Shown: in pieces, positions 1-33,487 of the stretch | Layout: every line of letters begins with the position of its first letter | Numbering within the stretch: position 1 is the first letter of the stretch | IMG/VR virus record: IMGVR_UViG_3300008259_000430 | Span: 1-33,487 of that record | Source: a virus | Direction: 5' to 3' (one strand) | Length of the DNA stretch: 33,487 nucleotides | The notes under the pieces: model-generated | The model's input: the letters and a program-made list of their open reading frames with translations, nothing else | Told to the model about the DNA's origin: nothing | The model's database searches: none | Position numbers and translations under genes: made by a program

Positions 1-114
1 TGAAAATGAAAATGAAGATATAAATATAAATAAAAGTAAATGTACTTTTGAAGAAGTTTACGAATATATGGCTATTAGGATTGGAAAAGAAAATGCTAAA
101 TTAGAAGCCGAAAA
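1..114. repeat. Terminal direct repeat, left copy (circular junction)
   Basis: These 114 bases are identical to the last 114 bases of the window (33374-33487). The copy lies inside one reading frame that continues in phase from the right end to the left end. This is what a circular or circularly permuted contig looks like when opened at an arbitrary point, not two genuine repeats. The overlap sits in an A-rich linker of the replication gene encoding alternating Glu/Asn residues. Confidence 0.95.
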
Positions 115-373
115 GTTTGTAAATTACTACACAAGCAATGGGTGGAAAGTAGGTAAGAACCCAATGAAGAGTTGGGGAGCAGCAGCAAATAATTGGATAA
201 CTAACACTAAACAATATGCAAAAGGAACTACAAGCAATCAACGAAAGCTTGACAAAAACGAACTCGAGAACCTTAGAAATTACAACTACATCCACTCTAC
301 TTCCTATGGAGCAAGAGATTATGACCGCATTTTCGGGGGAACGAATGAGGAACATAAACTCTATCATATTTAA
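1..373 (+). CDS. Phage replication protein, C-terminal part (gene split by window ends)
   Basis: This is the downstream part of the gene that starts at 33021. Joined across the overlap the protein is 241 residues, and the frame is preserved because base 1 is the third base of a codon. The left part holds the acidic Glu/Asn linker, then a segment with aromatic positions (FVNYYTSNGWKVG, MKSWGAAANNW) that is common near the C-termini of phage replication-initiation proteins, and a final YGARDYDRIFGG motif. The next gene probably starts inside it at 306. By position and domain type it is probably a replisome organiser that brings host helicase to the phage origin; this role is inferred. Confidence 0.75.
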   Translation, partial: ENENEDININKSKCTFEEVYEYMAIRIGKENAKLEAEKFVNYYTSNGWKVGKNPMKSWGAAANNWITNTKQYAKGTTSNQRKLDKNELENLRNYNYIHSTSYGARDYDRIFGGTNEEHKLYHI

Positions 374-974
374 GCAGAACCTTATTTATTTAATGCAGCT
401 TGTAGGTATTAACAATCCTGGCGACGTTAAGTTAGCAATTTTAGAAGATTGGATAAGAACAGAGTATGGTAACTTTACAATAAACGAAATTAAAGTAGCG
501 TTTAAGCAAATGGTAGCTAATGACTTTATAGACCACTACCAAAACTTTAGTCCTGCTTACTTTAGTCAGGTAATGGATAGGTACAAGAAAAAAGCAAACG
601 AAGTAAGAAAAATGATGCCACAAGAACGAGTAGAAGCAATCCCACACCTTACCGATTTAGAAATAATTGATTACAGTTATCAAGAATATAAGCTTTTAGA
701 AAATAGAACTTTTGATAGGTTGTTTAACCCATTGAGCGTATTTACAAAGCTTAATAGTACGGGCATTAAGAAGTGGACAAAAGAAGATGGCGCACTTGCT
801 AAAAAGAAATTAATAGAGATTATTACCTACAAAGCTAATAAAATGGACATAATAAGTGCAAAGCAGTACCGAGACGAATGGACTGAAAGTTGGCTTAAGA
901 ACCAAGCAAGAGCCGTAGCCGTAGCTTTATTTTTTGATTTGCAAATTAAAAATGGCAAAGTATCGTTTTCTTAA
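306..974 (+). CDS. Conserved phage protein, possible helicase-loader partner
   Basis: A 222-residue protein from the ATG at 306; the frame is open back to 216, but earlier starts would lie deep inside the replication gene, and 345 is an alternative. The middle has a pattern (FTINEIKVAFKQMVANDF followed by FSPAYFSQVMDRYKK) that I recognise from proteins next to replication initiators in Bacteroidota phages, where it forms a helical bundle. No Walker motif is visible, so it is not itself a DnaC-type ATPase. The 68-base overlap with the replication gene suggests translational coupling. A role in helicase loading or replisome assembly is inferred from position only. Confidence 0.6.
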   Translation: MEQEIMTAFSGERMRNINSIIFKQNLIYLMQLVGINNPGDVKLAILEDWIRTEYGNFTINEIKVAFKQMVANDFIDHYQNFSPAYFSQVMDRYKKKANEVRKMMPQERVEAIPHLTDLEIIDYSYQEYKLLENRTFDRLFNPLSVFTKLNSTGIKKWTKEDGALAKKKLIEIITYKANKMDIISAKQYRDEWTESWLKNQARAVAVALFFDLQIKNGKVSFS

Positions 975-988
975 TATAGTTTTGTAAT

Positions 989-1294
989 ATGACCGCAAAC
1001 GAACTAACCAAAGAAGCAATCAAGACCCTGAATAAAAACGGGTGCTTTGTATGGCGCAATAACAATCTTGCGGTTAGGGGTCGCACGTTTATTGGACTTA
1101 AAGGAGTTCCAGATGTTGTAGGCTTTCACACACAAACCGGAGTAGCGGTATACTGCGAAACCAAAGCAATAGGAGATAAACTAAGTACCTACCAAATAGC
1201 ATTTTTAAACTTAGCAAAGACGGCAAATTGCTTCTGTTATTTAGCAACCGAAGAGAACGGCAAATTAACCTTAAAAGAATATGAACAAGAATAG
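989..1294 (+). CDS. VRR-NUC family nuclease
   Basis: A 101-residue protein with the compact PD-(D/E)XK fold of the VRR-NUC family. The catalytic pattern is visible: Gly-Val-Pro-Asp with Asp42, then Glu57-x-Lys59 in YCETKA, and a following GDKLSTYQ segment typical of the family. The single-domain size matches phage VRR-NUC proteins, which cleave branched DNA such as Holliday or flap junctions. Here it would resolve replication or recombination intermediates, possibly those made by the ERF protein, before packaging. It ends 14 bases inside the next gene. Family assignment is strong; substrate is inferred. Confidence 0.88.
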   Translation: MTANELTKEAIKTLNKNGCFVWRNNNLAVRGRTFIGLKGVPDVVGFHTQTGVAVYCETKAIGDKLSTYQIAFLNLAKTANCFCYLATEENGKLTLKEYEQE

Positions 1295-1757
1295 CATCAT
1301 ATTAGAACTTTGGGAGAGCCGAGAACTTAAGGAAGCAATAGATAAAATGCAGCCTGAAGATTTACGAGAAGATTTAAGAAGCGAACTATTTAAGGTGTTA
1401 TGCGAAATGGAAGAAGAGCGATTAATTGATATGCGCACACGCAATGTATTAAAGTTCTACTTAGTTAGAACTATGATTAATATGATGCAAAGTAACACAA
1501 GCCAATTTTATAGAACATACCGAAAACCTTTAGAAGTAGAATTAATAGTACACGATAGAGACGAAGATTTACTTAACAAAGTAGAAGATGAGTTATCAAA
1601 GATGCATTGGTACAAAGCTGAATTATTACGAGTGTATGCTATTAAACACAACTGCAACGCTAAAGAATTAAGCAGAGTTACAGGCATACCTTATATGTCA
1701 ATACATAGGGAACTTAAATTAACTAAACGAGAACTTAAAAAACAATTACGCAAATGA
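1281..1757 (+). CDS. Sigma-70-like / HTH regulatory protein
   Basis: A 158-residue protein. The C-terminal third (about residues 119-155) reads as a helix-turn-helix of the sigma region 4 type: NAKELSRVTGIPYMSIHREL followed by a basic tail. The N-terminal two thirds are helical and charged without a recognisable domain. Similar proteins in Bacteroidota prophages are usually annotated as sigma-70 family factors. It could redirect host RNA polymerase to late phage promoters. It overlaps both neighbours by a few bases, so it sits within an operon. A plain DNA-binding regulator is the main alternative. Confidence 0.6.
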   Translation: MNKNSIILELWESRELKEAIDKMQPEDLREDLRSELFKVLCEMEEERLIDMRTRNVLKFYLVRTMINMMQSNTSQFYRTYRKPLEVELIVHDRDEDLLNKVEDELSKMHWYKAELLRVYAIKHNCNAKELSRVTGIPYMSIHRELKLTKRELKKQLRK

Positions 1758-1987
1758 TAATTATAGCAGCGATATGCTTTGCAATTTTCTTTGTAGAGAT
1801 ACACCAATTCCATAGGAAGTGGAAGTTAGATTTTAAGCCCTTTAGTTGCACAAGTTGTTTAGCAGCTTGGACAGGTTTGGCTTTATATTTACTACCTGCA
1901 ATATGTACCGATGTTATTGCGTTTGTATTTATACCCGGAGTAGCAGCTCCTTTACTTTCTAAACTAATGTGGAACTTATGGAAATAG
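1754..1987 (+). CDS. Small membrane protein with CxxC motif (DUF1360-like)
   Basis: A 77-residue protein with an N-terminal hydrophobic helix (residues 1-14) and a second hydrophobic region at about 38-70. Between them is FSCTSCLAAWTG, a Cys-x-x-Cys followed by Trp. This pattern resembles small DUF1360-type membrane proteins in which a paired cysteine precedes a transmembrane helix; that resemblance is tentative. Its start overlaps the preceding stop (ATGA). A role in envelope modification or superinfection exclusion is possible, but nothing in the sequence shows it. Confidence 0.55.
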   Translation: MIIIAAICFAIFFVEIHQFHRKWKLDFKPFSCTSCLAAWTGLALYLLPAICTDVIAFVFIPGVAAPLLSKLMWNLWK

Positions 1988-2223
1988 AACACCGCAACTT
2001 TTTAGATGATAACATTGGTAATTGGCATACAGTACAAAATGGTTATGTGCGTAATATCGATTTAGACATCTTAAAAATGTACGAGCATATTTATCGCAAG
2101 TATATGAGTGCAGATTTTATCTTAACAGTATGGTGCGGTAATTGTATCTTCGATATGATTAAACGATTATACACTTGGTACGAAGAACAACCTAAACCTA
2201 AAAATAAAAAAAAGAATGGCTAA
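1978..2223 (+). CDS. Conserved hypothetical protein with C-x-x-C
   Basis: An 81-residue protein. The frame could begin at a GTG (1969), but the ATG at 1978, giving MEIEHRNF, is preferred. It has a helical middle (YEHIYRKYMSADFIL), then WCGNCIFDMIKRLYTWYEE and a lysine-rich tail. The Cys-Gly-Asn-Cys followed by an aromatic helix is a pattern I have seen in small unassigned Bacteroidota phage proteins. It overlaps the acyltransferase gene by eight bases. Function unknown. Confidence 0.6.
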   Translation: MEIEHRNFLDDNIGNWHTVQNGYVRNIDLDILKMYEHIYRKYMSADFILTVWCGNCIFDMIKRLYTWYEEQPKPKNKKKNG

Positions 2224-2695
2224 CTTTATACACCCTACCGCTATCATTGGAGATAACGTAATTATCGGAGACGGAAACTACATTGGTGCTTATTGTATTA
2301 TTGGCGACAAAGCCGAGCATAAAAAGTTCTGGCAAAAAGAAAAAGGCAAAGTTTACATTGGCGATAACAATGTTATTACAGGACTTGTAACAATAGACGC
2401 AGGAACGGAGATTGATACCTTTATTGGTAATAATTGTTTCATAATGAAACACGCACACATTGGACACGATTGTACAATTTTAGATAATGTTACTATAAGC
2501 TGCGGAGCAAAAATAGGTGGGCATTCAATTATTGACAAAGGTGCTAACATAGGACTTAACGCAGTTCTACATCAGTTTGCAAACGTAGGAGAGAATTGTA
2601 TGATAGGGGCAAGTGCTTTTGTTAAAGGAGATGCAAAACCAAATACTAAATACGCAGGAGTTCCTGCACGAGAAATTGGTTCAAACATAAGATAA
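2216..2695 (+). CDS. Left-handed beta-helix acyltransferase (LpxA / sugar acetyltransferase type)
   Basis: A 159-residue protein made almost entirely of hexapeptide repeats of the [IV]-G-x-x-x-x type, the hallmark of trimeric left-handed beta-helix acyltransferases. It contains HIGHDC with His81 and His84, matching the HIAHDC segment of LpxA that carries the catalytic His, and later VLHQF, also LpxA-like. It is far shorter than LpxA (about 260 residues) because the C-terminal helical domain is absent. It ends with YAGVPAREIG, the usual ending of sugar O/N-acetyltransferases. It probably acylates a sugar or nucleotide sugar for surface glycan or lipid A. Two glycosyltransferases follow directly. 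Confidence 0.85.
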   Translation: MANFIHPTAIIGDNVIIGDGNYIGAYCIIGDKAEHKKFWQKEKGKVYIGDNNVITGLVTIDAGTEIDTFIGNNCFIMKHAHIGHDCTILDNVTISCGAKIGGHSIIDKGANIGLNAVLHQFANVGENCMIGASAFVKGDAKPNTKYAGVPAREIGSNIR

Positions 2696-3378
2696 TGAAA
2701 GTAGCTATTTTATTACTTACACAAAATAGGCACGATTTAACGCAGCGTGTAATCAACCAAAACTTTTACAATAGCGGCTACAATGCCGACTGCTTCTTAA
2801 TAGATAACGGAAGCGACAGGCACGAAACGTTTAATTATCCATTTGCCGGTTATGAGTTATCAAAAGAAAAACGAGGTATAGCGGCAGGAGTAAACGCAGG
2901 ACTTAGGCTAACCCAGAATTACGATGCGGTTTGTTTATTAGCCAACGACATATTACTTCCTGAGAATTGGTTAGCTAAGTTTGTATTGTTTGCACAACGA
3001 ATAGAAAAGACAGGCATAATAGGAATACATTGTGTAGAAGCATTACCACCAATAGTAGATGGTGTACATAAAGTACATACACCTTTTGGAGATAACTTTA
3101 TTACTCGTGAATTAATAGACACGATAGGTGGTTACAATACCGAGTATGACCCATACGGAATGCAAGATGCAGATTACGGGGAACGTGCAACTATTACAGG
3201 CTTTACTAATTACTACCTTCCAGATATGAGGTCGGAACATATAGGACACGATGTCGGAAACGGAACGGAATATAGACGAATGAAAGACGAAAGTTTAGCA
3301 AGGGCGCAAAGCGTTTGGGAAAAATACCAAGACATCTATCACAACCAAAAGAATATAAGATGCGAATACTTTGTATAA
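2695..3378 (+). CDS. GT-A (family 2-like) glycosyltransferase
   Basis: A 227-residue protein with the layout of a small GT-A glycosyltransferase: an N-terminal strand with TQNRHDLTQRV, DNGS in the nucleotide-binding region (about residues 37-40), KRGIAAGVNAGL, and LLANDILLPENW in the place of the metal-binding DxD region. Later come GGYNTEYDPYGMQDADYGER, where the acidic catalytic-type residues lie, and HIGHD. The motif is ND instead of a strict DxD. It starts at the stop of the acyltransferase gene and overlaps the next glycosyltransferase by 19 bases. It probably adds a sugar to a host surface glycan or phage structure; acceptor unknown. Confidence 0.82.
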   Translation: MKVAILLLTQNRHDLTQRVINQNFYNSGYNADCFLIDNGSDRHETFNYPFAGYELSKEKRGIAAGVNAGLRLTQNYDAVCLLANDILLPENWLAKFVLFAQRIEKTGIIGIHCVEALPPIVDGVHKVHTPFGDNFITRELIDTIGGYNTEYDPYGMQDADYGERATITGFTNYYLPDMRSEHIGHDVGNGTEYRRMKDESLARAQSVWEKYQDIYHNQKNIRCEYFV

Positions 3379-4355
3379 CTTCAGCTAATTCAGGAGTAGG
3401 ACTGCACCGAATAATGATGCCAATAGTACACTTAGAAAAAGAATATGCACTTATTACCGATGTACTTAATGACGAACTACTTGAGCAAGGTTGGGATATT
3501 GTGCTAATGAATAGAATGCTTAACGAGATAGATGCAAAGCAAATGGACACCTGGAGAACTAAGTATGGCTTTAAGTTAGTTGTTGATAATGACGATTACT
3601 GGGAACTAAACGAAAGCCATTTATTGTATTTAAGATATAAGCTTAACAATATACCTAAACTAATTACCGACTACTTAAATATTGCAGACCTATGCACCTG
3701 CACTCACGAAAGGTTAGCAGCTGAGATAAACTCATACAATAAGAACGTTCACATCTTACCAAACGCATTACCTTACGGACAAGAGCAGTTCCAGGATAAC
3801 AAGACCGAAGATTACAAGGTTAGATTATTTTGGAGCGGTAGCGGAACGCACGAGAGAGATTTAGAAATACTTAGGCAGCCTTTTAAAAGGTTACAAGGTA
3901 TGAATATAAGAACAGTTATAGCAGGTTACAATGACGGGGAGAAACCTATATGGGATAAAATGATAGATGCGTTCACTTGCGGACTAAAGCTTAACCCTAC
4001 TATCTACAACTATGCAAAGGTCACGGAATATATGGGTGCTTATACGGATAGCGATATTTCAATTATACCATTGGTAGATAACAAGTTCAATGCTATGAAG
4101 TCAAATTTAAAGGTATTAGAAACGGCTGCTAAAAAGAACCCTGCCATAGTTAGCCACGTCAATCCTTACTTAGATATGCCCGTGCATTACGTTAAAAGCC
4201 AGAAAGATTGGTACAAACATATTAAAGATTTAGTAAGCGATGCGGATATGCGAAAGGAAAGCGGACAGAAGTTGTTTGAGTTCTGCCAAAAGAAGTATAA
4301 CTTTGACGAGATAAATTTAGACCGAAAGTATATTTATAGTAAACTATGCCAGTAA
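3360..4355 (+). CDS. GT-B type glycosyltransferase
   Basis: A 331-residue protein from the ATG at 3360 (MRILCITSANSGVGLHRI); the open frame reaches back to 3315 inside the previous gene. The early Gly-Val-Gly-Leu-His-Arg is typical of the GT-B N-lobe. The C-lobe shows VRLFWSGSGTHERDLE, YTDSDISIIPLVDNKFNAMKSNLKVLETAA and AIVSHVNPY, matching family 4-like enzymes in which the donor-binding Glu and Lys/Asn lie in this segment. It belongs to the same operon as the acyltransferase and GT-A enzyme. The three together could alter the O-antigen or capsule to block superinfection. Confidence 0.83.
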   Translation: MRILCITSANSGVGLHRIMMPIVHLEKEYALITDVLNDELLEQGWDIVLMNRMLNEIDAKQMDTWRTKYGFKLVVDNDDYWELNESHLLYLRYKLNNIPKLITDYLNIADLCTCTHERLAAEINSYNKNVHILPNALPYGQEQFQDNKTEDYKVRLFWSGSGTHERDLEILRQPFKRLQGMNIRTVIAGYNDGEKPIWDKMIDAFTCGLKLNPTIYNYAKVTEYMGAYTDSDISIIPLVDNKFNAMKSNLKVLETAAKKNPAIVSHVNPYLDMPVHYVKSQKDWYKHIKDLVSDADMRKESGQKLFEFCQKKYNFDEINLDRKYIYSKLCQ

Positions 4356-4768
4356 TAAAATGCTCTAACGGCAAATATAGAATAGGCTCAGGCGGTTGCG
4401 TTTACGATACCGAGGAGAAGGCAATGCAAGTTTGGAAGGCTATTCTTGCAGGTGGCAAGTTTGCCGAAAGCTATACCGACTATCCTGAAAGTGCAACTAA
4501 TAACGCAAAAAGGGCAATAGAATGGGCAGATAAAAATGGTTGGGGTTCTTGCGGAGAAGCAACAGGTAAAGCAAGAGCAAGGCAGTTGGCAAATCGTGAG
4601 CCGATTAGTAGAGATACGATTGCCCGTATGGCTTCCTTTAAAAGACATCAGCAACATAAAGACGTGCCTTATAGTGAAGGTTGTGGCGGTTTAATGTGGG
4701 ACGCTTGGGGCGGAACTTCTGGTGTTGAATGGGCTATTAATAAGTTAAAAGAGATAGACGGAAAATAA
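4346..4768 (+). CDS. Conserved phage protein with GKYRIGSG and GWGSCG repeat-type modules
   Basis: A 140-residue protein with two recognisable small modules. The N-terminal KCSNGKYRIGSGGCVYDTEE is a short beta motif found appended to many phage proteins. The second, from about residue 47, runs ATNNAKRAIEWADKNGWGSCG, then KARARQLANREPISRDTIARMASFKRHQQHKDV and a terminal GGLMWDAWGGTSGVEWA. I recall this second module fused to head-maturation proteases or minor head proteins in other phages; here it stands alone beside the glycosyltransferases. Catalysis is not apparent. A structural or virion-associated role is inferred from those fusions. Confidence 0.7.
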   Translation: MPVIKCSNGKYRIGSGGCVYDTEEKAMQVWKAILAGGKFAESYTDYPESATNNAKRAIEWADKNGWGSCGEATGKARARQLANREPISRDTIARMASFKRHQQHKDVPYSEGCGGLMWDAWGGTSGVEWAINKLKEIDGK

Positions 4769-4770
4769 TT

Positions 4771-4836
4771 TGCATAGTTAATTTTTTTAAACAATTATTA
4801 TTAATCAACGAAAAAAATTAATGGGGAAACTATGCA
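4771..4836 (+). promoter_or_regulatory. Two-block inverted repeat enclosing the HNH start codon
   Basis: TGCATAGTT (4771-4779) is the exact reverse complement of AACTATGCA (4828-4836), and the adjoining AATTTTTTT (4780-4788) of AAAAAAATT (4811-4819). The RNA could fold into a stem of two nine-pair blocks with an eight-base bulge (AATGGGGA) and a 22-base loop. The ATG of the HNH gene (4832-4834) lies inside the outer stem, and a GGGGA ribosome-site-like stretch lies in the bulge. This suggests translational control or a DNA-binding operator. I saw no promoter with good spacing in this 63-base gap. Confidence 0.6.
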
Positions 4837-5086
4837 GAAACACACACAAATTTATTTGCAGGGAATGGGGTATAAAAAAACGGACTTCATTCCTTGCGAA
4901 GTGTGTGGCTCACAAGCGGTAGACATACATCATATTGAGGCGAGGGGAATGGGTGGAAGCAAAAAGGCAGACACGATAGAAAACCTTATGGGTTGTTGTA
5001 GACAATGCCATATTAAATACGGAGATAAAAAACAATATAAAGAGTTTTTAAAAGACATACACGCAAAGAATTATGGCAAAGGGTAA
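4832..5086 (+). CDS. HNH endonuclease
   Basis: An 84-residue protein with a compact HNH fold. CEVCGS supplies the first zinc cysteine pair, VDIHHIEARGMGG the catalytic His-His, NLMGCCRQCHIKYGD the Asn, second cysteine pair and final His. The length fits small phage HNH proteins found near terminase genes, where they nick DNA during packaging; free-standing homing is the alternative. It lies about 1.5 kb before the terminase genes. Its start codon is buried in an inverted repeat, so expression may be restrained. Confidence 0.88.
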   Translation: MQKHTQIYLQGMGYKKTDFIPCEVCGSQAVDIHHIEARGMGGSKKADTIENLMGCCRQCHIKYGDKKQYKEFLKDIHAKNYGKG

Positions 5087-5195
5087 CGAGAATAAAAACA
5101 AAATTAGCTTTGGTAAACGCAAAAGAGGTTCTGCAAAGAAGTCCTTTAATAAGCATACGCCAAGAGAAAAAGCTTATAGAGGTCAAGGCAGATGA
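5073..5195 (+). CDS. Small basic conserved phage protein (40 aa)
   Basis: A 40-residue highly basic ORF starting inside the end of the HNH gene and ending in an ATGA overlap with the next gene, which supports real translation. It has FGKRKRGSAKKSFNKHTPREK and ends with YRGQGR, a signature I recognise from small proteins in other Bacteroidota phages. The charge suggests nucleic-acid binding. Function unknown. Confidence 0.65.
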   Translation: MAKGNENKNKISFGKRKRGSAKKSFNKHTPREKAYRGQGR

Positions 5196-5413
5196 GAAAA
5201 CTAAATGCTATATGGCTTCTCCTAACCCACAAAGCTTACTTCCTTGCGGTATGTAAGACGGGTAAAAACGGAGACGATATGACCACGATAGGACACTACA
5301 CCTATGCAATGGCAGAAACCCTAATTAACAAACATATAGCAGACGTAGATACATACCTCGACCAAGAAGATGCTTTAGACGAAGCAAACGATATAATAAA
5401 CGGCATACTATGA
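5192..5413 (+). CDS. Hypothetical protein (73 aa)
   Basis: A 73-residue protein with a short hydrophobic N-terminus (LNAIWLLLTHKAYFLAVC), a central turn-rich part and an acidic C-terminus (DTYLDQEDALDEANDIING). It is linked by an ATGA overlap to the small basic gene upstream and by four bases to the methyltransferase downstream, so it is part of the same translation unit. No catalytic motif seen. Function unknown. Confidence 0.6.
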   Translation: MRKLNAIWLLLTHKAYFLAVCKTGKNGDDMTTIGHYTYAMAETLINKHIADVDTYLDQEDALDEANDIINGIL

Positions 5414-6582
5414 TACAAAACGTACCAATCAACACAGTAAAAGCAAACCCTAACAACCCCAGGATAATTAAGGATGATAAGTTTGCAAAGCTTGTAAAGT
5501 CAATTAATGAGTTCCCACAAATGCTAAACCTTAGACCTATCGTAGTTAATGACGATATGGTTGTGCTTGGTGGCAATATGAGATTAAAGGCTTGTAAGGA
5601 AGCAGGACTTAAAGAGATACCTATTATCAAAGCAAGTGAATTAACCGAGCAGCAACAAAAGGAATTTATAGTTAAGGATAACGTAGGCTATGGCGAGTGG
5701 GATTGGAACGACCTTGCTAATAATTGGGATGCAGAGCAGCTACAAGATTGGGGATTAGATATACCAGGTTTTGATGCCGAAGTTATAGAAGCCGAGGAAG
5801 ATGATTTTTCAGTTCCAGACGGGGGAATAGAAACCGATATAGTATTAGGAGATTTATTCGAGATAGGAGAACACCGATTGCTTTGTGGAGATAGTACGGA
5901 TAGCGAGCAAGTAGCAAAGCTAATGAACGGGCATAAGGCTGATATGGTATTTACAGACCCACCATATAAACTTGAAACAGAAGGCGGGTATAAAGGAAGT
6001 ATAGGGGAAGGGTTAAAAAAACAAGGAGATAGCATAGAGTTTATATCAAACTTTGAACCAACTGAATTTTTACAAGTGCTTCCTTTAATATTTGATAAAA
6101 ATAAATTAAACGCTTACATATTTTGCAATAAAGAACTATTGCCAGATTATTTAGTTTGGGCAAGAGATAGCGGATATTCTTTTAATGTTTTAATTTGGAA
6201 AAAGCCTAATGCGATACCAATACGAGATTCACATAGACCAGATATAGAATATTTGCTTTTATTTAGGAAGTCAGCTATTTGGAATTATGGGTTAGCTGAT
6301 GTTAATTATTCAAGATGTTTAGAATTTGGTAGAGAAACAGGATTACACCCAACTATGAAGCCTATTGAATTAATAGCAAATGAAATGAAGATAAGCTCTA
6401 ATCTAAATAGTTTAGTATTTGATTTCTTTTTAGGCTCTGGTTCAACAATGGTAGCTTCACATCAATTAAAAAGGAAGTGCTACGGAATGGAACTTGACCC
6501 TAAATATTGCCAAGTTATAGTAAACAGGATGCGTAAACTTGACCCAACATTAGTTATTAAAAAGAACGGAGAACCAATTTAA
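5410..6582 (+). CDS. ParB-N domain / DNA methyltransferase fusion
   Basis: A 390-residue protein. Residues 1-75 form a ParB-like N-domain (NPNNPR at about 14-19, VVLGGNMRLKACKEAG later). The methyltransferase part has DPPY at 183-186 (motif IV) and, near the C-terminus, HPTMKP followed by FFLGSGST at about 340-347 (motif I) and a GMELDP SAM-binding strand. Motif IV before motif I is the beta-class order, so the product is N6-adenine or N4-cytosine methylation. No partner restriction gene is present, so it is probably an orphan that protects phage DNA. The region between the motifs (about 5990-6480) is more AT-rich than the flanks and may be a swapped recognition domain. Confidence 0.9.
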   Translation: MIQNVPINTVKANPNNPRIIKDDKFAKLVKSINEFPQMLNLRPIVVNDDMVVLGGNMRLKACKEAGLKEIPIIKASELTEQQQKEFIVKDNVGYGEWDWNDLANNWDAEQLQDWGLDIPGFDAEVIEAEEDDFSVPDGGIETDIVLGDLFEIGEHRLLCGDSTDSEQVAKLMNGHKADMVFTDPPYKLETEGGYKGSIGEGLKKQGDSIEFISNFEPTEFLQVLPLIFDKNKLNAYIFCNKELLPDYLVWARDSGYSFNVLIWKKPNAIPIRDSHRPDIEYLLLFRKSAIWNYGLADVNYSRCLEFGRETGLHPTMKPIELIANEMKISSNLNSLVFDFFLGSGSTMVASHQLKRKCYGMELDPKYCQVIVNRMRKLDPTLVIKKNGEPI

Positions 6583-6601
6583 AAACAGCGAAATTACAGC
6601 G

Positions 6602-6970
6602 ATGCCTAATCCACAAAATATAGAGCCATACAAAATGCAGAAGGGGGAAACATTGAACCCAAACGGCAGACCCAGGAAGTATGTAAGCCTACTTAAAGAG
6701 CAAGGCTATAAACTTGCTGAGATAAACGACACCATACAAGCTATGATGTCAATGGACTTAGAGGAACTTAAAACAGTATGGGATAATCCGAAGGCAACAA
6801 TACTTGAAAAGACAATAGCAGCAGCTATGCGTAAGAGCTTAGAGAAGGGCAGCCTTTATAGTTTAGAAACTTTGCTTACCCGTGTTTATGGTAAACCTAA
6901 AGAACAGATGGACATACAAACAGATAACAGAATAGAGATAGTATTTGTAGACGGCAAGACAATTCTTTAA
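6602..6970 (+). CDS. terS: Small terminase subunit-like protein (DUF5681 type)
   Basis: A 122-residue protein beginning with KGETLNPNGRPRK, the N-terminal NPxGRP motif of the DUF5681/small-terminase-like family. The rest is helical (LLKEQGYKLAEINDTIQAMM and TILEKTIAAAMRKSLEKG) with an oligomerisation-type helix pair. It ends one base into the next gene, the large terminase, which is the expected partner. It would bind packaging sites on phage DNA and regulate the motor. Twenty bases separate it from the methyltransferase. Confidence 0.75.
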   Translation: MPNPQNIEPYKMQKGETLNPNGRPRKYVSLLKEQGYKLAEINDTIQAMMSMDLEELKTVWDNPKATILEKTIAAAMRKSLEKGSLYSLETLLTRVYGKPKEQMDIQTDNRIEIVFVDGKTIL

Positions 6971-7458
6971 TGCGGATAGAACTACCTAACGGACATATAA
7001 ACCAAAAGAAGATACTTGACTGCGAAGCCAGGTACATTGTTGTTATGTGTGGTCGAAGGTTCGGCAAATCGGAGTTAAGCCAAATCAAATGTATTACAAC
7101 TGCAATCAAAGGCGGACAGGTAGCTTACATAACCCCTACCTATAAATTGGCTAAGGTATTCTTTGAGAAGCTATGCAATAGCCTTCCCTTCCCTAATAAC
7201 AAATCGGACTTAAACATTAGCTTCCCTAATGGTGGCAAGGTCGAGTTCTTTACGGGGGAACGCTTGGATAACTTAAGAGGTAGAAAGTTTAACCTGGTAA
7301 TAGTAGATGAAGCTTCTTTTATACCTGACTTAGAAGATGGGTGGCTTAACTCAATAAGACCTACCTTAACGGACTACAAGGGGGCAATTACCCGAGGTTG
7401 TATTCGAGCAAGAGTATATGGCAAACCCTGCGGAGAACGCAGCAAACCCTTTTGGTAG
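6970..7458 (+). CDS. terL: Large terminase, N-terminal ATPase part (broken gene)
   Basis: A 162-residue open frame holding the ATPase lobe: Walker A GRRFGKS at residues 28-34 and Walker B VIVDEASF with Asp113-Glu114. Homology-like sequence continues to IRPTLTDYKG, ending at residue 138 (about 7383), after which the frame reads into unrelated residues and stops. The real continuation resumes in the +1 frame (see next feature), and the expected coupling motif (Ser-Thr-Pro type) and the linker to the nuclease are absent. A normal large terminase is over 400 residues. This looks like an out-of-frame internal deletion or an assembly collapse. Confidence 0.88.
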   Translation: MRIELPNGHINQKKILDCEARYIVVMCGRRFGKSELSQIKCITTAIKGGQVAYITPTYKLAKVFFEKLCNSLPFPNNKSDLNISFPNGGKVEFFTGERLDNLRGRKFNLVIVDEASFIPDLEDGWLNSIRPTLTDYKGAITRGCIRARVYGKPCGERSKPFW

Positions 7459-7975
7459 CCAACACATTCGCAAGTGCTTACACCCAGTAACAACAATGCC
7501 GATTGTAGCTTATGGAATTGATCTGGCGAAGTCGGTCGATTGGACAGTTATCATAGGCTTAGACGAAGACGGGAATGTGGCTTATTTTGACCGCTTTCAG
7601 ATGGATTGGCACAATACTAAGCAAACTATACTTAGGCTGCCTAAATGCCCTATCCTTGTCGATAGTACGGGGGTTGGCGACCCTATCCTTGAGGACTTAC
7701 AAAGAGAAGGGGTAATGATACAAGGCTTAAAGTTCACAAGTTCGAGTAAACAACAACTTATGGAAGGCTTACAGGCTGCAATACATCAAGGGAAGATTGG
7801 CTATCCTGAGGGTATAATAAGCCAGGAGTTAGAAGTATTTGAATATATGTACACGGCAACGGGGGTAAAGTACTCCGCACCTTCAGGCTTCCACGATGAT
7901 GCCGTAATGGCTTTAGCTTTGGCTTGGCAGAACTTTAGCCTTAAGCGTGGCACGGGTAGGTACAACTTCCTATAA
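7418..7975 (+). CDS. terL: Large terminase, C-terminal nuclease part (broken gene)
   Basis: The open frame from the ATG at 7418 encodes the RNase H-fold packaging nuclease: YGIDLAKSVDWT with the first catalytic Asp, LVDSTGVGDPI, and FHDDAVMALALA with the C-terminal acidic pair. In this frame, coding-like sequence extends upstream of the ATG to about 7385 (LPEVVFEQEYMANPAEN), matching what precedes the nuclease in intact terminases, so the ATG is unlikely to be a natural start. Both halves are well conserved, with only the middle gone, so the lesion appears recent or artificial. Confidence 0.88.
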   Translation: MANPAENAANPFGSQHIRKCLHPVTTMPIVAYGIDLAKSVDWTVIIGLDEDGNVAYFDRFQMDWHNTKQTILRLPKCPILVDSTGVGDPILEDLQREGVMIQGLKFTSSSKQQLMEGLQAAIHQGKIGYPEGIISQELEVFEYMYTATGVKYSAPSGFHDDAVMALALAWQNFSLKRGTGRYNFL

Positions 7976-8038
7976 TTTACCGCTTATCCTTGATATTTGC
8001 CGTTCATCACAATTTTAAAAAAAAGTTTGCCCATTTGA

Positions 8039-8072
8039 TTGTTGAATGTTAAAAGGTTGTAGATTTGATCTA
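8039..8072 (+). promoter_or_regulatory. Bacteroidota-type promoter with dyad over the -7 box
   Basis: TTG (8039-8041), an 18-base spacer and TAGATTTG (8060-8067) match the Bacteroidota consensus TTG - 17 to 23 - TAnnTTTG exactly. The expected start site is near 8074, 23 bases before the ATG at 8097. The -7 box is embedded in a dyad, TAGAT-TTG-ATCTA (8060-8072), suitable for a repressor. The 121-base gap after the terminase holds nothing else I can recognise apart from an A run at 8018-8025. Confidence 0.62.
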
Positions 8073-8096
8073 TCAATTAACCACAAAACATTTTTT

Positions 8097-8462
8097 ATGC
8101 AAAACTTCACTCTAAGATTCGGTAAGTACAAAGGTCAACAATTTTTAAGCACTCCTACTTTTTACCAACAATGGCTACTAAAGCAAGATTGGTTTAAAGT
8201 ACCTGCTCAACTAACCGAAGTAGAAAAAGCATCTAAGCAAATTAGCCAATTAAGCGGTCAGCTAAAAGGTTGGAATGGCTACTCTTCAAAAGGTGCAGCT
8301 ATTTACGATTCTCTTTTTGATGCAGAGGTGGCATTAGACCAAGCAGTAGAGAATGAGAGAAAGTACTTTGGTATGAACGAAGAAACCAAACGTGCAGAGA
8401 TGGATTGGGAATATGCTGAAATTTCTGCCTGCAATATGGTAGATGATTACTATAATAATTAA
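8097..8462 (+). CDS. Small protein with FGKYKG module (DUF3820/exonuclease-tail-like)
   Basis: A 121-residue protein; the ATG at 8097 follows the promoter and is preferred to 8046, which lies upstream of the predicted transcript start. The N-terminus (LRFGKYKGQQFLSTPTFYQQWLLKQDWF) matches the short FGKYKG...YxxWLxxQ module found alone or at the end of phage and bacterial DnaQ-type exonucleases. The remainder is helical and acidic. It may be a nucleic-acid-binding accessory protein. First gene of the small-ORF island. Confidence 0.68.
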   Translation: MQNFTLRFGKYKGQQFLSTPTFYQQWLLKQDWFKVPAQLTEVEKASKQISQLSGQLKGWNGYSSKGAAIYDSLFDAEVALDQAVENERKYFGMNEETKRAEMDWEYAEISACNMVDDYYNN

Positions 8463-8517
8463 ATAACTCAGGGGTGCGACTGACCAACGCACAATTTAAC
8501 CAATTAAACCAAACACA

Positions 8518-8604
8518 ATGAAAAAAGAAACCGCACAACTTTTAGCCGTATTTTTAGTAGCTTGTTACCTTATAGGGCAACTTCAAGACATCTACTCAAA
8601 ATGA
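8518..8604 (+). CDS. Membrane micro-protein (28 aa)
   Basis: A 28-residue ORF with one hydrophobic stretch (LLAVFLVACYLIG) after an A-rich leader. It ends in an ATGA overlap with the next micro-ORF. Tight coupling supports translation, but the size makes the call uncertain. A weak dyad, GTGCG/CGCAC, lies just upstream (about 8473-8491). Function unknown. Confidence 0.45.
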   Translation: MKKETAQLLAVFLVACYLIGQLQDIYSK

Positions 8605-8726
8605 TCTACACTATTTGCCTTCTGCTAATTGCAACAGGTTTTGTAATGGCAGCATTATTTGACTACACAATTAAAAACTATGACCCAAAGCACAAAAGAA
8701 TATATAGACAAGTATTACGCAAGTGA
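8601..8726 (+). CDS. Membrane micro-protein (41 aa)
   Basis: A 41-residue ORF beginning in the stop of the preceding one. It has an N-terminal transmembrane helix (ICLLLIATGFVMAALF) and a basic tail (PKHKRIYRQVLRK), so it should sit N-out with the tail in the cytoplasm. Its end overlaps the next gene by 47 bases. Function unknown; small phage membrane proteins of this kind often act in exclusion or lysis control. Confidence 0.45.
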   Translation: MIYTICLLLIATGFVMAALFDYTIKNYDPKHKRIYRQVLRK

Positions 8727-8892
8727 GCCTATCAGCATAATGATGACTAACATTGATGCGACTTACTTAGAGATACTTACTTACTGCCAAGAGAAAGGTT
8801 ACGAACCTGCAAAGCGTAGGTTAAGAAGTCCAAAACATAAGTCAAAAATTGGCTTTTTTGACATTGAGAACTATAAGCCTGAAACAATATAA
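8680..8892 (+). CDS. Hypothetical protein (70 aa)
   Basis: A 70-residue protein from the ATG at 8680; a TTG seven codons upstream is less likely. It begins with a helical acidic segment (STKEYIDKYYASEPISI) and has a basic patch (PAKRRLRSPKHKSK) before a short acidic end. No family recognised. It belongs to the island of small genes between terminase and tail genes. Confidence 0.5.
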   Translation: MTQSTKEYIDKYYASEPISIMMTNIDATYLEILTYCQEKGYEPAKRRLRSPKHKSKIGFFDIENYKPETI

Positions 8893-8914
8893 AATTAGAA
8901 ATATACTTCTAATT
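8893..8914. repeat. Inverted repeat after a stop codon
   Basis: AATTAGAA (8893-8900) and TTCTAATT (8907-8914) are exact reverse complements around a six-base loop, directly after the stop at 8892. No T run follows, so it is a poor terminator and could be an operator. Part of it (AAATTAGAAATATA, 8892-8905) recurs at 8952-8965, 60 bases on. Confidence 0.5.
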
Positions 8915-8985
8915 AATTAAAAACAAGCTATTTAAAAACAATTATTCAATCAAATTAGAAATATAATTACAAAAACAAATAACCT

Positions 8986-9042
8986 ATGAAAACAATTAAT
9001 CTTTCACATAGCATATATGGAAAGAAGAAAGTATCAAGATGA
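8986..9042 (+). CDS. Possible leader peptide (18 aa)
   Basis: An 18-codon ORF whose ATG is the end of the first copy of the repeated leader. It overlaps the start of the 101-residue gene at 9017, so translating ribosomes could re-initiate there. The peptide (hydrophilic, with a KKK near the end) is not recognisable. It may be only the landing site of the initiation signal. Confidence 0.3.
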   Translation: MKTINLSHSIYGKKKVSR

Positions 9043-9322
9043 ACAAACACATATACTTGGAGGTATGAATGATTGTATTATGTATGATGCCATCGTTATT
9101 CAAAACAGAATCATTGAAGAATTAACTAAAGAGTATTCTGAATATCTTGAAAAAGAAAAAGAGCAGATAATAGATGCAGGAAATGGTGGATTTTTAATAA
9201 ATTTTTTACACAGAGAAAAAATTGCTAAAATGTCTGATGATGAATTAAGGGATAGCCTTGTTGAAGACACTATATCATACGGAGAAGAATACTACAACCA
9301 AACCTATAACCAAAACAAATAA
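9017..9322 (+). CDS. Hypothetical acidic protein (101 aa)
   Basis: A 101-residue, strongly helical and acidic protein (IIEELTKEYSEYLEKEKEQI; MSDDELRDSLVED). No transmembrane segment or catalytic motif. It has a charged heptad-like middle that may be a short coiled coil. Small acidic proteins in phage accessory islands can be DNA mimics or anti-defence factors, but no sequence feature proves this. Followed directly by the second leader copy. Confidence 0.6.
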   Translation: MERRKYQDEQTHILGGMNDCIMYDAIVIQNRIIEELTKEYSEYLEKEKEQIIDAGNGGFLINFLHREKIAKMSDDELRDSLVEDTISYGEEYYNQTYNQNK

Positions 9323-9325
9323 CCT

Positions 9326-9466
9326 ATGATAAAGTGGTATAAATTAATTAAATGGGTAAATAAGCAAAGAAAACAAGGGTTTTTATCTTTTAGAGTAGTT
9401 ACAAGTAATGAAGAGTTTATTATTTGGAATCCTGATAATGATGAAGAAATAAGAATAAAATATTAA
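9326..9466 (+). CDS. Hypothetical protein (46 aa)
   Basis: A 46-residue ORF starting at the second leader copy and ending at the third. It has a basic N-terminal half (KWYKLIKWVNKQRKQG), a beta-like centre (FLSFRVVTSNEEFIIW) and an acidic end. The conserved leader supports translation. No family recognised. Confidence 0.5.
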   Translation: MIKWYKLIKWVNKQRKQGFLSFRVVTSNEEFIIWNPDNDEEIRIKY

Positions 9467-9482
9467 CCAAAACAAATAACCT

Positions 9483-9569
9483 ATGACTATTATATTAATA
9501 ATTACAATATGGGAAATACTAAAGAAAATAGTAAAGACAATCGTTTACAAGCACTTAAATTCAAAATAG
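9483..9569 (+). CDS. Possible leader peptide with hydrophobic N-terminus (28 aa)
   Basis: A 28-residue ORF whose ATG belongs to the third leader copy. It begins TIILIITIWEIL, then turns basic. It overlaps the next ORF (9509) in another frame, the same arrangement as at 8986/9017. Either it is a short membrane peptide or the upstream partner of a coupled pair. Confidence 0.3.
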   Translation: MTIILIITIWEILKKIVKTIVYKHLNSK

Positions 9570-9652
9570 CTTTTTTTACTATTGGCATCTTAGCTTATAT
9601 TGGATTATTGATAATGGGTATTATACAAAAACTAAACATCTTTAAAAGATAA
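9509..9652 (+). CDS. Single-pass membrane protein (47 aa)
   Basis: A 47-residue ORF with a polar N-terminus, one transmembrane helix (IAFFTIGILAYIGLLIMGII) and a basic tail. It lies four bases before the next conserved gene and overlaps the possible leader peptide. Function unknown. Confidence 0.45.
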   Translation: MGNTKENSKDNRLQALKFKIAFFTIGILAYIGLLIMGIIQKLNIFKR

Positions 9653-9656
9653 ACAA

Positions 9657-10121
9657 ATGGAACTACAACAAATCTTCGAAACAACAAAAGAACAAAGGAC
9701 TGAGTTTACCTATCAATTAATTGAACGCTTAAACGCAGGGGAACTTGACCCGTTAAAAACACATCTACAAGTTAAAGCCTTAGAGGATATGCTCGAAACA
9801 CTAAAGGCAAACAAGGACTACAAAGACGCGGTATTACAAGCAGCCGTACTTAATGGCAAGGACTTCGAGTATATGAGTGCAAAGTTTAACATTAGAGAAG
9901 TAGGGGTTAAGTATGACTTTAGCAAATGTGAAAGTCCTGCTTACAATGAGATATTGAACGAGTACAATAGCGCAGCTAAAGCCAAAAAGGATATGGAAGA
10001 ATTCCTTAAGAAAGTTCCGCATCAAGGACTTGACATTATTAACGGAGTTACTGGCGAGGTTACAAAAGTTTACCCACCTGCTAAGAGTAGCACAACAAGT
10101 GTAGCCGTATCATTAAAGTAA
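9657..10121 (+). CDS. Conserved phage protein (154 aa), likely siphovirus Gp157-like
   Basis: A 154-residue protein, helical through the first 100 residues (LIERLNAGELDPLKTHLQVKALEDMLETLK, then a charged helix ending in KKDMEEFLKK) and finishing with GVTGEVTKVYPPAKSSTTSVAVSLK. Proteins ending in a similar TGE..xYPPxKSS..xVxxxLK segment are common in Bacteroidota phages. The long charged helices recall Gp157-type host-resistance or recombination accessory proteins; that link is weak. It ends the small-ORF island before tail genes begin. Confidence 0.6.
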   Translation: MELQQIFETTKEQRTEFTYQLIERLNAGELDPLKTHLQVKALEDMLETLKANKDYKDAVLQAAVLNGKDFEYMSAKFNIREVGVKYDFSKCESPAYNEILNEYNSAAKAKKDMEEFLKKVPHQGLDIINGVTGEVTKVYPPAKSSTTSVAVSLK

Positions 10122-10129
10122 TAAAAATA

Positions 10130-10222
10130 TTGTACTTCTTTGCAATTTGCTTACCTTTGGCAGCGTTATGCTACATAGGTGGGCATCTTGCTTATGAGAT
10201 AATGTTAAAACTAAGAAAATGA
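10130..10222 (+). CDS. Possible membrane peptide with non-ATG start (30 aa)
   Basis: An open frame from a TTG (10130) to a TGA sharing bases with the next ATG (ATGA, 10219-10222). It encodes a hydrophobic helix (YFFAICLPLAALCYIGG) and a basic end (MLKLRK). The tight overlap and membrane pattern suggest a real gene, but there is no ATG; an ATT at 10112 is another possible start. Low certainty. Confidence 0.35.
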   Translation: MYFFAICLPLAALCYIGGHLAYEIMLKLRK

Positions 10223-10893
10223 CTTGGAACGAATTAACAGTTTGGCAGTACCAACAGATTTACCCAATAGTTACTAAGCCTGAGAAGGATTGGACTACCT
10301 TAGACGTGGAAAGTAAGCTTGTAGGTATTTTGCATAACCTTACCGATACGCAAGTGGATAGCTTAAGCGTAGCAGAGTTTAACAAATTAAAGGTAACCTT
10401 AAACTTCTTAGATGATAAGATAGAAGGTAAGCCGGTTAAGTATACTGAAGTAAACGGCAAACGTTACAAGTTTATCTATGATGTGCAGCAAATTAAAGCA
10501 GCCAGATACATAGAGGCTAAAGTATTTAGTACAGATTTAGTAGGTAACATACACAAGTTAGCAGCCTCAATGGTTATGCCTCAGCGCAAAACTTGGTATG
10601 GCAGATGGGTAGATGACAAGTACGATGCTTCTAAACATAGCCAATATGCCGAGGATTTACAAGGGGCAAATTTTATGCACGTTTATCAATCGGTTGTTTT
10701 TTTTTATCAAGTATACAGAAATTGGATAGAAGTTTCCAAGGATTATTTGGTTCAGGAAATGATGAACCAGGGGATGACTATGGACTTGGCACTAAAGGGG
10801 GTTCAAATTTTATGCAGCACTTTGGATGGCAGTATTGCGCCAAATCTGTTGCCGACCACGAAAATATCACAGTTGACCAAAGCTACGAGCTAA
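10219..10893 (+). CDS. Tail assembly chaperone, upstream frame
   Basis: A 224-residue protein opening with MTWNELTVWQYQQIY, a helical start often seen in phage proteins upstream of tail genes. The C-terminal part (MMNQGMTMDLALKGVQILCSTLDGSIAPNLL) overlaps a second frame by more than 150 bases. This pair recalls the G / G-T tail assembly chaperones of long-tailed phages, made by -1 frameshifting. A phased slippery heptamer lies at 10794-10800. The product would coat the tape measure protein before tail tube polymerisation. The tape measure gene is unusually far away, 4 kb downstream. Confidence 0.65.
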   Translation: MTWNELTVWQYQQIYPIVTKPEKDWTTLDVESKLVGILHNLTDTQVDSLSVAEFNKLKVTLNFLDDKIEGKPVKYTEVNGKRYKFIYDVQQIKAARYIEAKVFSTDLVGNIHKLAASMVMPQRKTWYGRWVDDKYDASKHSQYAEDLQGANFMHVYQSVVFFYQVYRNWIEVSKDYLVQEMMNQGMTMDLALKGVQILCSTLDGSIAPNLLPTTKISQLTKATS

Positions 10894-10976
10894 CAACAAT
10901 ACAATTCTTAAATACCCTATCCTATCTAAAGGCTAAAGCCGATTACGATAAGGAGCAACATAGAAAACTTAAGTAG
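10722..10976 (+). CDS. Tail assembly chaperone, downstream frame (frameshift extension)
   Basis: The frame is open from before 10722 (TTG) to 10976 and lies at -1 relative to the upstream gene. The convincing coding part begins near 10800: FMQHFGWQYCAKSVADHENI, then VDQSYELTTIQFLNTLSYLKAKADYDKEQ, a pattern seen in the downstream partners of chaperone pairs. The ATG at 10812 could allow separate initiation, but the A AAG GGG heptamer makes a frameshift fusion more likely. It ends just before a terminator. Confidence 0.65.
   Translation: MDRSFQGLFGSGNDEPGDDYGLGTKGGSNFMQHFGWQYCAKSVADHENITVDQSYELTTIQFLNTLSYLKAKADYDKEQHRKLK
10794..10800 (+). promoter_or_regulatory. Probable programmed -1 ribosomal frameshift site (A AAG GGG)
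   Basis: AAAGGGG sits with codon phase A AAG GGG relative to the upstream frame (AAG at 10795-10797), a canonical X XXY YYZ heptamer. Slipping back one base places the ribosome on GGT at 10800 in the downstream frame, giving a 252-residue fusion. I saw no strong downstream stem, only weak TGGC/GCCA pairing. Confidence 0.6.
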
Positions 10977-11009
10977 CCCTGCCATTTTTGGTGGGGTTAG
11001 TTATTTTTA
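10977..11009 (+). terminator. Intrinsic terminator after tail chaperones
   Basis: CCCTGCC (10977-10983) pairs with GGTGGGG (10990-10996), with two wobbles and a six-base loop, followed by TTAGTTATTTTT. It lies one base after the stop of the chaperone extension and 22 bases before the next GTG start, so it could lower expression of the structural genes downstream. Confidence 0.6.
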
Positions 11010-11031
11010 GACCTTCCTTATATTTATTAGC

Positions 11032-11748
11032 GTGAGCATAGCAAAAGCACAAATAGAAGCATTAAGGAACGGCTTAATACAAAGCTTGGGAGATACAGGC
11101 TTTAACAAAGTCAATCCACAAGATTTGCCTTTATTAGAGCGAACTCTTGCTTTATATGGTCAAGCGTTTAATACTGCAATAGGGGCAAACCTACAAAAAA
11201 GTGGCTCAATTAGTTCTGGCAAGTTAGCAGAACCATCTATGCCTATAATTACAAAATTTGGAACAAGCTATGTTTTAAGTGTAGGTTATGAGCAAGGAAG
11301 TGAGGCATCTAAATATTATGACTTTGTCAATAAAGGGGTAAGAGGTGTAGGCGGTAAGAATGCAAGACCTAAAAATAATACAGGCGACTACTCATTCAAG
11401 ACACCTTATGCAAATAAAAAGATGGCTACTAACATCTTATTATGGCTTCGTAAAAGTGCTAACGCATCACGCAACGAAAAGGCAACTATAACTAAGACAC
11501 AACGTAAAAGAAAAAAACTTTCTAATGTAGTTAGTAAAGCTGATAGCTTAAAATCATTAGCTTATGCTATATCTACAGGAATTAAAAGAGATGGTTTACG
11601 AGCAACCTTCTTTTTTGACAAAGCAATTTCAGATGTATTTAATAAAGATTTTATAGCAGATGTTGCACTCGCAATAGGTGGCGATGTACAAATTCAAATA
11701 AAGCAAACAATTAACGAGATTAATAATGGCAATAACAATAACAAGTAG
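11032..11748 (+). CDS. Putative virion / tail-completion protein
   Basis: A 238-residue protein with a GTG start (11032). It has a helical N-terminus, then FGTSYVLSVGYEQGSEASKYYDFVNKGVRGVGG, a long basic segment (TKTQRKRKKLSN) and a regular C-terminus ending in Asn repeats. The KYYDFVNKGVRGVG segment is familiar from structural-region proteins of Bacteroidota phages, without a firm role. TATATTTAT lies 13 bases upstream of the GTG, exactly as at 19712. It overlaps the next gene by 23 bases. Confidence 0.55.
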   Translation: MSIAKAQIEALRNGLIQSLGDTGFNKVNPQDLPLLERTLALYGQAFNTAIGANLQKSGSISSGKLAEPSMPIITKFGTSYVLSVGYEQGSEASKYYDFVNKGVRGVGGKNARPKNNTGDYSFKTPYANKKMATNILLWLRKSANASRNEKATITKTQRKRKKLSNVVSKADSLKSLAYAISTGIKRDGLRATFFFDKAISDVFNKDFIADVALAIGGDVQIQIKQTINEINNGNNNNK

Positions 11749-12940
11749 CCCTGCACCCTATTCGTCTATGCACGATAACCTATGGTTTGTGTCAAGTTCT
11801 ACCAATAGCGGAACTACAAACTTTAAATTTGTTTATGACGTATACATAAACGGAAGCCAGGTTATTAGGTCAAAGGTATTCCCTGCTCCAAGTGCAGAAG
11901 GCAGCTATGGGGTGTTTAACGCATCTCCAATGGTAAGAAGTTTCGTAACTAACTACTTTGAGCCTTCGGGAAACTCAATACTTGTAGCTTCAAATGACAA
12001 AATCAAAGTAGATTACCAAATAAGGATAGGCGAAGAGGTAAGCGGTATTACAACTACAAACTTAGCATCGGGCAGCTATTCAGCTTACAACTTTGTGCCA
12101 CCATTGTTTGCCGATGTATTCCTAACAAAGAACCAAACACCTTTGGTGCTATCGGACTATTACGATAATTTACTATTGGAAAACTTTACCGATGATTTCT
12201 TAACGGAACGAGATACCGACGAAATAACACTTGAATACGGAGATAACTTTTACATTACTTTCCTACGCATAGCAACGGGCGGTTATTCGGCTTGGGTAGA
12301 AGTATTAGGGCAAGGCGATGTGGTTACCAATACTGTATCGGGTAACATAACCTTAAGCGGTCAATTCAATATGTTTAACCTACAAGCAGGACACATAAAT
12401 GATTGGGCAAGTGGAACTATTATTAATGAAGATACTTACGGCTACAATTTCTATTTAAAAAGAAGTGGCGCACAAACAAGAGTAATTAAGATTAGACATA
12501 AGTGCTATCCTAAATACCAACAATTTAACTTAGAGTTCCTAAATAGGCTTGGCGGTTGGGACACAAAGAAGTTTGCCCTTGTAAATAGAAGGTCAAGCGA
12601 ATATGAAAGAGCATCATATAGGCGAAGCGATTGGCAGCTTGTAGGTGGACAAATGACAAACATAGATGGATATAACAGATATAACGAAACAACTTTCAAC
12701 TATGCTATTCAGCATAAAGATAAATATAGGCTTACTTCTGATTGGGTTAGCGAACAAGATTATTCGTGGTTGGCTCAACTTGTATCGTCTCCTATTGTAT
12801 ATATGGAAGTACTTGGTGCTTATTTCCCTGTTACAATAACCACAACTAACTACGAGTATAAGTTAGAAAGTGCAGATAAACTATTTAACTTTGAGATTGA
12901 AGTAGAAGTAGGAAAATACTTAACAAGCCAATTTAGATAA
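11726..12940 (+). CDS. Putative virion structural protein (404 aa)
   Basis: A 404-residue protein rich in beta-strand residues, Tyr, Asn and Thr. It opens with ITSSPAPYSSMHDNLWFVSSSTNSGTTNFKFVYDVYINGSQV, which looks like an immunoglobulin-like beta sandwich. The C-terminal half has aromatic-rich strands (QYSWLAQLVSSPIVYMEVLG-type segment near residue 340). The family is typical of Bacteroidota siphovirus tail modules just upstream of the tape measure. It is probably part of the tail tip or baseplate. Joined by one base to the following gene. Confidence 0.6.
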   Translation: MAITITSSPAPYSSMHDNLWFVSSSTNSGTTNFKFVYDVYINGSQVIRSKVFPAPSAEGSYGVFNASPMVRSFVTNYFEPSGNSILVASNDKIKVDYQIRIGEEVSGITTTNLASGSYSAYNFVPPLFADVFLTKNQTPLVLSDYYDNLLLENFTDDFLTERDTDEITLEYGDNFYITFLRIATGGYSAWVEVLGQGDVVTNTVSGNITLSGQFNMFNLQAGHINDWASGTIINEDTYGYNFYLKRSGAQTRVIKIRHKCYPKYQQFNLEFLNRLGGWDTKKFALVNRRSSEYERASYRRSDWQLVGGQMTNIDGYNRYNETTFNYAIQHKDKYRLTSDWVSEQDYSWLAQLVSSPIVYMEVLGAYFPVTITTTNYEYKLESADKLFNFEIEVEVGKYLTSQFR

Positions 12941-15012
12941 TGATTAGCACAGAGATATACATAGAAGAAAGGAAGATTGATTTATTGCAGGATATATCTA
13001 CCGAGTTTACTTATGCCATTGATGATGTAAGTGATTTTGGTACTCGCAATACTTCTTATAGCAAAACAATAAGCATACCAGGAACGGCAAATAACAACTT
13101 AGTATTTGGTTATATATTCGAACTAAATAATGCTAATGTTACGGATTCGGCATTACCAAACGTAGGATATAACTATAATGCAACTAAACAAGCTAACTGC
13201 AAAATCTTTATTGATAAGGTTCAAATATTTAAAGGCACTTTACGCATATTAGAAATAGTTATAGACAAAGACACAATCGAATACCAGTGCAGCGTTTTTG
13301 GTGAACTTGGTGGTTTTATTAACCAATTAGGAAATAAGCGTTTAGAAGAATTAGATTTTAGTGCATACGACCACACTTATAGCGTAGCTAATATTAGTAA
13401 TAGCTGGAATAACACAGGCGGGTCAGGATATTATTACCCCCTTATTGATTACGGGAATGTTAGTACAGGTGCAGGTGCAGGTGGACTAGGTGGTTATGGT
13501 GTTGCTAAAAAGGACTTTCAATACACAACGTTTAGACCTGCTTTATACGTTAAGGAGTATATACAAAAAATATTTGCAGGAACGGATTATACTTACGATT
13601 GCTCTTTTTTTAATACGGCTTTATTTAACAGGTTAATTATACCGCATAACCAAACAAATATTACTGCTTTAAATAATACAAGTTTTAGTGCTACTGCTAA
13701 TAACAGGACAATGAACCTAACAAGTGCGCCTTATGTTAGATACACTATTATAACCGCAGGTAGTTTTACACCAGATGCCTTTGGAGAAGTATTTACTTAT
13801 ACAGGTTCTAGTATAAGCACAAGTATAAGAGTAACGTTAAGCGGTTTTGTAAATTCATTCAATCCTGCTAACTCTAACTTTTCTGTTATATTAAGAAAAA
13901 ATGGAGTTCCAATAGGTAGTCAAGATTTCGATGCGAGTATTAGAAGGATTATAGCTTGTGATTTTACAGTAGATAATATAACTTTTGCTAATACAGATTA
14001 CATACAAGTTGAGATACTTGGTACATTAATGGAAGTTGAAATATTTACTGGCTCTTTAAATATAACAACTCCTACGCCTACATTAGTTCAAATTAATTTA
14101 GGAGAAAACATTAAGATTAATGAAACAATACCAAGAGGTATATTTCAAAGGGATTTCTTTTTAAGTATTATTAAGATGTTTAACCTTTATGTTTATGAAA
14201 ATAAATTTAATGACAAGGAATTAGTAATTAGCCCTTATGTAGATTTTTATCCTGAGAAGTCGGATAATGCAGAAGATTGGACTAATAAAGTAGACAGGGC
14301 AAAGCCTTTGAGCATTAAGCCAATGAGCGAAATTAATGCTCGTTACTATAACTACAAGTTCAAATCTGACAATGATTTCTATAACGAAAACTATCGTAAG
14401 AAATATACCGAAGGTTATGGAGATTATATTTACGATACATTATTTGATTTCGTAAAAGAAACAGATACTTTAGAAGTTATATTTGCTGCTTCTGTATTGT
14501 ATCAAGCAACAGGGCAAGACAAAGTATTTCCTGCTATTTACAAAAAGTCAAATACTAATAATGCAGAAGATAGAATGGATAGCATTATACGAATAATGCA
14601 GGTTAAAAAAATAACAGAAGTTAATAGTTGGGATATAATGAATGGTGCAACTGTTTTAGGTTCTTATACAAGTTATGGCTACGCAGGGCATTTAAATGAC
14701 CCTATTAACCCAGAGAACGATATAAACTTTGGCGCACCTAAAGAATTACAATTTGCACCAAATACCTATCCTTATACAAATATATTTGCTGCATACCATA
14801 GTCCATACATTGCAGAAATAACAAACAAAGATAGTAAGCTATTAACTTGCTTTGGTCTACTTGATATAATAGATATTTACAATTTAGATTTTAGTAAATA
14901 TGTATACATTGATGGGGTATTATTTAGGCTTAACAAAATCGAAAACTTTAACCCAATGGAATACAACACTACTAAACTATCATTCCTTAAAGTAATAGAA
15001 ACAAAATACTAA
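12940..15012 (+). CDS. Putative tail tip / baseplate protein (690 aa)
   Basis: A 690-residue protein starting MISTEIYIEERKIDLLQDIS, then DDVSDFGTRNTSYSKTISIPGTANNNLVFGYIFEL, a beginning I recognise from large tail-associated proteins of Bacteroidota phages. A repeating GNLR-like sandwich is followed by a domain with IPRGIFQRDFFLSIIKMFNLYVY, a helix-strand pattern like that of tail hub proteins, and a beta-rich end. It sits between a beta-rich virion protein and the tape measure gene, matching a distal tail or hub role. That role is inferred. Confidence 0.6.
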   Translation: MISTEIYIEERKIDLLQDISTEFTYAIDDVSDFGTRNTSYSKTISIPGTANNNLVFGYIFELNNANVTDSALPNVGYNYNATKQANCKIFIDKVQIFKGTLRILEIVIDKDTIEYQCSVFGELGGFINQLGNKRLEELDFSAYDHTYSVANISNSWNNTGGSGYYYPLIDYGNVSTGAGAGGLGGYGVAKKDFQYTTFRPALYVKEYIQKIFAGTDYTYDCSFFNTALFNRLIIPHNQTNITALNNTSFSATANNRTMNLTSAPYVRYTIITAGSFTPDAFGEVFTYTGSSISTSIRVTLSGFVNSFNPANSNFSVILRKNGVPIGSQDFDASIRRIIACDFTVDNITFANTDYIQVEILGTLMEVEIFTGSLNITTPTPTLVQINLGENIKINETIPRGIFQRDFFLSIIKMFNLYVYENKFNDKELVISPYVDFYPEKSDNAEDWTNKVDRAKPLSIKPMSEINARYYNYKFKSDNDFYNENYRKKYTEGYGDYIYDTLFDFVKETDTLEVIFAASVLYQATGQDKVFPAIYKKSNTNNAEDRMDSIIRIMQVKKITEVNSWDIMNGATVLGSYTSYGYAGHLNDPINPENDINFGAPKELQFAPNTYPYTNIFAAYHSPYIAEITNKDSKLLTCFGLLDIIDIYNLDFSKYVYIDGVLFRLNKIENFNPMEYNTTKLSFLKVIETKY

Positions 15013-16826
15013 TGGCACAAGAGAACTCAGTAGATATAAATATAAAAGTTGGCGGTAACCAAGACCAAGCTTTAGGCTCTTTAAAAAAGCAGTTAAAGGA
15101 AGCTATACAAGAGGTGCAAGTTTTAACAGAAAAATTTGGAGAAACTTCAGAACAAACAGTTAGGGCAGTAGAAAGGGCTGCTGCATTAAAAGACCAAATT
15201 GGTTTTGTAAATGATAGTATTGAAGCATTTAATCCTGATGCTAAATTTAAATCATTAACTGCTTCTCTTAGTGGCGTAGCAGGTGGCTTTGCAGCAGCAC
15301 AGGGTGCTATTGGTTTATTTGGTGTAGAGTCAAAAGAAGTAGAACAAGCTTTATTAAGGGTGCAATCTGCTATGGCTTTATCGCAAGGATTACAAGCAGT
15401 AGGGGAAAGCATAGATAGTTTTAAGCAATTAGGAACAGTAATTAAGAATAGCACAATATTTATTAAGGCAAATGAAATGGCTAATAAAGCTGCATCATTT
15501 GCTATGAGGTTATTTGGCGTAAGCGTAGAAACTACATCAACTTCTTTTAAAGTACTTAAAGGTGTAATAGCTGCAACAGGATTAGGTTTACTTGTTGTAG
15601 CACTTGGTGAGGTTGTTTCTATGTTTCAAAACTTTAGCAGCGCAGCAGAAAAAGCAGCAGAGAAACAAGACGAATTTAATAAGCGTGTAACCGAAGGTGC
15701 TAAAACTGCATTAAAAGCAGAACAACAAAATTTAGCAAATCAAGAAAAATTAGAAATTGCTAAAGCTAAATTAAGGGGTGCAAGTGAAAAAGAAATATTT
15801 GATATAGAGCAAAGTTACAGAAGATTAAAAGCACAAGCTCAAGTAAGATTTTTTGAAGAAACTAAAAATGCAGATAAACAAGCAGCTAAAGAAGCAAAAG
15901 AAGAAATTGATAGAGCCAATGTAGAAGGTCAAGTTGCATTATTAGATTTTCAAGCCAAACAAGCAGCAGCAAGAAAAGCAAAAGCTAAAGAAGCAAACGA
16001 TGCTTTAGCAGAGCAAGAAGCTGCAAGATTAGAAAAACAACTTAATGACGAAAAGAAACTTACAGAACAATTATTAGAAGAATACGATAAAAGAAGGGGC
16101 ATTGCAAATAATGCAAAGATTTTAACTCAAAAAGAATTAAATGCATTAGATGCTCAAGATGAAGCGGAAAAAGCAGCAAAGCAAAAAGAAAAAGAAGATA
16201 AACAAATAGCCTTCTTATCAAAAATTACAAATTATACTTATCAAAACATTTTAAAAGACCAACAGCTAAAAGAAGATGCAAGAAAAGCAGAACTACAAGC
16301 TGACCAAGCTTTACAAGACGCAAAGTTTCAAGCAGCTTCGGCAGGTCTTAATTTATTAGCAAGCCTTGCAGGAGAGAATGAAAAGATAGCAAATGCTATT
16401 TTTGTAATTGATAAAGCTTTAGCCATTGCTAAAATTGTAGTAGATACACAAAGAGAAATTTCAGCATATGCAGCTAACCCAACTTGGAGTTTACTTCCTG
16501 ACGGGGGTGCTTTAATAAAAGGTAAATACATTTTAGCTGCAAAGGTTAGAGCAGGTGCAGGTATTGCATCTATTGTAGGTACAACTATTGCAAAGTTTAA
16601 AGGTGGCGGTTCAGCAGGTGGCGTAGGTGGTGGAACTTCTGCGCCAAGTGTTTCGGCAGGTGCACCATTAGCACCACCACAACCACAAGCACAAACAACC
16701 ACATTGGATAGCCAAAGTATTAATGCAATAGGAAATCAAGCTACAAGGGCATATGTTCTCGAAAGCGATGTAACTGGCAGTCAACAAAGGATTGCAGCTA
16801 TTCAGCAAAGAGCAAGGTTTGGTTAA
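15012..16826 (+). CDS. Tape measure protein
   Basis: A 604-residue protein with the usual features: an N-terminal beta strand plus helix (VDINIKVGGNQDQALGSLKKQLKEAIQEVQVL), long Ala/Glu/Lys-rich coiled coils (about residues 215-430), two hydrophobic patches (VIAATGLGLLVVALGEVV near 190; FVIDKALAIAKIVV near 470), and a Gly/Ala/Pro-rich end. By the usual 1.5 angstrom per residue rule the tail would be about 90 nm. No peptidase domain seen. It overlaps the upstream stop (TAATGG). Confidence 0.82.
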   Translation: MAQENSVDINIKVGGNQDQALGSLKKQLKEAIQEVQVLTEKFGETSEQTVRAVERAAALKDQIGFVNDSIEAFNPDAKFKSLTASLSGVAGGFAAAQGAIGLFGVESKEVEQALLRVQSAMALSQGLQAVGESIDSFKQLGTVIKNSTIFIKANEMANKAASFAMRLFGVSVETTSTSFKVLKGVIAATGLGLLVVALGEVVSMFQNFSSAAEKAAEKQDEFNKRVTEGAKTALKAEQQNLANQEKLEIAKAKLRGASEKEIFDIEQSYRRLKAQAQVRFFEETKNADKQAAKEAKEEIDRANVEGQVALLDFQAKQAAARKAKAKEANDALAEQEAARLEKQLNDEKKLTEQLLEEYDKRRGIANNAKILTQKELNALDAQDEAEKAAKQKEKEDKQIAFLSKITNYTYQNILKDQQLKEDARKAELQADQALQDAKFQAASAGLNLLASLAGENEKIANAIFVIDKALAIAKIVVDTQREISAYAANPTWSLLPDGGALIKGKYILAAKVRAGAGIASIVGTTIAKFKGGGSAGGVGGGTSAPSVSAGAPLAPPQPQAQTTTLDSQSINAIGNQATRAYVLESDVTGSQQRIAAIQQRARFG

Positions 16827-16861
16827 ATGATAACAATTTAAAACACTTAATATTTACGAAT

Positions 16862-17446
16862 ATGGAATTACCTGTTTATTTATTAGACATTAGCGAGGAT
16901 ATGAATGACGATGCCGAGGTTGATTATGTGGCACTCGTTGACAGACCTGCTATTCAAAAGAATTGGAATGCCTTTAAAAACCAACAACGATTTGAAGTAG
17001 TTAGCGAAGATAAGCGTATTATTAGCGGACCATTAATGTTGGCGGATGTCCCGATATTCCGCAGTGACTCTACTTATGGAGATTATTTTGTCGTTTTCTC
17101 TAAAGATACTATTTTTAAGATTGCTCAAAAGTTTTTCAAAAGAGGCTACCAATCAAACGTAAACTTAATGCATTCTCCTGACCAACAAGTAGAAGGTGTT
17201 ACTATGTTTGAAAGTTTTATTACAGACGAAAGCCGTGGCATCTTACCTATGAAAGGTTTTGAAGATGCACCGGACGGCTCGTGGTTTGGCTCGTTCAAAG
17301 TAGACAACGAAGATGTATGGAGCGATGTTAAAGATGGCAAATTTAAAGGCTTTAGCGTAGAAGGGTTATTTACCTACAAAACAAAGCCAAGTAAAGAACA
17401 AGAACTTATGAATGCAATAAAGGAAATATTGCAACGAGTTAAATGA
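16862..17446 (+). CDS. Prohead protease (XkdF-like, peptidase S78 type)
   Basis: A 194-residue protein with the XkdF/S78_2 pattern: VDYVALVDRPAIQKNW near the start, then GPLMLADVPIFR, NLMHSPD with catalytic His104, and FKGFSVEGLF with nucleophile Ser165. It should cleave scaffold and capsid N-termini during head maturation. The size is normal. It stands directly before scaffold and major capsid genes. TATTTA lies 11 bases upstream of the ATG, as at 11032 and 19712. Confidence 0.88.
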   Translation: MELPVYLLDISEDMNDDAEVDYVALVDRPAIQKNWNAFKNQQRFEVVSEDKRIISGPLMLADVPIFRSDSTYGDYFVVFSKDTIFKIAQKFFKRGYQSNVNLMHSPDQQVEGVTMFESFITDESRGILPMKGFEDAPDGSWFGSFKVDNEDVWSDVKDGKFKGFSVEGLFTYKTKPSKEQELMNAIKEILQRVK

Positions 17447-17482
17447 TAAACAAAATCTTTTATTAATATTTAAACAAAAAGA

Positions 17483-18073
17483 ATGATGAACGCAAAAGAT
17501 GCAATTATGCAAATTAGGGCTTTATTCGAAGATATGCCAATGGTAGATGCTCCTGCACCTGCTCCTGCACCTATCGAAGAAGTACCTGTTACATTCGCAG
17601 AATATAGCCTTATAGACGGAACTAAGGTTATGATTAGCGAACTTGCTATCGGTGGTCAAGTTACATTGGAAGACGGAAGTCCTGCACCAATGGGAGAACA
17701 CCAATTAGCAGACGGCACTAAAATCGTATTAGACGAAGCTGCAAAAATCTTATCAATCGAAACTCCTGAAGCTGAAGCAAAAGAAGCTGAAGAAGTACCT
17801 GCTGAATTAGGCAACAAGATTGACGAGAAAATGGCTGACGAAATCGCAAAATTAGTAGCTGAAAACGAAGGTCTTAAAACACAAGTAGCGCAATTAGAGG
17901 CAAAAGTTAAGAATGGCTTTAGTCAAGTAGCTGAGTTAATAGAAGCACTTACTAAGACACCTAACGCTGAACCTATTGCGCAGCCAAAACAAACATTTGG
18001 TTCTAACGTAACTACAAAGGAAATGAAGTACGAAAGAATTGAAAAATTTAGAAACGCTTTATTAAACAAATAA
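17483..18073 (+). CDS. Capsid scaffolding protein
   Basis: A 196-residue acidic protein: a Pro/Ala-rich stretch (DAPAPAPAPIEEVP), two DGT/LEDGSPAPMGEH-like beta repeats (about 48-95), then a coiled coil (ADEIAKLVAENEGLKTQVAQLEAKVK, about 125-150) and a polar C-terminus. Position between protease and major capsid, composition and coiled coil fit a scaffold cleaved by the S78 protease. ATG pairs at 17483 and 17486 make the exact start uncertain by one codon. Confidence 0.78.
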   Translation: MMNAKDAIMQIRALFEDMPMVDAPAPAPAPIEEVPVTFAEYSLIDGTKVMISELAIGGQVTLEDGSPAPMGEHQLADGTKIVLDEAAKILSIETPEAEAKEAEEVPAELGNKIDEKMADEIAKLVAENEGLKTQVAQLEAKVKNGFSQVAELIEALTKTPNAEPIAQPKQTFGSNVTTKEMKYERIEKFRNALLNK

Positions 18074-18085
18074 AAATAAAATAAA

Positions 18086-19039
18086 ATGGGATTTGATGTA
18101 TCTGCATTAGCAAACTATACAAAAGAAAACGAAGCTCTACTTGTAACTTCATCTGTATTGGGTGCAAAAACTGCTTCTCTTATTAAGAGTGCAGGAAACG
18201 TTATGGTTGGCGTAAAGTCAAGCGAGAAGATTAACATTATGGAAACTGATGCTATCTTCCAAGATGGTGCTTCTTGCGGGTTCAACGCAAGCGGAAGTAC
18301 GACCTTCACTCAGCGCACGATCACAATCGGAAAAATTAAGCTAAATGAAGCTTTATGTCCTAAAGACCTTGAAGCAAAGTATTTACAAAAAGCTTTACCT
18401 ACTGGTTCTTATTATGACTCTATTCCTTTTGAGCAAGAGTATTCTGAAAAGAAAGCTAAAACTATTGCTGCTCAATTAGAAACTGCGTTATGGACTGGCG
18501 ACACTTCAAGTGTGAATGTTAACCTAAACAAATTTGATGGTCTTGTAAAATTAATAAACGCTGCTTCTGGTGTTGTTGCTGCAAACGCTTCAACTTTTAT
18601 CTCAGGTGCTCCTTTATCTTCTATTACTGCTGCTAACGTAATCTCTATCTTTGATGGTGTTTACCAAGCAATTCCTGCAAAAGTTGTAGCTGCTGACGAT
18701 ATGACTATCTTCTGTGGTCAAGATTTATTCCGCACTTATACTGTTGCTCTTAAAAACAGCGGTTCTTTCAATTACCAAATTGATGTAAAAGCTGATAGCG
18801 AATTTGTACTTCCTGGTACTACAATCAAAGTTGTAGCAGTTGCAGGTCTTAACGGAAGCAACAAGGTTTACGCTATGCGTTTATCTAATATGTTCTTAGG
18901 TACAGACTTATTGAACGAAGAAGAGAAGTTTGAGATTTTCTATGCAAAAGAAGCTGACCAAGTACGTTTTGTATCTCAGTTTAAGATGGGTGTAAACATT
19001 GCCTTTCCTGACGAAGTAGTGAAGTTTATCCTTGCATAA
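18086..19039 (+). CDS. Major capsid protein
   Basis: A 317-residue protein, followed by a strong terminator and preceded by protease and scaffold. It reads as a HK97-fold capsid subunit: an N-terminal arm, GVKSSEKINIMETDAIFQ, then TIGKIKLNEALCPKDLEAKYL, helices (EQEYSEKKAKTIAAQLETALWTG) and a C-terminal A-domain with GLNGSNKVYAMRLSNMFLGTDLL. Codon use is richer in GCT and TCT than neighbours, as usual for highly expressed capsid genes. No cross-linking Lys/Asn assignment is attempted. Confidence 0.85.
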   Translation: MGFDVSALANYTKENEALLVTSSVLGAKTASLIKSAGNVMVGVKSSEKINIMETDAIFQDGASCGFNASGSTTFTQRTITIGKIKLNEALCPKDLEAKYLQKALPTGSYYDSIPFEQEYSEKKAKTIAAQLETALWTGDTSSVNVNLNKFDGLVKLINAASGVVAANASTFISGAPLSSITAANVISIFDGVYQAIPAKVVAADDMTIFCGQDLFRTYTVALKNSGSFNYQIDVKADSEFVLPGTTIKVVAVAGLNGSNKVYAMRLSNMFLGTDLLNEEEKFEIFYAKEADQVRFVSQFKMGVNIAFPDEVVKFILA

Positions 19040-19045
19040 TTTATA

Positions 19046-19075
19046 GGGGGGTTGAAATATGCCCCCCAATTTTTT
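19046..19075 (+). terminator. Strong intrinsic terminator after the capsid gene
   Basis: GGGGGG (19046-19051) pairs with CCCCCC (19062-19067) around a ten-base loop and is followed by AATTTTTT (19068-19075). It starts six bases after the capsid stop codon. This would make the capsid message end preferentially here and boost capsid relative to downstream genes. The ATG at 19059 lies in its loop and is not a start. Confidence 0.88.
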
Positions 19076-19097
19076 CAAACTAATTAATTCAAACAAT

Positions 19098-19619
19098 ATG
19101 CCTTGCGCTTTAACTCAAAATTATACCTTAGATTGTAAAGACAGTTTAGGTGGTATTACTGAGGTTTATTTTATAGCAGAAGGAGATGTTACCTCAACTA
19201 CCGAAGCAAGTGGTGTTATTACCGCACTTGTTAAGGCAGCAGGTAAGAAGTTCTTTAAGTATGAACTTGTAAAAGGCACTTCTCAATTAGTTGAGAATGT
19301 TAATGCAAACGTACAGAACGGAACTATCTTTTATGCTCCGGAATTAACCATAGTATTAAATAAATTACAAGCGAACACAAGAAACGAAATCTTGTTGTTG
19401 GCTCAAAACACTTTAGTAGCAGTTGCCAAAGATAACAATGGCAAATATTGGTACTTAGGAAAAACAAGAGGCTTAGACCTTACAGGCGGTAGCGCAGGTA
19501 CAGGTACGGCTGACGGAGACAGAAGCGGTTATACTCTTACCTTTACAGGTGCAGAGCCAGCTCTAGCTCCAGAAGTAAACTCAACTGTGGCGGGTCAATT
19601 AACCACCGCAGGTTCTTAG
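19098..19619 (+). CDS. Putative major tail tube protein
   Basis: A 173-residue protein. The start is the ATG at 19098 (MPCALTQNYTLDCKDSLGGI), since the earlier ATG falls in the terminator. The family is widespread in Bacteroidota phages and is marked by the Cys-Asp/Cys-Lys-Asp-Ser-Leu-Gly-Gly opening and the LTGGSAGTGTADGDRSGYTLTFTG segment near the end, similar to beta-rich tail tube subunits. It lies between two intrinsic terminators, giving it an expression level of its own. A head decoration role is the alternative. Confidence 0.68.
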   Translation: MPCALTQNYTLDCKDSLGGITEVYFIAEGDVTSTTEASGVITALVKAAGKKFFKYELVKGTSQLVENVNANVQNGTIFYAPELTIVLNKLQANTRNEILLLAQNTLVAVAKDNNGKYWYLGKTRGLDLTGGSAGTGTADGDRSGYTLTFTGAEPALAPEVNSTVAGQLTTAGS

Positions 19620-19644
19620 GTTGTTTTGGTTTTGTATATAGATG

Positions 19645-19679
19645 CCCTCGGACTTAATTGTTCGGGGGTTTTTTATTTT
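19645..19679 (+). terminator. Intrinsic terminator after tail tube gene
   Basis: CCCTCGGA (19645-19652) pairs with TTCGGGGG (19661-19668), with two wobbles and an eight-base loop, followed by TTTTTTATTTT. It is the second terminator within 700 bases and isolates the putative tail tube gene. Confidence 0.82.
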
Positions 19680-19706
19680 GCAAACAATCGTGATAGTTTA
19701 TATTTA
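19678..19706 (+). promoter_or_regulatory. Candidate weak promoter before 19712
   Basis: TTG (19678-19680), an 18-base spacer and TATATTTA (19699-19706) match the Bacteroidota consensus with one mismatch. The predicted start would fall almost on the GTG at 19712, implying a leaderless message. A new promoter after two terminators would make sense, but the spacing and A for G leave doubt. Confidence 0.35.
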
Positions 19707-19711
19707 TAGTT

Positions 19712-20086
19712 GTGATAAGATTAACTAAGGGGCAAACCCAAAATATAATACTTACCTTGACTGAAAAGCAGCTTTTAACAAGTCCTAACTATCTATTTGT
19801 TTTCGAGAATAGAAGCACAAACACGGACATCAAATTTGTCAAGCTAAACAATACAGACATAAGTGCTTACAAGGAAAGGTACAATGAGTTTAGCATTGTA
19901 GTTAATAGCTACTTTAATACGTCTTTAAACGGGCAATACACTTACTCAGTTTACGAACAAGCAAGTCCTTCAAATACAAACCCTACTGGCTTAAACCTGC
20001 TTGAAACAGGCATTATGGAGCTTGAGGGAACAACTATATCATTTACAGAATACGAAACAACAAGCACATTCACAATTAGACAATAA
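19712..20086 (+). CDS. Putative virion protein (124 aa), Ig-like
   Basis: A 124-residue, beta-rich protein with a GTG start (IRLTKGQTQNIILTLTE). The sequence alternates Thr/Asn-rich strands (PNYLFVFENRST; NGQYTYSVYEQASPSN; TGIMELEG) like the N-terminal domain of tail-fibre or baseplate upper proteins. It ends one base into the portal gene. Role unproven. Confidence 0.55.
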   Translation: MIRLTKGQTQNIILTLTEKQLLTSPNYLFVFENRSTNTDIKFVKLNNTDISAYKERYNEFSIVVNSYFNTSLNGQYTYSVYEQASPSNTNPTGLNLLETGIMELEGTTISFTEYETTSTFTIRQ

Positions 20087-22203
20087 TGGAAATACAAGTA
20101 TTGACATTTGCGGAAGCAAAGCAACCGGAATATAAAGAGAAAAAAGGCGAAGGGTATATGCAGTATGGTCAGAATAATGACTATCCGCAATATCTATTAG
20201 ACCTATTTAACAAATCTGCAAAGCATAATGCTATTGTAAGAAACAAAGTAAACTACATTGTAGGGAACGGATGGGCAGGAGAAGATGCTATTGTTAAAAA
20301 GGTTAATAGAGAAGAGAGCCTAAATGACTTAACTAAAAAGGTTGCTTTAGATTTAGAACTATTTGGCGGTGCTTATATTCAAGTTATTTGGTCAGTAATG
20401 GGCGGTCAAGTTGCTGAGTTATGGCATTGTGATTATACAAAGATTAGAACCAACAAAGACAATACGCAGTTTTGGTATAAAGAAGATTGGAAGGCTACAC
20501 GCAACCAAGAAAAAGCTGAGATATACAATGCGTTTAACCCTGCTAACCCACAAGGTGTGCAGATACTTTATGTTAAGGAGTATCGCCCAGGAATGAACGT
20601 TTATAGCCTTCCTGGTTATTTTGGTGCGCTTAACTATATCGAAAGTGATGTCGAAGTTAGTAAGCACGTTTTGGGTAATGCTCAAACAGGGTTTTCTGCA
20701 AGTAAACTTATTACCTTACCAAACGGAGAGCCAAGCCCTGACGAGAAAAGAGCGGTTAGCAGACAGTTCGACAATATGTATACGGGTGCAGACGGCAAGA
20801 AGTATTTACTTGCTTTTGTAAACGATGCAACTCGTAAGCCTATTGTTGATGACTTAGGCGCAAGTGATTTAACCAAAGAAGATTTTAGCCGTGTAGACGA
20901 GTTAATACAAACTAACATATTTAGCGGACATCAAATTACAAGTCCTGACTTGTTCGGTATTGCTACTCCTGGTCAGTTAGGCAACCGCCAACAGATGCGT
21001 GATAGCTACGAAATATTTAACAATACTTATGTACGCTATAAGCAGATGCAACTTGAGGGAGTGTTTAATATGCTTGGTCAATATGCAGGTGTAACAGTTG
21101 AATTAAAGATTATTCCTACCGACCCTATTGGAATTGAGTTTAGTGAGAATGTTCTTATTCAAAATATGAGTAAGGATGAGATTAGAGAAATGTTAAACTT
21201 ACCGCCATTAGAAGTTGATGCAAGTAACGAAGCACAAAGAGTTACAGATGGTATCGCTGCATTAAGTCCATTGGTTGCTAACAAGGTGTTAGAGTCAATG
21301 ACTAAGAATGAAATTAGAGCCTTAGTGGCATTAAAGCCTACAATCGATGGCGATGTTATTTCTTCTACTATTACAACAGAAGAACCAATGTCAGCTGAGA
21401 CAAGCGTAAACGAACACATAAAAGGTCTTAAGGGTAGAGAGTGGCAGAATATGCAACGCATCATTAGAGATTTTAACAAGGGTAAAATAACAAGGGAACA
21501 AGCAAGTTCTATGTTAAAAGGTGGATATGCTTTAAGTGATGAAGAGGTTGCTACTTGGTTAGGTGCTGAGGAATTAGAATTTAACGAAGCTGATTTTCAA
21601 GTTTTCTTTGAGTTCGGAGAAGATAGAAGTGCTTACGAAGTATTTAAAAGCAAAGCAAGATTTAACGATGATGCGGACTTTGAAATGTTTGCAGATGTAT
21701 CGCAGTTACAATCTAATATTTTAGATTTAATTGTTAAAGACAAGCGTATTACTCCAGAGGTAATTGCTGACACTTTAAAAGAAGATGTAGGTGCGGTTAA
21801 GCGTGTTATTGATTTATTGATTGAGAAGGGGTTTATTAAGACAAACGAAGTAAAGCAAGGTAAAGGGATTGATAGTAACGTTATTATCGAAAGGCAACTT
21901 ACTGCTCCTATTGGGCAGATTGTAGAAGCTATAAAGCCACAAACTTCGCAGATATTAATTCGTTACTCTTACGAGTGGAAAGCAGGTTTTAACGATGGCG
22001 ATTTAGATACAAGCAGACCTTTTTGCAAATACTTAGTTACCGCTAACAAGTTTTATAGCCGTAGCGAAATAGAAATGATGAGTGCAAGGCTTGGTTATTC
22101 TGTATGGGATAGACGAGGCGGTTGGTATACTAAGCCGGGAACAAACACACATTCTCCAAGTTGCAGACACGAGTGGAAGTCAAACATAGTTAAAAGAAAA
22201 TAA
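20086..22203 (+). CDS. Portal protein fused to MuF-like C-terminal domain
   Basis: A 705-residue protein. Residues 1 to about 430 read as a portal: YGQNNDYPQYLLDLFNKSAKHNAIVRNKVNYIVGNG, DLELFGGAYIQVIWS, QITSPDLFGI and LPPLEVDASNEAQR. A helical segment (GKITREQASSMLKGGYALSDEEV) is followed by a winged-helix-like stretch (LQSNILDLIVKDKRITPEVIADTLK, about 545-590) and a MuF/SPP1 gp7-like end: RPFCKYLV, then SRSEIEMMSARLGYSVWDRRGGW and CRHEW. The usual separate minor head protein seems fused to the portal. A portal after the major capsid gene is unusual order. Confidence 0.8.
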   Translation: MEIQVLTFAEAKQPEYKEKKGEGYMQYGQNNDYPQYLLDLFNKSAKHNAIVRNKVNYIVGNGWAGEDAIVKKVNREESLNDLTKKVALDLELFGGAYIQVIWSVMGGQVAELWHCDYTKIRTNKDNTQFWYKEDWKATRNQEKAEIYNAFNPANPQGVQILYVKEYRPGMNVYSLPGYFGALNYIESDVEVSKHVLGNAQTGFSASKLITLPNGEPSPDEKRAVSRQFDNMYTGADGKKYLLAFVNDATRKPIVDDLGASDLTKEDFSRVDELIQTNIFSGHQITSPDLFGIATPGQLGNRQQMRDSYEIFNNTYVRYKQMQLEGVFNMLGQYAGVTVELKIIPTDPIGIEFSENVLIQNMSKDEIREMLNLPPLEVDASNEAQRVTDGIAALSPLVANKVLESMTKNEIRALVALKPTIDGDVISSTITTEEPMSAETSVNEHIKGLKGREWQNMQRIIRDFNKGKITREQASSMLKGGYALSDEEVATWLGAEELEFNEADFQVFFEFGEDRSAYEVFKSKARFNDDADFEMFADVSQLQSNILDLIVKDKRITPEVIADTLKEDVGAVKRVIDLLIEKGFIKTNEVKQGKGIDSNVIIERQLTAPIGQIVEAIKPQTSQILIRYSYEWKAGFNDGDLDTSRPFCKYLVTANKFYSRSEIEMMSARLGYSVWDRRGGWYTKPGTNTHSPSCRHEWKSNIVKRK

Positions 22204-22240
22204 GAAATGAGGTTTACAAGCAGGTATTACGGCAAACAAC

Positions 22241-22642
22241 TTGAACGCCAACGAGGTTATCTTATTAGACCAATATATAGCAGATACTTTAGTACATTAT
22301 GTACTTAGTGAATTGCCAATGGGTCTATCTTATCAGTTCTACAATAAAGGCTTATTAAGAAAGAGTGGCGAGAATACCGAGAACCCTTCTATGCAGGATA
22401 TGATTGACGTGGCGAATAGATATAAGGCTCGTGCTGAGTTCTACAAGCAAAGAATGATTAAATATCTAAAAGAATATTCAACACTTTACCCTGAGTACCT
22501 TAATCCTGGAAGTGGCATTGATGCAATACACCCTGAGAACGATGCTTACACAACGAGCATTTGGTTAGGAGATTTTGATTGCTGCGCAGGTAAAAGCTTC
22601 GAGGAACTTTATCAAGGGAATAGAGGTTGTAGCGATTGTTAA
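22241..22642 (+). CDS. Putative head-tail connector (133 aa)
   Basis: A 133-residue protein, helical with VILLDQYIADTLVHYVLSELPMGLSYQFYNKGLLRKS and a Cys-rich end (FDCCAGKSFEELYQGNRGCSDC). The given start is TTG (22241); coding-like residues (GLQAGITANN) extend upstream in frame to a TGA at 22208, so the true start is unclear: TTG 22241, an ATT at 22226, or a base error near 22205-22212. Position after the portal fits an adaptor of the gp6/gp15 type. Confidence 0.65.
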   Translation: MNANEVILLDQYIADTLVHYVLSELPMGLSYQFYNKGLLRKSGENTENPSMQDMIDVANRYKARAEFYKQRMIKYLKEYSTLYPEYLNPGSGIDAIHPENDAYTTSIWLGDFDCCAGKSFEELYQGNRGCSDC

Positions 22643-22644
22643 TT

Positions 22645-22776
22645 ATGAGTAAAGTAACAACAATAAAAAACCAAAATAAGCTTCGTGTTTATTTAGAAAA
22701 AATTAAGAATGAGCCTGACGTTAAACCAAATAGTAAAGCAAATAACGACACTCGGAAACGACCACGAACAAATTAA
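22645..22776 (+). CDS. Small basic protein (43 aa)
   Basis: A 43-residue basic ORF with ATG two bases after the previous stop (TAATTATG) and overlapping the next gene by 68 bases in another frame. Lys/Asn-rich throughout (SKVTTIKNQNKLRVYLEKIKNE), ending KRPRTN. Position between connector genes suggests a small structural accessory or a real overlapped gene; no family recognised. Confidence 0.45.
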   Translation: MSKVTTIKNQNKLRVYLEKIKNEPDVKPNSKANNDTRKRPRTN

Positions 22777-23152
22777 CTTTGTTTACTTCGGCGATGTGTG
22801 GGAACGTTTAAGCAATGGCGAGGTTACTTACCCTGCTATGTTCTACACTTTAACGGGTGCAACTATAAACGCTAAAAATATTACCTATAATTTTAGCCTT
22901 TATTTTATGGACAGAATGTTAATGGAAGAAACAAACGAAACCGAAGTACTTAGCGATATGACTTTAGTAGGTCAAGACATAGTGGCTCAGTTACGTTACC
23001 CTAAAGCGATTTGGGATATTGGCGATACTGCTCCTTTGACTTACTTTACCGAAAGCGACCCTGACTATCTTGCAGGAGTTAAGATAGATATTACAATGGA
23101 ATTACCTTACTTAAACGATAGATGCCAAGTGCCTTCTATTTATACATACTAA
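22709..23152 (+). CDS. Putative tail-completion / neck protein (147 aa)
   Basis: A 147-residue protein: helical start (LNQIVKQITTLGNDHEQINFVYFGD), then beta-strand segments (TYPAMFYTLTGATINAKN; TYNFSLYFMDRML) and a helix (SDMTLVGQDIVAQLRYP). This alpha-then-beta layout resembles head-tail closure or tail-terminator proteins. Placed after a connector gene and before the fibre, it fits the neck. Assignment by context. Confidence 0.6.
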   Translation: MSLTLNQIVKQITTLGNDHEQINFVYFGDVWERLSNGEVTYPAMFYTLTGATINAKNITYNFSLYFMDRMLMEETNETEVLSDMTLVGQDIVAQLRYPKAIWDIGDTAPLTYFTESDPDYLAGVKIDITMELPYLNDRCQVPSIYTY

Positions 23153-23153
23153 A

Positions 23154-26100
23154 ATGATAGGAAAAAAGATTAACCAATTAGCGACCGAGTTAGCCCCTGC
23201 TGCAACAGATTTAACTATTATAGGCGACCCGACAACAGGAGTAAGTAAGAAGATTACACTTGCTCAATTAGGTGCGATATTTAGCGGTGCGGTTTCGTTT
23301 TATAGTAACCTTGCAGGGTTTCCTGCGGTTGGCGATATTAATGTGATCTATTGTGCTAAAGATACGCAGAAACTTTACTTATGGAGTGGTTCGGCTTATG
23401 TTGAGGTGTTTCCTTCACAAGCTTTATTAGATACTTACCAATTAAGAAGTGAGAAAGGTGTAAGTAATGGTTATGCTTCTTTGGATAGTCAAGGTAAAGT
23501 TCCTATCAGTCAATTACCGAGTTCTATTATGGAATACAAAGGAACTTGGAGTGCAGCGACTAACACACCTACTTTAGCAAACGGAACGGGCGACACGGGA
23601 GATGTTTACATTTGTAATGCAGCAGGTAGCGTGAACTTTGGAGCAGGTGCGATAGCTTTTGCGGTGGGAGATTATGTGATTTATTCAGGAAGTATCTGGC
23701 AGCGTTCAAGTGGTGCAGTAGGTACAGTTACAAGCGTAGCGGTATCAAGAAGCGGAGATGCTTTAGCAATTACGGGAAGTCCTGTAACTACAAGCGGAAC
23801 TATTAACATAGGCTTTGCAGGTAATAGCACTCAATATATAAACGGAGCAGGTAACTTAGTTACGTTTCCTGGAGTAATTAATGAAGCACAAAACTTAATT
23901 ACTGAAGTTTACAATAAAACAGGAGCGACTTTAACAAAGGGAACTGTTGTTTACATCAATGGTGGACAAGGAAACTTACCGGCAGTTACTAAGGCTTTAG
24001 CAACGGGCGATAGTACAAGCGCACAAACTTATGGAATAGTACGAAACGATATTACGAATAATAACAACGGCTATGTAGTTGTTGCAGGTCGCATAAGCGA
24101 TTTAGATACTCAAGCATACACAGAAGGTACTCAACTTTATTTAAGTCCTACAACGGCAGGTACTTTTACAAGTACAAAACCTTACGCACCTCAACACTTA
24201 GTTTATGTTGGTATTGTAGTAAGAGCGCACCCAACACAAGGAGTTGTAGAAGTTAAAATACAAAACGGATACGAGTTAGACGAACTTCACAACGTAGCTG
24301 CACAAAGTCCAAGCAACGGAGATATTTTACAATATGTATCAAGCACAAGTTTATGGACTAAGGTTGCAGGTACAACTTCAAACATAGCAGAAGGAAGTAA
24401 TTTATATTACACCGATGCTCGTAGCCGTGCAGCTTTAAGTTTTACGGCAGGTAGCGGTGCTTATAATTCTACAACGGGTGTTATTACTATTCCTACGAAT
24501 ACAAACCAATTAACTAACGGAGCATCTTTTATTACACTTGCTTCTTTAAGTGCAGGTGCAGGTATAAGCTATAATAACACAACGGGAGTAATTGCTTCTA
24601 CTATTACACAATATACAGATGCGAATGCCCGTGCAGCTATTAGCTTAACAACATCGGGAACAAGCGGAGCAGCAACATACAATAGCACAACGGGTATTTT
24701 AAACGTACCTCAATACGCACCCGATTTAAGCGGATATGTTCCAACAAGTAGAACTTTAACTATTAACGGAACGGCTTATGATTTAAGTGCAAATAGGTCT
24801 TGGAGTGTGGGTACAGTAACCTCGGTAGGCTTATCTTCTGCTACAAGCGGAGTAACTATTGGCTCTACACCTATTACAACAAGTGGAACTATTACTTTAG
24901 CTATTGCTACTGCAAGTGGTTCTCAGCAAGGTTTATTATCAAGCACCGATTGGACTACCTTTAACAACAAGCAAAACGCTTTAACCAATCCAGTAACGGG
25001 TACAGGTACTACTAACTACCTACCTAAGTTTACAGGTACAAGTACAATAGGGAATAGTGCTATTACTGATGACGGAACAACTGTTTCTTTATTATCTCGT
25101 GCATTAAGCGGAACGAGTGCAACCTTTAGTGGTAATGTTACAACAAGCGGTGGTAACTTTAGATTATTTAACGGATATTTTTTAACTGCTAAAAGGGCAG
25201 ACGGAGCAGATATAAACGCTATAGGATTTGAAGCAGGTAGTAATACTTTATCAATTAAAGGGGGTACAAGTGGCGGTGCAGTATCTATAAAATTTGAGGA
25301 TACAGGTGGGACAATAGCATCTTTTTATAATGGCAATTTAGGATTAGGAGTTACACCGAGTGCGTGGAGTGGATTTACTGCAATGCAAGTTTTAAATAGT
25401 AGTTTATCTACAACGGGTAGTGATGTTTTTGTAAATGCTAATTGTTTTTTTAATGGTTCTAATTGGAGATATATTGCAAGTGCAGCCGCATCACAATACT
25501 ATCAAGATGCAGGTAGCAGCATTTGGAGAATAGCTCCTTCAGGAACGGCAGGTAACGCTATATCCTTTACCCAAGCAATGACCTTAAACGCTTCAGGTAA
25601 TTTATCTATCGGAAACACTAATGATAGTTTTAAACTTGATGTAACGGGTACGGGTAGGTTTCAAGCTCCTTCAGGTACACAAGAGAATATTATTGTAAAA
25701 TCTGCAAACACAGGTTTTAGTAAAATAAATATTGATGCAGTAACAGGAGCATCTGCTCAATTAGCATTTTTAGAAAACGGAACTCAAAAAGGCGTTGTAG
25801 GTTATAGACCATCAACTGGCAATGTATTTTTAGCAAACGCAACAAGTGATATTTTAACAATAGCCTCTACAGGAGCAGCTACATTTTCATCTTCGGTTAC
25901 TGTAAATAATACAGGTGGTGTTCCGTCTTTAAATGTAAGAGCAACAGATACAAACTTTGCTTTAGCAAGTATTTTAGGTAACCAAACGGGAGATGTGAAT
26001 TGGTTATTAATGAGTGGTTATCCAGTTGCAGGAGATTTTACAATTAGACAATCAGACACAGTTAATGCTTTAACACTTAAAAAGACCACAGGAGCAGCTA

Positions 26101-27206
26101 CATTCTCAAGTAGTGTAACGGCATCTACATTAATATTTAAAGATGCAATTAATTCTAACTCTTATGGATTTAGAGGTCTTTCAGGAATAGTAACTCTTGA
26201 TGCAGGTAGTGTTTATCCTACAGGTTGGAATTTTCAATATGGTGGCGGTGCTTCTTCTGCATTATATATTAACGGAAGCGGTAACGTAGGTATAGGTAGT
26301 GCATCGCCTGCTCAATTATTAACAATTCAAAACACAAGTAGCAATCCTTATTTAAGCATTATAGGTGGAGCATCAGCTACAATGGGTGTATTAATGGGTA
26401 CAACAGGCAACACAGTAGATGGTCAAATAATATATAGTAATTCTACTCAGCATATGGCTTTTGTAACTGCAAGTGCTGAACGTATGCGCATAACAAGTGG
26501 GGGTTCAGTTGGTATAGGTACTACATCGCCAAGCGTATTATTACATTTAAACACAACTGATACAGTAAACAATATTTTTAGAATTAGTAATGGAACACAA
26601 GCACTAAACTTAGGGGTAAATAATTCGAGTGGAGGTTCCTTTATTTTTGAATCATCAGTACAAGCTCTAAGGTTTGGAACAAGTGATACCGAGCGTATGC
26701 GCATAACAAGTGGGGGGAACTTGCTTGTAGGAACAACTTCAGATAATGGTGCTAAGTTTCAGGTTACAGGTGGTGCTACATTTTCAAGTGGTATAACTGC
26801 AACGGCTGCAATTTTAAGTTCTATAACTCCAATAACTTTAACAGGTAATTCTAATTCAGGAACGTTTAATCAAACAACTATTTATGTAAACCAAAACAAT
26901 ACGTCTAATTCTAATGAAAATGGTATATTCATAGAGCGTGGTCGATTATCTGATTCGTCAAGTGCAGAAATTAGGAGATTTGTAATAGGCGCACGTGGTG
27001 GTCAAATTCAATGGATTTGTGATAAAGACGGTTCAACTACACAATATGGTTCAATAAAAACAGGAGAACCAGACACGGGTTGGGGTACAGCAGCAATCAA
27101 AATAGGAGCAAGTGTAAGTGGGACTGCGTTCAACGTAACTCGTTACTTACCTGTAAGCGTAGACGGAACAGTATATTATATTAATTTAAATAGTTCAACA
27201 CCTTAA
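23154..27206 (+). CDS. Tail fibre / receptor-binding protein (1350 aa)
   Basis: A 1350-residue Gly/Ser/Thr/Ala-rich protein, the largest gene. The N-terminal 190 residues (KKINQLATELAPAATDLTIIGDP; KVPISQLPSSIMEYKGTW; GDVYICNAAGSVNFGAGAIAF) form a virion-anchor pattern. The body is built of repeats such as GTVTSV (residues 190 and 553), ATFSSSVT, and ERMRITSGG (about 1108 and 1179), as in trimeric beta-helical fibres. No intramolecular chaperone (S74) domain is seen at the end, so folding may need another protein. It should bind a host surface glycan. Confidence 0.82.
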   Translation: MIGKKINQLATELAPAATDLTIIGDPTTGVSKKITLAQLGAIFSGAVSFYSNLAGFPAVGDINVIYCAKDTQKLYLWSGSAYVEVFPSQALLDTYQLRSEKGVSNGYASLDSQGKVPISQLPSSIMEYKGTWSAATNTPTLANGTGDTGDVYICNAAGSVNFGAGAIAFAVGDYVIYSGSIWQRSSGAVGTVTSVAVSRSGDALAITGSPVTTSGTINIGFAGNSTQYINGAGNLVTFPGVINEAQNLITEVYNKTGATLTKGTVVYINGGQGNLPAVTKALATGDSTSAQTYGIVRNDITNNNNGYVVVAGRISDLDTQAYTEGTQLYLSPTTAGTFTSTKPYAPQHLVYVGIVVRAHPTQGVVEVKIQNGYELDELHNVAAQSPSNGDILQYVSSTSLWTKVAGTTSNIAEGSNLYYTDARSRAALSFTAGSGAYNSTTGVITIPTNTNQLTNGASFITLASLSAGAGISYNNTTGVIASTITQYTDANARAAISLTTSGTSGAATYNSTTGILNVPQYAPDLSGYVPTSRTLTINGTAYDLSANRSWSVGTVTSVGLSSATSGVTIGSTPITTSGTITLAIATASGSQQGLLSSTDWTTFNNKQNALTNPVTGTGTTNYLPKFTGTSTIGNSAITDDGTTVSLLSRALSGTSATFSGNVTTSGGNFRLFNGYFLTAKRADGADINAIGFEAGSNTLSIKGGTSGGAVSIKFEDTGGTIASFYNGNLGLGVTPSAWSGFTAMQVLNSSLSTTGSDVFVNANCFFNGSNWRYIASAAASQYYQDAGSSIWRIAPSGTAGNAISFTQAMTLNASGNLSIGNTNDSFKLDVTGTGRFQAPSGTQENIIVKSANTGFSKINIDAVTGASAQLAFLENGTQKGVVGYRPSTGNVFLANATSDILTIASTGAATFSSSVTVNNTGGVPSLNVRATDTNFALASILGNQTGDVNWLLMSGYPVAGDFTIRQSDTVNALTLKKTTGAATFSSSVTASTLIFKDAINSNSYGFRGLSGIVTLDAGSVYPTGWNFQYGGGASSALYINGSGNVGIGSASPAQLLTIQNTSSNPYLSIIGGASATMGVLMGTTGNTVDGQIIYSNSTQHMAFVTASAERMRITSGGSVGIGTTSPSVLLHLNTTDTVNNIFRISNGTQALNLGVNNSSGGSFIFESSVQALRFGTSDTERMRITSGGNLLVGTTSDNGAKFQVTGGATFSSGITATAAILSSITPITLTGNSNSGTFNQTTIYVNQNNTSNSNENGIFIERGRLSDSSSAEIRRFVIGARGGQIQWICDKDGSTTQYGSIKTGEPDTGWGTAAIKIGASVSGTAFNVTRYLPVSVDGTVYYINLNSSTP
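26481..26716 (+). repeat. Tandem-type internal repeat in the fibre gene
   Basis: The 23-base string beginning CGTATGCGCATAACAAGTGG is present exactly at 26481-26503 and 26694-26716, 213 bases (71 codons) apart. It encodes RMRITSGG and marks two copies of a fibre shaft module. Such repeats can recombine and change fibre length. Confidence 0.8.
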
Positions 27207-27208
27207 AA

Positions 27209-27598
27209 ATGGCATTAGAAACAAAATGGCTTATTAGCCAAATGGACACCGCACCAAGCGAAGATGGTTTAACCGATGTAGTAAAAACAGTACATTGGAG
27301 ATACGAAGGCAAAGACGGAGAATACACCGCAGAAGTGTACGGAGCAATGGGCTGCGCTACTCCTTCGGAAACCGACTTTACCGCTTACGAAGATTTAACT
27401 TATGAGCAAGTATGCGAGTGGTTAGTTGCAGGTAACAACGTAGAAGCTATGAATGAAAACTTAGCTACACAGATTGAGAACCTTAAAAACCCACCAATCG
27501 TAAATTTACCTTTGCCGTTTAGCAATCCACAATTATCTTTACAAATAAAAAACAACTATGAAGAACAAACAACTGCTCCAATTAGTGAGCAACCTTAA
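27209..27598 (+). CDS. Fibre-adjacent conserved phage protein (129 aa)
   Basis: A 129-residue protein with TKWLISQMDTAPSEDGLTDVVKTVHWRYEG, then YEQVCEWLVAGNN and NLATQIENLKNPPIVNLPLPF. The WxISxMDxxP...VVxxVHWR pattern is common in phage proteins just after the tail fibre (DUF7936-like). Probably a fibre-associated or chaperone-type protein. Its end overlaps the next gene by 41 bases. Confidence 0.65.
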   Translation: MALETKWLISQMDTAPSEDGLTDVVKTVHWRYEGKDGEYTAEVYGAMGCATPSETDFTAYEDLTYEQVCEWLVAGNNVEAMNENLATQIENLKNPPIVNLPLPFSNPQLSLQIKNNYEEQTTAPISEQP

Positions 27599-27944
27599 TG
27601 CCGTAATCGGTAGCCAAGAAACTAAGACACAAAAGAAACTTGTAAAAATTTACGAGAAGGTTAAACAACATCACGAGAACTATCAAGCAGAAGTTGAAAT
27701 CTTGCGTTTAGACAATGCGCAGACAGACGAAAAGGATTGCTTGTTACTTGATGACAAAGGAAATTACAAATTCTCAAAAGAAGGCATCAAGAAGCTTACC
27801 AAAGATATTGATGCGCTAAATGATAAAGAATTTGATTTTCAAATAATTAACGTAGTCAATCCACAAGGCTTAGAGAATTTTACTTTCTTAGAAGATTGGA
27901 CTACTGGCATAGAATTTAACAAACAAGAAGAAGAAGAACTATAA
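27558..27944 (+). CDS. Conserved coiled-coil protein (128 aa)
   Basis: A 128-residue protein with a long charged helix (residues 1-50, KTQKKLVKIYEKVKQHHENYQAEVEILRL), then DDKGNYKFSKEGIKKLTKDIDAL and an acidic tail (KQEEEEL). Similar proteins stand between fibre and lysis genes in Bacteroidota phages. Function unknown; the last base of its stop is the first base of the holin-like ATG. Confidence 0.6.
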   Translation: MKNKQLLQLVSNLNAVIGSQETKTQKKLVKIYEKVKQHHENYQAEVEILRLDNAQTDEKDCLLLDDKGNYKFSKEGIKKLTKDIDALNDKEFDFQIINVVNPQGLENFTFLEDWTTGIEFNKQEEEEL

Positions 27945-28114
27945 TGGCAAATAACAACCAAGCAGACCAATCAACAATCGTTTCCTTAGTAAGTGCTACA
28001 TTAAGCATTACAAGTATTCAACCACTATTCACATTGTTGGCGAGTTTGGTTGCTATTGTTTCAGGCGGTATGGCTATTCGATACTATTGGAAAATGACCA
28101 AAAAGCTCAAATGA
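27944..28114 (+). CDS. Holin-like membrane protein (56 aa)
   Basis: A 56-residue ORF: polar N-terminus (NNNQADQST), a hydrophobic centre (IVSLVSATLSITS, LFTLLASLVAIVSGGMAIRYYW) and a basic end (KMTKKLK). The size and topology fit a small holin, and it is followed by spanin and lysozyme. It ends in ATGA overlap with the spanin. It should form inner-membrane holes for the lysozyme. Confidence 0.65.
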   Translation: MANNNQADQSTIVSLVSATLSITSIQPLFTLLASLVAIVSGGMAIRYYWKMTKKLK

Positions 28115-28548
28115 GAATACTACTTTTAGCCTTATTACTTACATCTTGCGCTTCGGTTAAGAAGTTTGAAAAGAGATTTGATAGCACGGGGACAACTAAG
28201 ATTGACTCCGTGCATCTTACTTTTTATGATAGCGTAACTAAGATTATAGAAAAAGAGCAGGTATTTACAAAAGAGGTTACTATCTATGACACAATCCGTG
28301 TAACAAAGGATAGCATTATAGTAGTTCCCAAAATCGTAACTAAGTGGGTTTACCAGACAAAAGAAAAGGAGACCGACAATAGTTTAGTTAAAAAAGACAC
28401 AATAGCGTTTAATCGCACAGAAACGCGTCAAATTTCGATTGTAGATAAAAACAAGGTAAGTACTGCAAATAACTTTTGGAAGGCTCTAATTGGTCTAATA
28501 ATAGCGATTGTGTTAATTTTAGCTTATTGGAATAGATTATGGAAGTAA
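28111..28548 (+). CDS. Unimolecular spanin (u-spanin)
   Basis: A 145-residue protein from the ATG at 28111, which overlaps the holin stop; the earlier ATG at 28087 would put the signal sequence inside. It begins MRILLLALLLTSCAS, a lipoprotein signal with lipobox Leu-Thr-Ser-Cys13 and Ala at +2, so it goes to the outer membrane. A periplasmic Val/Thr/Lys-rich beta-like domain follows, and residues about 121-142 (ALIGLIIAIVLILAYW) are a C-terminal transmembrane helix. A lipid anchor plus C-terminal helix is the u-spanin layout, which links and fuses the two membranes at lysis. Confidence 0.82.
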   Translation: MRILLLALLLTSCASVKKFEKRFDSTGTTKIDSVHLTFYDSVTKIIEKEQVFTKEVTIYDTIRVTKDSIIVVPKIVTKWVYQTKEKETDNSLVKKDTIAFNRTETRQISIVDKNKVSTANNFWKALIGLIIAIVLILAYWNRLWK

Positions 28549-28985
28549 ACAAAGCAGGTAGAGATTTAATTAAGCAGTTTGAAGGCTGCAAATTAAAGGC
28601 GTACAAATGCCCTGCGGGTTTATGGACTATTTCGTGGGGTTTGACTTTTTACCCTGACGGAACGAAAGTTAAAGAAGGCGATATAATTACGCAACAACAG
28701 GCAGAAGATTACTTTAACGCAATAGTCGATGACTTTGCAAAAGGAGTAGATGTGCTTGTAAAATCAAATGTAACGGCAAACAATTTTTCTGCGATTGTTT
28801 CGTTTGCTTACAATGCAGGTATGGGTAATTTTAGGAGAAGCACTTTACTTAGAAAGGTAAACGCAAACCCTAAAGACCCGTCTATTAGAGCTGAATTTAT
28901 GAAGTGGACAAGAGCAAACAATGTTGTGTTAAAAGGGTTAGTGAGGCGGAGAGAGGCTGAGGCTAAACTATATGAGCAACTTTAG
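28539..28985 (+). CDS. Endolysin, GH24 lysozyme
   Basis: A 148-residue T4/P22-type lysozyme: FEGCKLKAYKCPAGLWTISWG gives catalytic Glu15, with Cys24 in place of the usual Asp and Thr30; AIVSFAYNAGMGNFRRSTLLRKVN and VLKGLVRRREAEAKLYEQ follow. The Cys-type triad is found in many phage lysozymes of this family. No signal peptide or signal-arrest helix is visible, so release depends on the holin. It overlaps the spanin gene and the next membrane protein. Confidence 0.92.
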   Translation: MEVNKAGRDLIKQFEGCKLKAYKCPAGLWTISWGLTFYPDGTKVKEGDIITQQQAEDYFNAIVDDFAKGVDVLVKSNVTANNFSAIVSFAYNAGMGNFRRSTLLRKVNANPKDPSIRAEFMKWTRANNVVLKGLVRRREAEAKLYEQL

Positions 28986-29196
28986 AACTATATTAGTTAA
29001 TTTATTATCAGACGAAAGCAACAGTATAAGCCATAAAAGAGTAGTGGCTATGCTTGGCAGCATTTGTCTTTTTATTTCTTTGTTCTTAAACATAATCTTA
29101 AAAATTAACCCAAGCGATAAGTTGGTAGATGCCGTCTTGTATCTTACGCTATTTGCTATGGGTTACACCACAATAGATAAATTCAGCAAAAAATAA
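28972..29196 (+). CDS. Membrane protein of the lysis cassette (possible second holin/antiholin)
   Basis: A 74-residue protein with a soluble N-terminus and two transmembrane helices (VVAMLGSICLFISLFLNIIL; LVDAVLYLTLFAMGYTTI). It overlaps the lysozyme gene by 14 bases, so it is likely part of the lysis set. The paired helices suggest a holin or antiholin controlling timing. Which of this and the 27944 gene is the main holin cannot be decided here. Confidence 0.6.
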   Translation: MSNFRTILVNLLSDESNSISHKRVVAMLGSICLFISLFLNIILKINPSDKLVDAVLYLTLFAMGYTTIDKFSKK

Positions 29197-29199
29197 ATA

Positions 29200-29934
29200 A
29201 TGCTAAAATCAAAACGCAAACGCCTATTCTTTGACATCGAAACCTCGCCCAATGTTGGCTTTTTCTGGAGTGCCGGATATAAGCTTAATGTAACGGCTGA
29301 TAGCATCATACAAGAACGTGCTATCATTTGCATCTGTTACAAGTGGGAAGATGAGAAGGAAGTTTACTTTTTACAATGGGATAGCAAACAGAACGATAAA
29401 AAGATGCTACAAAGTTTTATCGAAGTAGCAAACACGGCTTCGGAATTAGTAGGGCATAATGGCGACAAGTTCGACCTTGCGTGGATAAGAACCAGGTGCT
29501 TGTTTCATAAGATTGAAATGTTCCCTTCTTATGTTACAATAGACACGCTAAAAGTAGCAAGACAAAAGTTTAGATTTAATAGCAACAAGCTTAATTACAT
29601 AGCTGATTACTTAGGCATTGGCACTAAGATAAAAACAGAATATAGTTTATGGAAGGACATCGTTCTGCATAAGGACAAAGTAGCTATGGCTAAAATGATT
29701 AAGTACTGCCAAAAAGATGTTGTTTTATTAGAGCAGGTGTTTAACGCACTTAAAAACCACATCGAACCTAAAACACATTACGGAGTTATATTCGGACAAG
29801 ACCGAGGCTCTTGCCCTGAATGTGGGAGCGACGATTTAATTATTTCACTTCGTAGAACAACTGCAACGGGAGTAAAGAAAATACAATACAAGTGCAAAAC
29901 TTGTTTTAAGATACATAGCAAAACCGACAAATAA
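29200..29934 (+). CDS. 3'-5' exonuclease (DnaQ-like) with zinc ribbon
   Basis: A 244-residue protein with the three exonuclease motifs: FFDIETSPN (Asp12, Glu14), GHNGDKFDLAW, and YCQKDVVLLEQ. The C-terminal part has CPECGSDDL and CKTCF, a zinc ribbon, probably for DNA binding. There is no polymerase domain. The size fits stand-alone predicted 3'-5' exonucleases of the PolB-like family found in phages. It may recycle host DNA or process recombination ends with ERF. It overlaps the next gene (TAATGG). Confidence 0.88.
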   Translation: MLKSKRKRLFFDIETSPNVGFFWSAGYKLNVTADSIIQERAIICICYKWEDEKEVYFLQWDSKQNDKKMLQSFIEVANTASELVGHNGDKFDLAWIRTRCLFHKIEMFPSYVTIDTLKVARQKFRFNSNKLNYIADYLGIGTKIKTEYSLWKDIVLHKDKVAMAKMIKYCQKDVVLLEQVFNALKNHIEPKTHYGVIFGQDRGSCPECGSDDLIISLRRTTATGVKKIQYKCKTCFKIHSKTDK

Positions 29935-30137
29935 TGGACAGTAAAATATTAGCAGCAGTTATAGAAGATATGCGTAGACGTGAACTTGTAGGGAAATCAA
30001 AGTACGGAACTACAATGGATAGAAATGATTTAAGCACAGGGCAATGGATAACGCACCTAAAGGAAGAGCTGCAAGATGCAATACTTTATTTAACCAAATT
30101 AGAAACTATACACAATGCGCCTCAAGAAAATATTTAG
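29934..30137 (+). CDS. MazG-like nucleotide pyrophosphohydrolase fragment/family
   Basis: A 67-residue protein: KYGTTMDRNDLSTGQWITHLKEELQDAILYLTKL. The GxKYG, DL and EELQDAILY pattern resembles the metal-binding EExxD helix pair of MazG-type enzymes that hydrolyse nucleotide triphosphates. It is a single short chain that would dimerise or tetramerise. Phage versions reset host ppGpp or nucleotide pools. It overlaps the GNAT gene by 23 bases. Confidence 0.72.
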   Translation: MDSKILAAVIEDMRRRELVGKSKYGTTMDRNDLSTGQWITHLKEELQDAILYLTKLETIHNAPQENI

Positions 30138-30543
30138 CTTCGGCAATATATTAGACCGAGATACCTACGAGCAATTAAGGGAGTTAGATTACACCAATCC
30201 TAACTTTAAGGGTTGCGCTGACGAGTTCCAGTTCAATCGGGAGTGGTGGGTTATGCTTGACCAAGGCGAGATAGTAGCTTATTGCGGTTCTATTTATTCT
30301 AAGGGCATTTGCATATTTAATAGAGCGTGGGTTAGAAAAGATTATAGAGGACAAGGCATACAAAGACGTATGATTAAAACAAGGCTAAAGGCAGCATCTA
30401 CTTTTTGCCATATAGCTATTACATACACAACCTTAGACAACTTTCCAAGTGCAAATAACCTTATCTCGTGTGGGTTTAGGCTTTACTTACCCGAATATTC
30501 TTACGGGGGACACGATAAACTTTACTTCCAGAAGCTTTTATAG
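30115..30543 (+). CDS. GNAT acetyltransferase
   Basis: A 142-residue protein with the GNAT acetyl-CoA-binding motif: AWVRKDYRGQGIQRRMIKTRL at about residues 70-90, then a second region, ITYTTLDNFPSANNLISCGF, typical of the C-terminal GNAT strand and helix. No substrate domain is obvious. It ends the upstream operon at the control region. Possible targets include a host protein or an aminoglycoside-like or nucleotide substrate; not deducible. Confidence 0.78.
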   Translation: MRLKKIFSFGNILDRDTYEQLRELDYTNPNFKGCADEFQFNREWWVMLDQGEIVAYCGSIYSKGICIFNRAWVRKDYRGQGIQRRMIKTRLKAASTFCHIAITYTTLDNFPSANNLISCGFRLYLPEYSYGGHDKLYFQKLL

Positions 30544-30563
30544 GTAGTATTTTTACTACTTTT
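30544..30563 (+). terminator. Weak terminator / alternative hairpin after GNAT gene
   Basis: GTAGTA (30544-30549) pairs with TACTAC (30554-30559) around TTTT and is followed by TTTT. The stem is AT-rich and starts one base after the stop codon. GGTAGTA (30543-30549) can also pair with TACTACC at 30574-30580, so two alternative structures are possible. Confidence 0.45.
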
Positions 30564-30604
30564 GGCTGCATTTTACTACCGAATTTGGCAAGTTTTAACT
30601 TTAC

Positions 30605-30675
30605 TTTTGTACGTTCTGTTGTACAAAATGTGCTATAAACTGCACAATTTGATGTGCAAATGCAACATTGTTGCA
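30605..30675. promoter_or_regulatory. Operator-like array of inverted repeats
   Basis: Three dyads lie in a row: TTTTGTAC (30605-30612) with GTACAAAA (30621-30628), TGCACA (30641-30646) with TGTGCA (30653-30658), and TGCAACATTGTTGCA (30661-30675), a seven-base-arm palindrome. GTGC/TGCAC-type half sites recur at about 30630, 30641, 30654 and 30705. A -7-like TACTTTTG (30602-30609) overlaps the first dyad but lacks a well-spaced TTG. The 210-base gap (30544-30753) thus looks like the early control region. Confidence 0.55.
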
Positions 30676-30703
30676 AAAATAATTTTAAAATATTTTGATA
30701 GTT

Positions 30704-30736
30704 TTGCACTTTGTATTGTGTATTGTTGTATATTTG
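30704..30736 (+). promoter_or_regulatory. Early promoter (Bacteroidota type)
   Basis: TTG (30704-30706), a 22-base spacer and TATATTTG (30729-30736) match the consensus exactly. The expected start is near 30743, 11 bases before the ATG at 30754. TTTGTT-GA-AACAAA (30733-30746) forms a small dyad at the start site. It should drive the early operon 30754-32909. Confidence 0.65.
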
Positions 30737-30753
30737 TTGAAACAAAACACAAA

Positions 30754-30960
30754 ATGACACACTTAACCACCTACCAAATGTTCCAATATCAGCGATACGG
30801 GAACATCTTAATCGACGGGGATAGGAGTACTACAAACCCTTATGACCCTGCTCTATTGCCTAAAAACTACGATTACGAAGATGACGATTACACGTTTACT
30901 CGTTGGTTAGAAAACCAATCAGAACTTGAACTTTTAAAAAACGAAGTATATGAAGATTGA
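30754..30960 (+). CDS. Conserved small early protein (68 aa)
   Basis: A 68-residue acidic protein starting at the ATG 30754, next to the early promoter; the frame is open upstream, but that stretch is control DNA. It opens with MTHLTTYQMFQYQRYGNILIDG, a start I recognise from small Bacteroidota phage proteins, and ends with FTRWLENQSELELLKNEVYED. Function unknown. It overlaps the next gene. Confidence 0.7.
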   Translation: MTHLTTYQMFQYQRYGNILIDGDRSTTNPYDPALLPKNYDYEDDDYTFTRWLENQSELELLKNEVYED

Positions 30961-31147
30961 TTTTGTAAAAGAAACTAAGCCAGACGGAACAATTTTCTAC
31001 TATACTTTAGTAGATAATAAATACGATAGTATGAGTATGTACTTAGAATATTCACAAGCTTACGAATACTTTGTAAGCCTAAAGAAAAGACAAGAACCTA
31101 TTATCGAAATTTTAGAACACTATTCTATTGACATACAAAACAAATAA
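30950..31147 (+). CDS. Hypothetical early protein (65 aa)
   Basis: A 65-residue protein, starting 11 bases before the previous stop codon ends. It has strands (DGTIFYYTLVDNKY), then an amphipathic helix (YSQAYEYFVSLKKRQEPIIEILEHY). No family recognised. Two bases separate it from the ERF gene. Confidence 0.6.
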   Translation: MKIDFVKETKPDGTIFYYTLVDNKYDSMSMYLEYSQAYEYFVSLKKRQEPIIEILEHYSIDIQNK

Positions 31148-31149
31148 CA

Positions 31150-31683
31150 ATGAGCCTAATTAAAATTCAACAGGAATTAAAAGCACCTAAAAACCAATTT
31201 AATGCTTTTGCTAAATACAAGTACCGAAGTGCAGAAGATATTATAGAAGCTGCAAAACCTATTTGCCATAAATACGGCTATGCTTTAATGTTAAGCGACG
31301 AGGTTATAGAAGTAGGCGGTAGGGTATATGTAAAAGCTACCGCTTGTTTAAGTAACGGAGAAGATAACATTACTTGCACGGGTCTTGCTCGTGAAGAGGA
31401 AAACAAAAAAGGAATGGATGCTTCGCAGATTACGGGTGCAGCAAGTAGCTATGCCAGGAAGTATGCACTTAACGGACTATTCGCAATAGACGATACCAAA
31501 GATGCAGATGCTACTAATGAGCATAAAGACGAGGTAAGCGAAGGACAAAAAGCGTTCTTGATTGAGCAGTTAGACAAGACAAAGTTTACCGATGACCAAA
31601 AGGTTAAGGCTGCTTTGAAAATCAATGCCATCAAGACCTTAGACGAATTTAACAAAATAAAAGAAACAATAAAGAAAAGCTAA
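31150..31683 (+). CDS. erf: ERF family single-strand annealing protein
   Basis: A 177-residue protein with the ERF core: NQFNAFAKYKYRSAEDIIEAAKPICHKYGYALMLSDEV, then LAREEENKKGMDASQITGAASSYARKYALNGLFAIDDTKDAD. The C-terminal 50 residues (QKAFLIEQLDKTKF) form a helical tail. It anneals complementary single strands in recombination-dependent replication and genome circularisation. Together with the exonuclease and VRR-NUC it could form a recombination set. Confidence 0.9.
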   Translation: MSLIKIQQELKAPKNQFNAFAKYKYRSAEDIIEAAKPICHKYGYALMLSDEVIEVGGRVYVKATACLSNGEDNITCTGLAREEENKKGMDASQITGAASSYARKYALNGLFAIDDTKDADATNEHKDEVSEGQKAFLIEQLDKTKFTDDQKVKAALKINAIKTLDEFNKIKETIKKS

Positions 31684-31922
31684 TGAGAGAATTGCTACCA
31701 TTTGAAAGGCAGATGCTTCTTGCAGAAGTTTACCACTACGCTTGGTATAACGAAGAGGCTTATGCAGACCTATTATTATTCATAGAAAAATATCAAAACC
31801 TTTTAGAGAAACCTGTATTTTTAACCCAAATCAATAACAATGACACAGAAACAACAAATCTTGAACCACTTGCTTTCGGGCAAAACATTGACACCAATCC
31901 AGGCTTTGACGAAGTACAATAG
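31683..31922 (+). CDS. Hypothetical early protein (79 aa)
   Basis: A 79-residue protein overlapping the ERF stop by one base. The first 55 residues look genuine (FERQMLLAEVYHYAWYNEEAYADLLLFIEKYQ), a helical segment seen in other Bacteroidota phages. The last 25 residues overlap the HTH gene in another frame and are of low complexity. Function unknown. Confidence 0.55.
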   Translation: MRELLPFERQMLLAEVYHYAWYNEEAYADLLLFIEKYQNLLEKPVFLTQINNNDTETTNLEPLAFGQNIDTNPGFDEVQ

Positions 31923-32046
31923 CCTAAGATTAGCAGCCGTAGTATTTGAATTAAAACGCAAAGGCTACAAAGTACGAACCGAATTAATTAACGTTGGTAC
32001 GAAAAAACAAAGTAAATTAGTAGCTCAATATTCAATTAAAAAGTAA
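31840..32046 (+). CDS. HTH domain protein (HTH_39-like, 68 aa)
   Basis: A 68-residue protein: MTQKQQILNHLLSGKTLTPIQALTKYNSLRLAAVVFELKRKGYKV followed by KQSKLVAQYSIKK. The LTPxQAL...RLAAxxFELKRKGY pattern is a winged-helix-like motif of the HTH_39 family common in Bacteroidota phages. It may be the early regulator binding the operator array upstream, though nothing proves this. Confidence 0.72.
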   Translation: MTQKQQILNHLLSGKTLTPIQALTKYNSLRLAAVVFELKRKGYKVRTELINVGTKKQSKLVAQYSIKK

Positions 32047-32282
32047 TGAATCTATATACAGAAGAACAATTAGTATATGCTATGTCATTAGCTGCAAGTG
32101 GTGATTATTATTTGTATTATGAAATATTACAAAAATTAAACCCAATAAAATTACCAAGTAATGAAGAAATTAATAATTTTGAATTTCATTATACAGATGG
32201 TGAAAATATAATAAAAGCTTGGAAAGAAGGGGTAGAATGGGCGCTTAATGAAATACTTAATCAAACAATTAAAAACAAATAA
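32046..32282 (+). CDS. Hypothetical protein (78 aa)
   Basis: A 78-residue protein, more AT-rich than its neighbours: NLYTEEQLVYAMSLAASGDYYLYYEIL, then ENIIKAWKEGVEWALNEILNQTIKNK. Helical throughout. It begins in the stop of the HTH gene. Function unknown. Confidence 0.55.
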   Translation: MNLYTEEQLVYAMSLAASGDYYLYYEILQKLNPIKLPSNEEINNFEFHYTDGENIIKAWKEGVEWALNEILNQTIKNK

Positions 32283-32283
32283 A

Positions 32284-32478
32284 ATGACAGAAAAAAAATG
32301 GAGTGCAGGTGCTTGGAAAAAGACCACCGCTAAAGGAGAAGTAATTAATTTTACAATCAATGATGTTAAGTATTCAATGTGGGTTAATGCCTACAAGACA
32401 GAGGACAAACAACCAGATTACAAGATTTTTGTAAACGATTTCAAACCTAAAGAAGATACGGAAGGATTGCCGTTTTAA
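32284..32478 (+). CDS. Small beta-rich protein (64 aa), possible ssDNA-binding-like
   Basis: A 64-residue protein from the ATG at 32284: KKWSAGAWKKTTAKGEVINFTINDVKYSMWVNAYKTEDKQPDYKIFVNDFKP. The five-strand alternating pattern with aromatic residues and Lys could be an OB-like fold. Position before the DnaA-like gene suggests DNA replication use. The earlier open frame (32248) overlaps the previous gene and is not preferred. Confidence 0.55.
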   Translation: MTEKKWSAGAWKKTTAKGEVINFTINDVKYSMWVNAYKTEDKQPDYKIFVNDFKPKEDTEGLPF

Positions 32479-32480
32479 TT

Positions 32481-32909
32481 ATGCTAAATAGAAAGAAGGA
32501 TATATCAATAAGACAATTAAAGGAGTTATACTTTGCACAACGCAACACCCATTTGCAGCTACACGAAATGATGCAGCAACTTGGATTGTTAGGCATAGAA
32601 GATAACGAGCCTTTAGGGTTAGACATTGGTGCGAGAACTATTGTTAAATTGGTAGACGAAGAGTTTGAGTGCGATGTATTAATTAAGGATAGGAGTTTAA
32701 AAACAACGTTTGGGCGCAAGGCTGCTGCTTATTTACTCAGGAGATATACCAAATTGAGCCTTAAGGAGATAAGCCAATACACAGGAACAAGCGACCATAC
32801 AACGGCTATCCATAACATAAAACAAGCGAATAACCTAATAGAAACTGAGGACTGGTTTAAAACTAAGCTAAAAAAACTTTGCTTAAAATTAGAACTTAAA
32901 GAAATTTAG
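32481..32909 (+). CDS. Stand-alone DnaA domain IV-type protein
   Basis: A 142-residue protein with a C-terminal domain (about 77-142) matching bacterial DnaA domain IV: FGRKAAAYLLRRYTKLSLKEISQYTGTSDHTTAIHNIKQ, including the DnaA signature with Asp105-His106-Thr107-Thr108 and Lys114. The AAA+ domain of DnaA is absent; the first 75 residues are a different helical region. It should bind DnaA-box-like DNA, directing replication at a phage origin or competing with host DnaA. The replication protein gene follows after the structured leader. Confidence 0.82.
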   Translation: MLNRKKDISIRQLKELYFAQRNTHLQLHEMMQQLGLLGIEDNEPLGLDIGARTIVKLVDEEFECDVLIKDRSLKTTFGRKAAAYLLRRYTKLSLKEISQYTGTSDHTTAIHNIKQANNLIETEDWFKTKLKKLCLKLELKEI

Positions 32910-32911
32910 TG

Positions 32912-33020
32912 TATATTCGCAACATAAAAGACACATTAACGTACTGCGAACCGATAATGTGTTTAGTGGTTAAATAATAATAACCCTGGTAGTTCGCAGC
33001 TATCGGGGTTTATTTTTTTT
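32912..33020 (+). ncRNA. Structured leader with complementary hairpin loops (candidate riboregulator)
   Basis: A -7-like box TATATTCG (32912-32919, one mismatch to consensus) precedes two hairpins. Hairpin 1: ACACATTA (32931-32938) with TAATGTGT (32955-32962), loop of 16 bases that includes CTGCGAA (32944-32950). Hairpin 2: an eleven-pair stem (32982-32992 with 33000-33010) with loop TTCGCAG (32993-32999). The two loop sequences are exact complements over seven bases, so they can kiss. GGTTA (32968-32972) can instead pair with TAACC (32981-32985), which is the foot of hairpin 2. This could be an attenuator or small RNA; not proven. Confidence 0.55.
32982..33020 (+). terminator. Strong intrinsic terminator just before the replication gene
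   Basis: AACCCTGGTAG (32982-32992) pairs with CTATCGGGGTT (33000-33010), with two wobbles and loop TTCGCAG, followed by TATTTTTTTT (33011-33020). The T run touches the ATG at 33021. It would stop transcription from the early operon unless the hairpin is prevented from forming. Confidence 0.85.
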
Positions 33021-33487
33021 ATGGCAAAAGACCCTGCATTTTTATTTTATAGCAGCGACTTTCTAAATGGAGTAGCTGACTTAACAATGGAAGAGAGAGG
33101 ACAATTTATTACTCTCTTATGTTTACAACACCAAAAAGGAACACTTACAGACAAAACCATTAGGTTATCTTTAGGTTCTGTTTCGGTTGATGTTTTAAGC
33201 AAGTTTTCAAAAGACAAAGACGGAAATTTTTTTAATGAACGCTTAAATGAAGAGATTGAAAAACGCATTCAATTTACTGAAAGCCGTAGAAACAATGGCT
33301 CTAAGGGTGGTAGACCTAAAAATAATACAAAACCATTAGGTTTAGCTAAACATAACCTTATGGAAGATGTAAATGAAAATGAAAATGAAGATATAAATAT
33401 AAATAAAAGTAAATGTACTTTTGAAGAAGTTTACGAATATATGGCTATTAGGATTGGAAAAGAAAATGCTAAATTAGAAGCCGAAAA
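33021..33487 (+). CDS. Phage replication protein, N-terminal part (DUF1376-like)
   Basis: The gene begins at the ATG 33021 and leaves the window; it finishes at 373 via the circular junction (241 residues in total). The N-terminal domain (AFLFYSSDFLNGVADLTMEERGQFITLLCLQHQKGTLTDKTIRL) matches the DUF1376/replisome-organiser winged-helix family, with a following NNGSKGGRPK segment typical of phage initiator proteins. It should bind the phage origin and recruit host helicase. The ATG sits directly after the terminator T run, so its expression depends on readthrough or a different start. Confidence 0.85.
   Translation, partial: MAKDPAFLFYSSDFLNGVADLTMEERGQFITLLCLQHQKGTLTDKTIRLSLGSVSVDVLSKFSKDKDGNFFNERLNEEIEKRIQFTESRRNNGSKGGRPKNNTKPLGLAKHNLMEDVNENENEDININKSKCTFEEVYEYMAIRIGKENAKLEAE
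33374..33487. repeat. Terminal direct repeat, right copy (circular junction)
   Basis: Exact copy of bases 1-114; see the left copy. It shows the contig closes on itself, giving a 33,373-base unit. Confidence 0.95.

Follow-up and report, generated by a model that had tools for sequence, protein, structure and literature searches.

Downstream of a gene with a DnaA-box binding domain and immediately ahead of a replication gene, a short gap in a phage genome raises the question of whether it encodes an RNA element that decides if transcription continues into the replication gene. The window, that is, the whole stretch of 33,487 nucleotides that was analysed, carries a 114-nt direct repeat at both ends (1-114 and 33374-33487) and thus represents a complete circular phage genome of 33,373 bp, in which all ORFs that were translated lie on the + strand. 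No close DNA relative of the window was found among the GenBank phages. The host is probably a flavobacterium, because the portal protein is closest to the portals of Nonlabens and Cellulophaga phages. The large terminase subunit is apparently encoded by two overlapping ORFs in different frames (6970-7458 and 7418-7975), which PHROG coordinates assign to its N-terminal and C-terminal portions, and this arrangement may be a frameshift, a genuine split gene or an assembly error. Glycosyltransferase genes are located between the replication and packaging genes (2216-4355), together with a hexapeptide-repeat-like protein named from sequence reading.

The leader and its parts

The upstream gene (32481-32909, + strand) encodes a DnaA C-terminal domain (Pfam Bac_DnaA_C, E 1.9e-11) and is separated by 111 bases from the replication gene (33021-33487, continuing past the circle junction at 1-373; + strand), which matches the PHROG primosomal protein family (E 6e-9) and, under the family cut-off, Pfam DUF1376 (E 4e-4). 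An earlier note on this DNA had proposed that this gap holds a leader with kissing loops, closed by an intrinsic terminator just before the replication gene, which the present analysis supports; its coordinates for the hairpins, loops, pairings and a short ORF all proved correct when re-read from the sequence.

The leader, which lies on the + strand, is preceded by the -7 box TATATTCG (32912-32919), a predicted Bacteroidetes-type promoter of the TAnnTTTG type that would set the transcription start at ~32924, about 7 nt ahead of hairpin 1. In F. psychrophilum the mapped sigma-A box is TAnnTTTG, located at -12 to -5 (PMC9723704). TATATTYG is present upstream in relatives fetched by their downstream protein, and also in 167 elements of the window's type (type A), where it was used as a search filter. 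On the minus strand no TAWWTTYG box was found within or just downstream of the leader, the nearest being at 33441.

Hairpin 1 (32930-32963) consists of an outer stem (32930-32938/32955-32963), with arms ACACATTA (32931-32938) and TAATGTGT (32955-32962) and a loop of 16 nt, and of an inner 2-bp stem (32940-32941/32952-32953; C32940-G32953 and G32941-C32952) that reduces the effective loop to 10 nt. Within this loop lies the first kissing strand, CTGCGAA (32944-32950), and its exact complement TTCGCAG (32993-32999) forms the 7-nt loop of hairpin 2, an intrinsic terminator with an 11-bp stem (32982-33010) that was identified by folding, by a terminator scan and in relatives. The 3' arm of hairpin 1 and the linker contain the 19-nt stretch ATGTGTTTAGTGGTTAAAT (32957-32975), which is frozen in relatives and is overlapped by a middle pairing (32968-32985) of GGTTA (32968-32972) with TAACC (32981-32985) that shares the foot of the terminator. 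The T-tract TATTTTTTTT (33011-33020), read from the sequence and found by the terminator scan, reaches the start codon of the replication gene and lies within about 25 nt of the start codon in most relatives; the predicted RNA 3' end is at ~33018. With its start set by the promoter box and a T-tract extending up to the start codon, a terminated leader of ~95 nt is the expected transcript, as the earlier note had estimated.

The minimum free energy of the leader is lower than that of shuffled sequences (z = -2.55). A purpose-made score, which sums hairpin 1, hairpin 2 and the loop-loop stacking, reaches -46.8 for the leader, compared to a shuffle mean of -21.7; it was attained by none of 40 shuffles and is the top score among 2226 windows of 120 nt on both genome strands. 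Because this score is self-made and ignores tertiary strain, the argument is carried by the comparative evidence. The second-best kissing-hairpin score of the genome (-39.7) is located within an ORF at 16590-16710.

Conservation and covariation among relatives

Relatives were retrieved through similarity of the downstream protein, the leader being no criterion of the search, and 61 of the 80 obtained in this manner bear the element, all with an identical ATGTGTTTAGTGGTTAAAT (counted by eye). With pattern scans added, the census comprises ~166 metagenomic phage contigs, and both loops can be parsed in 164 of them. Exact 7/7 complementarity between the loops is kept in 162 of these, distributed over six loop types (CTGCGAA, CTACGAA, GTACGAA, GAGCGAA, AGTCGAG and AGTCCAG), while the two exceptions, L133 (the L009 contig) and L465, are one mismatch off and mix two loop types. 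It is this retention of 7/7 complementarity across six loop sequences that leads us to accept the kissing loop as real.

The covariation that the earlier note had predicted for both stems and both loops was found. In 43 distinct cores the kissing helix is paired in 99.7% of cells, with double changes in five of its seven pairs and no G.U, and the whole structure is 99.1% paired, a figure that falls to 88% after shuffling and to 34-42% in slid controls. Hairpin 1 is paired in 99.2% of cells and three of its pairs are changed on both sides; one of the two pairs of its inner stem covaries (C-G to G-C). Hairpin 2 is paired in 98.6% of cells, with double changes in three pairs. The stems hold 115 G.U cells and not a single A.C. 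This is the pattern expected of a + strand RNA, and the promoter and T-tract point in the same direction.

Other genes and other leaders in the same slot

At least five kinds of gene follow the type-A leader, namely two DUF1376-like variants, the Lin1244_N-like MAKDTFYF, MAKRFTDT, MTYGEKLK (called HNH-type from sequence alone) and MAQLKYKD. Relatives of these downstream genes bear leaders that have no evident sequence similarity to type A and follow the same plan. In family K (L350-L364) a separate hairpin, AGGTT..AACCT, stands between hairpin 1 and the terminator, and the kissing loops are GGTAGGAG/CTCCTACC, AGGTGAGAG/CTCTCACCT, GTGGTAG/CTACCAC and GTGGAAG/CTTCCAC. Family B, of which 13 sequences were extracted using AACTTATT as an anchor, has two 7-nt loops that are fully complementary in five versions, together with an internal loop and the conserved AACTTATT linker. 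In two members of this family, L419 and L438, the loops are swapped relative to L312 and L444 (ATGCGAC in hairpin 1, GTCGCAT in the terminator).

Of 75 upstream regions that lack type A, taken after dereplication, 14.7% score -38 or lower; the corresponding share is 0.3% among 1500 shuffles and zero among 75 coding segments. The plan also extends to isolated phages. In Flavobacterium phage 11b the slot scores -44.8, is the best site in the genome and has the kissing loops CGGGCAGG/CCTGCCCG; Flavobacterium phages elemoA and hattifnatt9-1 score -32.4 and -34.5, and in each of the three isolates none of 200 shuffles reaches the score. No such element was found before the homologous gene of the Flavobacterium phages tooticki, sniff and hemulen or seen in the leader of Pseudanabaena phage Pan5, and the stem-plus-kiss scan gave no candidate above background in Nonlabens phage P12024S. 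The Cellulophaga phages phi13:2 and phi19:3 (L449 and L450) have a weak hairpin 1 and a near-chance score. Their layout is similar, with a gap of ~145 nt before the gene at locus 901, and the large loop of the terminator is complementary over 9 nt to the 5' region (CTCTCACAA/TTGTGAGAG). When 84,980 bacterial and archaeal genomes were searched for the type-A core, a single match was obtained, in Vibrio; it lacks the hairpins and was judged to be due to chance.

The comparison also bears on the middle pairing, which had been proposed to open the foot of the terminator. The overlap that such opening requires is present in the window's type only, while in family K and in L281, L315, L322, L401 and L403 a separate hairpin occupies this position. 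The versions found in unrelated leaders (AGGTT..AACCT, GGTTA..TAACC, CGGTAA..TTACCG and CGGG..CCCG) show compensatory differences; several of the short linkers with a middle hairpin lie individually inside the shuffle range. GGTTA/TAACC is therefore described here as probably a structural middle stem. Because its TAACC half is common to the terminator foot, it is possible that in type A the middle pairing and the terminator are mutually exclusive, which would not be a general property. No common switch point is defined, since the linkers of family B, 11b and hattifnatt9-1 form no middle hairpin.

Proposed cis attenuation, its rivals and known systems

Observed are a conserved structure, a promoter-like box, a terminator and a place before replication-type genes, and together they probably make the leader of a phage replication operon a transcription attenuator that acts in cis. 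This is the best reading because a promoter, a terminator, an adjoining start codon and the exchange of unrelated leaders in the same slot come together. It is proposed that RNA polymerase starts at ~32924 and that hairpin 1 is made first, whereupon the loop of the emerging terminator would pair with the loop of hairpin 1 through seven Watson-Crick pairs. This contact would link the formation of the terminator, and release, to hairpin 1 and to the frozen linker. The default RNA would end at ~33018, just ahead of the start codon, and the replication genes would be expressed through read-through only. We infer both the attenuation itself and the role of the kiss as its regulated step; the kiss may either promote or hinder termination, and the outcome may be tipped by the docking state, by a protein of phage or host origin bound to the linker, or by another RNA. 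The kiss could also be merely structural, since on paper it can coexist with the terminator.

The terminated ~95-nt RNA might instead act in trans by binding nascent leaders of the same loop type and pushing them towards termination, and this self-recognition, which would resemble that of plasmid antisense RNAs, is unlikely. It would act on other copies or on superinfecting phages, with allele-specific loops governing replication copy number or incompatibility, a consequence that is likewise unlikely. Nothing else in the element varies as much as the loops, whose diversity of 0.377 exceeds that of the stems (0.10-0.18) and that of the linker (0.016). Comparison of 32 independent close pairs gave loop differences at 9.8% of sites and, in the downstream gene, synonymous differences at 6.6%; the loops turn over at 1.2-2x the synonymous rate. 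An earlier figure of loops evolving 4-7x faster than the flanking genes was dropped in favour of this comparison. Every loop change is matched in the partner loop, including all 12 of the changed pairs at the 5% threshold, and parsimony on four trees of downstream genes requires at least 38 changes of loop type. L029 and L031, a pair chosen because their loops differ, diverge at 5 of 940 positions, four of them within or beside the loops. In ColE1 plasmids loop changes alone create compatibility (PMC9458437). This coordinated turnover fits a diversifying specificity determinant and also recombination of leader cassettes; it permits trans self-recognition and does not prove it. Against action in trans, both loops lie in one RNA, which favours a contact in cis at low concentration; each contig has a single element and a separate antisense gene was not seen. 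Contigs from the same sample share loop types near expectation in the full census (7 compared to 9.0, P = 0.30), in which an avoidance of shared types indicated by a partial set (3 compared to 6.7, P 0.07) is gone.

Two further readings give the frozen linker a different role. In a ligand- or protein-binding switch reminiscent of riboswitches the linker would be the sensor and the kiss would close the binding site, in keeping with the 19 frozen nucleotides of type A and the conserved linker and internal loop of family B. This is unlikely, as the linker is wholly different between leader families of the same slot and no Rfam riboswitch was matched. Alternatively, the locus might be a small-RNA gene in which the kiss makes a compact, nuclease-resistant RNA of ~95 nt with targets elsewhere, the next gene being merely adjacent; the promoter-like box and complete terminator would suit this, and the frozen linker might then serve as a seed or bind a protein. 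Adjacency leaves unexplained why unrelated leaders occupy the same slot before replication-type start codons, and the small-RNA reading is distinctly unlikely.

Attenuation by a leader peptide, for which the six-codon ORF MCLVVK (ATG TGT TTA GTG GTT AAA TAA, 32957-32977) would be the candidate, is highly improbable. The ORF is present, its ATG and stop flank the switch region, and the stop is retained as TGA in L040, L136, L152, L162 and L185. However, its codons are invariant even at synonymous sites, a one-base deletion destroys the stop in L060, L075 and L076, and no similar ORF was seen in families B and K. The leader peptide was rejected for want of codon-like variation, and the ORF is probably an incidental by-product of RNA constraint. 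A DNA-level element such as replication-origin hairpins, suggested by the neighbours, a DnaA-domain gene on one side and a replication gene on the other, is scarcely credible in view of the one-sided T-tract, the promoter position, the G.U without A.C in the stems and the constant nearness to the start codon.

In its proposed working as a cis attenuator the leader most resembles the attenuators of the plasmids pT181 and pIP501, with a terminator before a replication gene, loop-loop contacts and, possibly in type A, competing stems; the intrinsic terminator in the leader of the replication gene, a trait of both, is found in the window. In pT181 and pIP501 a separately made antisense RNA initiates the kiss (PMC4878617), whereas the leader has its two loops in a single transcript and its sequence shows no antisense promoter. 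Since no counter-transcript was seen and the two loops share a single RNA, the leader, on its predicted structure, is not a member of this group. The kissing loops of ColE1 comprise 7 nt and are fully paired. Full pairing is shared by the leader with ColE1 RNAI/RNAII and other antisense copy-control RNAs, loop variants set specificity in RNAI/RNAII, and loop alleles turn over in the leader. Unlike RNAI/RNAII the leader is neither counter-transcribed nor a primer, and no sense/antisense pair of the ColE1 type is present in it, the complementarity being inside one transcript.

Gating of phage replication by RNA is as such already known from the CI RNA of phage P4. In this system and in the C4 antisense RNA of P1/P7, pairing stops the expression of replication or antirepressor genes, as pairing in the leader would for a replication gene. 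The leader differs in structure and hosts and has no Rfam match; the covariance model of the c4 antisense RNA (RF01695) gave no match at the gathering threshold or at E<=5. Searches of the window and 20 relatives against Rfam yielded only a tRNA at threshold, and sub-threshold matches to trpB and CopA were judged generic. The trpB motif (RF04312; 25.6 bits compared to a gathering threshold of 59 bits) resembles the leader in placing a hairpin and then an intrinsic terminator in a 5' leader, and differs in coming from Firmicutes and Fusobacteria; the text of the paper describing it does not mention kissing (PMC11109978). The claim that no phage element of this form has been described agrees with Rfam and with the open-access literature searched.

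Many phage leaders, related and apparently unrelated, maintain the loop-loop contact although its sequence changes, which suggests a hitherto undescribed RNA switch that controls phage DNA replication. To our knowledge, regulatory RNAs gating replication have been described in only a few model phages, and the leaders would add a class found by covariation and broadly distributed in flavobacterial-type phages, distinctive in that the contact is made within a single leader, from a 5' hairpin to a terminator loop. If they also acted in trans, each replication-operon leader would carry its own key and lock in a widespread phage RNA system, and loop alleles would define copy-control or incompatibility groups among co-infecting phages, as RNAI/RNAII do in plasmids. 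Because the element occurs in the isolates 11b, elemoA and hattifnatt9-1, action in cis and allele-specific action in trans are directly testable. The leaders would further provide natural orthogonal sets of kissing-loop terminators.

In L080/L202 and L203 a second complement of the terminator loop is located upstream of DUF1376, immediately ahead of the ATG (TCCGGCAA-C-ATG in L080 and TTCAGGCAAC in L203), and covaries with it, which suggests that in these leaders the terminator loop may pair with either hairpin 1 or the start region.
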